Part shown: positions 1 through 64,000 of the stretch, piece by piece
How positions within the stretch are numbered: position 1 is the first letter of the stretch
How the letters are laid out: the number at the start of each line of letters is the position of its first letter
Source of the DNA: Aquisphaera giovannonii
Lineage (GTDB): Bacteria > Planctomycetota > Planctomycetia > Isosphaerales > Isosphaeraceae
DNA: 64,000 nucleotides
Direction of reading: 5' to 3'
Assembly (NCBI RefSeq): GCF_008087625.1
Contig: NZ_CP042997.1
Location: 5,394,001-5,458,000 of the forward strand
Position numbers and translations under genes: made by a program
The notes under the pieces: generated by a model
The model's database searches: none
What the model saw: the letters and a program-made list of their open reading frames with translations, nothing else
Told to the model about the DNA's origin: nothing

Positions 1-1892
1 GACGGGTCGGCCATCGGCTCCTCCAGGAATGTCGCGAGCGCGTAGAGGGACTGCCCCGTCGCGTAGGCGTCGCTCCCGAGCGTCGGCAACTGGGCCCAGC
101 CGCCGTCGTCCCGCTGCTCATGCCGGAGCGTCCCGATCAGGCGGGCCATCGTCTCCGAGGGCTCGCCCGCCCAGCGCAGGCCGAGCATCTGGAAGCAGGC
201 CTCCTCGGTCCCCTGCGGCCGGGCCGCCCGGAGCCAACGCCGCGCCCGCCCGATGCCGGCCGCGAACTCCTCTTCGGAGCCTCGCCAGCCGTAAGCCTTC
301 AGCCCGCGGATCGCCAGCGCCGTGGCCGTGATGTCGCTCGACTCGAGCGGCGGGCGCGGGATGCCGGTGATCCAGCGGCCGTCCTCCGCCTGGATCGCGA
401 GGAGATGATGGACGACGGCGTCGGTCATGACGCCCGGCGCGACCTTCCCCGCGGCCAGGCCGAACAGCTCGTAGCCGAAGCCGTGGGAAGCGTCCGGATG
501 GTAGACGGCCTGGGCGACCCACTCGCGGTACTCGGGCCGGCTCTTGTTCGCGACGACCGCGTGGATCAGCTCCCCGGCGGCCACCCGGTCGAAGCGGATG
601 GACCGGCCCCGGGCGTGGCCCGCGGCGGCCATCGGCAGGTACTGCTGGTGGCACGAGATGCAGTCCTGCCTGCTGACGTGCGAGAGGAACGACGCACGCG
701 AGGCGGACGCGGTCGCCTGCAACGCCGCCAGGGCCTTCTCGGCGGCGGCGATCACCGTCTCATCGTCGGGCCTCTCCGGGACCGGGCGATGCGGGGTGGC
801 GAGCGGCTCGGGCCTCGGCGGCTCCTCGGCACCGGCGGCCGCGAGAGTCTCGACGATCGCCGTACGGCCGCGCCTCTCGGCGATCATCCGGGCCGTCTGC
901 GGCACCATGGCGAACGACTCCACCGGCCCGCCCCCCGCGGCGTTCGGGTCGGCGCCGCTCGCCAGGAGCAGCCTGGCCAGGTCGGGGCGGAGCGACTCGC
1001 TCCCCGCCGCCCAGTGCAGCGGGGTGAAGTCCGCGAAGGGGTCCCGGGCATTGACCCTCGCGCCTCGGCCGATCAGGATGCGGGCCGCCTCGACGCCGTC
1101 GCTCCAGCACGCCTGCGACAGCGGGCTGCCGTAGTCCGTCGACCGATTCGGGTCCGCCCCGCGGTCCAGGAGGAGGCGGACCATCGGCGCATCGTTGTTG
1201 AACGCGGCCCACATCAGCGGCGTCCGGTAGCCCGCCGCGCGGGTCGCGGCCCTGGACGTGGCCGATTCCGGGAAGTCGCCGGCCTCCGCGCCGGCGTCCA
1301 GCAGCAGCCGCACCGTCTCCAGGTCGCCGCTCGCCGCGCCCGCCATGATGGGGCTGATCCCGGCCTCGTTGCGCCCCGGGGGGTCGGCCCCGCGCCCGAG
1401 CAGCAAGCGGACCGTCCGCGAGTTTCCGGCGCGGCGGGCGGCCAGGATCAGCGGCGTGTTGCCGAGGTCGGCCGTCCGCACCCCGGCCTTCGCGCCGGCG
1501 GCGATGAGCAGCCGGGCCTTCTCGCAGTCCGTCGCGGCCCGGATCAGCGCCGTGACGCCGGCCCGGTTCGCCGCGTTCGGGTCGGCCCCCTTCTCGAGCA
1601 GGAGCTCGACGCACCGCGGGCCCGCGTAGAACGCGGCGAGGATCAGCGGCGTGTTCCCCTCCTCGTCCCGGGCGTTCACGCCCGCGCCGGCCTCGATCAG
1701 CCGGCCGACGGCCGACGCGTCGGCGTCCCGGATCGCCGCGGCCAGCGCGGGCGACATCGGTGCATCCCGGCGCCCCTCGCCGGCGCGGGCCGCCCGGGGC
1801 GAAACCGGTTGGAGCTGGGCGAGGCCCGCGAGCACGAGGGACGCGAGGCCGAGGTTCGAGAGGTGTCTTCCGCGGCGTCCGCGACCAGACAT
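1..1892 (-). CDS. ankyrin-repeat / CxxCH / alpha-toroid protein (C-terminus outside window)
   Basis: The minus-strand frame starts at ATG 1892 behind AAGGAG and is still open at base 1, so about 630 codons are visible. A basic N-terminus and a short hydrophobic stretch (residues about 12-30) suggest export. Ankyrin repeats fill residues about 55-300, with motifs such as NTPLILAA and LLLDRGADPN. A single CISCHQ motif lies near residue 410, a c-type heme-like CxxCH. The rest (about 420-630) contains GGWAQLP and other features of prenyltransferase/squalene-oxidase-type alpha-toroids. Ankyrin repeats usually bind proteins; toroids include cyclases but also many non-catalytic scaffolds. The combination suggests a secreted protein with one heme. 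Substrate and partners are unknown. Confidence 0.8.
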   Translation of the reverse strand, partial: MSGRGRRGRHLSNLGLASLVLAGLAQLQPVSPRAARAGEGRRDAPMSPALAAAIRDADASAVGRLIEAGAGVNARDEEGNTPLILAAFYAGPRCVELLLEKGADPNAANRAGVTALIRAATDCEKARLLIAAGAKAGVRTADLGNTPLILAARRAGNSRTVRLLLGRGADPPGRNEAGISPIMAGAASGDLETVRLLLDAGAEAGDFPESATSRAATRAAGYRTPLMWAAFNNDAPMVRLLLDRGADPNRSTDYGSPLSQACWSDGVEAARILIGRGARVNARDPFADFTPLHWAAGSESLRPDLARLLLASGADPNAAGGGPVESFAMVPQTARMIAERRGRTAIVETLAAAGAEEPPRPEPLATPHRPVPERPDDETVIAAAEKALAALQATASASRASFLSHVSRQDCISCHQQYLPMAAAGHARGRSIRFDRVAAGELIHAVVANKSRPEYREWVAQAVYHPDASHGFGYELFGLAAGKVAPGVMTDAVVHHLLAIQAEDGRWITGIPRPPLESSDITATALAIRGLKAYGWRGSEEEFAAGIGRARRWLRAARPQGTEEACFQMLGLRWAGEPSETMARLIGTLRHEQRDDGGWAQLPTLGSDAYATGQSLYALATFLEEPMADP

Positions 1893-2090
1893 GCGTTCAC
1901 TCCTTCTTGTGATGAGGGTTCCAAGTTGCTGGGGCAGCCGCCGGGCTCCGGCGGCCCGGTCGCGAGCCTCCGCCCGCCCCTCGATCGCGATGCACCCCCT
2001 CAAGGCCACGCGCCTCGCCCCGGGGCGCGGACGGCGATCGCCCCGCCGCGCGGCGGGTCCGGCTCATTCCGCTCCCGGCGGGACGCGGCC

Positions 2091-3128
2091 TCAGGCCGAT
2101 CGGACCGGGCCCGGGAGGAGCCGGCCGCGGTACTTGCTGGGCGCGACCCGGAGGACGCGCAGGAACGACCGCCGCATCGAGTCGGGGCCGCCGAACCCGC
2201 ACTCGCGGGCGACGCGGTCCAGCCCGGCCGCCGACTCCTCCAGGAGCCGGCGGGCCGCCTCGACCCGCACCCGCTCGACGAACCGCGCCGGGGTCTGGCC
2301 CACCTCGTCGCGGAAGACCCGCGCGAAGTTCCTCGGGCTCATGTGGACCCGCGCCGCGAGGGCCCCGACCGAGAGGTCGCCGGAGGGGTGCCCCGCGATC
2401 CACGCCTGCAACTCGCGGATCGGCCGGCGTTCGGCCGCCTGCAGGTCCAGGGCCGCGCTGAACTGCGGCTGCCCCCCCGGGCGGCGCACGAACATGACGA
2501 GGTGGCGGGCGATCCGCATGGCGGCGTCGTGGCCGTGGTCCTCCTCCACCATGGCCAGTGCCAGGTCCATGCCGGCCGTGACGCCGGCCGACGTGTAGAC
2601 GTTCCCGTCGCGGACGAAGATCGGCTCCTCCTCGACGGCCACGGCCGGGTGGTCGCGGGCCAGGCGCGGGCACAATTCCCAGTGCGTGGTCGCCCTCCGG
2701 CCGTCCAGCAGCCCGGCCGCCGCCAGCACGAACGCGCCGGTGCAGACCGACCCGATCCTCCGGACGCGGGGCGCCATGCGGCGCAGCCAGCGCAGCAGCG
2801 GCTCATCCCGGGCCGCCCGCCAGGCGCCCTCGCCGCCCGCGACGAGGAGCGTGTCCACCGTCCCCCGGATCGATCGATAGTCGCGCCCGGCGACCAGCGC
2901 GACCCGGCACGACGTCTCCACGCGCGTGCCCCCGCCGGCCGAGACGACTTCGAGGCGATACCCGGGCGCGGTGCCCTCCCTCGCCCCGTCCGGTGCGTGC
3001 CCGAACGCGTCGAAGACGGCGCACGGGCCGGCCACGTCGAGCAGGTCGGCGCCGGGGTAGGCCAGCAGGACGACCCGCCGGCCGCCCCGGCCTCTCGCTC
3101 CGGCTCGTCGTTCGCTCGCCACGCCCAC
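2091..3128 (-). CDS. GlxA-family transcriptional regulator (DJ-1/PfpI + AraC HTH)
   Basis: This 345-residue protein joins an N-terminal DJ-1/PfpI-like amidotransferase-fold domain (about 18-190; VVLLAYPGADLLDVAGP near the start, CTGAFVLAAAGLLDG at the nucleophile-elbow position) to a C-terminal AraC helix-turn-helix pair (about 225-325; MSPRNFARVFRDEVGQTPA, then ECGFGGPDSMRRSF). The cysteine of SVCTGAF occupies the family nucleophile site, although GlxA-type regulators are normally thought not to be catalytic. The start is GTG behind GGGGGT. No obvious target operon is adjacent: the ankyrin gene lies downstream on the same strand after a 198-bp gap. Members often regulate amine, choline or amino-acid metabolism; the ligand here is unknown. 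Confidence 0.9.
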   Translation of the reverse strand: MGVASERRAGARGRGGRRVVLLAYPGADLLDVAGPCAVFDAFGHAPDGAREGTAPGYRLEVVSAGGGTRVETSCRVALVAGRDYRSIRGTVDTLLVAGGEGAWRAARDEPLLRWLRRMAPRVRRIGSVCTGAFVLAAAGLLDGRRATTHWELCPRLARDHPAVAVEEEPIFVRDGNVYTSAGVTAGMDLALAMVEEDHGHDAAMRIARHLVMFVRRPGGQPQFSAALDLQAAERRPIRELQAWIAGHPSGDLSVGALAARVHMSPRNFARVFRDEVGQTPARFVERVRVEAARRLLEESAAGLDRVARECGFGGPDSMRRSFLRVLRVAPSKYRGRLLPGPVRSA

Positions 3129-3299
3129 GAGGCACCCCCATTCCGATCGACGGGCCCTACCCGAGCGGCCGCCCCCGGCCGCGGGACCGTGGCGAGGCCT
3201 CGGTCTCGGCCCGCATGATCATCCTATCCGCCCGGGCCTCGGATCAAAGGACGAGGATCCGACAAATCCTGCCAAGTCGCTTCGGCCGCGGCGTCGGCC

Positions 3300-6002
3300 T
3301 CAGGGCGCGCCCAGGAGGCCCTCCAGGCGGGGCCCGGCCAGCCAGCACTCCGGGGGCTTCCAGCCGCCGGCCTTCGCCCGGCGGAAGAGGTCCCTGGCCT
3401 GGTCGATGCGGCCGGCCTCGGCCTCGACGCGGCCCCGCCAGGCGAGGCACTCCGGAGAGCCCGGGGCCGCGGCCTCCCACCGATCGAGGATGCCCGGCAG
3501 CTCGGCCGGGGCGTGCGCCCCGGCCAGGCCCGCCCGCCAGGCGAAGAATGGCCCGAGGAGGTCGGCGGCCTTCCTGCGGGCCAGGGCCGCGGCCATCGCC
3601 TCCGCCAACTCGTCCCCCTCCCGGCTCCGGCCGAGCTCGTGGGCCAGCGCCGCGTGCTGCTGCACCAGCTCGACGAGCATGGCGAGCTGGCGGCCCGAGA
3701 TCCCCTCCGCGGCGATCAGGTCGCGGACCGTCGGGGTGGCCTCCGACCAGGCACCGGCCGCCGGCTCGGCCCGGCCCAGGAGGAGTTGCTCATGGGCCAG
3801 CCCGAGCGCGGCGTAGGCGTGCTCCAGCCGGGCCTGCACGTCGCCCGGGTCGCCCCGCGAGAAGGCGGCGAGGTGCGTGCGCGCCGCCTCGAACTGCGAC
3901 GCGGACTCGGCGTGCTTCGCCCGCTGGGAGAGCAGGGTCGCGAGGTTGAAGTGCGCCTGGCCGAGCGATCGCCGCCAGCCGAGCACCCGGGGGTTCTCGT
4001 CGACGACGCGGCCGAGCGCCTCGATCGCGCCGGCGTACGCCTCCTCCGCCTCCGGCAGCCGCCCGCCCCACTTGTAGAGGACGCCGAGGTTGGACTCGGC
4101 CTCTGCCAGGCCGGTGCGGTTGTTGAGCCAGCCGGGGTCCGCGGCGACCAGCTCCTCCCACAGGGAGCGGGCCCGCTCGAGCGTCGAGATGTCCTCCGCC
4201 GCCATCCGGTTGCTGGCCAGGGAATGGAGCGTGCTCGCCAGCTCGGCCTTCACGTCGACGGCGTCGGGGTCCTCGGCGAGGATCTCCTCGAGGACCTGGG
4301 CGGCCTCCCGGAACCCGCCGATCGCCGTGCCCGGGTGCAGGAACATCCCCGCACGGGCGGCCCCGGCGAGCGCGGAGGCTTGCGGCAGCCGGTATCCCCG
4401 GCCGAGCCGGCCGAATAGCCCGGCGGCCGCCAGGGCCTCCGCCTCGGCCGCCTCGTACTCGCGGCGGTGCCGGAGGCACTCGCCGAGCACGACGCGATCG
4501 CCCGCGACGGCCGCGATCCGCGACGGGTCGGCCGGCGACTCCTCGAGCAGCCGCCCGTGGAGGGCCAGGGCCTCGCGGACCGTCGCGGCGGCCTCCGCGG
4601 GCTCGCCGAGCTGCACCTGGAGGCGGGCCAGCCGGGCGAGGGCGTCGGCGACGGCGGCCCGGGCGGACGCGTCGCCCCGCCGCGCGGCGACGAAGCCGCG
4701 GTAATGGGCCACGGCGTCGCCCAGCAACTTCTTCCGCAATGGCTGGAGCCCCGGCTGCCTCAGGAGCTGCTCCTCGGACGCCCGCGTGCAGAAGCGGTCC
4801 ACCACGTCGAGCGCGGCCTTCAGGTGCGCCTCGGCCTCCCGCTCCCGGTCGCGGGCGACGACGGCCTGGCCCTCGGCCCTCCTCCAGAGCACGAACGAGG
4901 CGGCCGAGCCCGCGGCGAGCGCGACGGCCAGCGTCGCGCCCAGGCCCGCGAGCGTCCGATTGCGCCGGACCCACTTCGCCGCCGCGCCCAGCCGGCCGCA
5001 GGGCCTCGCCTCGATCGGGCGCCCCGCCAGGAAGCGGGCCAGGTCGTCGCGGAGGGCCGCGGCGGACGCGTAGCGGCGGGCCGGGTCCTTCTCCAGGCAC
5101 TTCAGGGCGATCGTCTCCAGGTCGCGGGGCACGTCGCGGTTCAGCTTCCGGGGCGGGACCGGATCGTTCTCGGCGATCATCCGGAGCACGTCCAGCGTGC
5201 CGCCGCGGAACGGGGGCACCCCGGCGAGGCACTCGTAGAGCGTCGCCCCCAGGGCGTAGACGTCCATCCGCGGGTCGGCCGCATCCGGCGTGCGGACCTG
5301 CTCCGGGCTGAGGTAGCAGGGCGTCCCGGCGATCGTCCCGGCCGAGGTGATCCCCTCGTGCCCCCGCGGGCGGGCGAGCCCGAAGTCGGCGAGCTTCGCG
5401 GCGCCGTCGGCGTCGTCGACGATGACGTTGGCCGGCTTCACGTCGCGGTGGACCGTGCCGGCCGCGTGGGCCGCGGCCAGGCCGTCGGCGACCTGCCGGG
5501 CCAGCTCGGCGGCCTCCCTCGGGTCGAGGACCCGGCGCCCGGCGATCCGCTCCGCCAGGGTGGGGCCCTCGACGAGCGGCATCACCAGGTACGGCGGGCC
5601 GGCGTCCGGGGCCTCGGCGGCGAAGACCGGCACGAGGTGCGGGTGCCGCAGCCCCGCCGCCGCGCGGGCCTCGCGGCGGAACCGCTCGCGGGCCTTCGCG
5701 TCCGCGAAGGCGCCCGCCGCCAGGACCTTCACCGCGACCCGGCGGCCCAGCCCCTCGTCGACCGCCTCGTAGACGACCCCCATGCCGCCGCGGCCCCGCT
5801 CCGCGACGATCCGGTAGGGGCCGACCCGCTCCGGGACGCCGTCGGCCCGCCCCGGGGCGTCGTCGTCGCCGCGGCCGCCGGGCCCCCCTCCCGGGCCGTA
5901 GAGCCTCGCCGCCAGGTGCCCGGGCAGGGTCATGCAGGCCGGCGAGGCGGCGACGAGGTCCCTGAGCCGCGCCAATTCCCGCTCGTCCGGGGGGCCGTCC
6001 AT
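3300..6002 (-). CDS. membrane Ser/Thr protein kinase with TPR-like C-terminus
   Basis: A PknB-type kinase of 900 residues. The kinase domain spans about 62-325: Gly loop GRGGMGVVY, VAVK lysine 92, HRDVKPANV with catalytic Asp187, DFG at 206-208 and CYLSPEQ in place of the APE region. One membrane helix lies near 351-373, followed by a long extracytoplasmic helical region (about 380-900) with TPR-like repeats. The start ATG 6002 is two bases after the stop of the ECF sigma factor gene, so the two are almost certainly co-transcribed and translationally coupled. Such sigma/kinase pairs are frequent in planctomycetes; the kinase may control the sigma factor or sense envelope signals, but its substrate is not shown. 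Confidence 0.92.
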   Translation of the reverse strand: MDGPPDERELARLRDLVAASPACMTLPGHLAARLYGPGGGPGGRGDDDAPGRADGVPERVGPYRIVAERGRGGMGVVYEAVDEGLGRRVAVKVLAAGAFADAKARERFRREARAAAGLRHPHLVPVFAAEAPDAGPPYLVMPLVEGPTLAERIAGRRVLDPREAAELARQVADGLAAAHAAGTVHRDVKPANVIVDDADGAAKLADFGLARPRGHEGITSAGTIAGTPCYLSPEQVRTPDAADPRMDVYALGATLYECLAGVPPFRGGTLDVLRMIAENDPVPPRKLNRDVPRDLETIALKCLEKDPARRYASAAALRDDLARFLAGRPIEARPCGRLGAAAKWVRRNRTLAGLGATLAVALAAGSAASFVLWRRAEGQAVVARDREREAEAHLKAALDVVDRFCTRASEEQLLRQPGLQPLRKKLLGDAVAHYRGFVAARRGDASARAAVADALARLARLQVQLGEPAEAAATVREALALHGRLLEESPADPSRIAAVAGDRVVLGECLRHRREYEAAEAEALAAAGLFGRLGRGYRLPQASALAGAARAGMFLHPGTAIGGFREAAQVLEEILAEDPDAVDVKAELASTLHSLASNRMAAEDISTLERARSLWEELVAADPGWLNNRTGLAEAESNLGVLYKWGGRLPEAEEAYAGAIEALGRVVDENPRVLGWRRSLGQAHFNLATLLSQRAKHAESASQFEAARTHLAAFSRGDPGDVQARLEHAYAALGLAHEQLLLGRAEPAAGAWSEATPTVRDLIAAEGISGRQLAMLVELVQQHAALAHELGRSREGDELAEAMAAALARRKAADLLGPFFAWRAGLAGAHAPAELPGILDRWEAAAPGSPECLAWRGRVEAEAGRIDQARDLFRRAKAGGWKPPECWLAGPRLEGLLGAP

Positions 6003-6004
6003 GA

Positions 6005-6610
6005 TCACCGTCCATCCGAGAACGAGGGCAGGTCCTTGGACAGCTCCCGGATCGTGCCGGCCAGCGCGCCGAGGACCCGCGACTTCGCGACGTAGACCGA
6101 ATCCACGGAGACGCCCAACTCCGCCGCCACCTCGGCGGGCGGCCGGCCGGCGACCCAGACCTGCTCGAAGGCCGCCCAGGTCCTCGGCTCGAAACGCGCC
6201 CGGCAGCGCCCCATCGCGACCTGGTAGAGGTGCGACTGGAAGGCGTCCGCCCACTCCGGGTCCTGGCCGGCGTCGGCCAGGGCGTCGAGCTCCTCCGGCG
6301 GCATCGTGGACGCCCGGTCCCGCCCCCTGGCCCGATACTCGCGGAGGACCTCCCGGTACACGATCGTCCCCAGCCAGTCCCGGAACCGCCCGCGCCGGGG
6401 GGCATATTCGAAGGTCCGCAGGCCGCGGAAGACGCGGGCGAAGACCCGCTGCGTGACGTCCTCCGCGTCGGCGTGCCCGAACCCGCGCCGGCGGACCGTC
6501 GCGAGGACCAAGGGCCCGTATACGTCCACGAACTCCACCCAGGCGGCCCGATCTGCCGGGTCGGCCAGCCTCAGGAGCAGGCTCTCGCGGGTTGCAGGAG
6601 GCGGCGGCAA
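6005..6610 (-). CDS. ECF-type RNA polymerase sigma factor
   Basis: A sigma-70 family protein of 201 residues. Region 2 is at about 20-100 (DAEDVTQRVFARVFRGL, then FRDWLGTIVYREVLREY) and region 4 at about 130-190 (FEQVWVAGRPPAEVAAELG, SVDSVYVAKSRVLGAL). This gives the length and layout of planctomycete ECF sigma factors. It heads a two-gene unit with the downstream Ser/Thr kinase and carries no anti-sigma factor in cis, so the kinase may replace one in control. Target promoters are unknown. Confidence 0.92.
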   Translation of the reverse strand: MPPPPATRESLLLRLADPADRAAWVEFVDVYGPLVLATVRRRGFGHADAEDVTQRVFARVFRGLRTFEYAPRRGRFRDWLGTIVYREVLREYRARGRDRASTMPPEELDALADAGQDPEWADAFQSHLYQVAMGRCRARFEPRTWAAFEQVWVAGRPPAEVAAELGVSVDSVYVAKSRVLGALAGTIRELSKDLPSFSDGR

Positions 6611-6896
6611 GGGGATGTCCCTCCGGATCGAGGATGGCCAGGCCGGGTCGCGCCCGCTACCGGGCCCCTCACCGAAACTTTAGGTGATCTCCCTGCAAGG
6701 TTCCGGGGCGGCCGGGTTATTCACCTGAGGGGGCCTGCACCAAGCCCACAGCACCATGTGTCTGCATGCATAGTTAGTTTATCAGCCATGTGTCCGGGGA
6801 GGGAATCGGACGGCCCTACCAAGAGGGGCACGTGCCCGGCCACGCCGCCGGGCCCGAGGGGCCGACCCTCTCGCCCGAACTCGTCGAGGAATCCCG

Positions 6897-7853
6897 ATGA
6901 AGATCCGCACCCGATCGTCGCTCATCGCGCTCGCCATCTCCGCACTGGGCCTCGGGCTCCGGCCTGCGCCCGCGGACACCATCCCCTACACCTCGGCCCT
7001 CTCGTATGCGTACAACACAGACGACGACACGCCGCAGAGCGTGACACACAGCGACCCCGCGACGGCATCCAGCGTCACCCTCGGCCAGGGCGGAGACTAC
7101 GGGAGCGTCGGCGGCTTCGCCTCCGCCGACCTCTCGACCGGCCAGCTGAAGGTCCGTGCCACCGATGCCGCCCAGACCGGATATAACCCGTACGTCCAGA
7201 CCAACGCGTCGTTCGGCGACGGCTTCCGCACCTTCGGCCCGGGCGGCAGCCCGTTCTCGTGGAGCCCGGACACCGGCGCGAGGTTCACCCTGGACCTCAC
7301 CGGCAGCAAGGTGAGCTCGTCGGGCTCGCTGGCGGACCTCGGGTACGGCCAGGCCGGGGCCTACATCCTCCTCTCGATCTTCAAGCCGGGCACCCTCGGC
7401 CCCGACAGCAGCGTGGTGGGCGACCCCAATAACGTCGCCTACTTCCTGTACCTGCTCGGCAATCCGAATCAGCAACTGGGCTACGTCGATCCGAGCCACA
7501 ACCTCCACCTCCTGAGCCCGACCGCCTATTACGGCGACCTCACCCAGGACATCCACATCACCCAGGATTTCCAGCCGGGGGGCGACTTCGACTGGGTCGT
7601 CCTCATGGGCGCGGGGGGCGGACTGAACGGGGGCCAGTCCTACGACATGGACCTCTCGCACACGCTCACGGTCGGATATTCCGGGCCCGCGGGGACGACC
7701 ACGGAGTCGGTCTCCGGGATCTTCCACAATTTCGGGGCCGCGGTCCCGGAGCCGGCCGGCGTGGCGATGCTGGCCATCGGGCTGGGCGGGGCCCTCGCCG
7801 CCCGCTACCTGGCCGGGCGCCGTGCGCCCGGCTCCTCGGGTGAGGCCGGTTGA
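6897..7853 (+). CDS. PEP-CTERM sorting domain protein
   Basis: A secreted protein of 318 residues. It has a signal peptide (MKIRTRSSLIALAISALG, cleavage near ADT at about 26-28). A Ser/Thr/Gly-rich middle of beta-sandwich character ends in a sorting signal: VPEPAG at about 280, a hydrophobic helix (VAMLAIGLGGALAARYL) and a basic tail (AGRRAPG). In organisms with an exosortase this tail is cleaved and the protein is exported to the surface or matrix. GAGGA precedes the ATG by about seven bases. No exosortase gene is in the window. It diverges from the sigma/kinase pair, so these could share regulation. The body matches no enzyme I recognise. Confidence 0.88.
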   Translation: MKIRTRSSLIALAISALGLGLRPAPADTIPYTSALSYAYNTDDDTPQSVTHSDPATASSVTLGQGGDYGSVGGFASADLSTGQLKVRATDAAQTGYNPYVQTNASFGDGFRTFGPGGSPFSWSPDTGARFTLDLTGSKVSSSGSLADLGYGQAGAYILLSIFKPGTLGPDSSVVGDPNNVAYFLYLLGNPNQQLGYVDPSHNLHLLSPTAYYGDLTQDIHITQDFQPGGDFDWVVLMGAGGGLNGGQSYDMDLSHTLTVGYSGPAGTTTESVSGIFHNFGAAVPEPAGVAMLAIGLGGALAARYLAGRRAPGSSGEAG

Positions 7854-7903
7854 CTCGCTCGCATCCCCGCCCGTCGATCCTGGATAGGTGCTTGTCGCGG
7901 CCC

Positions 7904-7932
7904 GGATCGGCGGGCATAATCCGCCCGGATCC
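7904..7932. terminator. imperfect inverted repeat after the PEP-CTERM gene
   Basis: GGATC-GGCGG and CCGCC-C-GGATCC form a ten-pair stem with one bulge around a seven-base AT-rich loop, about 50 bases beyond the PEP-CTERM stop. There is no T-run, so intrinsic termination is not assured. It could equally act as an RNA 3'-end stabiliser. Confidence 0.35.
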
Positions 7933-8003
7933 CGGGGGGCGACGGGCCACTCGGGAGGGGACCAATCGCGGGTCCGCGGCTCGGAGCAGCCGGGAGCGTC
8001 GGC

Positions 8004-8501
8004 ATGGGCCATGATGTCCGGATCGAGCACCGCCCGCGTCGAGAGCTCGCCGTGGTGCGGCGGCGAGCGGCCCCCCCCGAATTGAGCCGGGTCATCCCGG
8101 AGGCCTGCGGCCTCGTCTGGGGCGTCATCCGCTCGCAGAACGTGGCGGGTGCCGGCAGGCACGTCGCGGTCTACCTCGACGGCGAGGGGGACGTGGAAGT
8201 CGGCGTCGAGCTCGAATCGCCCTTCGCCGGCCACGGCGAGGTGGTCGGGTCCTCCACGCCGGCCGGCCTGGTCGCGACGACCACCCACCTCGGCCCGTAT
8301 GGCCGGCTCCACGAGGCGCACGCCGCCATCCGGGAATGGTGCCGGGACGGCGGCCATACGCCGGCCGGGCTGGCCTGGGAGGTCTACGACCACTGGCGGG
8401 ACGAATGGAACGCGGACCCGTCCGCGATCCGCACCGACGTCTTCTACCTGCTCGATCCGGGCTCGAAGCCCGAGGCCGAGTCCCCCGCCCGCCCGGAATA
8501 G
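8004..8501 (+). CDS. GyrI-like / AraC effector-binding domain protein
   Basis: A stand-alone small-molecule-binding domain of 165 residues resembling GyrI/SbmC and the effector half of AraC/MerR regulators. The beta-alpha-beta-beta duplication is visible as GVELESPFAGHGEVV, then TTHLGPYGRLHEAHAAI and the late WEVYDHW. The family acidic residue is present in WEVYD. The ATG follows GGGAG at seven bases. It has no DNA-binding domain and would act as a ligand binder or scavenger in the cytoplasm. No partner gene is obvious; it lies between the PEP-CTERM gene and repeat-rich DNA. Confidence 0.82.
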   Translation: MGHDVRIEHRPRRELAVVRRRAAPPELSRVIPEACGLVWGVIRSQNVAGAGRHVAVYLDGEGDVEVGVELESPFAGHGEVVGSSTPAGLVATTTHLGPYGRLHEAHAAIREWCRDGGHTPAGLAWEVYDHWRDEWNADPSAIRTDVFYLLDPGSKPEAESPARPE

Positions 8502-8576
8502 GAGGGCCCGGCGAGCCAACGTCAGGCATTCGCCGGCGGTCCGATTCGGACACGAACCCCGCGTGCGCGCGTCCAC

Positions 8577-8692
8577 GGGCCGAGTGTGGCTGCCGCCCAT
8601 CCGCAGCCGGCGGCGGCGTCATGGCCCCGATCCGCCGCGCGAGGCCAGGGACAACCTCGAAACTCGCGTCGGTGCGGCGGACCGAAGCACGC
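8577..8692. repeat. dispersed intergenic repeat A, copy 1
   Basis: This 116-bp block matches 28444-28559 base for base in register at roughly four of five positions. The best-conserved part is the end (acctcgaa, ctcgcgtcgg, gcggcggaccgaagca). No coding frame is common to both copies. The surrounding stretch 8502-8939 holds no gene that I can support. Confidence 0.7.
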
Positions 8693-8939
8693 AAGAACCG
8701 TCTTCATGGCCCACGGTTCCGCTTGTGGGGCGAGAGTTGAGTAGGTGGCTCCCTGCCGGCGACAGCGAAGTCTGCAGTGCGCGATCCGCCTTGTTTCACG
8801 CCCGCGACCCAACCTCGTAAGAGGCCCCGTAGAGCTCCGATTGACGGGAAGGCGCCTGCCGGGAAATAAGCCGCCGACTCAGCGGAACTTACACGGATCG
8901 CTGAACCCTGCCTACGGGCCGCCGGACCGGCCCGGTTTC

Positions 8940-9357
8940 GACCCAGCGAAGGGACGCCGAAGTCCGCGGCCGTTCGTCTCATCGTCGCGGCCGTGACGCT
9001 CCTGGCCGTCACCGGGCGAGCGCCGTCTCAGGAAACGCCCGAGCGACGGGGTCGCCCGCGGCGATGCCGGTGACGACCAACGCCGCCCCGCCACTGCCCG
9101 ATCCCGGCGTGCCCGCCGCGTCGGCCGACCCGGAGGATCCGACTCTCACGTACGGGCTCGTCACCCGACCGACGATCCCCTCTCCCGCGGTGGCTCAGGA
9201 CGGAACAATGTACACGCCCGGTGAGGGCGTGACGATTTCTCTCCTCAATAACACGTCGCGGCTCTGGCTCTCCGCCAGCCTTTCGGCGCTGATGCTATTC
9301 AACTCTCAGCGTCCCTTCACCTCAGGCGCCCCGTTCTTTTTGCTACCTGCTTCGTAA
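8940..9357 (+). pseudogene. porin-like outer-membrane protein, 5' fragment
   Basis: A hydrophobic leader (VRLIVAAVTLLAVTG, about 8970-9020) is in a different frame from the following segment, which reads from about 9064 as TYGLVTRPTIPSPAVAQDG, MYTPGEGVTISLLNN, LWLSASLSALMLF and FTSGAPFFLLPAS. This is the amino-terminal part of the planctomycete porin-like family whose carboxy-terminal part is found 4.85 kb downstream (14205-15067). The TAA that ends the fragment lies within the GTAAGCG at the start of the inserted DNA. No good start codon is visible and one frameshift separates leader and body. The link between the two pieces rests on family recognition and on their order and orientation. Confidence 0.7.
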
Positions 9358-9360
9358 GCG
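9354..9360. repeat. putative IS66 terminal repeat end (GTAAGCG)
   Basis: GTAAGCG begins exactly where the porin reading frame stops matching its family. IS66 elements typically start with GTAA(G/C)CG. No inverse copy was seen near 14200, so the pair is incomplete. Confidence 0.5.
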
Positions 9361-9558
9361 TAATACGGAGTACGCCCCTCCAACCGCAGCGACCCTCCGG
9401 TCAGTGCCTTGGCCTCTTCCTGGTCGATCGCCCGTGTCCGGTGTATCGACGGGTCCCGATCGGAGAGAATGACTGGTAAGGCCCGGTGGCTCGGGGCCGC
9501 CGGCTCGGGCGTAACACATCGGGGAACCCCCTCGATCTCCCGAACAGGGCGGACGGCG

Positions 9559-10014
9559 ATGGCGAAGCGCAAGGACGAAGGCGTTGGCGATACCCGGCTG
9601 GTTTTCTCCGCGCACAACACGCACCACGAGCGCTGTGGTGCCCCGCCTCGCCTGCGCAACACCGACAACCCCGGGCTCTACCACGGCTACTTCGAGAACC
9701 GCTACGGCGAGCAATTCGTCTTCACGTTCGACAGGGCGGCGGGGACCGGAACCGTCTCGGGCGGCGACCTCGGCTGGGCCGAGCCCAGGACGTTCACCCG
9801 CGGCCTGCTCGACGAGGCCCTGCGCAGCACCCGGGACCTCGCCGCGCAGGTCCAGGGGGACGACGCGAGGTCACAGCTGCCGGCGATTGACCACGCCCTG
9901 GCGCTGGGACGACTCACCGGCCTGACCGGCAAGGACGAGATCGTCTGGCTGCGGGCGTGCCTGGAGGCCTGTGCCGGCCTCGCGGAACCGTCCGGGGACC
10001 GTCACCCGGCCTGA
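9559..10014 (+). CDS. conserved hypothetical protein, possible IS passenger
   Basis: A soluble protein of 151 residues with no signal peptide or membrane helix. The start ATG 9559 gives MAKRKDEGVGDTRLVFSA; 50 further in-frame residues upstream look non-coding. The core (HNTHHERCGAPP, LYHGYFENRYGEQFVFTFD, GTVSGGDLGW) is compact, and a helical end follows (KDEIVWLRACLEACAGL). I recall similar small proteins in planctomycete genomes but know no function for them. It runs head-on into the 412-residue gene, with stop codons seven bases apart. Confidence 0.6.
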   Translation: MAKRKDEGVGDTRLVFSAHNTHHERCGAPPRLRNTDNPGLYHGYFENRYGEQFVFTFDRAAGTGTVSGGDLGWAEPRTFTRGLLDEALRSTRDLAAQVQGDDARSQLPAIDHALALGRLTGLTGKDEIVWLRACLEACAGLAEPSGDRHPA

Positions 10015-10021
10015 TCACCGT

Positions 10022-11260
10022 TCACAACGTGGTCACGGCGAACCCCAGATCCTGGCACCGCCGCACGAAGTTGTCGGGGCGGGAGTGGCTCTTGATCAGC
10101 AGGTAGCCGGGCGGGGCGCCCGGTTCGAGGTAGCCCTTGAGCTGCGGGTGCTCGCGGATAGCGGCCAGGACCTCGGCGCTCTCGGGCTTGACCAGCGCAC
10201 TGCACCGGCGGATGCCCACCGTGCCGCCTACCTTCGACTTTGTGCCCAGCAGGTCCGCGACGGGCGAGGGGAGCGGCTCCAGGTCGCGCAGCGCCTCACG
10301 CAACTCTTCACCCGGGGCGCTGCCCGCGGGCGACGCGGCCAGTCGCTTGCGGTCGAGCCGGAACTCGTAGACTTGATCGACCCGCCGGATGATGGCGTGG
10401 CGGAACAGGGGCACCAGTGTCTCCCAGTTCAGCCCCGCTCCCGCAAATACCGAGAGATCCGGCTGTGCCTTCATCACCGTCGCCAGCTCCGGCGCGGGGA
10501 GTGGTGGTCCGAGACCGAGCATCGACAGACCGGTCGGGCTGGGGAACCACCAGCCGGTCTTTTCTTGCTCGGCGTAATAGGCCCACTCGGCGGTATAGAG
10601 GGCGGAGACCAGCGCATTGCGGCCCCGGGCATCGAGCTTCTTCTGCCATCCCGCGACATCGACGCTGTCCACTCTCAGCCTGAGCCCGTGGGCCGCTTGC
10701 ACCAGGTCGTCCTGGGGGAGTCGTATGAAGTCGTGAAGCACCCGACCCACCTCGGACTCGACCAGGGCCAGTCCACGGAAGCACGAGAAGAAGAGCGACA
10801 GCAGCTCGGTCAGGCCCCAGTCCTCCGGGGCCCTGGCGTAGTCAAACGGGTGTCCGGTCTGGGACCCGACGAGCCGCCTGACGGCCCGGCGCGCGATCGC
10901 CGGCAGCTTCGCGTCGTCGTGAGCCCAGAACGTTGCGAGGTTCGGCCCCGCCCCGTAGCGATTCTGCAGGTCGAACCGGAGCACGTCCGCCGCGACGAGG
11001 AACGTCCCGACCCGCTCGGTGAGGTACTGGTTGAAGTTCGCCTCCTTGCCGATGCGGTTCACGTCGGTCATGTTCGGCGTGCCGTCGTGTTTGGCCTGGA
11101 CACGCCCGGACAGGAGGATGCAGGCCACGGCGCGGTACCAGTAACCGCCGTACGGCGAGCGATGTTCCTTCGGCTCGCCTTTCCGGATGTCGGCGACCGT
11201 TCTGGTCGTCTGGCCCTCGACGAACCGCCGGAGGGATTTGGGGAGGCGCGGCTGGCCCAT
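10022..11260 (-). CDS. hypothetical protein with helicase-associated (XPB_N / Helicase_C_3-like) architecture
   Basis: A protein of 412 residues without signal peptide. The C-terminal half (about 225-412) reads like the non-ATPase domain found beside bacterial XPB-type helicases: QPDLSVF, RRVDQVYEFRLDRKRLA, EALRDLEPLPSPVADLL, then an alternating-strand end (SALVKPESAEVLAAI, GYLLIKS, RRCQDLGFAVTTL). No Walker A, Walker B or helicase motif is present. The N-terminal half has GYWYRAVACILLSG and a Trp/Tyr-rich helical segment. It lies 68 bp downstream of the 227-residue gene on the same strand, so the two probably form an operon. A role in DNA handling is possible but only an inference. Confidence 0.6.
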   Translation of the reverse strand: MGQPRLPKSLRRFVEGQTTRTVADIRKGEPKEHRSPYGGYWYRAVACILLSGRVQAKHDGTPNMTDVNRIGKEANFNQYLTERVGTFLVAADVLRFDLQNRYGAGPNLATFWAHDDAKLPAIARRAVRRLVGSQTGHPFDYARAPEDWGLTELLSLFFSCFRGLALVESEVGRVLHDFIRLPQDDLVQAAHGLRLRVDSVDVAGWQKKLDARGRNALVSALYTAEWAYYAEQEKTGWWFPSPTGLSMLGLGPPLPAPELATVMKAQPDLSVFAGAGLNWETLVPLFRHAIIRRVDQVYEFRLDRKRLAASPAGSAPGEELREALRDLEPLPSPVADLLGTKSKVGGTVGIRRCSALVKPESAEVLAAIREHPQLKGYLEPGAPPGYLLIKSHSRPDNFVRRCQDLGFAVTTL

Positions 11261-11328
11261 CGGCGGGGCTCCGACTCACATGAGCAATGGAACAAGTTCG
11301 GGACCGACACCGGCACGAATGCGGGCCG

Positions 11329-12012
11329 TCACGGCGAGACGTTCCAGACCTCGACCAGCCGCCAGCCCGCGCGGGTGCGGGCGACCACGCCGCCGATGTC
11401 CCAGCCGGCCTTGCAGGCACGGGCGATCGCCGCGGGGACGGGGATCGGGCCGATCTCCGAATCACCGCCGAGCAGCGATTCCAGCCAGATCTGCTTCGGC
11501 TCGACCCGCTGGATGACGAAATGCCCCTCGATCTCCTTGCCGGATCGGGCCGGTCCCGTCGCCTCGATCCAGTCGTCGATCGTGTCCAGCAGCTTCTGGC
11601 TGGCCGGCAGGTCGCGGGCAGCCTCACGGACGCGCCCCCGGGCCGCCTCCTCGACCTCGGTGTAGCCCCGCGCGACCAGCCACCGGGTTAGCTTGTTGAC
11701 GACCGTCCCGGCGGCCTTCATCGTCTCGTTGCCGGCGATCACCTTGTGGGGCATGAAGTAGCCGAGGAACTCCGAGAACCCGGAGGCGATGTCGGCGGCG
11801 CCGTACGTGCCGCAGTAGGTCCCCCCGGCCCGGGTGACCGCGTCGTAGTCCTCGCGGGAGTGGTCGGGCCAGTAGCGCTCGAGGTATCCCCGGTAAAGGT
11901 CGATGATCCCCTCGTACCTGGCGTACGTCTTCGGGCCGAGCTGGGCCTCCTGGGCGGCGAGGAACTCCGCGAAGATGTCGTCGATGGTCTTGTCCGGCCT
12001 GGGGGGGCTCAT
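11329..12012 (-). CDS. hypothetical protein with integrase-core-binding-like N-terminus
   Basis: A protein of 227 residues. The start (TIDDIFAEFLAAQEAQLG, KTYARYEGIIDLYRGYLE) resembles the SAM-like core-binding domain of tyrosine recombinases, but no catalytic R..HxxR..Y domain follows. The middle (GFSEFLGYFMPHKVI, AAGTVVNKLTRWLVARGY) continues as helices. The end (AGWDIGGVVARTRAGWRLVEVWNVSP) is beta-rich. The start lies 41 bp beyond the tnpC stop and in the same direction, so transcription from the IS could reach it. Function unknown; DNA binding is plausible. Confidence 0.62.
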   Translation of the reverse strand: MSPPRPDKTIDDIFAEFLAAQEAQLGPKTYARYEGIIDLYRGYLERYWPDHSREDYDAVTRAGGTYCGTYGAADIASGFSEFLGYFMPHKVIAGNETMKAAGTVVNKLTRWLVARGYTEVEEAARGRVREAARDLPASQKLLDTIDDWIEATGPARSGKEIEGHFVIQRVEPKQIWLESLLGGDSEIGPIPVPAAIARACKAGWDIGGVVARTRAGWRLVEVWNVSP

Positions 12013-12053
12013 CGGGTCGTCGGCTCCCGGGGTCGTGTGCGGCTACGCACATT

Positions 12054-13681
12054 CTATCCGGGCCGACGGCGCAGGCCACGCCCCCCTCGGGGCGGTGAAC
12101 CGACCGATACGCAGGCGACACCCTCAGCTCGGCTCGCCGGCTTCATGCGGCCGCCTTCCGGCGCCGCCGGGTGAGACGCGAAACAGACGTCGGGCAGGAG
12201 GCCCTCGAGCTGATCCGCCGGCAGCGACGGCAGGCGACGCAGCACGTCCTGAAGATAAGCGAAGGGGTCGATGTCGTGGTGCCGACAGGTGCCGGTCAGG
12301 GAGTACAGCACGGCCGCCGTGCGGCCGCCCCGGTCGCTGCCCAGGAACGTCCAGTTGCGCCGCCCGATCGCCTGGGCGCGGAGCATCCGCTCGGCGAGGT
12401 TGTTGTCGATGCTCAGTCCCCCGTGCCCGGGGTGGCGACACGGCGCCGCCCAGTTCGACTGCGTGTAGGCGATCGCCTGGCCGATCGGGCTCTTGGGCAG
12501 CGCGTGCCGCTCCTGCTCGGTCAACCACTCCCCGAACGCCGTCAGCCGAGGAACGGACTCCCGCTGCCGCAGGGCCTGACGGTCCTCGGCGGAGAGCGTC
12601 GCGCCGGCGGTCTCGATGGCGTAGAGCCGCCGGATGCGGGCCAGCGCCGCGTGCGCCGGCAGCGGCGCGGACGTCCGCGCCTCGTAGAACTTCCGCCGCG
12701 CGTGTGCCCAGCACGCGACCTCGATCACGTCCGACCCGGCGTACAGCCTGTGGTAGCCGGAGTACGCGTCGGCCTGGAGGTAACCGCGGTACCCGTCAGG
12801 AACCGCGCCGGACCGTCACGGGTGTGGCGCGGCGTGTAGTCACAGACGACGTAGGGATGGCGGGCGTCGCCGATGTAGACCCGGAACCGGCCCTTGCGGG
12901 TCCTGGTCAGACTCCGGTCCAGCACCGGAACCGGGGTGTCGTCGGTGTGGATGATGTCCGGGAGGAGTACTCGCCTGACCATCAGGTCATGGAGCGGCGT
13001 GAGCAGCTTGACGCAGGAGGCCATCCATCCGCAGAGCGTGGCCCGAGACAGCGACACGCCGTGGCGGGAGAAGATGTCCTCGAGCCGGTACAGCGGGAGG
13101 TGGTCGGAGAACTTGCTGGTGATCGTCTGGGCCAGCAGGCCCGGGCCGGGCAGCCCCCGCTCGATCGGCCGCGGCGGCTTCTCCGCCAGCACGACGTGCT
13201 CCTGGCAGGCCCGGCAGGCGTACCGAAACAGCGCGTGCACGACGACGAAAAGCGAGGAGGGCACGTACTCCAGTTGCTCGCTCGTCTCCTCGCCGATCCT
13301 GGTGCGTGGGCAGCCGCAATCCGGACAGGGCAACTCGGGGTCGGACAGCGGGTACTCCACTCGCTTGCGGGGCAGGCCCTCGGGGAGCCGCTGTCGTCCC
13401 TTGCGCCGCCAGTGCCTCTTCGGCTTTGCCACCTCCGGCCCGGGCGCTTCCTCCGGCGTGGCCTCGGCGACGTCCGCCGCCGCGTCCTCGGTGAACAGCC
13501 GGAGTTGGTCCGGATCGACGCGCTCCCGCCGCGGGCTGAACTGGCGGCGGAGCACCAGCCCGAGCTGGTGCTCCAGCTGCTCGATCCGCCGTTGCGCCGC
13601 CCGGATCGTCTCCGCCTGCTGGCGGATGATCTCGTGGCACAGTTCAAGGTCGGTGGGCGGGGGCGTCGCGTGCTCACACAT
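12054..13681 (-). pseudogene. tnpC: IS66 transposase TnpC, single frameshift
   Basis: Two overlapping frames together give a full IS66 transposase. Frame 1 (13681 to about 12793) has the coiled N-terminus, the zinc-finger-like CPDCGCPRTR and CRACQEH motifs, and HTDDTPVPVLD with the first DDE aspartate. Frame 2 (about 12790 to 12054) has QADAYSGYHRLYAG, CWAHARRKFYEAR and NNLAERMLRAQAIGRRNW with the catalytic Glu. Moving from FLTG to YRGYLQ needs one extra base at 12790-12794, so one base appears to have been lost, unless this is a sequencing error. The C-terminal tail after VCFASHP is longer and unlike other IS66 ends, suggesting a lost stop. Confidence 0.9.
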
Positions 13682-13720
13682 GCCAGGATTGTAGCGGCGC
13701 GAACGCGTTCGAAGAGGCCG

Positions 13721-14095
13721 TCAGCGCGGATTCTCGACGGGCTCTCGGGAGTACCGCCGCTGTCGCCGGACGCTGCCCAGGTCGACGCCGTCGAGGATCA
13801 TCATCAGGTCGGCCGCCTTGACCTCCACGCCCTTGGGCCCTCCCCCCGTCGCCGTGGCCGGGAAGCGGAACGTGCCCTTCTCAAGCCTCTTGTACCACAG
13901 GGCGTAGCCGTCCTTGTCCCAGTAGAGGACCTTCACCCTGTCGCCGCGCCGGCTCCGGAACACGAACAGGCGGCCCGAGAGCGGGTCGAGGGTCAGGGAC
14001 GACTGGACCAGGGAGGCGAGCGAGTCGAACCCCTTGCGCATGTCGGTCGCATCGGCGGCGAGGAAGACGCGTACGGTCGGGGGCCAGCTCAGCAC
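13721..14095 (-). CDS. tnpB: IS66 family accessory protein TnpB (Orf2)
   Basis: A protein of 124 residues with the family signature ADATDMRKGFDSLASLV, LFVFRSRRGDRVKVLYWD and YALWYKRLEKGTFRFP. The start is GTG 14095, overlapping the tnpA stop (GTGCTGA). It is required together with TnpC for IS66 transposition. The gene is intact even though both neighbours are broken. Confidence 0.93.
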   Translation of the reverse strand: MLSWPPTVRVFLAADATDMRKGFDSLASLVQSSLTLDPLSGRLFVFRSRRGDRVKVLYWDKDGYALWYKRLEKGTFRFPATATGGGPKGVEVKAADLMMILDGVDLGSVRRQRRYSREPVENPR

Positions 14096-14205
14096 GGGCG
14101 GCCCTCCAGCACGGCGAGGACCTCGCCGAGGGTCCGCGGGTCGAATCCGTGGGGCACCCGCACGATCGTGCCGGCTGGTAGCACGATCTCGATGGCAGGG
14201 ACGGG
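14089..14205 (-). pseudogene. tnpA: IS66 tnpA, 3' stump only
   Basis: Only about 38 C-terminal codons remain (PAIEIVLPAGTIVRVPHGF, then LGEVLAVLEGRPC), overlapping the tnpB start as usual. Upstream of about 14205 the strand-opposite porin sequence takes over. The helix-turn-helix part of TnpA is missing, as is the IS end. Confidence 0.75.
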
Positions 14206-15067
14206 CCGGGGCTGTTGGTCTACTTCGCCTACGGGGAGCTCGTCAACGAGGAATAGCGGTTCGTCGGCGGCCTGATGCAGGACATCGATAATCCCCTCAG
14301 CCCCACGGTTCTCACCCTGGCGAAGCTCTACGGCTCGGGCAACACCGGGTCGTATCGTGGCGCCCTCCGTCTGGAGCGCTACTTCGAGATCACCGACGCC
14401 TCGCAGGTGACACTCCAGGCGGGCATCGGCGAGCCGATCGCCACCCTGGTGACGGCCCCGACCGGCCGCATCAACGAGGACAACGGGTGGCCCAATGTCG
14501 AGGGCCGGGCTGCCCTCGGCTTGGGCGAACTGCGGCAGATCGGGGCGGCCAAGGCACGGCCCTTCGAGACGGGGCTCTCCGGTGTGGTCGGACGGATTCG
14601 CACGACCCGCACGCTCTTCGCAACGCCCGACACGAGACCCCTCCGGGCGGTGGACGACGTCTGGGGCCTCGGCGCCGACCTGCGATGGTCGATCACCGAT
14701 CGCCTCGGGCTGGCCGGCGAGTTCGACGTGGGCCGGACCCTCGGCGAGTACAACGGCACTCTGCTCCAGAACAACGACACGAACACCCCGGGCCCGATCC
14801 GGGGCCGGGGCGGCTGGGGAGAGGTCTTCGTCTACCTGACCGAGACGCTGCGCTGGCATGTCGGGTTACGGCATCGACGCCCCGTTCGTTCGCGACCTCG
14901 CCCCGACCCAGATCGCCCGGAACCAGGCGTTCTTCAATACGCTCGTGTGGGATGTGAACCGGAACTTCCAGGTGGGATTCGAGGTCGACTACCGCAAGGC
15001 GAGCTACATCCGCTTCCTCGACAACGAGGGAGTCAATTTCATGACGCAGTTCGTCTGGAAGTTCTGA
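14205..15067 (+). pseudogene. porin-like outer-membrane protein, 3' fragment (stop and frameshift)
   Basis: The frame from about 14206 reads GLLVYFAYGELVNEE, an in-frame TAG at 14254-14256, then RFVGGLMQDIDNPLSPTVL. Beta-strand-rich sequence follows up to ETLRWHVG near 14866. There an extra T (GGGTTACGG) shifts the frame, and the protein continues as YGIDAPFVRDLAPTQIARN and NFQVGFEVDYRKASYI to a terminal aromatic strand, MTQFVWKF. A final Phe on an amphipathic strand is typical of outer-membrane barrels. It ends 11 bp from the stop of the convergent amidohydrolase gene. With the 5' fragment at 8940-9357 it makes one disrupted gene. Confidence 0.8.
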
Positions 15068-15078
15068 GCCCCGCCCGG

Positions 15079-16977
15079 TCAGTCGGAGCAGGTGTACCCG
15101 ATCAGACGGGCGAGCTGCTCGATCGCGGCGTGCTCAACACGCAAATCGCTCACCGTGTCGGCGAGGCCCGGGCCCCGGCCTCGCGGGGCGGCGGCCGCCC
15201 TCGTCGCCGCGGCGACCGGTTGGAGCCGTCCCTCGAGCATGGTGCCCCAGACGGGGATGTCCTTGATTTTTGCGGGATGGACCTCGTACGGGTCCTGCTC
15301 CAGGACGGTCAGGTTGGCATCCTTGCCCACCGTGATCGAACCGACGCGTCCCTCCATGCGGACGGAATACGCGGCATCGAGCGTGACGGCCTTCAGGGCC
15401 TGGTCGAGCGTGACGCGGTGCTCCGGACCGGCGACCTCCCCCTCGGCCGTGAGCCGGTTGACCGCCGCCCAGACGAGCTGCAACGGCTTCGCCGGGGCCA
15501 TCGGCATGTCGGAGTGGAAGGAGAACGAAACGCCGTTCTCGACCACGTCGCCCATCGGGACCATGTTCCGGGACCGCTCGGGGCCGATGCCTAGCTTCGC
15601 ATACCGGCCGGCGAGCGCCGTGACGTAGTAGGGGTTCGAGCTGACGATCCCGCCCAGCTCGCCCCAGCGCCTCACCTGCTCGGGCTGTGCGAACCCGAAG
15701 TGCACCAGCACGGTGCGGTGGTCCTTGCGTGGCTTGCGCCTCATCGCCTCCTCGATCGAGCTGAGCACGACGTCCAGGCCGGCGTCGCCGTTGTTGTGGA
15801 TGTGGATCTGGTAGCCGGCGTCCCAGTAGGTCTGGAACATGAAGTCGAACGACGGCGGGTCGACGATCCACGCGCCGTGGTGGCCGTCGGTGTAGCCGCC
15901 CTTCATCTGCATGAGCTGGCTGTAGATCGCCCCGTCGGTGAAGAGCTTCACCTGGTTGGCCAGGTACGCGGTGCGGCCCTTGCCCCAGCCCTCGACCTTG
16001 CGGGTCTCGGCGAGCAGGCTCGCCGCGTCGTTGGGCTTGATCGCGAAGAAGCTCTTCCCGTCCCCGATGAAGTAGTGGTTGAACGGCGTCGCGTCGTCCG
16101 AGTACGCCGCGTTGATCGCGTCCTGCATCGGCTTGCTCACGAACCCGCCCGGCTCGCAGGCGAGGGTGATTCCGTTGCGGTGATAGTACGTCTTCGAGAA
16201 CTCGAGCCCTTCGCGGAATTGCTCGGCCGAGGCCATGTAGGGCGCGACTCTGGGATGGATCGCGAGCATCCCCTGCTCGTAGAAGTGGCCCTCCGGCAGG
16301 CTGGCCTGCGCCCTCGCGGACTCGCCCAGGCCCTTGATTAGGGCTTCGTCGATGCCGGTGAGCTTGAGCGCAGCATCGTTGAGAAACACCTCGTGCGCGG
16401 AGCGGTGCCAGACGATCACCGGGACGTCGGGGGCCATCCTGTTGAGCGTCTCGCGCGACATCGCGCCGTGGAAGTAGTGGTGGTAACCCCAGGTCACGAA
16501 GGGCGTCTTGTTGTCCTTGTGGCCGGCGAGCGCCTCCCTCAGGCGCTCCCGGTAGCCCGCCTCTTCGCGCACCGCCGGCGAGAAACCGTCGATCGCGTCC
16601 CAGTCCTCGATCGAGATGACCTTTGTGTTCATGGTCAGCGCCGCCAGCACCGGATGGACGTGCTGCTCGACGAAACCGGCGATGACCACCTTGCCCTCGA
16701 AGGTCGAGTCGACCTTCGCGTCCTTGCCGGCGGCGGCCTCGCACTCGGCTCGCGTGCCGACCGCGACGAACTCGCCGCCGCGCACCGCGATCGCTTCGGC
16801 CCGCGGCTTGTTCGGGTCCATGGTCAGGAAGGTCCGGGCGACGTAGATCGTCGTCAGGCCCTCTCTCGCGGCAAGCCGGCCGGCGAAATCCTGAAGCGTG
16901 GGCGTCTGCTGAGCCACGACCTGCCCGGGGGCGAGCATGCACGCCAGCACGAATATCGCGGAGAGGCGGTTTATCAT
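15079..16977 (-). CDS. exported YtcJ/NfdA-like metal-dependent amidohydrolase (1)
   Basis: A protein of 632 residues from ATG 16977 with a signal peptide (MINRLSAIFVLACMLAPGQVVAQ). It is an Amidohydro_3 protein: N-terminal strand IYVARTFLTMDP, metal motif VEQHVHP, a mid-protein metal site around QIHIHNNGDA, VLVHFGFAQP, HSDMPMAP near the end of the barrel, and the closing GSITVGKDANLTVLEQDP. YtcJ relatives include N-substituted-formamide deformylase. The substrate is unknown. It overlaps the upstream amidohydrolase gene by four bases (ATGA), indicating translational coupling. Its location should be periplasmic. Confidence 0.9.
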   Translation of the reverse strand: MINRLSAIFVLACMLAPGQVVAQQTPTLQDFAGRLAAREGLTTIYVARTFLTMDPNKPRAEAIAVRGGEFVAVGTRAECEAAAGKDAKVDSTFEGKVVIAGFVEQHVHPVLAALTMNTKVISIEDWDAIDGFSPAVREEAGYRERLREALAGHKDNKTPFVTWGYHHYFHGAMSRETLNRMAPDVPVIVWHRSAHEVFLNDAALKLTGIDEALIKGLGESARAQASLPEGHFYEQGMLAIHPRVAPYMASAEQFREGLEFSKTYYHRNGITLACEPGGFVSKPMQDAINAAYSDDATPFNHYFIGDGKSFFAIKPNDAASLLAETRKVEGWGKGRTAYLANQVKLFTDGAIYSQLMQMKGGYTDGHHGAWIVDPPSFDFMFQTYWDAGYQIHIHNNGDAGLDVVLSSIEEAMRRKPRKDHRTVLVHFGFAQPEQVRRWGELGGIVSSNPYYVTALAGRYAKLGIGPERSRNMVPMGDVVENGVSFSFHSDMPMAPAKPLQLVWAAVNRLTAEGEVAGPEHRVTLDQALKAVTLDAAYSVRMEGRVGSITVGKDANLTVLEQDPYEVHPAKIKDIPVWGTMLEGRLQPVAAATRAAAAPRGRGPGLADTVSDLRVEHAAIEQLARLIGYTCSD

Positions 16978-18698
16978 CGTTTCGAGTCTCCGTGCCGGGC
17001 GCGGTAGACGGTCTTCCCTTCCTTGATCGTCTCCAGCACCCGGATGGTGTTGATCCTCATCGGGTCGATCGTCAGTGGGTCGTCCGAGAGGATCACCAGG
17101 TCGGCGAGCTTGCCGACCTCGAGCGAGCCCTTCCTCCCCTCTTCGAAGTGCTGGTAGGCCCCCCACAGGGTGATGCACTTGAGCGCCTCCATGGGCGTCA
17201 ACCGTTCCGCCGGGCCCATCACCTTCCCTTGACGCGAGACGCGGTTGACGGTGGCCCACATGACCTGGAGCAGGTTGGGCAAGGCCACCGGCGCGTCGGT
17301 GTGGCTGTTGACCCTCAGGCCGCGGTCAAGGGCGGAGCGCATGGGCGAGATCTGCTGGGCCAGTTCAGGGCCGATGATCCGGTCGTACCAATCGCCCCAG
17401 TAGAAGGTGTGCATGGGGAAGAGCGAGGCGAAGACGTCCAGCTTCTTCAGGGCGTCGAGCTGATCCTTACGGACGAACTGGCCGTGGATGAGGGTGTGGC
17501 GGCGATCGGCTTTCGGGTACCTGACGTCGACGGCGCGGAGGGCGGCGATCATCTGGTCTACGGCGGCGTCACCGTTGGCGTGGACGTGCGTGGGCCATCC
17601 CTTGCGGTAGGCCTCGTCGAGGAGTTCGACGATCGATTGCATCTCGGGGATGGCCGGGTAGCCCTTGTAGCCGGGCTGCTGGCCATCGGGCGGGACGAGG
17701 TAGGGGACGGTGCGCCAGGCGGTGCGGCCCTGGGGAGAGCCGTCGAGCGTGATCTTCAGTCCCGCGAGGCGGTAGCGGTTCCGGTAGGAGTGTCCGAACC
17801 AGGGCGTGTCGAGCAGAGACTTGGCCGTGTAGTCGACGTAGGACATGACGTCGATGTCGAGCAAACCACGCTCCGCGGCACTCACGAGGTCCGGCTGCTG
17901 GAAGGCCATGAGGCGGCCCTCGTTGACCGTCGTGTAGCCGAACGACTTCGCCAGCTCGAGCCCGCGACGGAGGAAGTAGTCCTTGTCCTCCGGGGTCCGC
18001 GCGTTGATCGCCGGGATCATTTGGGGGATGCTCGCTAGCTCCTCGAGCACGCCGTTCGGTTCCCGGCTCCCCTCCCGGCGCCGGATGACGCCCCCCTCAG
18101 GGTCGGGCGTCTCCGCCGTGTAGCCGACCTTCGCGAGCCCCACGCTATTCATCGCGCTGAAGTGGCCGGAGATGTGCACGGCGATGACCGGCACGTCTTT
18201 CGATACCTTGTCGAGGTCATCGCGAGTCGGGTGGCGACCGAGCAATGCGTCGTCGTAGCCGATGCCGAAGATCCATCCGGTGCGGCCGACGTCCGGGCCG
18301 CGTGCGAAGTCCTTCAGCTTCTCGACCACGTCGTCGATGCTCGCAACGTCCCCGTCGGGCGAGGCGAGGAGATTGGCGCCGACGGCCTGCGACCCGAAGC
18401 CGAGGAAGTGGGCGTGCCCGTCGACGAAGCCAGGCAGCAGCGTCTTGCCAGCCAGGTCGACCACCTCCGTAGCCGGCCCCTGGTGAGTACCCTGGAACTC
18501 GGCCCGGCTGCCAACGCCGAGGACCTTTCCGTCTTTCACCGCCACGGCCTCGGCGGTCGGCTGCGCGTCGTTCACGGTGACGATCGGGCCGCCAGTGTAA
18601 ATCGTGTCCGCGACCTGGGCCCGGGCAGCCGAGCCGAACGCAGCGACGGAATAGGCAGCGATGATCCTGACCAGAAATGCCCTGCTGCTCGCGATCAT
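16974..18698 (-). CDS. exported YtcJ/NfdA-like metal-dependent amidohydrolase (2)
   Basis: A protein of 574 residues from ATG 18698, chosen because it gives a good signal peptide (MIASSRAFLVRIIAAYS to SAARAQ); an ATG at 18770 would add 24 residues. Family marks are DTIYTGGPIVTVND, LLPGFVDGHAHFLGFG, THVHANGDAAVDQM, HTLIHGQFV, NSHTDAPVALPN and GSLEVGKLADLVILSDDP. It is related to but clearly different from the following amidohydrolase, with which it is coupled by a 4-bp overlap. The intervals around it point to a unit with the UrtA-like gene 0.5 kb upstream. The substrate is likely an amide or formamide, by family only. Confidence 0.9.
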   Translation of the reverse strand: MIASSRAFLVRIIAAYSVAAFGSAARAQVADTIYTGGPIVTVNDAQPTAEAVAVKDGKVLGVGSRAEFQGTHQGPATEVVDLAGKTLLPGFVDGHAHFLGFGSQAVGANLLASPDGDVASIDDVVEKLKDFARGPDVGRTGWIFGIGYDDALLGRHPTRDDLDKVSKDVPVIAVHISGHFSAMNSVGLAKVGYTAETPDPEGGVIRRREGSREPNGVLEELASIPQMIPAINARTPEDKDYFLRRGLELAKSFGYTTVNEGRLMAFQQPDLVSAAERGLLDIDVMSYVDYTAKSLLDTPWFGHSYRNRYRLAGLKITLDGSPQGRTAWRTVPYLVPPDGQQPGYKGYPAIPEMQSIVELLDEAYRKGWPTHVHANGDAAVDQMIAALRAVDVRYPKADRRHTLIHGQFVRKDQLDALKKLDVFASLFPMHTFYWGDWYDRIIGPELAQQISPMRSALDRGLRVNSHTDAPVALPNLLQVMWATVNRVSRQGKVMGPAERLTPMEALKCITLWGAYQHFEEGRKGSLEVGKLADLVILSDDPLTIDPMRINTIRVLETIKEGKTVYRARHGDSKR

Positions 18699-18964
18699 CG
18701 GCAAGATCCCGCTGAGAGGAAGGAATTCACCAGCCAAGTGGTTTCTGTGAGAGGTACGGCTGACCGTCATGCCTCACTCCTCGGTGAGGATTTGTCTCGG
18801 GTGGTGGGCGAGTCACTCGATGCAGCCTCTGTGAGGGCGGCCGTCGGTTGAGATGCCTGCCATGGCCAGCCCTTCGCAGCGGCCGGCGCAAGCCCCGTGC
18901 TTTTCTGGGCGGACGGGACAGCGCCTCTTCAAATATGGATCATCCATGAGGTCTCGCCGCTGGC

Positions 18965-19168
18965 TCAACTGATTGCCAGTTTCGCCAGCTGGAGAACTCC
19001 CCAGCCAGACAACATCCCAAGAACGTAGGTCCCCAGGATGAGGAAGACCTTCGGGGTGTCCATGGACCAGAACAGAAGCGACACGCTCACGGTGTCGTGA
19101 TTCTGGATTGAAAAGACGATGACCAGCAACAGCAGGGCAAGTGTCAAGGCGCCCACCAGGTATTTCAT
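18965..19168 (-). CDS. LapA-domain (DUF1049) small membrane protein
   Basis: A protein of 67 residues from ATG 19168. Helix 1 (YLVGALTLALLLLVIVFSIQ) is followed by the family motif NHDTVSVSLLFW, then helix 2 (VFLILGTYVLGMLSGWGVL). This matches the LapA/YciM-partner family. An in-frame extension to 19249 would overlap the neighbouring gene and is not needed. It lies 17 bp after the UrtA-like gene and is probably in its operon. Confidence 0.85.
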   Translation of the reverse strand: MKYLVGALTLALLLLVIVFSIQNHDTVSVSLLFWSMDTPKVFLILGTYVLGMLSGWGVLQLAKLAIS

Positions 19169-19185
19169 GATTGTGCTCGCAAGGA

Positions 19186-20562
19186 TCAAGAGTTGATGTC
19201 GACAACGGCCCCTTTGGTGAGTCCGCCCTGCGTCCAATCGCAATGCCAACCTGGGAACGCTACCTGCGGGTAAGGCTCCGGGGCGATCCAGTCCGCGGAT
19301 TCGTGGACGACGTCAAACTGGCGGTCGTCCCGCACCCTGCCCAGGCGGAACCGCTTGTACGTATGCTGCGTCCGCGGGTCGATCTTGGCCTTGCCGCCTG
19401 GCGCCTCGAACTCAATCCCGCTGCGGAGCGCGTCGAGGACACTTTTCACGTCGAAGCTCCCGGCTTTCTCCACCGCAAGCTTCCACAGGTACACCTGGGA
19501 GTGCGCGGCCTCGATCGGGTCGTCTGTCACGCGGTCATAGCCGAACTCCCGCTGAAACCTGCCCACGAAGGCCCGATTCCGCGGGGTGCCGACGCTCTGG
19601 TAGTAGCTCCAGGCGGCGAGATGCCCCTTGACATGGGACGGGAGGATGCTGCGTAATTCGTCCTCGCCGACGCTCGTGGCCACAACCGGGACCTTGTCGG
19701 CAGTGATCCCCTGCGCGGCGAGCTCGCCGTAGAATCCGACATTGCCGTCGCCGTTGACCGTGCTGACGATCACGTCCGGATCCGCTTTCCGGATTTGCTC
19801 GATGGCCTGCTTGAAATCGCGTTGCCCCAGGGGCGTATAGCCCTCCCCGGCCACGTCGAAGCCTCGGCTCTTCAGGTACTTCTTGATGATGAAATTGGCC
19901 GTCCTCGGGAAGACGTAATCGGATCCGAGGAGGTAAAACCGTTTCCTGGAGCCGCCCGCTTCGGTCATGAGCCAATCGACCGCGGGCAGGATCTGCTGGT
20001 TCGGCACCGAGCCCGTGTAAACAATATTACGTGAGGACTCGTTGCCCTCGTACTGGACCGGGTAGAAGAGCAGTCCGTTCAGCTCTTCGAACACCGGCAG
20101 CACCGCCTTGCGGCTCGCGGAAGTCCAGCAGCCGAAGACGACAGCAACCTTGTCCTCGCTCAGGAGCTTGCGCGCCTTCTTCGGGAAGACGGTCGTGAAC
20201 CGGGATCGGCCGTCCTCGACGACAGGGTCGATCTGCCGACCCAGGACGCCGCCGGTCGCATTGATATCCTCGATGGCCAGGAGCTCCGCGTCGCGCAACG
20301 AGGTCTCGCTGATCGACATCGTGCCGGTCTGGGAGTGCAGAATGCCCACCTTCACCGTGGGGAGACGGGAAACCGTGGGAATACACCCCGTGAGCACGAT
20401 CGGCGCAACGGCGTTCGTTGCCGTCAGAGCGAGCCCGCGGCCCCACTCCTTGAGGTGATCGCGACGTGTCGATCCTCCGTTATGAATGCTGGTCCGCGTC
20501 AATATCGTCTCCCTCCGGATGATCGAGGCCTTGCCGTCGAGCTCAACGGCGGCTCCGGACAA
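19186..20562 (-). CDS. urtA: urea/short-chain-amide ABC substrate-binding lipoprotein (UrtA/FmdD-like)
   Basis: A protein of 458 residues with a lipobox (PIVLTGC, Cys near residue 60) after an unusually long N-terminus; a TTG near residue 20 is an alternative start. The periplasmic-binding fold shows VKVGILHSQTGTMSISETS, RDAELLAIEDINATGGVLG, VVFGCWTSASRKAVLPVF, GLLFYPVQYEG, LLGSDYVFPRTAN and DDPIEAAHSQVYLWKLAVE, all typical of UrtA/FmdD. No permease or ATPase genes (urtBCDE) are in the window, so it is an orphan binding protein. It may feed a distant transporter or act as a sensor. It sits between AIM24 and LapA with gaps of 12 and 17 bp. Confidence 0.88.
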   Translation of the reverse strand: MSGAAVELDGKASIIRRETILTRTSIHNGGSTRRDHLKEWGRGLALTATNAVAPIVLTGCIPTVSRLPTVKVGILHSQTGTMSISETSLRDAELLAIEDINATGGVLGRQIDPVVEDGRSRFTTVFPKKARKLLSEDKVAVVFGCWTSASRKAVLPVFEELNGLLFYPVQYEGNESSRNIVYTGSVPNQQILPAVDWLMTEAGGSRKRFYLLGSDYVFPRTANFIIKKYLKSRGFDVAGEGYTPLGQRDFKQAIEQIRKADPDVIVSTVNGDGNVGFYGELAAQGITADKVPVVATSVGEDELRSILPSHVKGHLAAWSYYQSVGTPRNRAFVGRFQREFGYDRVTDDPIEAAHSQVYLWKLAVEKAGSFDVKSVLDALRSGIEFEAPGGKAKIDPRTQHTYKRFRLGRVRDDRQFDVVHESADWIAPEPYPQVAFPGWHCDWTQGGLTKGAVVDINS

Positions 20563-20574
20563 CGACCCGTCCGA

Positions 20575-21261
20575 TCAGAACGTGGTTTGAGATGGGTAAT
20601 CCGCGTCGCCGCGTTGGACCATCATCCAGTAGCGCCAGTAAGGCGCCGGGTTGAGGAGGACCTTACCCGGACCCTCATAGACCCGGACCCAGCCTTCGCC
20701 GGATGTGTACCTGCCAAAGAAGTTCTTCGTGGGGCGACGAATCTTGAATGAGACGTCCGGAGTCCTGGCAATGACGTACATCCCCTCCGCCACCAGCGAC
20801 TTGCCCCTCTCCAGGGTGAGCTCCTCGACCGGCCCCCGCGTGGTGAGCGCGACTTTGCCGTGTCCGCGCACCTTGGTTTGTAGGTAGATGAGCCCCTCGC
20901 CGGCATAGAGGGATGTCAAGAACCTCTCGCGATGATAGCTAACCTCGACGCTCCCTTCGGACGCCCAATACGTACCGCGCTCGAGGATCCAGCTCTCGCC
21001 GTCGAGATCGAGGATGTGGAAGCCTCCCAGGGACGACTCCAACGTGATCACTCCCGTGCCCGTGTAGGTCGGACGGTACACGGCCTCATCGGCGAGCAGT
21101 GACTTGATCAGCCCTCCGATGGACGGGATCAACCGGGAATGCATCGTGATCTCGCCCGTCATGTAGCTGAACGCCCCTGCCTCGGCCCGCGCCGTCTCAT
21201 TATCGAGATGAATGTCGACGTACTGCATGCCCTCCAGTTTGTGCACCCTGAATTCGGCCAT
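20575..21261 (-). CDS. AIM24 family protein
   Basis: A protein of 228 residues, all beta-rich with no signal: MQYVDIHLDNETARAEAGAF, YMTGEITMHSRL, RPTYTGTGVITLESSLGGFH, ERGTYWASEGSVEVSY, YLQTKVRGHGKVALTTRG and VIARTPDVSFKI. This is the AIM24/DUF124 fold. Bacterial members often neighbour membrane-stress genes; the biochemical role is not known. It is only 12 bp upstream of the UrtA-like gene, so co-transcription is likely. Confidence 0.9.
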   Translation of the reverse strand: MAEFRVHKLEGMQYVDIHLDNETARAEAGAFSYMTGEITMHSRLIPSIGGLIKSLLADEAVYRPTYTGTGVITLESSLGGFHILDLDGESWILERGTYWASEGSVEVSYHRERFLTSLYAGEGLIYLQTKVRGHGKVALTTRGPVEELTLERGKSLVAEGMYVIARTPDVSFKIRRPTKNFFGRYTSGEGWVRVYEGPGKVLLNPAPYWRYWMMVQRGDADYPSQTTF

Positions 21262-21397
21262 GGTTATTCCCTTGCGACCGACGGTCTCGGCATTGAATTC
21301 CCGCGATTGCCACGACGCGCACGGTGGGCTGGATCGAGGGGCGTGGGGAGAGCACTCGAAGTCAGGAGGCCTTGGGCTCGCGGCCTGATGTCGCTCG

Positions 21398-22189
21398 CTA
21401 CTCGGTCTCTTCGATCATGATCTTGTATAGGTTCTCGAACGGCTCGGGAGAGACGCTTACCTCGCCCCGGAATGGGTTGTCCATGGCGGCGATCAGGAAG
21501 ATCATGGTCCCCAGGAAGAAGGCGAGCAGCCCGCCCAGGACGAGTTGCGTGATGAACCGCATTTCGAACATCCAGACCATCGCGAGATTGATGACGGCGC
21601 CCACGATCACGACATACCACATCACGGCGGGGATCCCGGTCGTCACCGCGTTCAGTCGCGACTGTCGGAGCGCGATGAAGGTGTTGAACTGTCGGAGCGT
21701 CTCGGCGTGGTGGATCTCGTCGGCCTTGGTCTGAGGGTTGAATTCACGGAGCTTCTCCTGGAACGCGACAAGCCTGACCCTGCCACCCTGCGGGATCAAG
21801 CCTCTTCGCTGGAGCGGCCAGGAGTACTTGATGACGGAGCGGCAATAGTCGCGGAGGAGCCACTGGAGGTTCTGTGCGTGGGGTTCCGGGTAGCTCCTGC
21901 AGTCCTGGTAGAGCGCGGTGAGCGCGTTCACCTCGCTCGAGACGCTGGCTTCGACCTGGCTGAAATTCTGATACGCGGCGACCGCGATCAGGCCGAGCAG
22001 CAGGCCGTAGAACACGCCGAAGCAGGAGAGGACATAGCCGACGATGTCGTTGGTGCCGGACCGCGACCGCACGAACAACCGCAGGATGGGACGGACCAGG
22101 ATGCAGCCGATCCAGAAGAAGCCGACGAATGTTCCCGCGATCAAGAGGGCCAGCTGATGGGTCGGGACATCATAGATCCAGTAGAACAT
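21398..22189 (-). CDS. DUF4239 membrane protein
   Basis: A protein of 263 residues from ATG 22189; ATG 22222 would add 11 residues and cannot be excluded. Four membrane helices lie at about 12-32, 47-73, 187-207 and 213-235. A long soluble helical loop (75-185) sits between pairs, and MDNPFRGEVSVSPEPF ends the family core. DUF4239 proteins resemble bestrophin-type channel topology, but transport has not been shown for this one. It lies in the minus-strand block between DUF937 and AIM24 genes. Confidence 0.85.
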   Translation of the reverse strand: MFYWIYDVPTHQLALLIAGTFVGFFWIGCILVRPILRLFVRSRSGTNDIVGYVLSCFGVFYGLLLGLIAVAAYQNFSQVEASVSSEVNALTALYQDCRSYPEPHAQNLQWLLRDYCRSVIKYSWPLQRRGLIPQGGRVRLVAFQEKLREFNPQTKADEIHHAETLRQFNTFIALRQSRLNAVTTGIPAVMWYVVIVGAVINLAMVWMFEMRFITQLVLGGLLAFFLGTMIFLIAAMDNPFRGEVSVSPEPFENLYKIMIEETE

Positions 22190-22352
22190 CGTGAGAATCC
22201 CCAAGCTCCGCTCGACGTCCATCCACCTCTTCGTCCCGTCAGCTTGTCCGGCTTCGCGACCTCCGGACGGGTCTGCTGACCTGACCCACTGTGGCGTGGG
22301 GCAGATCCCCCCACGCTCTCGGCGGGTCAAAACGTGCTCGGACGTGCCCGCG

Positions 22353-23426
22353 TCAGCCCAGCCCGGCGAACTTGGTCACGAGGACATCCAAAGCCGGCTT
22401 GAGCTTGTCCGCCACGCCGGGAATGGCCAGGACCTTGGCGACCAGGTCCTTGAGCTTGCCGAGGTTATCCGAGGTGATTGACTTCAGGCTCGCCTTGCCG
22501 GAATCCGGCAGCTTGTCCCAGCCGGCCCTGAGCGTATCGAGGGTTGCATTCAGACCCTGGATCCTGGGGAGGGCCGCCTCCGCCGTCGGCACGTCCTTGA
22601 TGTCGGTCAGGTAGAGGGTGGCCGACTTGTAGGTCTCGGCTAGGGTCTTGCTGAGGGCTGGGGCGTCGACAGCGGGTAATTCGACGTTCTTCTTGGTCGG
22701 TGCTGGTGCCCTGGGCGGGGTGGTCGCAATAGGGACCGACTCGCCTCCGGGACCGGCTGACGGCTGGTTCTGCCCGAACAGCCACCAGAGCCCTGCCGCC
22801 AGCAAGCCGAGCAAGACCAGCGGCAATAACCACTTCGGCAGCCCGCCTTCGGTCGTGCCGGCCGCCGTCGACGCGGCGGCGTGCCCTGCGTCGGCGAACC
22901 GAGACAGCGAGGGCATCTGGAATCCCGCCGGCAGCGCGTGGGCGATCGACTCCTTGTTCTCCGCAAACAGGCTGGTCAGCCCCTGGGCGGTCAGGTTTCG
23001 CCCCTTGAACTGGCTGAGAATCGACGAGAGGACGAATGGGCCGACGAAAGTCAGCAGCTTCTTTGCGAGGTCGGGGTGGCCGCCGATGAACTTTGCCAGG
23101 GCACCGGCCAGCGCCGCGAGCCCGCCCGAACCGAGGAGCGAGCTCAGGATGCTGCCCCCCTTCTTCTCCATCTCCGCCGGGGACAACCCGCCACCCAGGA
23201 TGTCGCCTGGGCCGCCCAACGAGCCGAGGTCGGGGCTGCGTAGCGTCGAGACGAACTTCTCCGCCCCCACCGGACTCGACGCCAGTCCCGCGAACGCCGA
23301 GAGTAGAGCAGGAACGGCCGCCGATACGGCTCTCGAAGCGTCCTCTTGGCCCAGACCGAGGAGCGAAGCGAGCTTGCCCAGCATCTCGGGAGTCATCTGG
23401 TTCTTGAACAGTTCGATCAGGGTCAT
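22353..23426 (-). CDS. DUF937 protein with one membrane helix
   Basis: A protein of 357 residues from ATG 23426. Residues 1-190 are the DUF937 region: MTPEMLGKLASLLGLGQEDA, SAAVPALLSAFAGLASSP, GGSILSSLLGSGGLAALAG and VLSSILSQFKG. These are Gly/Ala/Ser helical repeats like those of YidB-type proteins. A helix (about 198-217, LPKWLLPLVLLGLLAAGLWW) is followed by a Pro-rich linker and a helical C-terminus. It is the first gene of the minus-strand block and diverges from the AraC regulator. Confidence 0.85.
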   Translation of the reverse strand: MTLIELFKNQMTPEMLGKLASLLGLGQEDASRAVSAAVPALLSAFAGLASSPVGAEKFVSTLRSPDLGSLGGPGDILGGGLSPAEMEKKGGSILSSLLGSGGLAALAGALAKFIGGHPDLAKKLLTFVGPFVLSSILSQFKGRNLTAQGLTSLFAENKESIAHALPAGFQMPSLSRFADAGHAAASTAAGTTEGGLPKWLLPLVLLGLLAAGLWWLFGQNQPSAGPGGESVPIATTPPRAPAPTKKNVELPAVDAPALSKTLAETYKSATLYLTDIKDVPTAEAALPRIQGLNATLDTLRAGWDKLPDSGKASLKSITSDNLGKLKDLVAKVLAIPGVADKLKPALDVLVTKFAGLG

Positions 23427-23615
23427 GATGTGGGCCCTTCCCCGGTGGTGTAAACTGACGGACGATGTCCCGGATGGAAACCGCCGCGACAGTTGGTTCC
23501 TGAGGTGCGCCAACAGGATTTAGATTCATTCATGATTCTCTATCATTGGTAATCGGCTCCAGAAAAGACCAGAAACCGCAATCCAGCCAGCGCGACGACG
23601 CGTCAGGTGGGCCCC
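23427..23615. promoter_or_regulatory. divergent control region between DUF937 and AraC genes
   Basis: This 189-bp region separates two divergent starts. At 23519-23556 it has a clearly AT-rich stretch (attcattcatgattc, tctatcattggtaatc) with interrupted repeats of GATTC/ATGATT, unlike the surrounding 65-70% GC. It is the natural place for promoters of both directions and for AraC binding. I cannot assign exact -35/-10 elements. Confidence 0.4.
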
Positions 23616-24605
23616 ATGGAGAACCAGCGGTTGCGAGAGCCAGTCGCTGTCGCCCGCCCGACGCCGGGCGTGAGCGCGCTGGAGACGGATGACCTCGACC
23701 GGATGTCGCAGGCGTTTTTGAGGTGGGATCACCAATTCCTGCAGCTAAGTCGCGGCCCATTCCGCGGGCGTATCGTGTTCGCCGAGCTGGGCGGGGTCCA
23801 ACTGTTCGACCTCGAGGTGAATCAGGCGCTCCAGATCCGCGGGGAACACGCCCCGGACTCCTTCGTCTTCTCGCCCGTGCTGCCGTCGAACTCCGGAGCA
23901 CTCTGGCTGGGCCGCAGTCTGAAACCGGGCATGATCAACATCAGCGGTCCGCACCTGGATGTGAACCACCGCACGAGTCGCGACTATCGCCACACGGCGT
24001 GCTCCGTCCCCAGGGAACTCCTGGAACGCGTAGGCGTCGGACTGATCGGCGCCGACTTTGGCCGGCTATTCGAGGTCAGGGCCCCGGAGATCGATCCGGC
24101 ACACGCCGAGGCCCTCGTAGACCGGTGGCGAGCCAACCTGAATGCACTCTCCTCGCCGGGGCGGATGAGGGCGGAATGTCATGGCGGCGGGATCCAACCC
24201 CACGGACTTGTCGCGGAACTCGTTCGTGTGCTCGCGGCTGGTCGCGTCGCGGACCCCGTCCGGCTGACGTCGCGTCACAGGGCTCGGATCGTTCGGGAGG
24301 CGGTGGACTACGCCGAGTCGTTCCCCCCGGGACGAGTCAGCACCCTGGACCTGTGTGAGCTGACCGGCGTCAGCGAGCGGAGCCTCCAATACGCGTTCCG
24401 GGAGGTCACGGGGCTGAGTCCCAAGGATTATCTGAAGGTGCTGCGTCTCAACCAGGTGAGGCGCGAGCTCCGGGCACCCGGCCGCGATTGGGGCCAGATC
24501 GGCGCCATCGCCTGCAAGTACGGGTTTGATCGCCCGGGCCGCTTCTCGGCCGACTATCGTCGGCAATTCGGAGAACTGCCTTCAGCCCTGGTCAAGTGCC
24601 GATGA
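23616..24605 (+). CDS. AraC family transcriptional regulator
   Basis: A protein of 329 residues. ATG 23616 is preferred over GTG 23607 because CAGGTGG then sits five bases upstream. The N-terminal domain resembles the cupin-like sensor of AraC/EutR proteins. The C-terminal pair of helix-turn-helix motifs is at about 225-325: VSTLDLCELTGVSERSLQYAF, GLSPKDYLKVLRLNQVR, GAIACKYGFDRPGRFSADYRR, then FGELPSAL. Its divergence from the DUF937-to-amidohydrolase block makes that block the likely target. The ligand is unknown. Confidence 0.9.
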   Translation: MENQRLREPVAVARPTPGVSALETDDLDRMSQAFLRWDHQFLQLSRGPFRGRIVFAELGGVQLFDLEVNQALQIRGEHAPDSFVFSPVLPSNSGALWLGRSLKPGMINISGPHLDVNHRTSRDYRHTACSVPRELLERVGVGLIGADFGRLFEVRAPEIDPAHAEALVDRWRANLNALSSPGRMRAECHGGGIQPHGLVAELVRVLAAGRVADPVRLTSRHRARIVREAVDYAESFPPGRVSTLDLCELTGVSERSLQYAFREVTGLSPKDYLKVLRLNQVRRELRAPGRDWGQIGAIACKYGFDRPGRFSADYRRQFGELPSALVKCR

Positions 24606-25529
24606 CCGAGCCGTGCCGTCGAGGAGGTCTTGAGCCTCGACAACGGCCTGCGCTGCGGTTTCCGAAGCAGGTTGGACGTCTTCTCTTGCAGGCCCCTGGC
24701 GAAGAACCTACAAGGCGGCCTTACGTAGCGTTCGTGGAGCCAGCCAGAGCGGCAGGTCGGATATGGCCTCACCCTCATTCACGCCTGGGAGTCGGCCTAC
24801 CTCTGCTCGTTCGCAAATCGGTCTCGTGATCCACAGAATTAGTTTTGGTATCGGTCCGTGTGCTATCCCAAGGTCGGACGGAGACCGCGGTGCACTCCCT
24901 TGACCGAACACGAGCCCAGGACAAGCCACGCCTACTAATGCCGCCCGAATATCCAGGGCACCGGCCCTACGGGGTATTGACGGGCACGGGCGCTTGCCTT
25001 TTGCGGGCGAGGGCGGTTCGGCTCCTCCACATCGGCCCAATCGACTAGGTCGAGTATCGCCAGGATGATGTACTCGGGCAATGTAGGCCAAGCCTCGCAG
25101 ACCCGAACGGGCCGTGCGACAAATAGCGACACCTGGTGTGCATGAGTTCCTGAACCGCGACCGTGAGGCGCTGTAGGGGAGCTCGTCAATAGGCGTAAGC
25201 GCTTTCACTGTAAGGCAACCGCGAGTTCGGCCTCGTGGGTGCAATTCCCGCCGCTCGTGGCGTAGAGGCCCTCCCCGCTGCGTCCGCCGGCATCCAGCCT
25301 TATCGAGTTCAGATCGTCGATTCGATTGCGCACTTCGCGACGTGGTAACCTGCTTCGGTGTGGTCGACCGAAGTCGCTCCGGCCTGGCGGACCGATGCGG
25401 CGTGGCGTGAGCCAGTTGCGGGCGGCGACGGCGGGGACCGTGACCCGGCGAATCCGGCGTGTGGTTGTGGTCGGATCCAGGGGCAGGTACGCTCGTGGTC
25501 GAGACTCCCACTTCCGTCCCGGAGGCACC
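24606..25529. other. 924-bp gene-poor stretch with a weak integrase-region relic
   Basis: No convincing gene is seen. On the minus strand at about 24985-25130 the reading VARPVRVCEAWPTLPEYI, LAILDLVDWADVEE resembles the short AWPxLPExI..ILALV motif that follows some planctomycete integrase-type genes, and it may be a relic. Base composition is slightly lower in GC than the genes nearby. Confidence 0.3.
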
Positions 25530-27053
25530 ATGAGACGCGCCTTCCTCGCAGCCCCCATCCTCCTGCTGGCCTGCCGCGCGATGGCCCTGGATGGCGAGGT
25601 CCGCATCCACGACCCCTCGACGGTCGTCCAGTGCCAGGGCAAGTATTACACCTGGGGCACGGGTGGCGGGTGCCTGGTCTCCGACGACGGCTGGACCTGG
25701 CGTCGGGGCGTCAGGGCCTCCCGGAGCGGCATGGCCCCCGACCTCATCCACGTCGGGGACCGCTACTTCATGTACGTCGCGGCGAACATCGGGGCGCAAC
25801 CGAGGGCGGCCATCCATCTGGTCTCGAACCGGACCCTCGACCCGAGTTCCCCGGACTACAAGTGGGAGGAGGGGGGCGTCGTCGCCTCGTCGGACGGCGT
25901 GGAGGACTGCAACGCCATCGACCCGGGCGCGTTCCTCGACCCCACCACCGGCAGGCTCTGGCTGACCTACGGCTCCTACTTCGGCTTCATCCGCCTCGTG
26001 GAGCTCGATCCCGGGACGGGGAAGCGCCTGAAGCCCGACGACCCGCCCGTCAACGTCGCGATCAACTGCGAGGCCTCGATCCTCATCCACCACGAAGGCT
26101 GGTATTACCTGCTGGCGACGCACGGCAGTTGCTGCCGCGGCGCCGACTCCGGCTACAACATCCGCGTCGGCCGCTCGCGGAAGGTCACCGGGCCCTACAT
26201 CGACAACATGGGCGTCGACATGATCCAGGGCGGCGGCAAGCTCTTCGTCGGCTCGGGGGGGCGGGTCGTCGGGCCCGGCCATTTCGGCCTGATCGACCTC
26301 GGCGACGGCGTGCAGAAGTTCTCCTGCCATTACGAGGCGGACCTGGACCGGGGCGGCGCCAGCGTGCTGGACATCCGCCCGCTCCTCTGGAGGGACGGCT
26401 GGCCGCTGGCCGGCGACAACGTGAAGGGAGGCACCTTCGAGATCGAGTCGGCGCGCACGGGCACCGCGCTGGAGCTGGCCGTCGAGGGCGAGCCGGTCGG
26501 CGGCCGGCGACTTCGCGGCCCCCGGGGCCCGGCTCCAGCCGCCCCGGCACCGGGCGGAGGCCCGCCACCGGCCGGACCGCCGGCCCCGGGCGGACCGCCA
26601 GCCTCGGGCGGCGGCGGGATCTTCGGAGGAGTCCCCGGGACGATCCCCGACCAGGATGCGGCGAAGGTCTCCCAGCAATGGCCCGCCGGCAAGGTCGACG
26701 TCCGCATGTCCAACTACCAGCTCCAGGCGCAGCAGAAGTGGACGATCACGCCGGTCGCCGGCGTGGGGGGCTATCCGGGCTCGCCGTCCTTCAAGATCAC
26801 CGTCGCCGGGACGGGCCGGGCGCTGGCGGCGACGGAGGACGCCGAGCTGGTCGCCCTGCCGGACTTCACCGGCGGGCCGGAGCAGCTCTGGCGCATCGAC
26901 CAGCTCGGCGACGGCACGTATCGGATCATGCCGAAGTCCGTCCCCGGTTCCCAGGAGCCGCTCGCCCTCTCGGCGATCGGCACCAGCTCTGCCACGCTCG
27001 CCCGGTTCGACCCCAAGAGCGACCGGCAGCGTTGGCACCTGAATGCCCCGTGA
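25530..27053 (+). CDS. secreted GH43 arabinanase-like glycosidase with ricin-type C-terminus
   Basis: A protein of 507 residues with a signal peptide (MRRAFLAAPILLLACRAMA). ATG 25530 is fixed by GGAGG at 25521-25525. The five-bladed propeller shows the GH43 triad: Asp28 (VRIHDPSTVV), Asp131 (NAIDPGAFLDP) and Glu181 (INCEASILIHHEGWYYL). GSCCRGADSGYNIRVGRS is typical of endo-arabinanases. A Pro/Gly-rich linker (about 335-365) leads to a beta-trefoil-like lectin region (QQKWTITPV, EQLWRIDQL, DRQRWHLN). The expected role is cleaving alpha-1,5-arabinan outside the cytoplasm. A secreted jelly-roll protein follows 78 bp downstream and may belong with it. Confidence 0.9.
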   Translation: MRRAFLAAPILLLACRAMALDGEVRIHDPSTVVQCQGKYYTWGTGGGCLVSDDGWTWRRGVRASRSGMAPDLIHVGDRYFMYVAANIGAQPRAAIHLVSNRTLDPSSPDYKWEEGGVVASSDGVEDCNAIDPGAFLDPTTGRLWLTYGSYFGFIRLVELDPGTGKRLKPDDPPVNVAINCEASILIHHEGWYYLLATHGSCCRGADSGYNIRVGRSRKVTGPYIDNMGVDMIQGGGKLFVGSGGRVVGPGHFGLIDLGDGVQKFSCHYEADLDRGGASVLDIRPLLWRDGWPLAGDNVKGGTFEIESARTGTALELAVEGEPVGGRRLRGPRGPAPAAPAPGGGPPPAGPPAPGGPPASGGGGIFGGVPGTIPDQDAAKVSQQWPAGKVDVRMSNYQLQAQQKWTITPVAGVGGYPGSPSFKITVAGTGRALAATEDAELVALPDFTGGPEQLWRIDQLGDGTYRIMPKSVPGSQEPLALSAIGTSSATLARFDPKSDRQRWHLNAP

Positions 27054-27131
27054 GCCGCGGAATTCGGGGAAGGGACGCGGCCTCGTAACGCCCCCTCGCA
27101 TGTTCGGGAACACGTCGCTCGGAGAGGTTCG

Positions 27132-27842
27132 ATGAGACAGCATGCCGTTCCCCTGGCGATCGCCCTCGCCACGCTGGCCGCATTGCCGGGGCTCGCCGCG
27201 GCCGATGAGCGCGGCGACCGCGCGGGGGACGTCGCGGGCCGCCCCCCATCGACGCTGAACAGGCCCAAGACCCCAACCGCCTCGCCGGACGCCGAGGGGT
27301 TCATCCGGCGCTGGCTGGTCCTCGAGCCGATCCCGGCCGCCGGCCTGACGCAGGACGCCGTCCGTGCGGCCGTCAAGGCCGAGACCATGTCGAACCAGAC
27401 CACGGCCATCCCGAAGGATGGCGACTCCGTGGACGTGAAGGGATCGCGGCTGACCTGGAATGCCGAGGAGACGACCGAGTACAACGTCAACCTCTATCAT
27501 TTCGCCCGCTCACTGAAGAAGCGGACGTCCAACGCCCTGTTCTGGGCCGTCACGGTCGTCCATTGCCCCGCCGAGATGAAAGACGTCCGCCTGGCCATCG
27601 GCTCCAACGCGGCGTCCGTGTGGTGGGTCAACGGCCGGGAGGTCGTCGGTCTCTACGGCGATCGCCAGACCGTCATCGACGACGGCGTCTCGAAGCGGCT
27701 GACGCTCAAAAAGGGGCCGAACGTCGTGCGCTGCGCCGTCGTCAACGGCGCCGGTGCGACCGACTTCTGCGCGAGGTTCCTGGACCAGGATGGCGCACCC
27801 GTCCGAGCCTTCACGGTGAGCCTGGACGATCGCGAGCCGTAG
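27132..27842 (+). CDS. secreted jelly-roll (galactose-binding-like) protein
   Basis: A protein of 236 residues with a signal peptide (MRQHAVPLAIALATLAALPGLAAA). The C-terminal half (about 135-235) has the beta-sandwich seen beside planctomycete glycosidases and esterases: LFWAVTVVHCPAEMKDVRLA, SNAASVWWVNGREVVGL, LKKGPNVVRCAVVNG and FCARFLDQDG. The N-terminal half holds FIRRWLVLEPIPAAGL. No catalytic residues can be assigned. It probably binds carbohydrate or acts as an accessory to the GH43 enzyme just upstream. Confidence 0.75.
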   Translation: MRQHAVPLAIALATLAALPGLAAADERGDRAGDVAGRPPSTLNRPKTPTASPDAEGFIRRWLVLEPIPAAGLTQDAVRAAVKAETMSNQTTAIPKDGDSVDVKGSRLTWNAEETTEYNVNLYHFARSLKKRTSNALFWAVTVVHCPAEMKDVRLAIGSNAASVWWVNGREVVGLYGDRQTVIDDGVSKRLTLKKGPNVVRCAVVNGAGATDFCARFLDQDGAPVRAFTVSLDDREP

Positions 27843-28160
27843 AGGCGCCGCCGCCCGGCCGGCCCCACACCCGCGATCCCCAGGACCTCCAGGTCCATGC
27901 CGGGCGCCGCCGCAGGGGCCTTCGCCTCGAGCCGAGGCAATTCCGCATCCGGATCGTATGCCGCTTGCCCAGCTCGCGGAAGGCGGCCGTCGGGAAGGGG
28001 AGGCCGTCACGGATTCCCTTGCACCCCCTGGGAGGAATGATGGACGCGTTGGGGACGACCCGGGTCAGGTTCGCCAGGGCCGTGGTACTGATCCCCTCGC
28101 AGCGGCCACCCTCCCCCGCACTCTTGAGCTCGCCGGCGAGCAGGGACACGACCTCATCTG

Positions 28161-28207
28161 CGACGGACTCGCTTTGGAGGCGGCCTGACCGTCATCTGAA
28201 TCGGTCG
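28161..28207. repeat. dispersed repeat B1, copy 1
   Basis: Matches 30096-30142 (both carry ctcgct, tggaggcggcctg and gagtcggt/gaatcggt). Here B1 and B2 are 38 bp apart; in the second copy a foldback element lies between them. The flanking 27843-28740 region contains no gene that I can support. Confidence 0.6.
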
Positions 28208-28245
28208 TCTGCAAAGAGGGTTTATGATCATTTTGACGGGTTGTC

Positions 28246-28329
28246 CGCTTTCCGCTCGCCAGCCTCGGCCCGTAAACAGTGACAACCCGGCCGAGATCCG
28301 CACGGACGCCTGCGACCTGGTCGATCCGG
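28246..28329. repeat. dispersed repeat B2, copy 1
   Basis: Matches 30512-30596, with long identical runs (gccagcctcggcccgt, gatccgca, ggacgcct). It follows B1 and precedes repeat A copy 2, so A and B may be parts of one older element. Confidence 0.65.
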
Positions 28330-28443
28330 GCGCGGGGGATGATGCCGCGCTCCCCGATCGGCCGGCGTGGAGTAGCCGGGCGGGCCCACGGCGGGCGTCC
28401 GCCGTCGAGGCGAACCGGACGCGTATCCATCGTGCGCATCCAA

Positions 28444-28559
28444 GGGCCGAGGGTGGCTGCCGTCCGGGAGCGGCTGGGTGCGGCGGCATGACCAAGCTCA
28501 GCCGCGTGAGGCCGGGGGTAACCTCGAATCTCGCGTCGGCGCGGCGGACCGAAGCAGGC
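28444..28559. repeat. dispersed intergenic repeat A, copy 2
   Basis: A 116-bp block in register with 8577-8692. The copies are about 19.9 kb apart in the same orientation. Confidence 0.7.
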
Positions 28560-28740
28560 GTCGCGGCTGCCGACGGGGCACTCCAAAGGGGCCCGTGTCA
28601 GGTCGTCGCTGAAGCCTCAACGCCGGATGGCGGGCGGTCCTCGCTACGATTTCGAACGGTCTTATGCCGCCTCCGCCCGCGGTGTCTGAGGATCGCTCGT
28701 TTTTGGGACGCACCTTTGTGGGACGCCGTCGGGCGTAGCT

Positions 28741-29529
28741 TTAGGAGCACGCCCAGCCGAAGGCCACGACCTCTTTGTGCTCAGGGCATTGAGTGATGTG
28801 ACCGCAACCAACATCTCCAAACATGAACGGGACATTGTTTTGGGAGTCGAGTTGAAAGACGTGCGTCATCCGGCCCCCGCACTTGGGGCACGAGGGATAC
28901 TCGACGCCTTGGACCCAGGCCGGCCAGCCGGCGAGTTTATCTCCGGGCTCGCTGTTCGCGATTTCCTCCGCCGGGCATTCGCTCATCCTGCTCGTGACGT
29001 CGAAATTCAACTCCTGGCACTCGAGACGAAGAGTGCCGTTTTCAAAGTTATAAGTATAAACAAGACCCAGCTCATCATGCTCGCAGGGGGTGGGCAGGTC
29101 GTCGAAGCGGGTCCAGCCAACGATTTGCTTCGCTGGCAAGTGTTTGTGCCGTGGGGACCTGGGGACCGCCACGGATGGGCCACTCGGATGCACGACGCGA
29201 ACGCGGCTGAGGTCGTCCGCGAACGGCTCTGAGCCGCCGTAGCCTTGGCAATCGTCTCGCGTGCAGTAGAACAATTGCAGCAGACCCGTCCCGAATCGCC
29301 CGCCGAGCTCCCCGGGTAAGTCGCTCAGGTCGATCTGTAGGAAAAGGGAAAGCGGATGGTTGCAAACGCTGCAATCCGGCCACGGTGAGTCCGGCCCGAT
29401 CCAAGGGGTCCCGCAAAACTTCGATGCCGTCGGGGACCCATCGCCTTCTACCACGACAGGCTTCCACGCTGGGCGTCGGTGCTTGGCCAACCAGGGAGCT
29501 AGGCTATCGACGATTTCGTCAATTTTCAT
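28741..29529 (-). CDS. DUF1963 (YwqG-like) protein
   Basis: A cytoplasmic protein of 262 residues without signal. The DUF1963 pattern is visible: PTASKFCGTPWIGPDSPWP, CSVCNHPLSLFLQIDLSDLP, LLQLFYCTRDDC, then GGRMTHVFQLDSQNNVPFMF and GCGHITQCPEHKEVVAFGW. Four Cys pairs (CSVC, C..DC, CPKC, C..C) suggest metal binding. The function of the family is unknown. The gene is isolated between repeat-rich stretches. Confidence 0.88.
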   Translation of the reverse strand: MKIDEIVDSLAPWLAKHRRPAWKPVVVEGDGSPTASKFCGTPWIGPDSPWPDCSVCNHPLSLFLQIDLSDLPGELGGRFGTGLLQLFYCTRDDCQGYGGSEPFADDLSRVRVVHPSGPSVAVPRSPRHKHLPAKQIVGWTRFDDLPTPCEHDELGLVYTYNFENGTLRLECQELNFDVTSRMSECPAEEIANSEPGDKLAGWPAWVQGVEYPSCPKCGGRMTHVFQLDSQNNVPFMFGDVGCGHITQCPEHKEVVAFGWACS

Positions 29530-29786
29530 GTCGGAGCCGTCCTTTGCCGCGTGCGGGGGCCGAGATCTAAGCTCACTACAACTATCCTAACGATTGGCGT
29601 CTCGGTCGACCCCGCGTCCTCTGTCTCAAAAACGCCCGTTCCTGGCACATTCGGAGTCGAAGCGGCCAGAGGCAGACTGCCAGCCCCCAACTCGCTCGGG
29701 AAGGCGTCTCACAATCGGCGTCCGCGGACGCTGCCGGGAGAGATAAGTTTTGGCACATCCCCTCGATCGCCGCCACGAGGAGGGCG

Positions 29787-29969
29787 ATGCCGATCGAATC
29801 CGCCCGAGTCTCGATCCCGGAAGAGGGCCTCGGCCTCCGGCTCGACGCGCTGGCGCGGGTCGGATGCGACAAGATCTCCTCGGATACGATGAGCGGGGCC
29901 TGGATCGCCCGGCCGCACCTCGAACGAGCGTTCCCCGACTTCCGCGAGGGGGACGCGCTCGTCGACTGA
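29787..29969 (+). pseudogene. serine recombinase (resolvase/invertase) N-terminal relic
   Basis: A 60-codon reading recalls the resolvase start: ESARVSIPEEGLGLRLDALA, GCDKISSDTMSGAW, RPHLERAFPDFREGDALVD. These align with the ARVST..GL..QLDAL..GCD.I..D..SG motifs. It stops where VWKLDRLGRS is expected, and the catalytic Ser context (YARVS) is altered to ESARVS. No later domain was found, so this is a decayed fragment. Confidence 0.6.
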
Positions 29970-30095
29970 CAGCTCGAGTGCCTCGCCGACGCGACCTGCG
30001 CGATCGTCGAGTCGAAGCGGCGACTCTGCTCGCTTCGGTGCAGCCGACCGAGGTATCCGCAGGCGGTTGTGGTGCGAAGCACGGGGCTTCATTCC

Positions 30096-30142
30096 CGACG
30101 AACTCGCTATGGAGGCGGCCTGTCTGTCGTCCGAGTCGGTGG
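30096..30142. repeat. dispersed repeat B1, copy 2
   Basis: Counterpart of 28161-28207. Its end overlaps the direct repeat that borders the foldback element. Confidence 0.6.
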
Positions 30143-30470
30143 CATCGTCCCAAGTGCTGGAGCCCCAACTTGACGCTTGGCCCGGGAATCCATGGACACG
30201 TGACCGCCCGCGTGAGCGGGTGGTTCGGACGGGCGAAACCTCCAGCCTCCGGCGTCAGCCGGATCTGCGGGGCCGGCCTCTGCCGGCGGGAGGAGCCTCG
30301 TCCTCGCCCCGATGCCCCGGCGTCCCGGGTCGCACCGACGTGCGAGGCTGGAGGCTTCGCCCATCCGAACCACGATCCGACGATCGTGGTCACACGCGCA
30401 TGCGGGATCTTGCCAACCGTCAACCTCCCCGCGATGGCTCCCCGGTCATTCGGGACGATCCCGAGTCGGT
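30131..30470. mobile_element. foldback (MITE-like) element with 10-bp flanking direct repeat
   Basis: A ccgagtcggt at 30131-30140 recurs exactly at 30461-30470. Between them lies a long imperfect palindrome. The outer ends share atcgtccc/gggacgat. Inner arms 30171-30205 and 30375-30420 pair partly (ttgacg.ttggc...gtgacc). The best arm, 30221-30249, pairs with 30344-30372 at 27 of 29 positions. The central loop (30250-30343) is GC-rich. It splits repeat B1 from B2. It has no coding capacity, so movement would need a transposase supplied in trans. Confidence 0.65.
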
Positions 30471-30511
30471 TGATTCTGCTGCAGCTGCGACGGTTGTTGG
30501 AATGACACATG

Positions 30512-30596
30512 CCGCCGTTCGCTTGCCAGCCTCGGCCCGTGAACGGCGAAGTCCCGGCCGGGATCCGCAACGGACGCCTACGACCTGCTCATCCGG
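30512..30596. repeat. dispersed repeat B2, copy 2
   Basis: Counterpart of 28246-28329, displaced from B1 by about 330 bp through the foldback element. Confidence 0.65.
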
Positions 30597-30666
30597 ATGT
30601 GGGGCGCGGCGTCGCGCCCCTGGGTCGCTCGGAGTAGGGGGCCAGGCTGGCGGCTAGCCTCCGCGC

Positions 30667-31566
30667 CTACTTCCCCGCGCCCTTGAGATACCGGTCGAAG
30701 AACGCGATGGTGTCCTCCTTGGTGCGGGTCAGGTCCGGCTCGCCCCAGCCGTGGGACGCGCCCAGGAGGAGCTCGACGCGGCCGGGGACGCCGGCTGCGG
30801 TCATGGCGTCGGCCAGCTTCGTCGCCTGCGTGTGGGGGACGAGCGGGTCCTTCGTGCCCTGGAAGGTCAGGATCGCCGCGTCGCCCTTCGAGACGTAGGT
30901 CAGGGGGGAGGCCCTGGCCGCGAGCTCCGGCTTCTCCCTCGGGGTCGCGCCGAGCAGGTCCTTGACCATCGGCCGCACGCCCTGAGGGATGTCGTCGGCC
31001 GCCAGGTCCGTCGGGCCGAAGAAGTTGACGACCGCGACGACCTTCGTGTCCGCCCCGCCCTCCGCGCCGGGGCCTTCGAGCCCGTCGCTCGGGCCCGTGA
31101 GGCCGAGCATCAGCGAGAGGTGCCCGCCGGCGGAGAAGCCCATCGCGCCGACGCGGTCGGGGTCGACGCGATATTCCTTCGCGTGCGCCTTGACCCAGCG
31201 CACGGCCTCCTTCACGTCGTCGAGCTGGGCCGGGAACGTCTCCTTGGGGCAGAACCGGTACTGCGGCGAGACCGCCACGTACCCGCGGCGGGCCAGGTCC
31301 GGCATCATGATCTGGCAGTCCTTCTTGTTCCCCGCGCGCCAGCCCCCGCCGTGGATCACGAGCACCGCCGGATACGGCCCGCCCCCCTTCGGGGCGGTGA
31401 TGTCGAGCTTCAGCTCCGCGTCGCCGGCCTTCTTGTAGGTGATGTCCTTGAGGGACACCACCTCGCCGCCCGCCTTCGAGGACGGCTCCTGGGCGAGGGC
31501 GCCCGGGCCCCGGGAGGTCGCGGCCAGCAGGGCCAAACAGGTCACGATGCGAAGGCGCATGGACAT
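30667..31566 (-). CDS. secreted alpha/beta-hydrolase (BD-FAE-like esterase)
   Basis: A protein of 299 residues from ATG 31566, which has GGAGAGG six bases upstream. A signal peptide (MRLRIVTCLALLAATSRGPGALAQ) is followed by the oxyanion motif HGGGW (72-76), the nucleophile GFSAGGH (Ser145) and the terminal ASHGWGEP histidine; an Asp in TKDPLVPH completes the likely triad. This is the bifunctional feruloyl/acetyl-xylan esterase-like group, so hydrolysis of ester groups on plant polysaccharides is plausible. The gene is transcribed toward the repeat region and is not obviously in an operon. Confidence 0.9.
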   Translation of the reverse strand: MSMRLRIVTCLALLAATSRGPGALAQEPSSKAGGEVVSLKDITYKKAGDAELKLDITAPKGGGPYPAVLVIHGGGWRAGNKKDCQIMMPDLARRGYVAVSPQYRFCPKETFPAQLDDVKEAVRWVKAHAKEYRVDPDRVGAMGFSAGGHLSLMLGLTGPSDGLEGPGAEGGADTKVVAVVNFFGPTDLAADDIPQGVRPMVKDLLGATPREKPELAARASPLTYVSKGDAAILTFQGTKDPLVPHTQATKLADAMTAAGVPGRVELLLGASHGWGEPDLTRTKEDTIAFFDRYLKGAGK

Positions 31567-31721
31567 CTCGATCCTCTCCTCCATCGGCGGCGACGGCGAT
31601 CGCGGCGCGGGGCGTCCCCCCGGTCGGCGTCGATCGCGCTGGCTCGGCGCCTACCATAGCGGCGGCGCAGCACGGACGGTAGGGAGTCGCGGGCGAGTCG
31701 GGTGGGCGGCCGTACCTCCTC

Positions 31722-34700
31722 TCAGCGGGCGAACGGATCCGCGGGCATGGCCAGGTCCAGCATCAGGAGCCGGAACTCCGGCCGGTCGCGTACGAGGTCG
31801 AGGGCGTGCTCGGTGCGGAATGCATGAGCCTCGCGAAAGCCCATTCTGAGCGCCCTGTCGAGCAGCCACAGCGCCGTGGCGGCCTCGGGGGCGGCGGCGG
31901 AGGAGGGGACGCCCGAGCCGTCGCGCCCGGCCAGGGCGGAGTGGCCGCAGGCGGTCTCGAACCACTCCTCGCCCGATCGCGCCGGCAGGCCGTCCCAGAG
32001 CGCCAGCGCCCTGCGGGCATCGGCCGCGGCGCCGGCGGGGTCGCCGAGGTCGCCGCGGGCCAGCCCCCGGCGCCGCAGGCTCCACGCCAGGTGGCTGCGG
32101 AAGACCACGACATCCGGGCCCTCCCCGACCAGCCGCTCCCGGATGACGATCGCCCGCTCGTAGTTGTCGCGGGCCTCGGCGACACGGCCCACGGAGCGGA
32201 TCACGTCGCCGATGTTGGTGTGGTCCGAGGCGAGCGAGTTGCGGAAGGTCGAGGCGTTCGAGCTGCTCTCCACGAGCGCCCGGGAGAGGCCCATCGCCGC
32301 GTCGTACTCCGCCTCCGCTTTCGCCGGCTCCCCCGACTTCCAGGCCAACGTCCCGAGGAGGCGGTGCGTCATCGCGAGGCGGCCGCGGAAGACGGCGATG
32401 GTGGGCTGCTCCTCGGCAAGCTTCGCCAGGGTCGCCAGGCCCGCGCGGTAGGCCGCCTCCGCCTCCACCACCTTGCCGGTCGCCGCCAGCACCCTGCCGA
32501 GATTGAACTGGCTCAGCGCGATGCTGTCCCGCAGTTCGGGATTTGCGGGATCGTCCGCGGCGAGCTCCAGCTGCAGCGCGAGGGCCGCGCGGTACTCGGA
32601 CTCCGCCTCGGCGGGGCGCCTGAGCTCCAGCAGCACGTAGCCCAGGGTCGCGTGGAAGTCGGTGATCGCGGTGCGCAGCGCCCGGAGGTCGGGGTTCTCC
32701 TCGACGAGCCTCGCCTGGATCGCGAGGGCCTCTCGGAACTCGGGCTCGGCCTCTGCCGGCCGCCCTGATTGGGTGAGGGCCATGCCGAGCCCGTAGCGGC
32801 TCCCCGCCAGGCTCTGCCGATGGCCCGAGACCGCGGGCTGCTCCTCGACGAGCTCCCGCCAGGTCTTCACCGCCGACCTCGAGAACTCGACGGCCTCGTC
32901 GAGGCGTTGCGCGGCCTCATACCAGGCGCTCATCGTGCCCTGGCATGATGCCAGCTCGCTGCGCAGCTTGACGTCGCCCGGGTTCCGGGCCAGTTGCTCG
33001 CGGGCAAGGTCCAGGGCCCCCTGATACAGCCCGATCGCCTCGTCATACTTGCCCTCGTCGGCGCGCAGGAAACTCAGATAGGTGAGGCAACTGGCCTGCG
33101 AGGCGAGGTATTTCGGCTCCTCGGGGCGGCCGCGGGCGAGCGCCTGCCCGATGGCCAGGCTGCGGCGGAAGGCCCGCTCGGCCTCCTCCCGCTTCAGGTC
33201 GACGTTCTTGAGCTGGTCGCCGAGGACGACGAGGATCGCGGCCAGGGCGTCCCGGGCGTCCGGGTCGTCCGGATAGTCGGCGACGAGCCGCTCGTGGAAC
33301 TCGACGGCCCGCGTCAGGAGCGGAGGGACCTCGGATTTGGGCCCGATCTGCTTCAAGAGCGAGACCACGGCGCGCAGGCTCCGGCCGGCCTCGACCTTGA
33401 CCGCCGCGTCGGCCCCCGGCTCGCCGGCGAGTGCCTCTCGCCCGGCCAGGACGCGGCGATGCAGGGCCAGCGCGTCGGCCCGACGGCCGAGCTTCGCGTC
33501 CAACTCCGCCAGCTCGAAGTTCGACGCGAGCAGGGCCCGCCGCGAGGCGTCGTCGTCGCCGGCCTCGAGGACGCGTCCCAGCCTGTCGTAGAAGTCGCCG
33601 GCCGAGCCCAGGAGGCGGTCGCGGAGGGACTTGAACTTGGGCTCCTTCAGCAGGAAGTCCTCGCTGACGCCGGTGTGGAACGTCTTGATCGCGTCCATGG
33701 CGAGGTTGTACCGCTGCTCGACCCGGGCGTTGGCGGCGGCCAGGTCGGCGTTGGCCTTGGCCTCGCGGCCGTAGGCGACCGTCAGCTCGCCGTTCTTCTC
33801 GCGGAGGGCGCGGTTGGCCCGGGCCTGCACGGCGATCGTCGCCGCCGTCCCGCCCACGGTCGCGATCAGGACGGCCGCCGCCAGCGCCGCCACCGTCGGC
33901 CGCCGCTTGCACCAGAGCCACGCCCGCTCCACCACCCCGACGCGGCGGGCCGCGATCGGCCGCGAGGCGAGCCAGGCCCGCAGGTCGTCGGCCAGCGCCT
34001 GGGCCGAGGCGTAGCGGCGGCGCGGATCCTTATCCAGGCACTTCAGGCAGATCGTCTCCAGGTCGCGCGGCGCCCGCGTGTTCAGCCGGGTCGGCGGCTC
34101 GGGGGGCCGCGTCCTCAGGGCGTCGAGCGTCTCGACCACGGTGTCGCCGCCGAACGGGGCCCGCCCGGTCAGCAGCGCGTACAGGACCGAGCCGAGTCCG
34201 TAGACGTCGGTCGCCGTGGTGATCCCGCCGCGGCGGCCGGCCGCCTGCTCGGGCGCCATGTAGGCCGGCGTGCCCAGGATCGCCCCGCTGGCCGTCATCT
34301 CGACATCGGCCTCGAGCCGCTTGGCCAGGCCGAAGTCGGTGATGTGCGGGCGGCCCTCAGCGTCGACGAGGATGTTGGCCGGCTTCAGGTCGCGGTGCAG
34401 GATCCCCCGGGAGTGGGCGTGCGCCAGCGCATCGGCCGCCTCGGCGACGAGCCTCGCCGCGGCCCTCGGGTCGTCGCGGTATCGCCCCGGCAGCGGGCCC
34501 AGGCTCTCGCCGCGGACGAGCTTCATCGCGAGGTACTGCTGGCCCTGGTGCTCGCCCACCTCGTACGCGGACACGATGCCGGGGTGGTCGAGCAGGGCCA
34601 CCGCCTCGGCCTCGTTCTGGAACCGGCGCAGCTCGGCGTCGTCGGCCAGCAGGCCGGCCTTGATCATCTTCAGGGCCACCGGCCGATTCAGGCTCACCTG

Positions 34701-35072
34701 CCGGGCCTCGTACACCACCCCCATGCCGCCGCGCCCCAGCTCGCGCCGCACCTCGTAGTCGCCGAAGTATCGCACGGCCGCCCCGGGGGGGAGGGCAGCC
34801 GGGGCGACGGGGTCCGCGGCCGTCCGCGTTTGGCCGCCCGGCACGTCCGACCACTCGCCCGTGGCTTCGGCCGGGGCCGGTCGCGGGGTATGGGCCCCGG
34901 TCGCCTGCGGGTCGCCCCCCCCGGGGACGGCGGCCGGGATCGCGGCGGTGTCGTCGGAGCCGGACGATCCGCGGCCCGGGGCCGGCTGCATCCGGCAGCG
35001 AGGGCAGGGGCCCTCGGGACTGTCCGCCGGGCGCCCGGCGCCGCAGGCCGGACAGCGATTCGTGTCAGACAT
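31722..35072 (-). CDS. membrane Ser/Thr protein kinase with TPR array
   Basis: A protein of 1116 residues from ATG 35072 (AAGGAG six bases upstream). It has an N-terminal zinc-ribbon-like CPACG...CPRC (7-26), a disordered Pro/Thr-rich stretch, then a kinase domain (about 105-370): GRGGMGVVY, ALK lysine 135, HRDLKPAN with Asp228, DFG at 246-248 and YMAPEQ. One membrane helix lies near 393-415. The remaining 700 residues are TPR-like repeats (for example KSGEPAKAEAEYDAAM), presumably outside the membrane. The layout is standard for planctomycete Hanks-type kinases. Targets are unknown. The cysteine pairs before the kinase may bind zinc. Confidence 0.93.
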   Translation of the reverse strand: MSDTNRCPACGAGRPADSPEGPCPRCRMQPAPGRGSSGSDDTAAIPAAVPGGGDPQATGAHTPRPAPAEATGEWSDVPGGQTRTAADPVAPAALPPGAAVRYFGDYEVRRELGRGGMGVVYEARQVSLNRPVALKMIKAGLLADDAELRRFQNEAEAVALLDHPGIVSAYEVGEHQGQQYLAMKLVRGESLGPLPGRYRDDPRAAARLVAEAADALAHAHSRGILHRDLKPANILVDAEGRPHITDFGLAKRLEADVEMTASGAILGTPAYMAPEQAAGRRGGITTATDVYGLGSVLYALLTGRAPFGGDTVVETLDALRTRPPEPPTRLNTRAPRDLETICLKCLDKDPRRRYASAQALADDLRAWLASRPIAARRVGVVERAWLWCKRRPTVAALAAAVLIATVGGTAATIAVQARANRALREKNGELTVAYGREAKANADLAAANARVEQRYNLAMDAIKTFHTGVSEDFLLKEPKFKSLRDRLLGSAGDFYDRLGRVLEAGDDDASRRALLASNFELAELDAKLGRRADALALHRRVLAGREALAGEPGADAAVKVEAGRSLRAVVSLLKQIGPKSEVPPLLTRAVEFHERLVADYPDDPDARDALAAILVVLGDQLKNVDLKREEAERAFRRSLAIGQALARGRPEEPKYLASQASCLTYLSFLRADEGKYDEAIGLYQGALDLAREQLARNPGDVKLRSELASCQGTMSAWYEAAQRLDEAVEFSRSAVKTWRELVEEQPAVSGHRQSLAGSRYGLGMALTQSGRPAEAEPEFREALAIQARLVEENPDLRALRTAITDFHATLGYVLLELRRPAEAESEYRAALALQLELAADDPANPELRDSIALSQFNLGRVLAATGKVVEAEAAYRAGLATLAKLAEEQPTIAVFRGRLAMTHRLLGTLAWKSGEPAKAEAEYDAAMGLSRALVESSSNASTFRNSLASDHTNIGDVIRSVGRVAEARDNYERAIVIRERLVGEGPDVVVFRSHLAWSLRRRGLARGDLGDPAGAAADARRALALWDGLPARSGEEWFETACGHSALAGRDGSGVPSSAAAPEAATALWLLDRALRMGFREAHAFRTEHALDLVRDRPEFRLLMLDLAMPADPFAR

Positions 35073-35310
35073 CGACGGCTCCTTCGCCAGCATCCCGCGG
35101 CGCCGCGTCCCATCGCTCATCGCCGCATCATAGAATGCCATTCTACGAACGATCGCGACGACTTTCGAGGGCCCTCGACCGAGACGCGGCCGCCCGCCCA
35201 TTGCGAAGGCGGCGGGGGGCCGTCCCCTCCCCATCGTCGGGGGCCAGCCTCGACCGCCTCAGGCCTATGCGGGGGCGGGGGGGCTTCCGGAGGAGGCATC
35301 GCCGGCCCCC

Positions 35311-35424
35311 GGTAGCCGCAGCAGGGCGGAAGGCGATGGAACGGGATCGCCCCGGCCGGCGAGCGAGACTTCATCGCGCGTCTCGGCCCGCCCGGCCGTG
35401 GTGTCGCCACGCTCCGCCACAGGG
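35311..35424. repeat. foldback repeat family D, copy 1
   Basis: Left arm 35311-35351 (ggtagccgcagcagggcgga..gggatcgcc) and right arm 35394-35424 (ggccgtggtgtcgccacg..) correspond to the two arms of the copies at 37.8 and 47.1 kb. It lies between a kinase start and the DUF1559 stop. Confidence 0.5.
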
Positions 35425-35425
35425 C

Positions 35426-36331
35426 TCAGTACGAATCCGCGCTGATGACCTCCTTGCCGTCGCGGGTGAGCAGGGCGTACCAGGCGGCCTTGTTCATGGT
35501 CGCGCGGAGGGGGCGGACGGAGCCGTCGCAGAGGAGGAAGTGGGTCTGGCCGACGTGGAACGAGCCGGAGAAGACCTTCCGGAGGAGCGGGTCGTCCTTC
35601 TGCGCCGGGTCGGCCGTCTGGAGGAAGTCGGGCGAGGTGGCGACGTCGAACTCGCTGCCCGCGTAGCCGCCGACGTCCCAGCCCTGGCTGTCTCGCTTCT
35701 CGCCGACGGCGATCGTGTTGGACATGCCGTCGCGGATGTCCTGGGTGCGGAAGCACGTGGTCGGCCCCTTCGGGCCGGTCGCCTTCACGGTCAGCATGAC
35801 GCCCCGGTAGCCGCCGTTGATCTTCGCGAAGTCCTGCCCGAGCGTGTTCTGGCTCCCGCCCCAGTTCGCGGCGTAGTTGCAGCGGCCGAAGGCCGAGCCC
35901 GTCGGGTACTTCGTGCCGTCGAACCGCACCACGTCCTCCGACGCGAGCGGCGACTGCTCCAGGGGCGATTCCGGGCAGAGGAACGAGGCGATCTGCGCGC
36001 CGACCACCGTCCGGTTCGACGGGTCGAAGTTCTCGACGTTGAAGTTGTACGCCGCGTAGAGCGGGCGCTGCTCCATCTCCGGGAGGATCAGCGCGAAGCA
36101 GGACTGGTTGACGCCGTGCCCCGTCCCGGCCACCGCGCTCATGGGGAAGACGTTGCGCTCGCCAAGGTACGACGCCAGGGCGATGCCGATCTGCTTCAGG
36201 TTGTTCTGGCACTGGGCCCGCCTCGCCGCGGACCTCGCCGACTGCACGGCGGGCATCAGCAGGCCGATGAGCACCGCGATCACCGCGATCACGACCAGCA
36301 ACTCGATGAGCGTGAAGGCCGCCCGTCGCAT
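35426..36331 (-). CDS. DUF1559 pseudopilin-like protein
   Basis: A protein of 301 residues from ATG 36331. The type IV pilin-like N-terminus is complete: FTLIELLVVIAVIAVLIGLL, then MPAVQSARSAARRAQCQNN with the early Glu of the prepilin motif. The C-terminus carries GQTHFLLCDGSVRPL, the H-x(n)-DGSVR motif typical of the family. Planctomycete genomes hold dozens of such proteins; they are thought to be exported by a pseudopilin route. No other pilus gene is adjacent. Confidence 0.95.
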   Translation of the reverse strand: MRRAAFTLIELLVVIAVIAVLIGLLMPAVQSARSAARRAQCQNNLKQIGIALASYLGERNVFPMSAVAGTGHGVNQSCFALILPEMEQRPLYAAYNFNVENFDPSNRTVVGAQIASFLCPESPLEQSPLASEDVVRFDGTKYPTGSAFGRCNYAANWGGSQNTLGQDFAKINGGYRGVMLTVKATGPKGPTTCFRTQDIRDGMSNTIAVGEKRDSQGWDVGGYAGSEFDVATSPDFLQTADPAQKDDPLLRKVFSGSFHVGQTHFLLCDGSVRPLRATMNKAAWYALLTRDGKEVISADSY

Positions 36332-36444
36332 CGTCCACCCCCGTGGCCGGGAAGCCGCGGGGCGGCTTCGGGGCGAAGAACCCATGTATTTTGAAATGCG
36401 GATCGCTCGATCCTCGGAATTCTACGGCCGGCCCGGCCCCCCGG

Positions 36445-37452
36445 CTAGAACCAGAGGGCCTTCTCGACGACGTTCCGGAGCGGCTCGCCCCGGGCGAACC
36501 GCCCGACGTTGTCCGCCAGCAGCGCGAGGTGCCGCCCGGCGATGGCGGTCGAGTACCCCGCCGTGTGCGGCGTGAGGATGACGTTGGAGAAGTCCCAGAG
36601 CGGGTGGCCGGGCGGCAGGGGCTCGACCTCGTAGACGTCCAGCGCCGCGCCGGCCAGCCGGCCCGCGCGGAGGGCGGCCACCAGGTCGTCGAGCACCACG
36701 ATCGCCCCCCGTCCTACGTTGATCAGGTAGCTGGTGTGACGGAGGAAGCCCAGCGTGCTGGCGTCGAACAGCCGGGTCGTCTCCGGCGTGTGGGGCGCGG
36801 CGATGACCGCGAAGTCGCTCCAGCGGAGCAGGTCGGGCAGGGTCACGACGTCGTCCACCCGCTCGACGCCCTCCGGCGCCCTGACCCGGTCGGGATGGCG
36901 ATCGACGCCCCGGACCGCCATCCCGAAGGCGAGCGCCCTGCGGGCGACCTCGCAGCCGATCGCCCCCATGCCGAAGATGCCCATCGTCGCCCCGGGCAGG
37001 AAGATCGTGGCGCGGTCCATCGCGTTGACCACCCCCGGCCCCGCCGCGAAGCTCACCCGGGCCCCGGAGCCCCCCTCGGGCTCGTACCGGCGCTCGAGCT
37101 GGCGCCGGGCATAGATGTGGAGGTTCCTCGCGAAGCAGAGCACGTACCCCATGACCTGGTCGGCGATCACGTCGCCGAAGAGCCCCCGGGTGTTCGTCAG
37201 CACGCACGGATGGTCCACGAGCGCCGGGAAGACGTAATGCTCCAGGCTCGCCGTGAAGGCCTGCACCCATCGCAGCCGGTCCGCGCGGGCGAGCATCGCC
37301 GGCGTGACCTTGCCGAGGAACCCGTCCGCCCCCGGCATCGCCCCCTCCGCCTCCTCCGCGGTCGCCGCGTTGACGAACGTGGCCTGCGGCGCGGCCCGCC
37401 GCAAGGCCTCCAGCCGCTCCGGCTCGACCGCGGGATGGATCACCAGCTTCAT
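36445..37452 (-). CDS. D-2-hydroxyacid dehydrogenase (NAD-dependent)
   Basis: A protein of 335 residues from ATG 37452. It has the usual two-domain layout: substrate-binding N-terminus, the nucleotide-binding motif GIFGMGAIGCEVARRALAFG near 185, then APHTPETTRLFD and INVGRGAIVVLDDL. Catalytic Arg is in NVGRG, Glu in LDVYEVEPLP and His in LTPHTAGYS. It likely reduces or oxidises a 2-oxo/2-hydroxy acid in the cytoplasm. The first codons (MKLVIHPAVEPERLEALRR) are duplicated at 41050-41137. It once diverged from a DUF1016 gene, now a relic at 37673. Confidence 0.9.
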   Translation of the reverse strand: MKLVIHPAVEPERLEALRRAAPQATFVNAATAEEAEGAMPGADGFLGKVTPAMLARADRLRWVQAFTASLEHYVFPALVDHPCVLTNTRGLFGDVIADQVMGYVLCFARNLHIYARRQLERRYEPEGGSGARVSFAAGPGVVNAMDRATIFLPGATMGIFGMGAIGCEVARRALAFGMAVRGVDRHPDRVRAPEGVERVDDVVTLPDLLRWSDFAVIAAPHTPETTRLFDASTLGFLRHTSYLINVGRGAIVVLDDLVAALRAGRLAGAALDVYEVEPLPPGHPLWDFSNVILTPHTAGYSTAIAGRHLALLADNVGRFARGEPLRNVVEKALWF

Positions 37453-37672
37453 CGGCTCCTCCGAAACGATGGCCCCGGGGATGGCCGGCGGCCACCGCCC
37501 CGGTGACACGATGGCCCTTCCGGGGGGCGGCCGCAAGGGGATATCGATACCCATAGAGTCGGGGTTCCAACCCCCGAGGCGCAGACGCGGGGGACATGGA
37601 CCATGATAGGGAGAGCTGGAGGCGCGACACCGGCCAACCGGCCGCCTTCATGGCCCGGTCCGAAGTGCCGGC

Positions 37673-37800
37673 ATGAGGGAAGCCTCCTCACCCCTCCCCC
37701 CCGACCATGCCGTCCTGCTCGGGAAGGTCAAGGACTGCATTTCCCGGGCCCAGGCGCGGGGCACCCTCTCGACCGACGACGTGGCGGTGGTCTCGCAGCC
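37673..37800 (+). pseudogene. DUF1016 nuclease, 5' relic
   Basis: From ATG 37673, PLPPDHAVLLGKVKDCISRA and QARGTLS match PSLPPDYPALLKEIKDRIAH and QTRAILS at the start of the intact DUF1016 gene at 41350. Similarity ends after about 35 codons, where a foldback repeat begins. The upstream 220 bp also match between the two places. Confidence 0.75.
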
Positions 37801-37818
37801 TCATCGGGTCGCCGGCCC

Positions 37819-37938
37819 GGGTGGCTGTGTTGGAAGCGCAGCGACACCACGGTCGATTGGGCCGATGCGAGGATCGAGGCCTGGCCCACGGGCCATGGCG
37901 ATCCCGCGGCATCGCCCCCGGCTCCGCCGCAGCCACCC
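37819..37938. repeat. foldback repeat family D, copy 2
   Basis: Arm 37819-37860 (gggtggctgtgttggaagcg..) pairs with 37897-37938 (ggcgatcccgcggcatcgcc..agccaccc). The arms are about 42 bp with several mismatches and a 36-bp centre. The element directly follows the DUF1016 relic, and the rest of 37940-38109 shows no gene. Confidence 0.6.
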
Positions 37939-38109
37939 GGATGGCCGGCGATCTCGGCGCCGAGGGCCTCCATCACGCCCGGCGCACGCTTCAGCCGGTT
38001 GAACCGCAAATCCCCGCGACGACCGCACCGTCCGAGACCGAGCGACGATCCACAGGCCGGGGATCTCCCAACCGGACTCCGGGGGCACGCCCCGCCGCCC
38101 TCGACCGCA

Positions 38110-38736
38110 TCACGGGCCCGCCTTGCGGCGGCCGCGGTGGGCCGCCTGCTTGGCCCGGTTCCCGCAGATCGCCATGCTGCACCATCGCCGGGCACGCCCG
38201 CGCGTGCGATCGACGAACAGGAGCGTGCAGGTCGAACCCTCGCAGGCCTTCACGTGCTCGAAGTCTCCGCCGCAGACGAACCCGGCGATCGCCTCGCCGA
38301 TCGGCAGCAGGAGGGACTCCGGGGTCCGCCAGCGCCGGACCTGCTCCACCTCCAGGGCGGACGCCCCTCCGGTGGGGCCGGCCACGACCTGCGTGAACCG
38401 CTCGTCCCTGCCCAGGAGGCGATTGAGCGGCTCGAGATCGCGGAGGTCGTCGGCGGTGAGCCTCCTGCCGCTCCGCGCCCTGACGAAGCCCCGGAACCAC
38501 TCGCGCAGGCTCCGAGCCTGCGCGGCGACGGCGTCGAGCTCGCCGGGGATCGCCCGGGCCTTCAGGGCCCTCAGGTCCTTCGCCGGCACCAGCTTGGCCT
38601 GCTCCAGCCATGCGAGCAGCCCATGGCCGTCGTCGATCCAGTCGACCTGCGTGTCCACGGGCGTGGCCAGGGTGTTGAGGAAGTCGAGCCCGGGCGAGCC
38701 GGACAGGAAGAAGGCTGGCGGCCTGTGAGTGCTCAT
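38110..38736 (-). CDS. CGNR zinc-finger transcriptional regulator (ABATE domain)
   Basis: A protein of 208 residues from ATG 38736; ATG 38781 would add 15 residues. The N-terminal ABATE domain (FFLSGSPGLDFLNTLATPVD, DGHGLLAWLEQAKLV) is followed by the C-terminal zinc finger: CEGSTCTLLFVDRTRGRARR, WCSMAICGNRAKQAAHRGRR. Both Cys pairs and the CGNR motif are intact. It diverges from the MDR oxidoreductase/haloacid dehalogenase pair and probably regulates it or itself. Confidence 0.92.
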   Translation of the reverse strand: MSTHRPPAFFLSGSPGLDFLNTLATPVDTQVDWIDDGHGLLAWLEQAKLVPAKDLRALKARAIPGELDAVAAQARSLREWFRGFVRARSGRRLTADDLRDLEPLNRLLGRDERFTQVVAGPTGGASALEVEQVRRWRTPESLLLPIGEAIAGFVCGGDFEHVKACEGSTCTLLFVDRTRGRARRWCSMAICGNRAKQAAHRGRRKAGP

Positions 38737-38765
38737 CGAGGGCTGAGATCCCGTTTCTCTGTGAT

Positions 38766-38778
38766 AACCACTTTGGTT
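38766..38778. promoter_or_regulatory. short palindrome in the CGNR leader
   Basis: aaccactttggtt (5-bp arms, 3-bp centre) lies 30 bp upstream of ATG 38736 in an AT-richer patch. It could be an operator for the CGNR protein. If translation starts at 38781 it would lie inside the coding region instead. Confidence 0.35.
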
Positions 38779-38782
38779 CATC

Positions 38783-39181
38783 TTGACAGGTTATTGTGTG
38801 CGTCGTAACCTGTCCCTCCCAGGCGGCACGGCCTGCGGATCTCCGGCCATCCCGGAGTCGCTCGCCTTGCGTCCGCTGCCGCGCGGGACGATAGGGGTGA
38901 GGCGTTCGACCGCCTGGGGCTCGTCATCAAGGTTACCACGGGGCGAGGTGAACCCGAGGCGATTGCGGGTCGACACCACGCGATCGGCGCGGAGGGCCCC
39001 ATCGCCCGGGTCGCGAATCGCCTCGCCGACCGGGGCGGACTCGACCGCCACGCCCTGTACCACCTCGATTGCGACGAGCCGACCGGCGCCCGCGCCGGCC
39101 TGTTCGGCTTCCTCCCGGCCGCCGGCGGCCCGGGCCGACGGGGAGCCATCTTCCTCGAGCGGGACCGCGGGAGGGCATCCG
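38783..39181. other. 399-bp interval with an open but unassigned reading
   Basis: The plus strand reads AFDRLGLVIKVTTGRGEPEA, HHAIGAEGPIARVANRLADR and ALYHLDCDEPTGARAGLFGF without a clear start codon. It looks protein-like, but I recognise no family. It may be a 5'-truncated gene just upstream of the MDR gene. Confidence 0.3.
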
Positions 39182-40156
39182 ATGCGAGCGATCCTCAGGA
39201 CGGCGTTCGGCGGGCCGGAGGTGCTGGTCATCCGGGAGATCCCGGAGCCGGAGCCGATGGAGGGCCACGCGGTGATCGAGGTCAAGGCGTTCGGCCTCAA
39301 CCACGCCGAGCTGCACATGCGCAAGGGGGAGTGGGCCGAGATCGCCGACGTCAGCGGCATCGAGTGCGTCGGCGTCGTCAGGTCGTGCCCCGGCGGGGAG
39401 TTCGCCCCGGGCACGAAGGTCGCGGCCCTGATGGGCGGGCTGGGCCGGACGATCAACGGCAGCTACGCCGAGGTCACCCGCGCGCCCGTGGCCAACGTGG
39501 CGGCCATCGAGTCGGGCCTCTCGTGGGCCGACCTGGCCGCGATCCCCGAGACCTATGCCACCGCCTGGACCTGCCTGTTCCGCAACCTGGAGGTCGCCGC
39601 CGGGCAGACGCTGGTCATCCGGGGGGCGACCTCGTCGTTCGGCCAGGCGGCGCTCGCCATGGCGGTCAACGCCGGGGCCAAGGTCGTCGCCACCACCCGC
39701 AGCCGCGACCGGTTCGCGATGCTCGAGGGGCTCGGCGCCGCCCGGGCGGAAGTCGAGGTGGCGGACCTCTCGACGCGGATCGCCGAGGCCGGGCGGATCG
39801 ATGCCGTGCTCGACCTCGTCGGCAACAGCACGATCCTCGATTCCCTCGCCATGCTGCGACGGGGCGGCCGCGCCTGCCTGGCGGGGTGGTTGGGGGGCCT
39901 CGCGCCGATCGCCGACTTCAACCCGCTGGCGCAGATGGCCAGCGGCGTCTACCTGACCTTCTTCGCCAGCTTCGTGTTCGGGAAGCCGGGATTCCCGCTC
40001 TCGGATGTCCCCCTTCAGGCGATCGCGGCCGACGTGGAGGCGGGCCGATACCGGGCGAGGCCGGCTCGCGTGTTCCGATTCGAGGAGATCCGCGAGGCGC
40101 ACCGCGTGATGGAGTCGAACGAGGCCGGGGGGAAGATGGTCGTCGTGCTCGACTAG
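39182..40156 (+). CDS. zinc-type MDR oxidoreductase (quinone reductase-like)
   Basis: A protein of 324 residues from ATG 39182 with GGGAGG upstream. The GroES-like N-terminus is seen as MRAILRTAFGGPEVLVIREI and FGLNHAELHMRKGEW. The Rossmann fold is TLVIRGATSSFGQAALAMAV with the AxxxFGxxA variant of the MDR motif. There are no structural zinc cysteines, so this is the QOR-like branch using NADPH. It is 22 bp upstream of the haloacid dehalogenase and likely co-transcribed. It diverges from the CGNR regulator. Confidence 0.9.
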   Translation: MRAILRTAFGGPEVLVIREIPEPEPMEGHAVIEVKAFGLNHAELHMRKGEWAEIADVSGIECVGVVRSCPGGEFAPGTKVAALMGGLGRTINGSYAEVTRAPVANVAAIESGLSWADLAAIPETYATAWTCLFRNLEVAAGQTLVIRGATSSFGQAALAMAVNAGAKVVATTRSRDRFAMLEGLGAARAEVEVADLSTRIAEAGRIDAVLDLVGNSTILDSLAMLRRGGRACLAGWLGGLAPIADFNPLAQMASGVYLTFFASFVFGKPGFPLSDVPLQAIAADVEAGRYRARPARVFRFEEIREAHRVMESNEAGGKMVVVLD

Positions 40157-40178
40157 CCGACGGGGGAGGAGGCCCGAC

Positions 40179-40907
40179 ATGTCACCGACCGCAATCCCGA
40201 CGCGTCCGCGAGGGGACGAGGAGCCCCCGTCGGTCGTCGTCTTCGACGTGAACGAGACCCTGCTCGATGTCGAGGCGCTCGGCCCCCTCTTCGAGGGCGT
40301 CTTCGGCGACCGTCGCGTCCTGCGCGAGTGGTTCGGCCAGCTCGTCCTGTACTCCATGACGGCCACGCTGTCCGGCCTCTACGAGGACTTCTTCTCGCTG
40401 GGCCGGGGCGTCTTCGAGATGCTCGGCGCCGCGCAAGGGGTCGCCGTCGAGGCGGCCGACGTCGAGGCGTTGCGGGAAGGCCTGCTCTCCATGCCCGCCC
40501 ATCCCGACGTGGAGGAGGGGCTGGGAGTGCTGAAGCGGGCGGGCTTCCGGCTGGTCACACTGACGAACTCGCCCCCCAACCCGAGGGGCGAGAGCCCGCT
40601 GGAGCATGCGGGGCTGGCCGGCCATTTCGAGCGCCAGTTCAGCGTCCACGCGGCCCGGGCGTTCAAGCCCACGCCGCACGTCTATCGGATGGTGGCCGAC
40701 GAGCTGGGCGTGACGCCCCCCGGGTGCTGCATGGTGGCCTGCCACGCGTGGGACACGATCGGGGCCCGGGCCGTCGGCTTCTCCGCCGGCCTGATCACCC
40801 GGCCGGGCAACGCCCCCTTGCCGGCGCCGGGGCTGCCGTGGCCGGACGTCGTGGCGCCCGACCTTCCCGCGCTCGCGGCCCGGATGATCGAGCGTTGGCG
40901 GTCGTGA
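40179..40907 (+). CDS. haloacid dehalogenase type II (HAD superfamily)
   Basis: A protein of 242 residues. HAD motif I is VVFDVNETLLD (nucleophile Asp at about 23), motif II VTLTNSPP, motif III lysine in AARAFKPTPHVYRM and motif IV CMVACHAWDTIGARAVGF. NETLLD and HAWD are typical of L-2-haloacid dehalogenases, which hydrolyse 2-haloacids to D-2-hydroxyacids. A D-2-hydroxyacid dehydrogenase lies 2.7 kb away on the other strand and could use the product; this is only an inference. Confidence 0.88.
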   Translation: MSPTAIPTRPRGDEEPPSVVVFDVNETLLDVEALGPLFEGVFGDRRVLREWFGQLVLYSMTATLSGLYEDFFSLGRGVFEMLGAAQGVAVEAADVEALREGLLSMPAHPDVEEGLGVLKRAGFRLVTLTNSPPNPRGESPLEHAGLAGHFERQFSVHAARAFKPTPHVYRMVADELGVTPPGCCMVACHAWDTIGARAVGFSAGLITRPGNAPLPAPGLPWPDVVAPDLPALAARMIERWRS

Positions 40908-40965
40908 GCGATGGACCGCGGCCGGGTCGAGGGCCCGGCCTCGGATCGTTTCGACGGAGGCACGC

Positions 40966-41070
40966 ATGGCGTACCTCGAGGAATACGACGTGCTCACCCC
41001 GGGCGGCGTGACGTCGGCCTCGCCTGTCATCTCGGGAGAGACGAGACAATCCCCGCGGTCGCGGAGTTGA
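40966..41070 (+). pseudogene. start of an unidentified truncated gene
   Basis: GGAGG at seven bases precedes ATG 40966, and the frame reads MAYLEEYDVLTPGGVTSAS, PVISGETRQSPRSRS before a stop. A good ribosome site with only 34 codons suggests a gene cut by the duplicated dehydrogenase fragment that begins about 41050. Family not recognised. Confidence 0.35.
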
Positions 41071-41137
41071 CGGACGCCGGCCCCCGCAAGGCCTCGAGCC
41101 GATCCGGCTCGACCGCGGGATGGACCACCCGCTTCAT
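41050..41137 (-). pseudogene. D-2-hydroxyacid dehydrogenase, 5' relic
   Basis: From ATG 41137 the minus strand reads MKRVVHPAVEPDRLEALRG and then SVNSATAG, matching MKLVIHPAVEPERLEALRR and FVNAATAE of the intact dehydrogenase gene. It ends after about 28 codons. Together with the following 213 bp and the DUF1016 start it forms the second copy of a duplicated segment. Confidence 0.7.
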
Positions 41138-41349
41138 CGACTCCTCCCCCGAGATGCCATCGACGATGGCGAACGGCCACCGCCCCGGGGACACGATGGT
41201 TGTTCAAGAAGGCGGCCGCAAGGAGATGACGGCCACCGGGCCCCCGAGCCCCGCGACGCAGGCCCCAGGGCCGTGGGGTATGATACGGTAGGCCGGGCCC
41301 GCGACGCCGGCGGGCCGGCCGCGTCCCACGCCCGATCCGAGGAGCCGGC

Positions 41350-42600
41350 ATGAGCGGACCTTCCCTGCCCCCCGACTACCCCGCCCTGCTCAAGGAAATC
41401 AAGGACCGCATCGCCCACGCCCAGACGCGGGCCATCCTCTCGGCCAACGCCGAGCTGGTCCGGCTCTACTGGGACATCGGCCGCATCATCGACGCCCGCC
41501 AGGAGGAAGAAGGCTGGGGGGCCGCCGTCATCCCCCGGCTGGCGAGGGAGCTCAAGAATGAGCTGCCGGAGCTCAAGGGGTTCTCGGAACGGAACATCAA
41601 ACGGATGCTCGCTTTCCACCGGGCTTACCGGGGCGCTGCGCCAATTGTGCCACAGCCTGTGGCACAATTACCCCGGCCCCCGAAATCGCCGCAAATGTTG
41701 GCGGAATCATCGACCCCTGCGGATGTGCCGCAACCTGCGTCCCGATTCTCCGGAGCCCTCCTCTGGTCCGTCCCGTGGGCGCACCATGTCATCCTCCTGG
41801 AGAAGATCAAGGACGAGCCCACTCGCCTCTGGTACATGGAGCAGACGGTCGCCAACGGCTGGAGCCGGAACGTCCTGCTGCTGATGATCCAGTCCGGGGC
41901 CCATGTCCGGCAGGGGAAGGCCGTCACGAACTTCGACCGGCTGCTGCCGGACCCTCAGTCCGACCTCGTGCGGCAGGCGCTGAAGGATCCGTACATCTTC
42001 GATTTCCTGACGCTCGAGGAGCCGTTCCACGAGCGCGAGCTCGAGACGGAGCTGCTCCGCCAGCTCGAGCGGTTCCTGCTCGAGCTCGGCCAGGGGTTCG
42101 CGTTCGTCGGGCGGCAGTTCCGCGTGGATGTCGGCGGCAGCGACTTCTCCATCGACCTCCTGTTCTACCACCTGACGCTCCGCCGGTTCGTCGTCATCGA
42201 GCTGAAGAAGGGCGAGTTCAAGCCCGAGTATGCCGGCAAGATGAACTTCTACCTGGCCGTCGTCGACGAGAGGCTCCGCCACGAGACCGACGCCCCGTCG
42301 ATCGGCCTGATCCTCTGCCAGGATCGGAATCAGGTCGTCGCCGAGTACGCCCTCCGCGGGGCGAGCAAGCCGATCGGAGTGTCCGAGTACGAGCTGACTC
42401 GCGCCCTCCCCGCGAGCCTGCGGTCGGCGCTGCCGACGGTCGAGGAGATCGAGGCGGAGCTGGGCGAACCTCTGGCGGGGACCCCACCCGCGGACGCCCC
42501 GCCGCCGGCCGCGGGAGACGAGGCCGCCGGGGGCCGGCGTCCGGCGAAGAGGTCGGCGAAGTCGGGCCGCAGGAAGGGGCCGCCGCCCGGGTCGAATTGA
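41350..42600 (+). CDS. DUF1016 / YhcG-type PDDEXK nuclease
   Basis: A protein of 416 residues. The DUF1016 N-terminal domain is LLKEIKDRIAHAQTRAI, LVRLYWDIGRIIDARQ, NIKRMLAFHRAY and HHVILLEKIKD. The C-terminal nuclease core is complete: FSIDLLFYHLTLRRFVVIEL with Asp269 and the ELKKG Glu284/Lys286, then GLILCQDRNQVVAEYAL. A Pro/Ala-rich tail (about 375-416) ends in a basic stretch. Members occur as stand-alone or restriction-linked nucleases and in toxin-like settings; no methylase or specificity gene is next to it. An unusual segment (97-135) interrupts the N-terminal domain and encodes a perfect DNA hairpin. Confidence 0.9.
   Translation: MSGPSLPPDYPALLKEIKDRIAHAQTRAILSANAELVRLYWDIGRIIDARQEEEGWGAAVIPRLARELKNELPELKGFSERNIKRMLAFHRAYRGAAPIVPQPVAQLPRPPKSPQMLAESSTPADVPQPASRFSGALLWSVPWAHHVILLEKIKDEPTRLWYMEQTVANGWSRNVLLLMIQSGAHVRQGKAVTNFDRLLPDPQSDLVRQALKDPYIFDFLTLEEPFHERELETELLRQLERFLLELGQGFAFVGRQFRVDVGGSDFSIDLLFYHLTLRRFVVIELKKGEFKPEYAGKMNFYLAVVDERLRHETDAPSIGLILCQDRNQVVAEYALRGASKPIGVSEYELTRALPASLRSALPTVEEIEAELGEPLAGTPPADAPPPAAGDEAAGGRRPAKRSAKSGRRKGPPPGSN
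41643..41669. repeat. perfect 12-bp inverted repeat inside the DUF1016 gene
   Basis: aattgtgccaca, a three-base centre, then tgtggcacaatt. This is the most AT-rich, most symmetric site in the gene and codes for IVPQPVAQL. It might be an operator, a processing site or the trace of a small palindromic insertion. Confidence 0.7.
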
Positions 42601-43074
42601 CCTGCCGGCGGCGTCGCGGAAGATCCCTCGGCGGAGGGGGGCTCCGGATGACGGGGCCGACGGAAGCTCGGCCGGGGTGGGGCAGCCCTCGCCGGGGAGC
42701 CGTCGTTGAAGGATGCCGACGGCCGATCGGAAAACCCGGGCGGCGTGAAATCGGGAGTAGGCCTCGCTGGAGGCTATGAGGGTAGAGGGCGTTGCATGCC
42801 TTTCCGCCTTCGTCGGCTCCCTGGCAATGCGGCTGCGGGAAAGGGGAGGATGGCCCCGGGGGGCGCCGCGGGCTGATTCGCCGCCCTCCGGGGGAGGGAG
42901 CGAGGGAGAAATGCGAAGAACGGCGGACGGCGAACCCGTCCGAAAACCGAGGTTAAGTCCAATCCTGGGAATGATTTGCTGTTCATCTGTTGCGCGCAGG
43001 TCGGCGCGCAACCGGAGCCACGGATATCGGGGCGGGGTGGGGGCGAGGGGGGCGTGACCCAGGCCGGCGAAGGC
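42601..43074. other. 474-bp convergent intergenic stretch
   Basis: Lies between the converging DUF1016 and ExbD-like genes. It contains only a short GC hairpin (gcctc-gctg-gaggc at about 42760) and no gene or repeat that I can support. Confidence 0.4.
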
Positions 43075-44490
43075 TCAGCTGGGCGTGGCGGGGGCGGAGG
43101 TCTGGGCCTTGGCCGGCGTGCCGGGCGCGCGGGGGCCGCCGGGCAGGAGGGTCGGGGCCGGGCCCTGGGGGGCGGCGGGCTTGGCGACGGCGATGCCCAG
43201 GCCGATCTCGTTGGCGGCGTCGTAGGCGAGGACCGCGTTGCGGTGCAACGTGGCGAAGTCCGCGGAGAGGAGCATCGTCTTGCGGTTGGTCTTCTCGCGG
43301 GCGCGGCGGAGGAGCTCGACCAGGTTCGCCCGGTCGGCCTCGATGGGCTCGCGGTCCAGCTTCATGGCGCCGGAGGCGTCGATCTCCACCAGGATGAAGT
43401 CGTCCTTGAGGTCGTCCAGCGACCGGGACCGCCCCTGGGCGACCGCGCCGGCCGGGGCATCCGCCGAGGGCTTGGGGATCTCGAGCGTCTTGTAGAGGAC
43501 CGTGGTGGCCGTGACCATGAAGAAGAGGACGAGCTGGAAGGCCACGTCCACCATCGGGGCGAGGTCCAGCTCCTCGATCTTCTCCGTGGCCGCCCGCGAC
43601 AGGGAGAACGTCTCCTCCTCCTCGTCGACCCCCTCGGCATCGCCCGGCGGGCCGGCGACGTCGCGGTCGCGGGAGGCGACGACCGGCAGCGCCAGGCGGC
43701 TGGAGCTGGAGCCGACGCCGCGCCCGCCCCGGCCGAAGTGCGGGTCGAGGTCGTCGGGGCCCAGGTCCGCCGGCTCGTCCATCGCGGACACGAGCGGCGC
43801 GTCCGCCGTGGGGGGCAGGGGACGGGGCGGGGGCGCCGGCGACGCCGCGGCGGGCCGGGGCGGGGGGAGGTCGGCGAGGTCCTCCTCGTCGGCGAGGATC
43901 TCGATGTCCGATCCATTCCCGTCGTCGGCCGCATGAAGGTCGGCTTCGTCCTCGTCCTCGTCTTCGTCTTCGTCGAACTCGGGCTCGTCCTCGTCCTCCT
44001 CGTCGTCCCAGACCCAGCCGGTGAGCGCGGCGAGGGCGCGGCGGTCGTCGGCCGAGGAGGGGGAGGGCGTGGGCAGGGCGGGCATCTCCTCGTCGAGGAC
44101 CGGGAAGGCGACGTCGGAGGAGGACGAGCCCGGGAGCTCGGTCGGCTGCCGGGGCGGGGGGGCCGGCGCGGGGGCCTCGGCCCCGAAGCCGGGCCGGATC
44201 TCCTCGAAGTCCGGGGGCACGGGGCGGGCCTGCGGCGGCGGGGGCGCGGCCGGGGGCGTCGGCTCGGGGCCCTTCGCGGCAGGCGGCGGCGACGGCGCCG
44301 CGGGGGGGGCGAGGAGCTCCGGGAAGTCGGCGAGGCGGGCCCACGGGGTCGTCGTGCCGGCGGGGCGGATCAGGTCGTCGTCGCGGAGCTCGCCGGCGGC
44401 GAAGGCGGCGCGGACGGCCTCGTCGTCGAGGTCGCGGCGGAGCTCGAGCCGGTCGGCGTGGAAGACGTCCCAGTTGGCCACGAGGTGCAC
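43075..44490 (-). CDS. ExbD-type biopolymer transport protein with long N-terminal extension
   Basis: A protein of 471 residues, three times the usual ExbD size. The ExbD core is at about 310-450: LDLAPMVDVAFQLVLFFMVT, the single membrane helix with the conserved Asp, and the periplasmic DDFILVEIDASGAMKLDRE. The first 60 residues resemble a GYF_2-like module (LELRRDLDDEAVRAAFAAGE). A Pro-rich linker and an acidic run (EDEDEPEFDEDEDEDEDEAD) follow. It is the last gene of an ExbB-ExbD-ExbD operon. It should energise an outer-membrane process with the proton motive force. Confidence 0.88.
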   Translation of the reverse strand: MHLVANWDVFHADRLELRRDLDDEAVRAAFAAGELRDDDLIRPAGTTTPWARLADFPELLAPPAAPSPPPAAKGPEPTPPAAPPPPQARPVPPDFEEIRPGFGAEAPAPAPPPRQPTELPGSSSSDVAFPVLDEEMPALPTPSPSSADDRRALAALTGWVWDDEEDEDEPEFDEDEDEDEDEADLHAADDGNGSDIEILADEEDLADLPPPRPAAASPAPPPRPLPPTADAPLVSAMDEPADLGPDDLDPHFGRGGRGVGSSSSRLALPVVASRDRDVAGPPGDAEGVDEEEETFSLSRAATEKIEELDLAPMVDVAFQLVLFFMVTATTVLYKTLEIPKPSADAPAGAVAQGRSRSLDDLKDDFILVEIDASGAMKLDREPIEADRANLVELLRRAREKTNRKTMLLSADFATLHRNAVLAYDAANEIGLGIAVAKPAAPQGPAPTLLPGGPRAPGTPAKAQTSAPATPS

Positions 44491-44526
44491 TCCGCGGTGG
44501 GGGCCTTGGGCCCGGATCGGCCCGGC

Positions 44527-44964
44527 TCACTTGGGGCCGAGCGGCTCCTGGACGCCGACGTGGATGGTGACCCCCTCGACCTCGGAGACGGCGGCGGCGA
44601 CCTTGAGGACCTCGCCGTGGGGGACGTCGCCGTCGGCCTGGAGGATGACCTTGCGGCGGCCGTCGCGGACGGCGTCGGCGGCGGCCTTGCGGGCCTGGTC
44701 CAGGCCGATCACGGGTCCCTCGCCGTGGCCCAGGAGCAGCCGGGCCTCGCCCCCGGGCGCGTCGGGCTTCGTCAGGGTCAGGAACACGGCCTGGGACTCG
44801 GGCACGCCCACGCCGTGCCGCGCCGGGGGGACGTCCACCTTCTCGCCGCCGGTCATCTGGACGGAGAAGAGCATGAACGTCATGAGCTGGAAGACGACGT
44901 CGACCATCGGGGTCATGTCGATGTGCTCGTCTCGCTCGTCGGTCGCTTCGCGGCGGAGCAGCAT
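44527..44964 (-). CDS. exbD: ExbD/TolR-type biopolymer transport protein
   Basis: A protein of 145 residues with the standard layout: short cytoplasmic N-terminus, HIDMTPMVDVVFQLMTFMLF with the proton-carrying Asp, then a periplasmic domain (KVILQADGDVPHGEVLKVAA). It is 59 bp after the ExbB gene and 36 bp before the larger ExbD. With ExbB it should form a proton-driven motor. Confidence 0.93.
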   Translation of the reverse strand: MLLRREATDERDEHIDMTPMVDVVFQLMTFMLFSVQMTGGEKVDVPPARHGVGVPESQAVFLTLTKPDAPGGEARLLLGHGEGPVIGLDQARKAAADAVRDGRRKVILQADGDVPHGEVLKVAAAVSEVEGVTIHVGVQEPLGPK

Positions 44965-45023
44965 GGGAGTCGGGCCGGGCGGGGTAGGGGGCTGGTCCTT
45001 GGTCCGGGTCGGGGCCGGTCACG

Positions 45024-45749
45024 TCATCGCGGGTAGCCGGTCCGCGACGGCCCCGGCTCGTGGCGGCCGCCGCGGGCGGGCGGCGGCGCGGCGGGCACGC
45101 CGTGGGTCGGCGCGGCCGGGTCGGCGGGCTCGAGGATCTCGATGACGTCCTGGAGCTGCCGCTCGGTGCGGTCGCGGAGGCGTCGGAGCCGGGCGTGGAC
45201 GTCGTTGCCGATGAGCATCATGGGGTTGGCGATGAGCAACCCCGAGCCGGTGGCCCAGAGCGCGAGGCTGATGTCCGAGGCGAGCTGGCGCGGGTTGACC
45301 TGCTCCGCCCCGCCGATCCGGCTGAAGGCGGCGATCATGCTGGCGACGGTGCCCAGCAGCCCGAGCAGCGGGCCCATGCGGACGATCGTGGAGATGCTGG
45401 CCAGGCGGTTCTCCATGCCGGCGATGACCTCGGTGTGGAACTCGGTGACCAGGAGCTGGCGGATCTTGGCGAGGCCCTTGTCGCGGTTCTGCAGCGCCAC
45501 GGCGATGAGCTGGGCGAGGGCCTTGTGCCAGTAGGCGGGGCTCTGGCAGACGGCGATGGCGGCGTCGAACTTGCGGGCCTGGCAGAGCTCCTGCACCTGG
45601 GAGATCAGCGGGCGGGGGTCGGCGAGGGTCTTCTTGCGGAGGGTCCGGTAGAGGAGGATGCCGTTGTAGACGCCCCAGACCGCCAGCAGGGCGAGCGCGC
45701 CGTAGATGGCATAGCCGAAGGAGTCGATGATCCGGATGGTCAGATTCAT
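45024..45749 (-). CDS. exbB: MotA/TolQ/ExbB proton channel protein
   Basis: A protein of 241 residues from ATG 45749. Helix 1 is ALLAVWGVYNGILLYRTL. The ExbB signature is VRMGPLLGLLGTVASMIAAF (helix 2), followed by LASDISLALWATGSGLLIAN (helix 3). The C-terminus is Pro-rich. It is the first gene of the operon. No TonB or TonB-dependent receptor is in the window, so the partner is unknown. Confidence 0.93.
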   Translation of the reverse strand: MNLTIRIIDSFGYAIYGALALLAVWGVYNGILLYRTLRKKTLADPRPLISQVQELCQARKFDAAIAVCQSPAYWHKALAQLIAVALQNRDKGLAKIRQLLVTEFHTEVIAGMENRLASISTIVRMGPLLGLLGTVASMIAAFSRIGGAEQVNPRQLASDISLALWATGSGLLIANPMMLIGNDVHARLRRLRDRTERQLQDVIEILEPADPAAPTHGVPAAPPPARGGRHEPGPSRTGYPR

Positions 45750-46193
45750 GGGGCCAGGATCCCGTGCGACGCGTCGCCGAGGAGGAGATGGGCGGCCCGG
45801 TGGGCCGGCCGCGACTCTCATTCTTGCGAGCCGGCGGCGGCCGCCGCAAGGGCCCGGGGGGCGGCGCCAGCGCCCGCGGCCGGCGGGGTCGGTGGGGTGG
45901 ACAGACGGCCGAGGGGGGCGCTACACTGAAATCATTCGAGGACGCCCCGTGATCAACTCCGGCCCGGGCCGCGCCGGCTCCGGCGAGGCCCGGGCCCGGG
46001 CAGAGGACGCCGCCAGGCGAGGGCCGCGCGGCGGCCGGCGGGGCCCGCCCCGGCCGCGCGGGGGGCCTCCCGATCGCTTCCCAACCCTTGCCACGCCCGC
46101 CCGGGCGCGTGAGAATGGCGAGGTCCACGTTCTCCATCGTGGCGACAGACGAGCGCCGATTGAGCAATCGAAAGTTCCATCGAGTTCCTGCCC
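45750..46193. other. 444-bp divergent intergenic region
   Basis: Separates the starts of the ExbB operon and the REC-HATPase gene, so it should hold promoters for both. It is very GC-rich. I see no convincing -35/-10 pair, repeat or further gene. Confidence 0.4.
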
Positions 46194-47030
46194 ATGCCGC
46201 GGACCGTTTTGATCGTCGATGACGAGCGCGACACCAACGACATCTTGGCCAGTCTCGTTCGGGCTCGCGACTTCGAACCGATCCAGGTCTACTCGGGCGA
46301 GCGGGTCTTGGCGGCGGTGGCGGAGCGGAGGCCGGACGTCATCCTCCTGGACCTCATGCTGCCGGACATGGACGGCTTCGCGGTCTGCGACAAGCTCAAG
46401 CGGCACCGCGAGACCAACCTGATCCCCGTGGTGATGGTCACGGCGCTGCACGACGACGACCACCGCCTCTCCGGGGTGCGCGTGGGCGCCAACGGCTACC
46501 TCCGCAAGCCGTTCTCCCCGGCGGAGCTGTACGCCGCGATCGACTCGGCGCTGAAGTGGCACGACGAGCACCAGACCCGGGGGACGCAGGGCGAGATCAA
46601 CTTCGACATCCGCAGCGAGCTGACCTACCTCCAGCAGGCCCAGGACATGCTCGCGGACATGTTCGCCCACACGCCGCTGACCGAGCGCCAGGTCAAGGAC
46701 CTGAAGCAGGCCATCATGGAGATGGGCGGCAACGCGATCGAGTGGGGCCACAACAAGAACGCCGAGCTGGTGCTGCGGATCACGTACCGGATCGACGCGG
46801 AGAAGATCACGCTGATCATCGAGGATCAGGGCCCTGGCTTCGACCCCGGCAACATCCCCCACGCCGCCTCCGACGAGGACCCCATCGGCCACATCGAGAT
46901 CCGCAACGAGATGGGCAAGCGGGAGGGCGGGTTCGGCATCATGCTGGCCAAGGGCCTCGTGGACGAGTTCCACTACAACAAGAAGGGGAACGAGGTCACC
47001 CTGATCAAGCGGTTCATCCCGGCCTCCTGA
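46194..47030 (+). CDS. response regulator receiver fused to RsbW-like HATPase
   Basis: A protein of 278 residues. The receiver domain (1-125) has DD at 9-10, phospho-acceptor Asp53 (ILLDLMLPDMDGFAV), Thr in MVTALHDDD and Lys in LRKPFSP. After a short helical linker comes an HATPase fold (about 160-275): MEMGGNAIEWGHNKNAEL, LIIEDQGPGFDP and EGGFGIMLAKGLVD. There is no HisKA domain, so it is closer to anti-sigma serine kinases (RsbW/SpoIIAB) than to histidine kinases. A phospho-signal may switch the kinase half. Its sigma or anti-sigma partner is not adjacent. Confidence 0.9.
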   Translation: MPRTVLIVDDERDTNDILASLVRARDFEPIQVYSGERVLAAVAERRPDVILLDLMLPDMDGFAVCDKLKRHRETNLIPVVMVTALHDDDHRLSGVRVGANGYLRKPFSPAELYAAIDSALKWHDEHQTRGTQGEINFDIRSELTYLQQAQDMLADMFAHTPLTERQVKDLKQAIMEMGGNAIEWGHNKNAELVLRITYRIDAEKITLIIEDQGPGFDPGNIPHAASDEDPIGHIEIRNEMGKREGGFGIMLAKGLVDEFHYNKKGNEVTLIKRFIPAS

Positions 47031-47131
47031 CCCGCCCCCTCGATCTGCCTCCGGGAATCACGGCTCCCCCCCCCCGGTCGCGTGGCGCGCGAGATCACGC
47101 CCGGCAGGACGCGGGCCGACGCTGAATATCG

Positions 47132-47254
47132 GGGTGGCCGCGGCAGAGCCGAAGGCGATGCCGCGGGATCGCCTCGGCTTGCGGGGCAAGCCCGCGCCAT
47201 TCGCGCCGGCCGGGGCGATCCCGTGGCGTCGCTGCGCTCCCGCCACGGCCACCC
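47132..47254. repeat. foldback repeat family D, copy 3
   Basis: Left arm 47132-47173 (gggtggccgcggcagagccg..gggatcgcc) pairs with 47214-47254 (ggcgatcccgtggcgtcgct..acggccaccc). The centre has its own hairpin (gcttg-cgggg-caagc, 47178-47192). It lies between two converging genes and could also end transcription from both sides. Confidence 0.65.
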
Positions 47255-47301
47255 GAAGCGCGGGGGCGGCGAGCAGCCGGCGGGCCTCCCGGCGCGGGTG
47301 C

Positions 47302-48582
47302 TCAGGCCACCAGGCCGGACGCCATCGGCGTGGGGCCGGCGAACTCGCCGACGGACTGCTCGGGGGCGGCGATGCAGCGCCGGAACGAGTCGACGAGGCG
47401 CGTCGGGACCCGGTCCATGCGGCCCCGGGCGGGGTGGACCTCGTAGAGTCCCAGGTGCAGGAGGTGGTCCAGGAGCCCCTTGCGGGACCAGCGGTACTTC
47501 CACTCGATCATCGTGAACAGGGGGAACCAGGTGTAGCCCGTCACCGCGATCCCCTCGCGTCGCGCGTCGCGGACCGCGCCGAGGGTCCCCTCCAGCCAGG
47601 CCGCGCGTTCGGCGTCGGTCCCGGTGGAGCTGGTCTCGGTGACCATCAGCGGGAGGCCGTAGCGGTCATGGACCATCCCGAGGACCGTCTTCAGGGCCGA
47701 CGCCGGGGAGTCGGCCACCTGCCGGAGCCGGCCGCTGCGCGACCGGACGAGGCGGCGGTTGGTCCAGGGGTAGAAGTTCACGCCCAGGACGTCCCACCGC
47801 GGCGCGCGGGCCGCCAGCTCCAGCAGCTCCGACTCGGTGCAGCCGTGCTCGAGCAGCCAGGGGAACAGGGCGTGGCCGGGCACCACCCGGCCGCACATGA
47901 GGTCCAGCGGCAGCAGCCTCCGGCCCTGGGCCGCTTCGGCCTGGGCGAGCAGCCCGGGGTCGCCGGTCGTGTCCAGCCCGACGTCCTCCACGTGGACGAG
48001 CACCGCGTCCGGCCTCGCGGCGCGGAGGGCCTCCGCGGTCCGCCAGATGCCCCGGGCCAGCGAGGTCAGCACCTTCACGTAGCCGTCGTCGCCGCGCAGG
48101 TAGGGGGGCCACAGCCCCGTCCGGCCGCAGAAGTCCGCCGTCACCGCCGGCTCGTTGAGCGGGGTGTAGTACCTCACCAGCGGGGCGTACCGCTCCGCGA
48201 ACCGGGCCGCGTACTCGGCCACCCGCTGCGGGTAGGACGAGTTGACGAACTGGTTGTCCAGCCAGAGCGGCGTCCCGTAGTGCATCAGGTCCACGATCGG
48301 GGTCAGCCGCTTCTCGCGGACCAGGTCGTCCAGGACCTCGTCGGTCCACGACCAGTCGAACACGCCCGGGCGGGGGTTCACCCGGTACCACGGCACGCCG
48401 TAGCGGATCGTGGAGACGCCGAGCTCCGCGGCCAGGCCGAGGTCCTGCCGCCAGAGGTCGTAGTGGCCCATCAGCTCGTATTCGTCGAGCCGGCGATGCC
48501 CCGAGCGGGTCTGCGGGACGAACGTGTTCTCGATCCCGACCGCCCAGCGGAAATCGCCGGCCGGGAGGCTCTGATCGCGCAT
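47302..48582 (-). CDS. family 1-like glycoside hydrolase
   Basis: A protein of 426 residues from ATG 48582 (AAGGA nine bases upstream). A clan GH-A barrel is visible: FRWAVGIENTFVPQ, LGVSTIRYGVPWYRVNP, acid/base Glu144 in YYTPLNEPAVTADF and nucleophile Glu316 in PLMVTETSSTG, with WFPLFTMIEWKYRW near the end. It lacks a signal peptide, so it may act in the cytoplasm. It is the last gene of the minus-strand sugar block. The substrate is unclear. Confidence 0.85.
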   Translation of the reverse strand: MRDQSLPAGDFRWAVGIENTFVPQTRSGHRRLDEYELMGHYDLWRQDLGLAAELGVSTIRYGVPWYRVNPRPGVFDWSWTDEVLDDLVREKRLTPIVDLMHYGTPLWLDNQFVNSSYPQRVAEYAARFAERYAPLVRYYTPLNEPAVTADFCGRTGLWPPYLRGDDGYVKVLTSLARGIWRTAEALRAARPDAVLVHVEDVGLDTTGDPGLLAQAEAAQGRRLLPLDLMCGRVVPGHALFPWLLEHGCTESELLELAARAPRWDVLGVNFYPWTNRRLVRSRSGRLRQVADSPASALKTVLGMVHDRYGLPLMVTETSSTGTDAERAAWLEGTLGAVRDARREGIAVTGYTWFPLFTMIEWKYRWSRKGLLDHLLHLGLYEVHPARGRMDRVPTRLVDSFRRCIAAPEQSVGEFAGPTPMASGLVA

Positions 48583-48828
48583 CCTACGTGTCCTTGCCAC
48601 CATCGACGGTGGCTCATCGCGCAGGCCATTCCTTGCCGCGATCCTGCGCCTCGAATCGCCGAGCCGCCCAGCAGGCCGGCCGCCTCGGAGGCGTGGACCG
48701 TTGCCTTGATGAGGAATCCTAAGGGAAAAGGTAAGTCCCGGAAAGGCCGCGTGCGGCGATTTCTCCGACAAAATTCGTCCGCCGGGGCTGGGGAGGGCGT
48801 CTTCGCCCAGCGGTGAGAAGCGGATTGC

Positions 48829-50331
48829 TCAGGAGGCCGCGGGCGTGATCGAGAGCGCGTCGAACGCGACCTCGCCGTCGGCGAGGAGCCCGATGCGAGG
48901 CGGGCCGTCGCCGACGGCCAGGGCGGAGAAGAGTCGCACGCGGTCCAGGTGTACGGACACTACGCCACCTCGGCATGTGAGGGCGACTGCATGGAACGCC
49001 CGCATGTCGAACGGCTCGGGCCCCAGGGTCGGCAGCTTGGCGACTGCCGGCCCGCCGGGGCCGCGGAAGGCCGCCCGGCCGAGGGCTCGGTCCACGACGA
49101 CCGTGGACTCCGCGTCCCCGCATCGGAGGACCAGGCCGCCCCGGTCGTGGCCGCCGGCGGACGGGAAACGCAGGTAGAACTCCAGGGCCCAGTCGCCTTC
49201 GAACTCGAGCCCGGCGCGCCAGGCCCGCCCCGGGCCGCGGCCCTCGTGGCGGAGCTCGCCGCCGTCCTCGGCCCATCGGCCCGACTCGAAGTCCCAGGAG
49301 CCGAGCGACCCGGGGGCCGTGACGCCCGCCCGATAGAGGTCCGTCGGGAGCGGGGGGGACGGCTGGGGCCGGTCCGTCAACGCCCCGATGGAGACCCCCC
49401 CGTCGCCCCAGGTCGCGGGGCAGAGCCAGACCCTCCGGACCCCCTCGCCGGGCGTCCGGCCGTGGAGGACGATCCAGTCGTGCACGAGGTCCGGGCGGAC
49501 CACCGAGAAGTGCCCGGGTCCCTCCACCAGGCCGGGCGTCGTGGCGAAGAGCGGGCCCTCCAGGCCGCGGAGGTCGCGGTAGGGGCCCAGCGGCGTATCG
49601 GCCGCGGCCTCGCCCGTGCCGTAATGGCCGGTGTAGTTGCCCCCGCTGTAGCCGCAATAATAGCGGCCGTTGCGCCGGACCGGCGCCGGGCCCTCCACGG
49701 TCGTCCACTCGGCGAACCGGCGTCCGCCGTACAGCGGCATCTCCCGGTCCGCCTCGAACAGGTGCCAGGGGGCCCCGGCGCGGAGGACCACGGAGGATGG
49801 GCCGGCCGGGCCGAGCGGGTGCTCCATCGGCTGGACGACGATCCCCGTCCCGTGGGGCGGGTCGTCCTCCGCGACGAAGTCGAGGCAGCGGAAGAGGTAG
49901 AGCCGGCCGTCCTCGTCGAGCAGCCACGACCCGTCGATCGAGAACCGCTCGTCCGGCCCGTTGACCCGGGCCCTCAGCTCGAAGGGGCCCACCGGCCGGT
50001 CCGCGACGGCGACCCAGAGGGCATGCCCCCGGTGGACCACGTCGCCGAAGCTGACGACCATGTAGTAACGGCCGTTCCAGGGCAGGACTTCCGGCGCCCA
50101 GTGATCGGCGGCCGGGTCGCTCATCGCCAGGGCGCCGCCCAGGAACTCCCACTCGATCAGGTCATCCGACCGGTAGACCGGGATCGCCCGCCCGTCGGCG
50201 AGCGGGGGCCCGTCGTTGGTGCCGTAGAGGTAGAACCGCCCGCGGTCGCGGAGCACGAACGGGTCGCCGAGCGCGACGCCCCGGATCGGGTTGGCAAACG
50301 TGCGGGCCTGGGTCGCGGCGGCGTCGTTCAT
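48829..50331 (-). CDS. GH43-like glycosidase with beta-sandwich C-terminus
   Basis: A protein of 500 residues without signal peptide. The propeller is at about 10-320: GVALGDPFVLRDRGRFYLYG (first Asp), FSIDGSWLLDEDGRLYLFRC (second Asp) and TTVEGPAPVRRNGRYYCGYS (candidate Glu). The C-terminal domain (345-500) is concanavalin-like: LGSWDFESGRWAEDGG, WALEFYLRFPS and RIGLLADGEVAFDALSI. It is 19 bp downstream of the GH5-like gene, so it is part of an operon. Likely acts on arabinosyl or xylosyl side groups. Confidence 0.88.
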   Translation of the reverse strand: MNDAAATQARTFANPIRGVALGDPFVLRDRGRFYLYGTNDGPPLADGRAIPVYRSDDLIEWEFLGGALAMSDPAADHWAPEVLPWNGRYYMVVSFGDVVHRGHALWVAVADRPVGPFELRARVNGPDERFSIDGSWLLDEDGRLYLFRCLDFVAEDDPPHGTGIVVQPMEHPLGPAGPSSVVLRAGAPWHLFEADREMPLYGGRRFAEWTTVEGPAPVRRNGRYYCGYSGGNYTGHYGTGEAAADTPLGPYRDLRGLEGPLFATTPGLVEGPGHFSVVRPDLVHDWIVLHGRTPGEGVRRVWLCPATWGDGGVSIGALTDRPQPSPPLPTDLYRAGVTAPGSLGSWDFESGRWAEDGGELRHEGRGPGRAWRAGLEFEGDWALEFYLRFPSAGGHDRGGLVLRCGDAESTVVVDRALGRAAFRGPGGPAVAKLPTLGPEPFDMRAFHAVALTCRGGVVSVHLDRVRLFSALAVGDGPPRIGLLADGEVAFDALSITPAAS

Positions 50332-50350
50332 GGTCCATCTCGCGAGGGTG

Positions 50351-51853
50351 TCAGGGCCGTCCCCGGCCCGGCGCGGCCGGGCGGACCGCGATGGCGACGT
50401 CGTGCCGGAACGGGGGCAGGTCGAGGGTCAGCGGGCCGGACCGACATTCCACGACCGCCGCCGCGAGGCCGTGCCCATTGGCGGTCTCCACGTGGTCGAC
50501 GCGGTAGGCCCCGGGCTCCATGCCGGGGAGCTCGACCGAGGCCCCCTCGAGCAGCGGGCGGAAGCAGAGGTCGCCGTCGGGCCCGGCGGACCCCTCGGAC
50601 CGGATCGCCCAGATCACGGCCTGCCTGCCGTCGGAGCACCCGTGCACGGCGACCTCCTCGGGTCGGGCCTTCAACTCCGCCGTGACGTTCCGCGACGCGA
50701 AGGCGGGCCAGTCGATCCGCCCCGCGAACTCCGCCATGACCCCCTGCGCATGCCGCATGCCGGGCGTCAGCGAGTGGGGGTGCCGGTTCGGCCACCGCAT
50801 GCCGCCGCCGGCCCCGCCGCTGGCCAGGTGCGCCCAGGACATGTGGCGGAAGTAGTTCAGGTCGAAGGTCTCCGGGAGCGTGATCCCGAGATCCTTGAAC
50901 GTGTGGATGGGTCCGGTCTCGCTGTCGGTGAACGGCCGGCCGTCGCGGATCTCCGCCAGGGCGTGCCGCACCCAGCGTGCCATCGCCTCCGCGGCGCCCA
51001 CCGTGTCGGTGGGGGAGTCGATCTGCCCCGGCTCGTAGACGTGGGTCGTCGCGAAGTCGAGGTCGGGGTGGCGGAAGATCAGGTCGGCCAGCGGCCCCTC
51101 CGGCTGGGCGCCGAAGTGGCTGACGGTCTGGAGGTGGGCCCGGCCGAACCGCGAGCGCTCGATCCCCCGGACGAAGTGCGAGAGCTCCGAGACCACGCCG
51201 ATCAGGGTCGCCGCCAGGTCCGGCCCGATGGCCTCGGAGGCCACCCCGTGGTCGTGCCCCAGCTCGTTCCAGAGGTCCCACGCGAAGATGGCGCCGCTGC
51301 CCCCCCACCGCTCGACGACGAAGGCGAAGCGGCGCTTCACCGCCGCCATGCCGTCGGGGTCCGTGAGCAGGTCGAGCTGGCGGCGGCACGGCCCGCCGCG
51401 GCCGGCGTTGTAGGGGTGCGAGTCCCAGAGGACCCAGGTGAAGAAGGTGTCGAACGGCGTCAGCAGCAGCCGCAGGCCGTGGCGCTCGCAGAGGGCCACG
51501 AGGTCGTCGATCGCCCGGACGACCACGGGGTCGAACTCCCCGGGCTGCGACTCCAGGTAGAGGCCGTCGCCGACGTATTCGAGCATGACACGGAGCGTGG
51601 TCACGCCGCTCTTGCGGAGCCAGGCCAGGTGACGGTCCACGGCGCCCGGGTCGCGGCGGCCGAGCAGCCCTTCGAGGTCCGGCCACGTCAGCGCGTCGTT
51701 CTGGCCGATCACCAGGAACGGGCGCCCGTCCTCGGTCTCGAAGTACCGGCGCCCGGGGCCGAGGCGCACCCAGGACGTCGAGGGCGTCGGGCCCGCGTCC
51801 GGCCGTGCTTCCACGACCCCGGCGCCCTCGGCGACGGAGGGATGGATGTCCAA
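50351..51853 (-). CDS. GH5-like (cellulase/mannanase clan) glycoside hydrolase
   Basis: A protein of 500 residues. The barrel has RRYFETEDGRPFLVIGQND, LRKSGVTTLRVMLEYVGDG, the acid/base Glu in FAWDLWNELGHDHG and a nucleophile candidate in PFTDSETGPIHTF. Trp/His-rich loops follow (MSWAHLASGG). A small beta domain ends the protein. No signal peptide is seen. It lies 20 bp after the glycosyltransferase-flavoprotein gene. Substrate specificity cannot be read from the sequence. Confidence 0.82.
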   Translation of the reverse strand: MDIHPSVAEGAGVVEARPDAGPTPSTSWVRLGPGRRYFETEDGRPFLVIGQNDALTWPDLEGLLGRRDPGAVDRHLAWLRKSGVTTLRVMLEYVGDGLYLESQPGEFDPVVVRAIDDLVALCERHGLRLLLTPFDTFFTWVLWDSHPYNAGRGGPCRRQLDLLTDPDGMAAVKRRFAFVVERWGGSGAIFAWDLWNELGHDHGVASEAIGPDLAATLIGVVSELSHFVRGIERSRFGRAHLQTVSHFGAQPEGPLADLIFRHPDLDFATTHVYEPGQIDSPTDTVGAAEAMARWVRHALAEIRDGRPFTDSETGPIHTFKDLGITLPETFDLNYFRHMSWAHLASGGAGGGMRWPNRHPHSLTPGMRHAQGVMAEFAGRIDWPAFASRNVTAELKARPEEVAVHGCSDGRQAVIWAIRSEGSAGPDGDLCFRPLLEGASVELPGMEPGAYRVDHVETANGHGLAAAVVECRSGPLTLDLPPFRHDVAIAVRPAAPGRGRP

Positions 51854-51873
51854 CAGTCGGCCCTCCCTGACGA

Positions 51874-54549
51874 TCAGAGGTCGGCCGCGAGCCGCGCCGG
51901 GCCCTTGCCGTTGCCGTTGGCGTGGCCATTCCCATGGCCGTTGCCGAGGATCTCCGCCGACATGGCCACGGCGAGCGGCCGCTTCTGCGGCGGCGACGCC
52001 TCGGCCGGGGCGGGCGCGGCCGCCTCAGGCTGAAGCTTGCCGTCGGCCTGGACCGACTCGACCACCCGCTTGCCCGAGAGGATCGCGCCGTCCTGGTTGA
52101 CGTACTTCCACTCGCCGAATCGCCCGATCGGGTAGATGTCCAGCTTGTGCAAGTATGCGTTGATCACGGCCAGGCGGCCCTCCCGGTCCGGCGTGAACGG
52201 GATGTAGGCATGCGGCATGCCGAGCACCTGCTCGAAGGCGACCTGGTCCCCCTCGCGCCAGAGGTCGGTCCGCTTCAGCCCGGCGACGCAGGCCTCCACC
52301 ATGGCCCTCTTGCCCTTCACCGGCAGCGGCTTGTACTTCGAGTGGCTGATCTCGAAGGTCAGGGCGCTGTGGCCCGGCGGCGCCGTGTGGGGGGAGGCAT
52401 TCGACTGCACGAAGATCCGCTGGAAGAGGAACTTGTCCTGCCCCTCGGGATAATAGATCCAGTGCTTCTCCGTCACCTTCTCGCGGTCGATCCCCAGGTT
52501 CACGCAGACGACCGCGGTGCTCGGCAGCCCGGCGGCGGCCTTGCGCACCGACTCCGGCGCGCCGTCGATGGCCTCGATCAGCTCCGGCAGCGGCACGCTC
52601 GGGAAGAGGCGGTCGTAGCGGATCGTCCGCAGCTCGCCCCCCTCGCCGCGTCCGCCCACTCGGAACGTCGCCCGCTTGCGGGCCGGGTCGATCGAGACGA
52701 GCGAGCGTCGCATCGCGAACTCGCCGCCGCGGGCCTCGACCCTCCTGGCCAGGCCGGAGACGAACATCTCGCAGCCCCCGCGCAGCGGGTAGCCGAACCG
52801 GGCGTTGGGCCCCATGTCGCCGCGGCCGCGGCGGAGCGAGCCGTCGATGACCTCGTCCAGCGACGGCGTCAGCACCCGCCCGGCGATCCAGTCGCTGCTC
52901 ATCCGCGCCGGGTCGATGCCCCACACCTTGAAGTTGTAGGGCTGCATGAAGTGCTTCGTGATCCCTTCGCCGAACGTCCGGAGGCTCCACTCCAGGAAAT
53001 TCAGCGGCCGGCCGCCGTTCGCATTGCCGGCCGGCGCGTCCGCATCGCGGCCCGCCTTGATGACGCCCAGCAGGCACTCCTTGATCACCTCGGGCGGGAG
53101 GCCGTAGAGGTTGCCCTGGAACGGGTACCGCTGGTACGAGTCGTAGAGGTGGATCCAGCTCTCGCGCTGCTGCTCGTGGAAGTTGTCCGCGAGGATGCCT
53201 CGGAAGAGGCCGTCCACGTAGGGGTCGTTGGTGAAGAAGATGTGGCCGGCGTAGTCGAAGGTGAACCCGTCCTGGACGATCGAGCGGCAGAGCCCGCCGG
53301 CGCGGTCGTGGCGGTCGGCCAGGATGAAGTCGGAGTCGTCCAGGTGCAGCCCCGCGCTGAGGCCGGCGGGGCCGCCGCCGACGATGAGGCTCCGCGTGGA
53401 CTGCGGCGGCCGGGCCGCCCGGGGACGCCGGCGGCCTTCGCCCAGCTTCCCCTCGACCAGGCGTCGCATCGCGTCGGCCGTGCCGTCCCAGCCCATCCCC
53501 TTCGCCCGGCGCCGGCCGGCCTCCTCGCGGTCCGCGTCGAACAGGGCGGGGGCCTGCCTCGCGAGCCCCAGGAAGTGTGCGGCGTCGCGGGCCACGAGGA
53601 CGATGTCCCCGTGGTCGCGGACCACGTCCTGCACGGCCGTCGAGACGATCGGCTTGCCGCCGGCCATGTACTCCAGGGTCTTGGTCGGGCTGATGTGCCG
53701 GGTGGCCTCGTTGAGCGCCCAGGGCATCAGGCAGACGTCGAACCCCTTGAGGTACGCGGGCAACTCCGCGTAGCCCTTCTGGCCGAGGTAACGTAGGTTC
53801 GGCCTCCGCGGCAGCCGCGCGGGATCGACCTTGATCGTCGGGCCGACCAGGACGACCGAGCCCTCGGGCCGGTCGTCGGCCAGGGCCGCGATGAGGTCGT
53901 AGTCGAGCCGCTCGTCCACGACGCCGTAGTAGCCGAGGATCGGCCGGGGCAGGCCGGCCAGGTCGGCCGGGAGCGGCAGGTCGGGGTCGAGGGCCCGGGC
54001 GAAGTGCGTCTCCTCCACGGCCGAGGGGAAGCAGTGCACGCCCGGGTTGCGGTCGCGCTTCGCCTCGTACAGGGCCCGCCCGCCCGTGAAGACCACGTCC
54101 GCCCGCTCCAGCAGTCGGTCCTCCGCCTCCTTGAGCCCGGCGGGCGCCCCTGCGAATCCGGCGAGCTCGTCCATGCAGTCGTAGACGACGACCTGGCCCG
54201 GGCCCAGCCGGTCGCCATAGGCGGCGAACATCGGCGAGTAGAACCAGCGGACCAGCGGCCGCCGGCCGCGGGCCATCGCCACGTACCCCTCGACGAGCCG
54301 GCCGAGGTCGTGGTCGACATCCGCCCGGCGATGCGGCCGGAGCACCGTGACGCCGCCGCCGACGTCGAGCACGTCCAGCCCCGCCGGGCGGTCGTCGAAG
54401 ACGGGCTCCTCCTCGACGATCACCGTCCACTCCCTCGCCAGCCGCGAGAGCAGGTGCTGGGGCCGCTGGAACACCCAGTCCCACCGCAGGTGAGAATGGC
54501 AGATCAGGACGGGGGCCTCGCGCCCCACCATGGCGGGTCTCCTGGGCAT
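51874..54549 (-). CDS. glycosyltransferase fused to UDP-galactopyranose-mutase-like flavoprotein
   Basis: A protein of 891 residues with two enzymes in one chain. Residues 1-370 form a GT-B glycosyltransferase of the TuaH-like group: CHSHLRWDWVFQRPQHLLSR, PILGYYGVVDERLDYDLI and the donor site ISPTKTLEYMAGGKPIVST. After an Arg/Pro linker, a Rossmann FAD site starts at 387 (LIVGGGPAGLSAGLHL). Glf-like features follow: GGLCRSIVQDGFTFDYAGHI, YPFQGNLYGLP and MQPYNFKVWGIDP. The tail (about 850-891) has Gly-Asn-His repeats. It heads the sugar operon. A role in building a cell-surface polysaccharide is likely; the flavoprotein's substrate is not certain. Confidence 0.9.
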   Translation of the reverse strand: MPRRPAMVGREAPVLICHSHLRWDWVFQRPQHLLSRLAREWTVIVEEEPVFDDRPAGLDVLDVGGGVTVLRPHRRADVDHDLGRLVEGYVAMARGRRPLVRWFYSPMFAAYGDRLGPGQVVVYDCMDELAGFAGAPAGLKEAEDRLLERADVVFTGGRALYEAKRDRNPGVHCFPSAVEETHFARALDPDLPLPADLAGLPRPILGYYGVVDERLDYDLIAALADDRPEGSVVLVGPTIKVDPARLPRRPNLRYLGQKGYAELPAYLKGFDVCLMPWALNEATRHISPTKTLEYMAGGKPIVSTAVQDVVRDHGDIVLVARDAAHFLGLARQAPALFDADREEAGRRRAKGMGWDGTADAMRRLVEGKLGEGRRRPRAARPPQSTRSLIVGGGPAGLSAGLHLDDSDFILADRHDRAGGLCRSIVQDGFTFDYAGHIFFTNDPYVDGLFRGILADNFHEQQRESWIHLYDSYQRYPFQGNLYGLPPEVIKECLLGVIKAGRDADAPAGNANGGRPLNFLEWSLRTFGEGITKHFMQPYNFKVWGIDPARMSSDWIAGRVLTPSLDEVIDGSLRRGRGDMGPNARFGYPLRGGCEMFVSGLARRVEARGGEFAMRRSLVSIDPARKRATFRVGGRGEGGELRTIRYDRLFPSVPLPELIEAIDGAPESVRKAAAGLPSTAVVCVNLGIDREKVTEKHWIYYPEGQDKFLFQRIFVQSNASPHTAPPGHSALTFEISHSKYKPLPVKGKRAMVEACVAGLKRTDLWREGDQVAFEQVLGMPHAYIPFTPDREGRLAVINAYLHKLDIYPIGRFGEWKYVNQDGAILSGKRVVESVQADGKLQPEAAAPAPAEASPPQKRPLAVAMSAEILGNGHGNGHANGNGKGPARLAADL

Positions 54550-55202
54550 GTATCGTTTCCTTGCTGGATCGTGCGTGTCGTCTGGTCAAGGGGCCGTCGA
54601 GGCGGATCCCGGACGGCCTCCCACGCCGCGGGGGGGCTCGAGGAGAGCCGGATGGCGCGTCAATCGGGGCCTCGGGCGGGGACGGCGGGGCCGTCGAGAA
54701 GGGCCAGCCCGATGCCGGTGCGGAACGACATTTTGGTCAAGCAAATCCGAGGCCGCGCTTAAATGAAAAACATTAAGAATGTTGCATAATTTACGCTTTC
54801 GAGAATCCCCGGCCCGGTCGGGAAAACCCCGGCCGCCGGCTCGGCCCCGGCGCCGTGGCGTGAATCCGTGGCGTCGATCCGATGTCGGGCCCCGTGCCGC
54901 TTGCCCGGAGGCCGGCGCGGCCTTATGCTCGCCCGCGGGACTCCTCATCGCCCACAGGCGGGGGGCCCGCCCCCCGATCCCCCCTCGCCACCGCGGGGGA
55001 GGGTCCGGGTGGAGGGAGCCTCGAAGACCTCGGATCGTGAGGCGAAGCAGATTTCAAGGGAACATGCGAAAACAGTTGGCCCCGGCCCGGATGCGTCCGG
55101 GCGGCTGTCTCCGTCAGATACCATGACGCATTATGGTGCGATAATATTAGTCGTTTTGTGGTTGGTTTACTCTCGTCCTGTCCTTCCGCCGGGACCGCCG
55201 CC
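54550..55202. promoter_or_regulatory. 653-bp divergent control region
   Basis: Lies between the fusion gene and the DsrE-like gene. At 54758-54803 the DNA turns AT-rich and holds a perfect palindrome, aacatt-aag-aatgtt (54769-54783), about 220 bp before the fusion gene. A second AT-rich patch at 55125-55160 (gataatatta) is a likely promoter for the plus-strand genes. The rest is GC-rich with no gene. Confidence 0.4.
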
Positions 55203-55580
55203 ATGCCCTCGATGAACCCGGACGACGCGCCGATCAATGACTTCGCCGGCACCGCGGTCCTCCTGACCCGGGCGGGCATGGGCCAGGCCGAGCCGGCGCT
55301 CCAGCAGAAGGTCCTCCAGGTCTTCCTCACCATGCTCCTGGAGAACGGCCAGCTCCCGCGGGCCATCTGCCTCTACACCGAGGGCGTGAAGCTCGCCGCC
55401 GAGGACTCGCCCGCGCTGGACCTGCTCCGGGGCCTCGCGGCGGAGGGGGTGCCCGTGATCGTCTGCAAGACCTGCTCCGACTTCTACGGCCTGACCGACC
55501 ACCTCCGCGTCGGCGTCGTCGGCGGCATGGGGGACATCCTCGCCGCCATGGCCACGGCCGCGAAGGTGATCACGGTCTGA
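55203..55580 (+). CDS. DsrE-superfamily small protein
   Basis: A protein of 125 residues from ATG 55203. Alternating strands and helices ([80 protein letters not shown]) match the DsrE/YedF fold. A CKTC pair near 95 sits where sulfur-carrying cysteines occur in relatives, so sulfur or selenium transfer is possible. It is 140 bp upstream of the glutamate decarboxylase gene on the same strand. Confidence 0.8.
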
Positions 55581-55720
55581 GTCCACGCGCGAGGCGGCCC
55601 GCGATCTCCGGCCGCCGTTCCCCGTCGACACCGGCGGGCGACGCCGCGACCCTCCGTCCCCTCCCGCCTCCGCGGGGGGAAGGCCCGGGGGGCGGCCGCC
55701 CTTGCCAGGAGAAGAGGCCC

Positions 55721-57112
55721 ATGCCCCTGCACGCGAGGAATCCGATCCGCGACCACCTGATGGACGACGTTTATGCGTCCAACGACCTGTCGCTGGCCAT
55801 CCCGAAGTACCGGATGCCGGCCGGCGAGCACGACCCGAGGAGCGCCCATGCGGTGGTCCAGGACGAGCTGATGCTCGACGGCAACTCGCGGCTCAACCTG
55901 GCGACGTTCTGCCAGACCTGGGTCGAGCCCGAGGTGCGCAGCCTCATGGGCGAGAGCCTCGACAAGAACATGATCGACAAGGACGAGTACCCGCAGACCG
56001 CGGAGATCGAGTCGCGATGCGTGCACATGATCGCCGACCTCTGGCACGCCCCGCACCACGCCAACACGATCGGCTGCTCGGCGACCGGGTCGAGCGAGGC
56101 GGCGATGCTGGGCGGCCTGGCGCTCAAGTGGAGATGGCGAGAGAAGCGCCGGGCCGCCGGGGCGCCCGCGGACCGGCCGAACCTCGTCTGCGGGCCGGTC
56201 CAGGTCTGCTGGCACAAGTTCGCCCGCTACTTCGACGTCGAGCTCCGGGAGGTGCCCCTGGAGCCCGGCCGCCTGATGCTCACGCCCGAGGAGGCCGTCG
56301 CGCATTGCGACGAGAACACGATCGGCGTGGTGCCCACGCTCGGCGTCACCTTCACCCTGAAGTACGAGCCCGTGGCCGAGATCTGCGCCGCGCTCGATGA
56401 TCTTCAGGCGCGGACCGGCCTCGACGTCCCGGTCCACGTGGACGCCGCCAGCGGGGGATTCGTCGCCCCGTTCCTGCAGCCGGACCTCGTTTGGGACTTC
56501 CGGCTCCCCCGGGTCAAGTCGATCAACGCCTCCGGCCACAAGTACGGCCTGACGCCGCTCGGCTGCGGCTGGGTCGTCTGGCGGGAGAAGGCCGACCTGC
56601 CCGACGACCTGATCTTCCACGTCGACTACCTAGGCGGCGACCTGCCGACCTTCGCGCTGAACTTCTCGCGCCCGGGCGGCCAGGTCATCTGCCAGTACTA
56701 CAACCTGATCCGCCTCGGCCGCGAGGGTTACCGCAAGGTCCAGCACGCCTGCCGCGAGACCGCCGCCTTCCTCGCCGACCATGTCGCCGCGATGGGCCCG
56801 TTCGACCTGATCCACGACGGCCGCGACGGCCTCCCGGGCGTCTGCTGGACGATCAAGCCGGGCACCGACCCCGGCTTCACCCTCTACGACCTCGCCGACC
56901 GCCTGCGCTACCACGGCTGGCAGGTCCCGACCTACCCCCTCCGCCCGCACTGCGAGTCGACCCTCATCCAGCGTGCCCTCGTCCGCCACGGCTTCAGCCG
57001 CGACCTCGCGAAGGTCCTCCTCCGAGACCTCCGGGCGAGCATCCAATTCCTCCACGACCGACCCAACCGCGTCCCCCTCGGCCCGGCCGAGGCCGAGGGG
57101 TATCACCACTGA
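55721..57112 (+). CDS. gadB: glutamate decarboxylase (PLP-dependent)
   Basis: A protein of 463 residues, close to the usual 466. The whole chain matches bacterial Gad[76 protein letters not shown] and the PLP lysine in [10 protein letters not shown] (Lys274), then [20 protein letters not shown]. The C-terminal His pair (EGYHH) is also as in GadB, where it closes the active site at neutral pH. It makes GABA and consumes a proton. No glutamate/GABA antiporter gene is adjacent. Confidence 0.96.
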
Positions 57113-57968
57113 CGTCACCCCGAGGCGAGGGGGAGCCCTTCGGGCGATCTGGGGGCACATTCCCGGCCCCCGATCCCGTCCCGGCCCGCTCCAACTCCTT
57201 GCCCGGCGCCGACCCCTGCCCGTCGCTCCTCCGCAGGAGGATGACGACGAGCAGGGTGACCGATGCGCTGAAGAGGACCGGCCCCCACAGCCTGAGGAGT
57301 GAGTACATGGGCGGTCGGATGACGGTCGGCTGGGACCGCATCTGTCCGGCCGGAAGGCAGTAGGAGGTGACGCTCCCATCCGTCCTGTAGACCCCGGTCC
57401 CCTGCTTGTTGCGGTCGAGGATGCCCGCGAGGACGGCCAACGGCAGGTCACTCCGCTCCGTGTCGTAGCAATCTAAGGGTGCCGGGAAGATCGCGGCCGA
57501 GAGGTTCAGGCCGACGAGAGCCATAAGGATCGTAACCCCTCGGGCCGCGGAGCAAGACCGGATCACTCCGCCGTTGTGCATCGAATCGCACTTGGACTGG
57601 TGGGGACGCGATCGTGGGACTGCCCCGGCAGGGAGGATCGCGGCGACCAGGAGGGTGATTGAGATGCCGACGACAACCGGTGCCCAGATTTGCGGAAGAG
57701 TTGGCCACAGGGGACGACATATGACCGACGTGAGCCGACAGTCGCTGGCCCCCGGTATCCCTCGAAAATGCAGGACACTCCCGTCCCCGCGGATCTCGAT
57801 ACACCCTTGGCTGTCTCCTGCCGCGTGCGGAGTCATCTGCCGCCTCGGGTAGTATCTCGATGTGGCGATGCCGCAACCAAGATTCAGAGCCGTCAAGGCC
57901 ACCAGGGTCATCATCGATCGGACCGTGAGCAGCCGGCTTGGGCGACGCATGGAACTCTCGCTCGCCAT
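56994..57968 (-). CDS. hypothetical membrane protein with a duplicated two-helix module
   Basis: A reading of up to 324 residues. Two similar units follow each other: helix [29 protein letters not shown] and helix [19 protein letters not shown]; then helix [25 protein letters not shown] and helix [19 protein letters not shown]. The real gene may start at ATG 57950. The last 40 codons overlap the end of gadB on the opposite strand and have shadow-like composition, so the stop may originally have been earlier. The family is not recognised. Confidence 0.6.
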
Positions 57969-58288
57969 GGGTTCCGAAACACGGGCCGTGCCTGGCGGTC
58001 ACCTGCCGAACCGTCTGGCCGCCCCGGCCTGCGTGGAAGCTCAATGTCACCGCACTGGAGGAACCCGGTCAATCGCCGAGACGTCGAGTCCGATGTCGCG
58101 GGGCCGGATCCTCGTCCCCGCAAGGCCGTGAGACGCAACGAATGCGCCGTCACTGACGCTTCCGGCTGGGTTCGGAGAGCGGGATTGAAGGCGCTGTTGC
58201 CGCCCCGCTCGCCATGCTCGATACTCGGTGAGGATTCTCCACTCGGCAAGGCCGCATCGGAGCTCTGGCGAGCAACGGGGACGCGACG
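57969..58288. other. 320-bp gene-poor stretch
   Basis: No gene, repeat or structured RNA that I can support. It lies between the membrane protein start and an Uma2 fragment, and may contain promoters in both directions. Confidence 0.35.
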
Positions 58289-58441
58289 ATGACGAAGACG
58301 ATCGGACAGGCCGCGGGGGGGCGGGCCCAGGCGCCGCCTCAGCGGATGACCGTGGCGGAGTATGAGGGCCTGATCGAGTCCGGCGTGATCGACGAGAAGG
58401 CCCCGGTGGAGCTGGTGGACACGCCGGAAGCCCGGTTGTAG
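58289..58441 (+). pseudogene. Uma2-family (PDDEXK) protein, N-terminal fragment
   Basis: The frame from ATG 58289 reads PPQRMTVAEYEGLIESGVID, EKAPVELVDT before a stop. This is the start of the Uma2 (DUF820) nuclease-like family, common in planctomycetes, cut after 50 codons; the nuclease core is absent. Confidence 0.75.
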
Positions 58442-58550
58442 GCTTTGTTGAACGATTCTTTGACATTTCGCCGCGTCGGTGCGCCCGAAGGCCGTGGGCG
58501 TACCCTCGCGTGCGGGGCAATCCGATCGGCCGCGTGGACGAGGTGCCGGA

Positions 58551-61547
58551 ATGACTCGATGGCTCGCCCTCGCCTACGTGATCGTCGTCGCGGCCCCGGC
58601 TCTTGGATCGGATGAGGAATTCGAGCGGTCGGTTCGGCCGCTGCTGGTGGAGCGGTGCCAGAAGTGCCACGGGGCGGGGAAGAGTTCCGGCGGGCTCAGG
58701 CTCGACTCGCGCGAGGCGATCCTCAAGGGGGGAGATACCGGGCCGGCGGCCGTCGAGGGGAAGCCCGATGAGAGCCTGATCGTCCAGGCGATCGAGCAGC
58801 GCGACGAGCTCCGGATGCCGCCGAAGGGGAAGCTCGAGGCCCGCGAGATCGCGGTGCTCCGGCGGTGGATCGAGAAGGGCGCGGCGTGGCCGTCTCCCGG
58901 CGGCGCGACGGAGCACACCAAGGCGAAGGAGACGGTCGCCGCGACGGCCGGGCGGGACTGGTGGTCGTTCCAGCCCCTGCGCGACGCGACGCCTCCGGCC
59001 GTGAAGGACGAGGCCTGGCCTCGGGACGAGATCGATCGCTTCCTGCTGGCGAAGCTCGAAAGCCGGGGCCTGAAGCCGGCGCCGGAGGCGGATCGGCGGA
59101 CGTGGATCCGGAGGGCGACGTATGACCTCACGGGGCTGCCGCCCTCGGCGGAGGAGGTGGATGCGTTCGCCCGCGACGACGCGCCGGACGCGTTCGCGAG
59201 GCTCGTCGATCGGCTGCTCGCCTCGCCCGCGTACGGCGAGCGGTGGGGGCGGCACTGGCTGGACCTCGTCCGGTATGCGGACACGGCGGGGGAGAACTCG
59301 GATCACCCGACGCCGCATTCGTGGCGGTATCGGAACTGGGTCATCGACGCCTTCAACCGCGACGTGCCCTACGACGAGTTCGTCCGCCTCCAGGTGGCCG
59401 GCGACCTGGTCGCCGCGGGCGGGCCGCCGGAGAAGCACGCCGAGGGCATCGTCGCGACCGGGTTCCTGGCGATCGCCCGGCGGTTCGGGCACGACATCGA
59501 CAAGGACGTGCACCTGACGCACGAGGACGTGATCGACACGATGGGGAGGACCTTCCTAGGCCTCTCGATCGCGTGCGCCCGGTGCCACGACCACAAGTAT
59601 GATCCGATCAGCGCGCGTGACTATTACGCCCTCTCCGGCATCCTCCAGAGCACCCGGTTCAGCTTCCCCGGCTGCGAGCCGAAGCCGCTGCCGCGGGACC
59701 TCGTGCCGATGATGCCGGCCGAGGCCTGGGCCCGGACCATCCGGCCGCACCGAGAGGCGCTCGAGGCGATCGACGCCGAGCTGAAGCGGATTGCGGACCA
59801 GGTCGCGGCCGAATCGCGACGACTCTTCGCCGGGGGCGTGAGCGAGGCCGACGTCGCGGCCCGGGGCTCGATCCCGGACGGCGGGAGCCGGGCGTTCGGG
59901 GACGCCCCGGGGGCCAAGATCGAGGCGGTCGAGGTCGAGCCCGGGACGATGCTCCGGCTGTCGGTGGCGCCGCTCGGCAATCACGGGGCGGACTCGACGC
60001 GCGTGGAGCTGGAGATCGCCGAGGCGAACGGCCCGGGGCGGTGGGACCTCGTCGCGGACGTGCTCGACGACCTGCTCGCCGGGAACCCGCACGCGGACCG
60101 CCTGGGGCATCAGGCCGTCTGGTGGTTCCTCGACGGCCGCCCCGGGCGCGGGCCCTTGCCGGAGCCCGTCCGCGAGCTGGGCGGGAACAAGGGCCTCCAC
60201 GTATGGCGGGACGGCGACACGCCGTCGGTCTTCGCGAACGCGCGGCCGACGGAGCTGCCGGTCTGGACGAAGCTGCCGCCCCGCTCGGTCTTCGTCCACC
60301 CCGCGCCCGACGGGCCGGTCGCGGTCGGCTGGGTCAGCCCGATCCGCGGGCGAGTCACGATCAAGGGCCGGATCGTCGACGCCCATCCCGGCGGCCCCGA
60401 CGGCGTGGCCTGGTCGATCGACCGCCTCGAGGGCGATCGCCGCGACGCCCTGAATCGCCTGGCCGGGCTCAACGCCCGGCGCACCGAGCTGGCCCGCAGG
60501 AGGGCCGAGCTGGAGGCGAAGGCTCCGCGGCCGGAGCTGGCCTATGCCGTCGCGGAGGGGACCGAGACGGACTCCCCGATCCACCTCCGAGGCGACCCGG
60601 AGAAGCGCGGGCCGGTCGTCCCGCGTCGCTGGCTGGAGGTGCTCGGCGGCCAGGCGGTCCCGCAGGGGAAGGGGAGCGGCCGTCGCGAGCTGGCCGGCTG
60701 GCTGACCTCGCCGACCAACCCGCTCGCGGCGCGGGTGATGGTCAACCGGATCTGGCAGGGGCACTTCGGCCGGGGGCTCGTCGCCACGCCCAGCGACTTC
60801 GGCACCCGCGGCATGCCGCCGACGCACCCGGAGCTGCTCGACTGGCTGGCCTCGCGGTTCATCAAGGACGGCTGGTCGGTCAAGGCGATGCACCGGCGGA
60901 TCCTGCTCTCGGCCGCCTACCGTCAGGCGAGCACGGGCGACGCCCATGCGCTGGAGCTCGACCCCGACAACGCGCTCCGGGGCCGGTTCGGCCGCCGCCG
61001 GCTGGACGCGGAGGAGATCCGCGACAGCCTCCTGATCGCGGGGGGCTCGCTCGACCCCACGCCCGGCGGGCCGCACCCGTTCCCGCCGGAGAGTTCGTGG
61101 TCGTTCACGCAGCACAACCCGTTTCAGGCCTTCTACGAGACCGATCGGCGGAGCGTCTACCTCGTGTCGCTGCGGAACCGGCGGCAGCCGTTCCTGGGCC
61201 TCTTCGACGGCGCGGATCCGAACGCGACGACGCCGGAGCGGCAGGAGACGACGGTCCCGACCCAGGCACTCTTCTTCCTCAACGACCCGTTCTTCCACCG
61301 CCAGGCCGGACGGCTCGCGGGCCGGGCGATCGCGGCCGGGCCCGGCGAGTCGGCCCGGCTCGATGAGCTCTATCGCCTCGCCCTGCAGAGGGCCCCGCGC
61401 GGATCCGATCGGGCGACGGCCGCCGCCTTCCTCGCCCGCTACGCGGCGGAGCTGGCAGGCTTCCCGCCCGCCGAGGCGACGAGGCAGGCGTGGTCGGCCC
61501 TGGCGCGGGCGGTCCTGGCCTCGAACGAGTTCCTCTACCAGGACTAG
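58551..61547 (+). CDS. planctomycete cytochrome C protein (PSCyt1-DUF1549-DUF1553)
   Basis: A protein of 998 residues from ATG 58551 with signal peptide MTRWLALAYVIVVAAPALG. PSCyt1 (21-115) carries the heme motif CQKCH at 36-40 and RMPPKGKL. The DUF1549 region (about 150-380) has RRATYDLTGLPPSAEEVDAF, YGERWGRHWLDLVRYADT and a second CxxCH in CARCHDHKYDPI. DUF1553 fills the C-terminus (NPLAARVMVNRIWQGHFGRG, YRQAS, VPTQALFFLNDPFF). These proteins occur with DUF1501 partners, as here, and are thought to work outside the cytoplasm with sulfatases or glycosidases, but the reaction is unknown. Confidence 0.95.
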   Translation: MTRWLALAYVIVVAAPALGSDEEFERSVRPLLVERCQKCHGAGKSSGGLRLDSREAILKGGDTGPAAVEGKPDESLIVQAIEQRDELRMPPKGKLEAREIAVLRRWIEKGAAWPSPGGATEHTKAKETVAATAGRDWWSFQPLRDATPPAVKDEAWPRDEIDRFLLAKLESRGLKPAPEADRRTWIRRATYDLTGLPPSAEEVDAFARDDAPDAFARLVDRLLASPAYGERWGRHWLDLVRYADTAGENSDHPTPHSWRYRNWVIDAFNRDVPYDEFVRLQVAGDLVAAGGPPEKHAEGIVATGFLAIARRFGHDIDKDVHLTHEDVIDTMGRTFLGLSIACARCHDHKYDPISARDYYALSGILQSTRFSFPGCEPKPLPRDLVPMMPAEAWARTIRPHREALEAIDAELKRIADQVAAESRRLFAGGVSEADVAARGSIPDGGSRAFGDAPGAKIEAVEVEPGTMLRLSVAPLGNHGADSTRVELEIAEANGPGRWDLVADVLDDLLAGNPHADRLGHQAVWWFLDGRPGRGPLPEPVRELGGNKGLHVWRDGDTPSVFANARPTELPVWTKLPPRSVFVHPAPDGPVAVGWVSPIRGRVTIKGRIVDAHPGGPDGVAWSIDRLEGDRRDALNRLAGLNARRTELARRRAELEAKAPRPELAYAVAEGTETDSPIHLRGDPEKRGPVVPRRWLEVLGGQAVPQGKGSGRRELAGWLTSPTNPLAARVMVNRIWQGHFGRGLVATPSDFGTRGMPPTHPELLDWLASRFIKDGWSVKAMHRRILLSAAYRQASTGDAHALELDPDNALRGRFGRRRLDAEEIRDSLLIAGGSLDPTPGGPHPFPPESSWSFTQHNPFQAFYETDRRSVYLVSLRNRRQPFLGLFDGADPNATTPERQETTVPTQALFFLNDPFFHRQAGRLAGRAIAAGPGESARLDELYRLALQRAPRGSDRATAAAFLARYAAELAGFPPAEATRQAWSALARAVLASNEFLYQD

Positions 61548-61551
61548 ATTG

Positions 61552-61799
61552 ATGACGGACCCCTCGCCTCGCACGGATCGACACGAATTGGCCCGGTTGG
61601 TGGCCGTGGCAGGCAAGGCCGGGCTCGAGACCGAGGCCGTCCCCGGGGCCGCGGCGATCCCGTGGCGTCGCTGCGCTCCGCCACAGCCACCCGGAGGTAC
61701 GACGAGACCGACCAGGGGCGTCCCGCCCTCCCCGGGCCTCGTCTTCATCCGCCCGCGTTACGACTCGCTCCCGGGTCAGGCCTCGAGGGCATCAGACCG
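61552..61799. repeat. 248-bp insert with duplicated DUF1501 start and family D half-repeat
   Basis: The start of the DUF1501 gene (MTDPSPRT plus following bases) occurs at 61552 and again at 61800, about 30 bp nearly identical. Between them is one full arm of foldback family D (61653-61692, ggcgatcccgtggcgtcgct..) and a partial left arm near 61599. The upstream copy forms an 83-codon frame that ends over the real start (ATGA). A small insertion with target-region duplication is one explanation. Confidence 0.6.
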
Positions 61800-63206
61800 A
61801 TGACGGACCCCTCGCCTCGCACGAATCGACGCGGCTTCGTCCGGTCCGCGGTGGCCGGGACGATCCTGATGCCGGGCCTGCTGCACGAGCTCCTCGCCGC
61901 CGAGGACGCGGGGGACCCGCTGGCGCCCCGGGCGTCGCACTTCCCGGCGAAGGCGAAGGCGGTCATCTTCCTGTTCATGAGCGGCGGCGTCTCGCACGTC
62001 GACTCGTTCGACCCGAAGCCCCGGCTCGCGGCAGATCACGGGAAGAAGGTGACGTTCGACCACCCGGAGACGCGCAACCGGCCGGGGTACGAGTCCCTCT
62101 ATCTGAAGCGGCCCGGCTGGGCGGGCTCGCCGCGCGGCGAGAGCGGCATCGAGGTGACCGACCTGTTCCCGTGCATCGCGGGGCGGGTCGACGACATCGC
62201 GCTCATCCGCTCGATGCACACCAGCCACTCGAACCACTACAACGCCACGCTCGGCATGCACACCGGCTCGTTCACCTTCGCGAGGCCGAGCCTCGGCTCG
62301 TGGCTCAGCTACGGGCTGGGGACGGCGAACCGGGACCTGCCCTCGTTCCTGGTCCTCGCCCCGCAGGTGCCCTACGCGGGGACGCAGGTCTGGGCCTCGG
62401 ACTTCCTGCCGGCCGTCCACCAGGGGACGCGCGTCGTGCCCGGCGCGGAGCCGATCGCGGACCTTGCCCGCCGCGTGCCGACCCGGAGACGCCAGGAGCT
62501 GGAGCTGGACGCGCTGCGGGCCCTCAATGCGGAGCATCAGCAAACCAGGCCCAACGATTCGAACCTCGCCGCCCGCATCCGCTCGTTCGAGACCGCCTTC
62601 GGCATGCAGGCCGAGGTCCCCGCCGCCCTGGACCTCTCCGCCGAGACCGACGCCACGCTCGGTCTCTACGGGCTGAGGCGCGGGCAGGTGGACGGCTTCG
62701 GCTGGCAGTGCCTGGCCGCCCGCCGGCTCGTCGAGCGTGGCGTCCGGTTCGTGGAGCTGATCCACACGGGCTCCAGTGGGAACTGGGACTCGCACGGCGA
62801 CATGGCCGACCACGGGCGGCTCGCGCCGCAGGTGGACCGGCCGATCGCCGGGCTGATCCAGGACCTGAAGGATCGCGGGCTGTTCGACTCCACGCTCGTC
62901 GTCTGGACGACCGAGTTCGGCCGCACGCCGTTCAACAACACGCCGGAGAACCTCGGCCGCGAGCACCACAACTGGGCCTTCAGCTCCTGGCTCGCCGGCG
63001 CCGGGGTGAAGCGGGGGATCGTCCACGGCGCGACCGACGAGCACGGCATCCGCGTGGCCGAGGCACCGGTCCACGTCCACGACTTCCACGCCACGATCCT
63101 GCACCTGATGGGGCTGGACCACACCCGCCTGACCTACCGCCACGGCGGCCGGGACTACCGCCTGACGGACGTGCACGGCAACGTCGTCAAGGATCTCCTG
63201 GCGTGA
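61800..63206 (+). CDS. DUF1501 protein (TAT-exported, alkaline-phosphatase-like fold)
   Basis: A protein of 468 residues from ATG 61800. A twin-arginine-type leader (NRRGFVRSAVAGTILMPGLL) precedes the DUF1501 core: AVIFLFMSGGVSHVDSFDPK, SMHTSHSNHYNATLGMHTGS, FVELIHTGSSGNWDSHGD, VVWTTEFGRTPFNN and GREHHNWAFSSWLAGAGVK. Conserved Asp/His residues resemble sulfatase/phosphatase metal ligands. It follows the PSCyt protein by 252 bp, the standard pairing in planctomycetes; the joint function is not known. Confidence 0.95.
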   Translation: MTDPSPRTNRRGFVRSAVAGTILMPGLLHELLAAEDAGDPLAPRASHFPAKAKAVIFLFMSGGVSHVDSFDPKPRLAADHGKKVTFDHPETRNRPGYESLYLKRPGWAGSPRGESGIEVTDLFPCIAGRVDDIALIRSMHTSHSNHYNATLGMHTGSFTFARPSLGSWLSYGLGTANRDLPSFLVLAPQVPYAGTQVWASDFLPAVHQGTRVVPGAEPIADLARRVPTRRRQELELDALRALNAEHQQTRPNDSNLAARIRSFETAFGMQAEVPAALDLSAETDATLGLYGLRRGQVDGFGWQCLAARRLVERGVRFVELIHTGSSGNWDSHGDMADHGRLAPQVDRPIAGLIQDLKDRGLFDSTLVVWTTEFGRTPFNNTPENLGREHHNWAFSSWLAGAGVKRGIVHGATDEHGIRVAEAPVHVHDFHATILHLMGLDHTRLTYRHGGRDYRLTDVHGNVVKDLLA

Positions 63207-63224
63207 GAGGCGTCCGCGTCGGGC

Positions 63225-64000
63225 TCAGCGGCCGTCGTCTCCCGGGGCCGGGATGCGGACGACGATCACGGTCCCGGATCCGGGGCCGGACTCGACGAGG
63301 AGCTCGCCGCCGACCAGGTCCGCCCGCTCACGCATGCCGGCGAGGCCGAGCCGCCCGCCCTGCGTCGCGTCCGGGTCGAACCCCGCGCCGTCGTCCTCGA
63401 CGACCGCGGTCACGTGGCCGGCGGTGCGGGTCACCACGACGCTGACCCGGCCGGCCCCGGCGTGCTTGGTCGCGTTCGTGAGGGCCTCCTGGACGATGCG
63501 GTAGACGGTCGTCTCGATCTCCGAGGGCAGCCGGCCCGCGTCGAGGCCGGCCGCCTGGTAGGCGGCGGGGACGCCGGACCGGGCCGACCAGTCGGACACG
63601 AGCTGCCCGAGCGCGGCGTCCAGGCCGATGTCGTCCAGGGACGTGGGCCGGAGCCGCATGGCCAGGGCGTGCACCTCCCGCCCCACCTCGTCGACGAGGC
63701 TCCGGGCGTCGGCCAGCTTCCCGCCCAGCGAGGGCGGGAGGGCCTCCGCGGTCTCGACCGCCTTCAGGGAGAGCATGAGGCCGGCGACGAGCTGGCCGAT
63801 CGAGTCGTGCAGCTCGCGGGAGATGCGGAGTCGCTCCTCCTCCTGGGCGGCCGCGAGCCGGCGGGTCAGCTCGGCGCGCTGGGCCATGGCCTCGGCGAGG
63901 GCGGCCGTCCGCCTCGCCACCTGGTCCTCCAGCTCCTCGTTGGCCCGCCGGAGGGCCGCCTGGGCCTCCTTCAGGTCGGTCACGTCCACGCACACGCCGG
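63225..64000 (-). CDS. NarL/DegS-type sensor histidine kinase (N-terminus outside window)
   Basis: The minus-strand frame is open at base 64000, so only the last 258 codons are seen. VCVDVTDLKEAQAALRRANE is the end of a PAS/PAC module and a coiled coil follows. The HisKA_3 box is EEERLRISRELHDSIGQLVA with the phospho-histidine. The HATPase has VQEALTNATKHAGAG, VVEDDGAGFDPDA and GLAGMRERADLVGGEL. One or more PAS domains probably lie beyond the edge. The response regulator is not in the window. Confidence 0.92.
   Translation of the reverse strand, partial: GVCVDVTDLKEAQAALRRANEELEDQVARRTAALAEAMAQRAELTRRLAAAQEEERLRISRELHDSIGQLVAGLMLSLKAVETAEALPPSLGGKLADARSLVDEVGREVHALAMRLRPTSLDDIGLDAALGQLVSDWSARSGVPAAYQAAGLDAGRLPSEIETTVYRIVQEALTNATKHAGAGRVSVVVTRTAGHVTAVVEDDGAGFDPDATQGGRLGLAGMRERADLVGGELLVESGPGSGTVIVVRIPAPGDDGR

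Follow-up and report, generated by a model that had tools for sequence, protein, structure and literature searches.

The window, by which we mean the whole analysed stretch of 64,000 nucleotides (G000:C1:5394001-5458000 of the 10.5-Mb Aquisphaera giovannonii genome), contains two pieces of a porin-like gene that lie in the same direction and are separated by 4.85 kb of inserted DNA (Table 1). This insert opens with an IS66-type terminal repeat, followed by three open reading frames (A, B and C) and the transposition genes tnpC and tnpB, and it closes with a fragment of tnpA; a pair of genes with Amidohydro_3 domains follows the 3' piece. We identified tnpC and tnpB by Pfam/NCBIfam searches and the tnpA remnant by its match to the tnpA gene of a related genome (G012). 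The tnpC gene returns PF03050, PF13005, PF13007 and PF13817, with the DDE_Tnp_IS66 domain split over two frames, and its frameshifts are seen directly as gaps against the intact tnpC of G012.

Table 1. Features of the interrupted locus (positions within the window).
Feature	Position	Strand	Remarks
5' piece of putative porin pseudogene	9064-9353	+	Homology from ~9202; stop codon TAA supplied by the IS end
IS66-type terminal repeat, left end of element	9354-9376	+	GTAAGCGTAATACGGAGTACGCC; end downstream of tnpC and cargo
Cargo gene A	9562-10014	+	ORF, ~150 aa; small planctomycete family
Cargo gene B	10022-11260	-	ORF, 412 aa; remote likeness to Helicase_C_3 (PF13625) in the C-terminal part
Cargo gene C	11329-12012	-	227 aa; integrase-type SAM-like N-domain and small beta-barrel
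IS66 tnpC (DDE transposase)	12125-13681	-	Frameshifts at ~12797 and, near the C-terminus, ~12160
IS66 tnpB	13721-14095	-	Intact ORF; TnpB_IS66, E 2e-34
IS66 tnpA, C-terminal fragment	14089-14193	-	~35 of ~132 codons; homology to G012 tnpA stops at 14193
Deletion junction	14194-14208		IS homology ends at 14193, porin homology starts at 14209
3' piece of putative porin pseudogene	14209-15067	+	394.9 bits to profile; TAG at 14254, frameshift near 14860
Amidohydro_3 pair	15079-17259 and 16974-18770 (15079-18770)	-	Pfam PF07969; adjoins porin 3' piece

The identity of the two porin pieces was established with a profile built from 21 intact planctomycete homologues, all taken from other genomes. The translation of 9064-9354 matches this profile with 41.1 bits (E 5e-15, model positions 106-156), and the 3' piece matches positions 207-485 and extends to the C-terminal Phe. 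When the entire genome was compared with a second, broader porin profile, just three matching stretches were returned, all of them at this locus, collinear and on one strand: the 5' piece (model 100-146, E 1.4e-5), the 3' piece (model 193-408, with one TAG inside) and, in another frame, the end of the 3' piece (model 405-473). Since this search of the 10.5 Mb returned these three collinear stretches only, without a further copy of the family, the two pieces belong to one gene and the genome yields a single copy of the family. Between the pieces, 50 model positions are absent, and direct counting on the closest homologue (L074) gave exactly 50 residues in the gap region. At the site of the TAG in the 3' piece, tryptophan is the residue of most relatives; the frameshift forms a second small lesion further downstream. 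On the strength of the profile matches, both pieces are thus parts of one porin-like gene, as the preliminary description of the locus had proposed; the TAG and the frameshift, which it had not noticed, make this gene a multiply broken pseudogene. Just upstream of the 5' piece, a stretch resembling a signal peptide (AAVRLIVAAVTLLAVTGRAPSQ, 8950-9060) is found in another frame; no start codon was seen there, and a further frameshift in the porin gene is possible.

Intact members of the family to which the split gene belongs come mainly from planctomycetes outside the Isosphaeraceae, and also from cyanobacteria. PF19577 (DcaP) is touched by 3 of 12 family members, with a best E of 0.002, and the closest relative has no match to it; for most members, sequence comparison with Pfam, NCBIfam and PDB gave nothing significant, and no PDB relative of the porin was found by sequence. 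This weak profile similarity and the C-terminal Phe are shared with the DcaP-like outer-membrane porins, from which the planctomycete/cyanobacterial family is nevertheless separate, so that the label "DcaP-like porin" for the split gene is likely rather than proven. Among 44 genomes of the Isosphaeraceae, no match to the 3' piece of near strength was obtained (one match at 34% identity, in G027, was at chance level and was rejected), nor was an empty site. The alignment to intact porins that had been suggested for the Isosphaeraceae was made with members of other families, and it did reveal the loss of ~50 residues. The preliminary description had also placed the porin beside an amide-related cluster, which holds insofar as two Amidohydro_3 genes follow it. 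By tblastn to the porin loci, relatives of these two genes were found to adjoin intact porins in Gemmata (69% identity), Pirellula, other planctomycetes and several cyanobacteria (loci L089, L074, L076-L082 and L091-L095). Because this arrangement recurs in these genomes, the pairing of the porin-like family with Amidohydro_3 genes is conserved in planctomycetes and cyanobacteria.

The nature of the inserted DNA became apparent from a family-wide DNA search, which was the decisive step in finding a homologous element on contig 498 of G012. This contig aligns with the insert at 84% identity over 9353-11279 and at 78% over 11333-14193, with ~1.2 kb extra in G012 between the two blocks. Read on the reverse strand, the G012 element consists of GTAAGCGTATTACGGACCACGCC, A, B, an additional gene D (HEAT-like at E 0.015), C, tnpC, tnpB, tnpA and the inverted end GTACGCGTCTTACGAACCCC. 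Its transposition genes are intact (tnpC with 513 aa, tnpB, and tnpA with 132 aa), and its two ends, GTAAGCGTATTACGGACC and the inverted GTACGCGTCTTACGAACC, match at 16 of 20 bases. Thus, the three transposition genes and terminal inverted repeats of the GTAA/GTAC type that characterise IS66 are all found across the two copies, the right end being missing from the window. Genes unrelated to transposition lie between tnpC and the distal end, as in the passenger-carrying tIS66 elements: A, B and C in the window, and A, B, D and C inside both ends in G012. The motif GTAAGCG occurs three times in the window against 2.5 expected by chance, and we therefore rejected it as evidence of an IS end when taken alone; the homology to G012, however, starts exactly at this end and is absent before it, which makes 9354 the true boundary. 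The claim that GTAAGCG represents an IS66-type end that also provides the stop codon of the 5' piece is borne out by this comparison, as is the truncation of tnpA. The insert size of 4.85 kb given previously also stands, whereas its limits had to be shifted: the left end begins with the G at 9354 rather than at 9358, and the element and porin homologies on the right end and start at ~14193 and 14209.

The same unit is encountered elsewhere. In G001, of the same genus, a left end of the same type (GTAAGCGCATAGCGAACC) lies inside an AbiEi_4 (abiEi) gene; behind it come A, B and C (92% identical at the DNA level), with no transposase accompanying them. As an observation on this site, the AbiEi_4 antitoxin-type gene (L102:1027-1767) is ended by the left end of the element, with GTAAGCG again giving TAA. 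As left end and cargo occur in the porin gene of the window, at the G012 site and in the abiEi gene of G001, three insertion sites unrelated to one another are occupied by this unit. Judged from these homologies, the 4.85-kb insert is one IS66 transposon with three cargo genes and not an IS66 remnant with stray genes: the preliminary description had rightly recorded both components but had treated as separate what in G012 lies inside the IS66 ends. The A. giovannonii genome additionally harbours two classic IS66 copies (L032:1535-4177 and L033:1557-4166; one at G000:C1 ~5275034-5277676), which are 95% identical to each other. They share the family, the terminal GTAAGCG and tnpABC with the window element, but differ from it in their length of 2.64 kb, in carrying no cargo, in their transposase region (~67-70% identity) and in the presence of an 8-bp target duplication (ATATCAGA, read at one copy), and so illustrate the ends and target behaviour of the family in this host. 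In the window, CCTGCTTC precedes the left end and has no second copy nearby; the target duplication is unreadable there because the second copy would fall in the deleted part. The G012 contig stops exactly at the right terminus, leaving the outer flank and duplication of that element unreadable as well.

Gene A, whose small family is scattered through the Planctomycetia, has homologues in G001 (84%), G012 (78%) and G038 (69%), with fragments in other Planctomycetia. In case of gene B, homologues with 87, 81, 63 and 51% identity were found in four of 398 genomes of the class; its profile reaches proteins with Helicase_C_3, to which the G012 protein itself matches at E 0.053. The 51% homologue in G527 (L113:4331-8990) has in its vicinity a large serine recombinase (Resolvase and Recombinase domains) that is broken, suggesting that it may be carried by another mobile element. 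The fold matches obtained for gene B were disregarded, its structure model being too poor (pLDDT 62). Gene C weakly matches Phage_int_SAM_3, and its model (pLDDT 86) resembles the integrase N-domain 3nrw (probability 0.99, E 0.07), followed by a small beta-barrel; this likeness is suggestive only, and the protein, for which neither a Phage_integrase match nor a catalytic recombinase domain was found, does not qualify as a tyrosine recombinase. A distant homologue of gene C adjoins a PRiA4_ORF3 gene. Searches of PHROGs with the cargo, of plasmids with gene B and of viral contigs with genes B and C gave no relatives, and an assignment to known defence genes was rejected: the sole PADLOC match, of one homologue to Dsr1, is weak (E 0.017), and we do not credit it. 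Amongst the three elements, dN/dS is 0.28-0.34 for B, 0.35-0.62 for C and about 0.5-0.6 (0.49-0.59) for A; these ratios, being below 1, indicate that the cargo coded for proteins under moderate purifying selection for most of its history, although they are no proof of present function. Between gene C of the window (11329-12012) and that of G001 (L102:3721-4404), dS is 0.06, compared with ~0.19 for A and B, hinting at a possible mosaic exchange.

In comparison with G012, the window lacks ~375 bp on the tnpA side, and in comparison with intact porins it lacks ~150 bp (~50 codons). Both losses meet at the junction with nothing between them, and for this reason they point to one later deletion of ~525 bp, in agreement with the deletion postulated previously. 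A tIS66 element with the arrangement left end - A - B - C - tnpC - tnpB - tnpA - right end would have transposed into a DcaP-like porin gene adjoining the two amidohydrolase genes; after this insertion, we infer, the deletion would have brought the interior of tnpA up against the 3' piece of the porin gene, removing the right IS end and ~50 porin codons. Subsequent decay would then have affected both the transposase, through frameshifts and the loss of tnpA, and the porin, through the TAG and its frameshift, with the three cargo frames staying open. We hold this account as a whole to be highly probable, even though no target duplication is visible and the 44 Isosphaeraceae genomes supplied no empty site; loss of channel function in the host and mobility of the complete version of the element presumably go with it.

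Other explanations of the locus can be weighed against these data. That the two pieces stem from different proteins brought together by chance could be argued from the 5' piece, in which only ~50 residues are recognisable and for which pairwise BLAST gave nothing significant. Against this, the best of the shuffled 5' peptides reached only 7.2 bits with the profile that gave 41.1 bits for the real one, the position is collinear, and the genome-wide scan returned this site only, such that the idea carries a negligible probability. Two independent events, namely a plain IS66 insertion into the porin and a separate arrival of the three genes alongside it, with GTAAGCG on the left due to chance, would fit the chance-level frequency of the motif and the occurrence of A, B and C singly, without IS66, in G038, G025 and G527. 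We regard this too as very improbable: G012 has the same genes between intact tnpABC and the same left end, exactly where the homology starts, and in G001 this end is again accompanied by these genes, at a different site.

An alternative with more weight, albeit still an unlikely one, is that a small lesion had already killed the porin and the transposon landed without effect in a pseudogene. The TAG and the frameshift, present besides the insertion, speak for such a history; yet these are what pseudogenes gather after inactivation, and the single deletion that accounts for the loss of the IS end as well as of the porin middle has to postdate the insertion. Since the porin carries a stop and a frameshift in addition to the insertion, it cannot be told if the insertion or one of the small lesions was the first to inactivate it.

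Beyond the preferred account of a cargo-bearing IS66 insertion with later decay, we offer as a rather doubtful suggestion that A, B and C might form a functional module (perhaps for defence, regulation or maintenance of the element), spread among planctomycetes by IS66 and kept after loss of the transposase in the window and in G001. ISfinder contains 254 IS66 members, and 7 of 25 members from Pseudomonas carry passenger genes (tIS66; 2026 paper, PMC12888890). The plan of such elements is therefore already known, the cargo described here being new: as in ISPa75-fosZ of Pseudomonas (PMC12888890), tnpA-tnpB-tnpC are followed by passengers between tnpC and the distal end, and the ends begin with GTAA(G/C)CG. 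In contrast to ISPa75-fosZ, the host is a planctomycete, three or four cargo genes without known function take the place of a resistance gene, and the copy in the window is missing one end and the transposase reading frame. Our findings thus place a planctomycete IS66 element with multi-gene cargo alongside the resistance elements of Pseudomonas from which this kind is known, and one complete copy (G012) together with two decayed copies shows the transposase being lost while the cargo stays open. The locus moreover gives an indication that porin-like genes of this family and Amidohydro_3 genes are conserved neighbours, in cyanobacteria as well as in planctomycetes.

Follow-up and report, generated by a model that had tools for sequence, protein, structure and literature searches.

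The window analysed here, a stretch of 64,000 nucleotides from the planctomycete Aquisphaera giovannonii, contains three genes that lie behind the transposase gene tnpC of an IS66-family insertion sequence. The locus raises two questions: are these genes residents of the chromosome or cargo carried by the element, and, if they are cargo, what might they do in the host? A first-pass annotation had viewed them as possible passengers with a DNA-related or defensive role. IS66 elements with passengers are already known as a general arrangement, the so-called tIS66, exemplified by ISPa75 with fosZ in Pseudomonas (PMC12888890), and the passenger type makes up 7 of the 25 Pseudomonas IS66 in ISfinder (PMC12888890); the new part is the cargo.

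A dead IS66 copy between two halves of a porin-like gene

The minus strand carries, in this order, a remnant of tnpA, then tnpB, tnpC and the genes for proteins of 227 and 412 residues, with a gene for a 151-residue protein running in the opposite direction (Table 1). The IS66 gene set is recognizable in its tnpA-tnpB-tnpC order, tnpB and tnpC by Pfam and NCBIfam matches and tnpA as a truncated remnant. Examination of the reading frames bore out the initial description of two co-directional genes behind tnpC at spacings of 41 and 68 bp, of a convergent third gene filling the interval up to 9354, and of an IS end at that position; tnpC is likewise present, but its frame is split by a frameshift into two Pfam-matching ORFs, as against a single frame of 513 residues in the complete element L008 described below.

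The end itself, GTAAGCGTAATACGG, is an IS66 right end and sits exactly at 9354. A motif scan for GTAAGC/GCTTAC within 9300-14300 found a single occurrence, at 9354, and therefore an IS66 end is absent behind tnpC, in agreement with the earlier reading. Across the 10.5-Mb genome GTAAGCGTAWTACGG has one exact match, that at 9354, and one further site at two or fewer mismatches; a second copy of the element was looked for in this genome and none was found. The GTAAGCG-type terminal inverted repeat is thus represented in the window by its right member at 9354, the left end being absent, and the tnpA remnant runs straight into porin sequence. The window copy is dead: it is immobile on its own because the left end and most of tnpA have been deleted and tnpC is frameshifted.

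The porin-like gene, whose intact relative in L099 has 517 codons, is present as two parts outside the interval. Its N-terminal half runs up to the residues FFLLPAS and terminates at 9353 against the IS end, and about 50 residues (~150 bp) are missing between the halves. Since the two halves flank the interval with this gap, we infer that an IS66-family element with passengers inserted into the porin-like gene at 9353/9354 and that a later deletion took ~150 bp of porin sequence together with the left end and the greater part of tnpA. This deletion and the frameshift in tnpC would have deprived the element of autonomous movement, with the passenger module between tnpC and the right end staying intact.

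Table 1. Features of the window locus and of the complete element L008 (window positions refer to the whole stretch, L008 positions to its contig)
Feature	Position	Strand	Remarks
Window: porin-like gene, N-terminal part, cut at IS end	9064..9353	+	aligns weakly with the intact L099 homologue (residues ~149-187)
Window: IRR, IS66 right terminal inverted repeat	9354..9387	+	GTAAGCGTAATACGGAGTACGCCCC..., outer end 9354; aligns with the L008 IRR and known IS66 ends (PMC12888890)
Window: passenger gene 3, 151 aa, convergent	9559..10014	+	no known family; identity to the proteins at the same place is 82% in A. insulae, 76-79% in L008
Window: passenger gene 2, 412 aa, probably TFIIH p52-like	10022..11260	-	predicted winged helices, XPB-NTD/clutch-like domain, alpha/beta C-terminal domain
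Window: clutch/XPB N-terminal-domain-like part, residues 259-343 of the 412-aa protein (predicted)	10232..10486	-	VIA-align against XPB
Window: passenger gene 1, 227 aa	11329..12012	-	predicted recombinase core-binding (SAM-like) fold and OB-like C-terminal fold
Window: tnpC, C-terminal part (frameshifted)	12054..12728	-	PF03050, PF13817
Window: tnpC, N-terminal part	12725..13681	-	PF03050, PF13005, PF13007; frame broken near 12,790
Window: tnpB	13721..14095	-	PF05717, NF033819
Window: tnpA 3' remnant, last ~35 codons	14089 to ~14200	-	translation AIEIVLPAGTIVRVPHGFDPRTLGEVLAVLEGRPC, matching the L008 TnpA C-terminus
Window: porin-like pseudogene, C-terminal part	14200..15067	+	49% identity to the L099 homologue; stop codon 14254, frameshift near 14857
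L008: IRL	element start		GTACGCGTCTTACG
L008: tnpA	81-479		
L008: tnpB	473-847		
L008: tnpC	888-2429		intact, 513 aa
L008: 227-aa gene	2596-3279		
L008: extra 398-aa gene	3314-4510		
L008: 412-aa gene	4527-5765		
L008: ~150-aa gene	6227-5778		convergent
L008: IRR	outer end 6427		GTAAGCGTATTACGG

A complete element and other copies of the trio

A metagenome-assembled Planctomycetaceae contig (JAFANO010000319.1; L008, the same as L011) carries the whole element, 6427 bp at positions 1-6427. Its IRL and IRR are identical at 19 of 30 positions, its DNA is 78-84% similar to that of the window from tnpA up to the IRR, and its left flank is unseen because the contig starts exactly at the element end. 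Aquisphaera insulae (L007) has the trio at 92% DNA identity to the window, but lacks tnpABC. The sequence GTAAGCGCATAGCGAACCACACCCC, located 186 bp ahead of the 151-residue gene in that species, matches the IS66 end at 22 of 34 positions and is the best such match over both strands of the 18-kb contig, which is suggestive of an IS66-type end beside the A. insulae trio. No clean empty site for the A. insulae locus was found in the window genome, because its flanks map to scattered places there. In Singulisphaera GP187 the 412-residue gene is present and the 227-residue gene survives as remnants. Overall, passenger homologues in other genomes show 36-93% identity, which, with dN/dS values of 0.29-0.66, marks the three as genuine genes, and the gene order of the trio is common to three genomes.

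The first-pass annotation had proposed that true passengers should recur in other copies between tnpC and the same terminal repeat. The search for such copies recovered the trio in the same order between the intact tnpC of L008 and a right end of the same type, to which the DNA similarity extends, and, as an end-adjacent trio without tnp genes, about 190 bp from the IS66-like sequence of A. insulae. We also inspected Isosphaeraceae relatives of tnpC downstream of that gene, assigning passenger gene names by reading of the sequences. One relative (L093), an IS66 of 3124 bp bounded by the perfect 8-bp duplication GGTTATTT, has a serine-resolvase-like gene after tnpC; another (L092; 4373 bp) is likewise bounded by a perfect 8-bp duplication, CTTTGCCC, and carries two genes in opposite orientations, one of which has a start of the prepilin type; a third (L088) carries two genes, one ECF-sigma-like and the other large and Ser/Thr-kinase-like, followed by the end GTAAGCGTCTTACGG. 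Perfect target duplications were thus seen in relatives, L092 and L093; in the window copy the left end is deleted, and the L008 contig stops at the element. None of the four copies with a located right end (L008, L088, L092, L093) has that end directly behind tnpC, and the trio did not turn up at a fixed chromosomal site free of IS66, so that neither observation named in the first-pass annotation as refuting was made for the trio; L086, L087, L089, L090, L091 and L094 were left out of this count for want of a confident placement of their right ends.

With ISPa75-type tIS66 the element shares the order tnpA-tnpB-tnpC followed by a passenger before the right end, the GTAAGCG ends and, in relatives of the window element, 8-bp target duplications. 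It differs from them in that the window copy is dead and in its cargo, which is a module of three or four genes (~2.7-4 kb) including the probable p52-like protein discussed below, as opposed to one resistance gene.

We regard it as almost certain that the trio are passengers carried inside an IS66 element. The alternative, an IS66 that landed beside a resident chromosomal trio, could appeal to single-gene relatives present at other sites without IS66. It is nearly refuted by L008, which has the same gene order and end position and a short visible flank that differs, and both porin halves lie outside the whole interval; we consider it scarcely tenable. The 412-residue gene is a captured one and not IS66-specific, because relatives of this gene alone exist without IS66 (L009, L013, L014, L041).

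Predicted likeness of the 412-residue protein to TFIIH p52

The subunit p52 (GTF2H4), or Tfb2, of TFIIH controls XPB, the DNA-opening motor, in human cells. Absence of a p52-type protein from bacteria was once reported, and our literature searches found no report of a bacterial p52. When the AF2 model of the 412-residue protein (7 sequences, pLDDT 84) was compared with the PDB using Foldseek, the top 19 matches were all p52/Tfb2, the best with an E-value of 1.7e-4 and probability 1.00. Model residues 259-343 aligned with residues 72-163 of XPB in 6ro4 (VIA-align; Z 8.9, rmsd 3.3, 84 residues), and the p52 clutch is known to have the same fold as the XPB N-terminal domain (PMC6422496). Residues 14-253 matched the N-terminal half of p52 with Z 5.8 and rmsd 4.7, winged-helix regulators being among the matches too, and the C-terminal domain of the model is beta-alpha-beta. 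The predicted order of putative winged helices, clutch and C-terminal alpha/beta domain resembles that of p52/Tfb2 (architecture in PMC6422496). The whole-chain TM-score against p52 is low (0.24) because the domain orientations differ; therefore the match holds domain by domain.

Unlike p52/Tfb2, the protein is bacterial, shorter and without a TFIIH, and its likeness is a predicted one without a significant sequence match. Searches of the PDB sequences with profiles of the 412- and 227-residue proteins gave no match of weight, p52 included, searches with Pfam, NCBIfam and PADLOC found nothing above cut-off in the three passengers, and no p8 gene lies within the element. A verrucomicrobial homologue (P0006) matches Helicase_C_3 with an E-value of 1.6e-4, which is under the cut-off of that family. 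From the modelled domains we conclude that the 412-residue protein is probably p52-like, and the helicase-associated architecture recognized in it at first reading finds its counterpart in this predicted XPB/p52-type domain.

The 227-, 151- and 398-residue proteins

The AF2 model of the 227-residue protein (8 sequences, pLDDT 84) likewise agrees with the recombinase-core-binding-like start that had been ascribed to it. Its residues 5-133 match a phage integrase core-binding domain (3nrw) with Z 11.6, and the predicted fold of the N-terminal ~130 residues resembles the core-binding domains of tyrosine recombinases (3nrw, 3lys). Residues 157-227 match cold-shock/OB folds with Z ~6, which is in the range of common arrangements. 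Pfam gave no match to a tyrosine recombinase catalytic domain (R-H-R-Y), the C-terminal part being OB-like, of the beta-barrel type; in contrast to those enzymes, the protein has an OB-like domain in place of the catalytic domain. Matches of the model to MRG domains (Z up to 12.8) were taken as a common helical fold and not as kinship. Relatives of this protein occur singly in other planctomycetes, and distant relatives of residues ~12-84 of the 151-residue protein are likewise found there; we know of no partner of either protein. No family assignment was found for the 151- and 398-residue proteins, the latter showing a weak HEAT hint (E-value 0.013) and its gene being found in L008 only.

Linkage of the p52-like family to XPB in planctomycetes

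A profile of the 412-residue family recovered planctomycete proteins of 684-693 residues over its columns 225-413 (E-value 2e-10) and reached an E-value of 1e-12 against a wider set. In seven of the nine genomes with hits, counted apart from the window genome, the match lies 1.5-4 kb from a gene for XPB (PF16203); six of these matches are distant long relatives, and the seventh, in G391, is related to the 412-residue protein over its full length. Four Isosphaeraceae, including the window genome, have a chromosomal cluster of XPB, a 74-residue gene and a Helicase_C_3-type gene of ~770 residues (771 in the host, whose XPB gene is at genome position C1:7618226), and in this family of bacteria the 412-residue family does not adjoin XPB. 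The long XPB-adjacent proteins (610-771 residues, Helicase_C_3) resemble the passenger in their clutch-like and C-terminal parts, as indicated by the above profile match (2e-10), but they are chromosomal and have a longer N-terminal part, whereas the passenger is mobile and short.

Profiles from the XPB-locus proteins retrieved the clutch of human p52 from the PDB with an E-value of 0.86, and that of the 74-residue gene retrieved yeast Tfb5/p8 with 1.2, neither being significant alone; at the sequence level the p52 clutch and Tfb5/p8, reached at E-values of ~1, are the expected partners. The 74-residue protein gave no profile match to the C-terminus of the 412-residue protein. As a speculation, for which we claim rather less than an even chance, planctomycetes might have a bacterial counterpart of the XPB-p52-p8 part of TFIIH, encoded by the neighbouring XPB, 74- and 771-residue genes, and IS66 elements might have picked up a compact p52-like cargo able to re-wire the XPB of each new host.

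Possible functions of the cargo

We propose that the 412-residue protein, as a compact counterpart of p52, would bind the N-terminal domain of the host XPB via its clutch-like domain, and that this binding would shift the ATPase activity or the targeting of XPB. The 227-residue protein, with its predicted core-binding and OB-like folds, may bring the complex to DNA. XPB modulation and recruitment to DNA together would let the cargo tune a host pathway of DNA repair or remodelling. Modulation of the host XPB by the cargo is a tentative proposal, and one that may well be wrong; as an overall explanation of the locus, a decayed passenger-bearing IS66 whose cargo tunes the host XPB is the one that we, by a modest preference, consider best.

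Several other fates or functions of the trio were weighed against this one. The trio could be captured hitchhiking DNA, with an ancestral host function or none, in a module on its way to loss: its presence is patchy (the 227-residue gene in 10 of 397 genomes, the 151-residue gene in 15 of 297 and the 412-residue gene in 4 of 59), the extra 398-residue gene is confined to L008, the window copy is immobile, and Singulisphaera retains the 412-residue gene next to mere remnants of the 227-residue one. Yet the passenger frames are open, whereas those of tnpC, tnpA and the porin have been disrupted, the gene order has been kept in three genomes, and dN/dS of the 412-residue gene is 0.29-0.48 across four genomes (the values for the 227- and 151-residue genes being 0.37-0.66 and 0.49-0.63), and we hold such a fate to be unlikely. 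If the passengers served the element instead, the core-binding/OB-like protein would act on its ends or on DNA and the p52-like protein would recruit host XPB for transposition or donor-site repair, as their predicted DNA-binding-type folds and the co-directional placement of two genes after tnpC in both IS66 copies might suggest. However, relatives of both genes are found away from IS66, and the trio proteins are not needed for the element because related IS66 show target duplications with quite different passengers; this makes a helper role quite improbable. An anti-phage defence or toxin-antitoxin unit would be in keeping with mobile, patchy cargo and with the AbiEi-type antitoxin-like and ribbon-helix-helix-like genes, assigned by reading, near the A. 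insulae trio. Against it, none of the three passengers has a PADLOC match (E-value <= 1), phage-family matches are without weight, and no nuclease, NTPase or toxin domains were recognized in them; scans of viral contigs, a plasmid search, PHROGs and a viral fold search returned no relatives of the passengers, and a phage origin is therefore without support. The defensive role suggested in the first-pass annotation thus gains no support, and we deem it highly improbable.

The survey suggests that transport of regulators and other genes, beyond resistance genes, is a regular feature of the IS66 elements of Isosphaeraceae. The probable p52-like family, found at bacterial XPB genes and in a short form on an IS66, would provide a direct handle on the role of XPB in bacteria and on the origin of the eukaryotic XPB module.

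IS66 elements and their passenger genes

In three other IS66 copies recovered in the Isosphaeraceae through their tnpC genes (L088, L092 and L093), the genes carried behind the transposase differ from those in the element of the window (Table), and one of the two opposed passengers at L092 encodes a prepilin-type N-terminus. In the Aquisphaera insulae contig that carries the trio of passenger genes (L007), the stretch between the adjoining IS66-like end and the genes is only ~60% alike, as against 92% identity for the trio genes themselves; elements may have swapped right ends here.

Within the genome of the window, a 41-bp piece of the 151-aa gene (window 9805-9844) recurs with an 88% match at C1:5893641-5893681 on the same chromosome (L002), which may be a remnant of a second copy. 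Additionally, window positions 8416-8692 and 28285-28559 share ~278 bp that are 75% alike.

Relatives of the 412-aa gene and the XPB gene clusters

The setting of the 412-aa gene relative in one Gemmataceae genome (L013) is possibly another mobile one. The gene grouping centered on the XPB helicase of the host (L115) is also seen at L116, L117 and L118, the corresponding loci of three further Isosphaeraceae. As sequence profiles weakly indicate p8 (Tfb5) and p52 at these four loci, this suggests a bacterial XPB-p8-p52-like cluster.

Table. Coordinates of IS66 elements and gene clusters
Locus	Genome	Features
L088:1799-5901	Isosphaeraceae	IS66 relative (coordinates with tnpC set to +); behind tnpC, ECF-sigma-like and 1060-aa Ser/Thr-kinase-like genes, up to IS66 end
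L093:3657-6780	Isosphaeraceae	Complete IS66, 3124 bp (coordinates with tnpC set to +); serine-resolvase-like passenger; perfect 8-bp duplication
L092:3017-7389	Isosphaeraceae	Complete IS66, 4373 bp (coordinates with tnpC set to +); two opposed passenger genes; perfect 8-bp duplication
L007:1764-1976	A. insulae	IS66-like end adjoining trio
L013:6556-11215	Gemmataceae	412-aa gene relative, preceded by recombinase-like ORFs and two genes of unknown function
L115:5048-9500 (C1:7617047-7621499)	Host	XPB helicase, 74-aa and ~770-aa Helicase_C_3 genes, grouped
L041:7474-14329	Distant planctomycete	One cluster: XPB, 610-aa Helicase_C_3 protein, pRiA4b ORF-3-like protein, full-length relative of 412-aa protein

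Follow-up and report, generated by a model that had tools for sequence, protein, structure and literature searches.

A conserved planctomycete gene unit that brings together a urea-type substrate-binding protein, a bestrophin-like membrane protein and an AIM24-domain protein

UrtA, a urea-binding protein, normally serves a transporter. Binding proteins in general serve ABC transporters and some sensor kinases, and TorT-TorS, LuxP-LuxQ and AmiC-AmiR are binding-protein sensors. Nine residues lie near urea in UrtA and eight of them (W120, S122, Y141, Q144, E146, Y190, N246 and S274 in P. marinus numbering) are important, according to the published account (PMC10392092). AIM24 adjoins TerD stress genes elsewhere (PMC5822837). 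In the literature that we searched, no bacterial function turned up for AIM24 or for DUF4239, and we found no description of a UrtA/DUF4239/AIM24 unit, nothing on AIM24 with UrtA or on an AIM24/DUF937/LapA/DUF4239 operon, and nothing related to a bacterial bestrophin with a periplasmic binding protein. Here we describe a conserved gene unit, undescribed in that literature, whose core consists of genes for UrtA, DUF4239, AIM24 and often a LapA-domain protein.

The core lies in a window of 64,000 nucleotides (the whole stretch of DNA that was analysed) from a 10.5-Mb planctomycete genome, within a block of seven co-directional minus-strand genes that diverge from one AraC-family gene. The second replicon of this genome is most similar to plasmids from Planctomyces sp. 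SH-PL62 and Paludisphaera, which makes Isosphaerales its probable order. A preliminary description of the window had laid out the block in this way, and its gene positions agree with ours, as does the 4-base overlap of the two amidohydrolase genes (ATGA). Profile matches place the genes in PF07969 (twice), PF13433/TIGR03407, PF01987, PF14023, PF06078, HTH_18 and LapA_dom, and the PF01987 match of the AIM24 protein scores 134.8 bits against a gathering score of 25.7. The starts of DUF4239 (22189) and DUF937 (23426) were adjusted by comparison with relatives, and the TTG start codon of UrtA is uncertain, at either 20562 or 20502. By eye, the N-terminus of UrtA carries a twin-arginine motif (TRRDHLK) and a lipobox (LTGC). 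The nearest named models for the AraC-family regulator are EutR and AndR, with scores far under the cut-off. Counts of promoter-like and terminator-like sites in the block were near those in shuffled sequence.

Table. Features of the gene block and of the adjoining porin remnant (positions in the window)
Feature	Position	Strand	Evidence
Porin gene, N-terminal remnant	9172-9348	+	36% over L153 porin residues 51-109, E 1e-7
IS66 element between the porin pieces	12054-14095	-	TnpB PF05717; TnpC PF03050 in two ORFs/frames
Porin gene, C-terminal remnant	14200-15067	+	Aligns with residues 159-447 of an intact relative
AH2, Amidohydro_3 enzyme, signal-peptide-like start	15079-16977	-	PF07969, E 4.9e-55
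AH1, Amidohydro_3 enzyme, signal-peptide-like start, likely start 18698	16974-18770	-	PF07969, E 1.6e-102
LapA-domain membrane protein, 67 aa	18965-19168	-	PF06305, 28.4 bits (cut-off 28)
UrtA, urea-type substrate-binding protein	19186-20562	-	PF13433 and TIGR03407, 507.2 bits (cut-off 492.75)
AIM24-domain protein	20575-21261	-	PF01987, E 4.3e-39
DUF4239 / Bestrophin-like 4-TM membrane protein	21398-22189	-	PF14023, E 2.9e-69
DUF937 protein	22353-23426	-	PF06078, E 8.9e-18
AraC-family regulator, divergent	23607-24605	+	HTH_18 PF12833, E 7.2e-20

For a class-wide comparison, the same 397 genomes were searched with AIM24, UrtA and DUF4239. The UrtA scores fall into two groups: 27 genomes reach E <= 2.5e-136, and ten further matches range from 3.6e-120 to 9.7e-117, nine of which sit in long frames of 791-1130 aa. 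DUF4239 likewise gives two groups, one of 23 strong matches (E <= 2.2e-98) and one of 24 weaker matches. Every genome with a strong DUF4239 match is among the 27 genomes with a urea-type UrtA (P = 1.5e-33 for finding 23 of 23 inside 27 of 397, the genomes not being independent), and AIM24 is present in all 23. The preliminary description had named a lack of co-conservation elsewhere as a result that would speak against it; this objection fails, since UrtA, DUF4239 and AIM24 occur together in 23 of 23 genomes. The other four UrtA genomes have a urt ABC operon and neither DUF4239 nor AIM24.

In 22 of the 23 genomes the genes for UrtA and DUF4239 lie next to each other, separated by a gap of 16-838 bp, and the larger gaps contain AIM24. 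In the remaining genome (G715) the two are split between contigs, and the UrtA contig opens with the last 63 codons of a DUF4239 gene. Three genomes (G563, G515 and G691) have AIM24 on another contig, with UrtA and DUF4239 still paired. The 23 genomes represent five families (f1, f2, f3, f104 and f110), among which the gene orders and flanks differ. Because orders and flanks vary in this way, the linkage is more than inherited synteny, and chance neighbourhood is ruled out by the 397-genome comparison. Across 35 related loci, LapA is present in 16 and DUF937 in 3.

Among 45 genomes of the window's own order, a UrtA match is present in 35 (own genome included), the relatives reaching 49%, and the whole block is found only in its own genome. 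Likewise, for the 30 loci listed from this order (1.5-kb flanks), DUF4239 or AIM24 lies beside UrtA only in the window's own locus. The impression of an unconserved block given by the own order was overturned by a UrtA scan of further genome contigs, whose four loci (59-68%) include AIM24 in every case and DUF4239 and LapA in three cases each. None of 20 loci of other UrtA-like genes from the same order contains DUF4239, AIM24, LapA or DUF937 in flanks of up to 10 kb on each side, several of which end early at contig ends. In a phylum-wide draw of 392 genomes, DUF4239 at E <= 1e-30 was found only in two own-order genomes, a rarity outside the class that rests on sampled genomes.

Other genes recur around the core. 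At f110 loci L162-L168 and L171, the core is preceded by an ABC ATPase and an FtsX-like permease (by eye), which form a conserved larger context. Sulfatase genes lie near AIM24/DUF4239 in 12 of the 35 loci (L143-L146, L151, L152, L158 and L159 among them). A zinc-ribbon membrane protein, roughly 180-240 aa long and with sub-threshold Pfam matches only, is encoded near DUF4239 or AIM24 in 13 of the 35 (for example at L148:6639-7259) and is absent from the window. Neither gene occurs in the 20 control loci, but these controls belong to another order, so the comparison is not clean.

The window UrtA resembles that of the urea ABC transporter UrtABCDE in belonging to the UrtA clade of the planctomycete ABC operons and in having the same nine urea-site residues, but the system differs in that there is no UrtB, the partner is DUF4239 and there is usually no urease. 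The claim of the preliminary description that this UrtA has no transporter holds for the whole genome, which contains no UrtB over the cut-off; its four PF02653 permeases all lie far from its Peripla_BP_5 genes, and two of them adjoin RbsA-like ATPases (by eye). UrtB over the cut-off was found in none of the 23 genomes with linked DUF4239 and in all four UrtA genomes lacking DUF4239, and no UrtC, UrtD or UrtE was noticed by eye among the genes adjoining the core. In those four genomes (G702, G529, G577 and G535), two permease genes and one or more ABC ATPase genes come after UrtA (by eye), and in G577 and G535 urease genes lie beside the urt operon (by eye, with urease alpha confirmed). Urease is present in 5 of the 27 UrtA genomes; among those with linked DUF4239 it occurs only in G000 and G655 and is absent from 21 of 23.

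In a tree made by a quick method, the linked and ABC-operon UrtAs form one clade (SH-aLRT 100), apart from the kinase-UrtA fusions described below, and the four ABC-operon sequences form one set within it (99). Given that linked and ABC-operon UrtAs share one clade, this clade has two alternative membrane partners. Given further that UrtB is absent from all 23 genomes with linked DUF4239 and that the ABC operon is present in all four without it, DUF4239 occupies the place of the ABC transporter. The preliminary description, whose interpretation is supported in part, missed this central point, the pairing of UrtA with a bestrophin-like protein in place of the ABC transporter. When nine other core-linked UrtAs were compared with the TIGR03407 cut-off, three passed (L148, L153 and L176), and L149, L144, L105, L106, L107 and L160 fell under it.

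We compared the urea pockets of these proteins using the residues given in the UrtA account. The window UrtA has all eight important residues plus F192, that is, nine of nine, and it is far closer to UrtA 8tg1 (457 bits) than to AmiC 1pea (174 bits). Among the 23 linked UrtAs, all nine residues are present in 12 and the eight in 17, and the four ABC-operon UrtAs all keep the urea residues. The pocket is altered in six linked UrtAs, namely L149 (N246 changed), L144-L146, L114 and L133, so urea cannot be the ligand in every lineage. L118, which shares its genus code (g338) with L144-L146 and L114, retains the urea pocket, so the pocket changed inside one genus.

Two other kinds of UrtA-like gene were observed. 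All three of the weaker UrtA matches that were looked at more closely (L180:4625-6976, L183:2588-5959 and L187:3392-5893) are Ser/Thr protein kinase-UrtA fusions that keep these urea residues, with a difference at one in L187; judged by sequence, they are likely to be urea-sensing receptor kinases in planctomycetes. The window's own genome also has a second UrtA-like gene (L051, C1 480000-499999) with a changed pocket (WGFNEDQVT), located directly before an MCP gene and followed by CheW and CheR, and its product is probably a chemosensory binding protein.

The membrane partner belongs to PF14023, which now carries the Pfam name Bestrophin-like. PF01062 (Bestrophin) has no match in DUF4239, for which PF14023 is the only match at E <= 0.01, and no PDB entry is related to it in sequence. 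We obtained two AlphaFold models of DUF4239 (four sequences each, pLDDT 69). The best 50 Foldseek matches listed for each model are KpBest and its mutants or VCCN1 (best E only 0.017 and 0.023, TM about 0.4-0.5), where some rows titled only 'membrane protein' were taken as the same KpBest series. VIA gives Z up to 12.3 to bestrophins, with TorS sensor domains and designed bundles also at 9-10 and a warning that helical bundles may reach Z 13 without kinship. On the basis of these models, a relationship between DUF4239 and bestrophins is likely.

Conservation among the linked DUF4239 proteins is highest in TM2, the likely pore helix (90% identity to the window in 21 linked rows). Positive charge predominates in the first loop (3.8 K/R versus 1.2 D/E), which under the positive-inside rule suggests that the soluble domain lies outside, in the periplasm, an arrangement that would suit docking. 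This orientation is opposite to that of the bestrophin soluble domain. Bestrophins (KpBest, VCCN1 and BEST1) thus appear to provide the nearest solved folds to the DUF4239 model but differ from it in that PF01062 is unmatched here, that the charge pattern of DUF4239 suggests an inverted orientation, and that DUF4239 is linked to a binding protein; we know of no bestrophin that is linked in this way.

Some residues follow the linkage to UrtA. At nine DUF4239 positions, a residue that is fixed in UrtA-linked proteins (20 or more of 21) occurs in less than 20% of 20 unlinked proteins, a comparison set from which five more distant rows were dropped. Seven of the nine lie within residues 106-142, a stretch of 37 residues (clustering p 0.0018) that is a candidate docking site for UrtA. 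The closest unlinked DUF4239 (L126, G720, 55%) has lost W110, Y122 and A142, and most of the nine positions are changed too in seven unlinked proteins that adjoin AIM24 (L126, L128, L129, L121, L006, L007 and L127), so these residues follow UrtA and not AIM24. In UrtA itself, R90 is present in all 23 linked proteins, in none of the four from ABC operons and in about 2% of 43 others. R90 and the DUF4239 linkage residues are nominated here as candidate contact residues, and shared descent of the linked versus the unlinked DUF4239 groups may instead be the cause of the nine positions.

The two amidohydrolases are accessories of the core, seen at two other loci. Orthologs of AH1 at 65-70%, accompanied by AH2 and beside the core, were found only in the window, in G459 (L153) and in a Pirellulales MAG (L108); among 263 class genomes, AH1 matches beyond the window and G459 reach at most 50%, and the more distant homologs number 14, at 43-50%. 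Locus L153 comprises AH1, a small membrane protein, HbpS, AH2, DUF4239, AIM24, UrtA, LapA, a divergent AraC gene and an intact porin gene, and L108 comprises UrtA, AIM24, LapA, AH1 and an HbpS-like gene, followed by the beginning of an AH2 that the contig end cuts off. The AraC-family protein encoded at the corresponding place in G459 resembles that of the window in the DNA-binding domain only (40% over 106 aa). Metal-site motifs are kept in both window enzymes, and the best solved relatives of AH1 (3icj and 3igh) are both uncharacterized. The label 'NfdA-like' that had been given to AH1 and AH2 reaches Amidohydro_3 membership only.

The porin gene that was said to follow the block convergently is a broken remnant, split by mobile DNA. 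Its C-terminal piece has one in-frame stop and one frame change and its N-terminal piece is set apart by IS66, which excludes the porin as a working part. The pieces (window 9172-15067) lie about 4.85 kb apart, and two ORFs between them (10022-11260 and 11329-12012) have no Pfam match.

We put at close to an even chance the reading in which the core is a functional unit, with UrtA as a ligand-sensing subunit on the bestrophin-like DUF4239 and AIM24 as a partner. In the mechanism that we infer, with its docking, gating, conductance, in vivo ligand, AIM24 role and shared regulation, UrtA would have been recruited away from the urea ABC transporter. Exported and lipid-anchored, it would bind its periplasmic ligand, urea or a related small amide, and dock on the bestrophin-like membrane protein DUF4239. 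Ligand binding would alter the state of DUF4239, most likely by opening or closing a pore, and AIM24, on the cytoplasmic side, would couple or scaffold DUF4239. The unit in the window would have gained two exported amidohydrolases and the AraC regulator for the same compound class. The low fold-match scores, the unmatched PF01062, the orientation suggested by the first loop, the six altered pockets and the lack of urease in 21 of the 23 genomes count against this reading. Such a unit would share with TorT-TorS, LuxP-LuxQ, AmiC-AmiR and the UrtA-kinase fusions the use of a periplasmic-binding-protein fold for sensing and not for uptake, but the partner of UrtA is here neither a kinase nor an antiterminator, and no AmiR antiterminator is among the Pfam matches of the block's genes. 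More tentatively, and as something that we hold less likely than not, UrtA as a free periplasmic binding protein and DUF4239 as a bestrophin-like pore may form a bacterial ligand-gated channel, with the UrtA surface around R90 docking on DUF4239 106-142. Urea would open this channel, or other small amides would do so where a lineage has re-tuned the pocket.

Other readings of the same genes were weighed. UrtA could hand urea or an amide to DUF4239 as a new uptake route that replaces UrtBCDE, and in keeping with this, DUF4239 sits where other members of the same UrtA clade have their ABC subunits, and TM2, the likely pore helix, is the stretch that varies least among linked proteins. However, we see no energy source for such uptake, channels of the bestrophin type conduct ions, and 21 of the 23 genomes are without a urease to use urea; we regard this route as unlikely. 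We give an equally low probability to the view of the preliminary description, in which the whole block scavenges amides under AraC control, with UrtA and the amidohydrolases acting on one substrate and the other genes as membrane components. AH1, AH2 and the core do recur together in G459 and the Pirellulales MAG, where HbpS separates the two enzyme genes; G459 also contains a divergent AraC gene and an intact porin. The proposed amide-hydrolysis route covers only a minority of core loci. The enzymes are at only two other loci, 21 of the 23 genomes showed no close AH1 next to the core (some contigs being short), and the window porin is broken.

A third alternative makes AIM24-DUF4239-LapA an old envelope-maintenance unit in which UrtA is merely a co-regulated lipoprotein that makes no contact. 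AIM24-DUF4239, in some cases with LapA, occurs without UrtA at at least seven loci, and the TerD stress genes that neighbour AIM24 elsewhere (PMC5822837) fit such a role. The window AIM24 has in common with the AIM24/TIGR00266 proteins found with Ter stress genes the PF01987 domain and membrane-protein neighbours, but it scores 52.2 bits against a TIGR00266 cut-off of 96.6. Against this alternative, UrtA and DUF4239 stay paired in the three genomes where AIM24 has moved, and the residues that track UrtA linkage are specific; we consider it very unlikely.

If the reading of UrtA as a sensing subunit on DUF4239 is true, an ABC transporter would have been repeatedly swapped for a bestrophin-like protein, which would be a new use of both families. 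The swap would retain the same binding protein, with its pocket altered in some species. The docking proposed in this reading predicts that R90 of UrtA and W110, Y122 and their neighbours in DUF4239 matter. The core would then offer a handle on AIM24 and DUF4239, and it suggests an undescribed form of cell-surface sensing of small nitrogen compounds in some planctomycetes.
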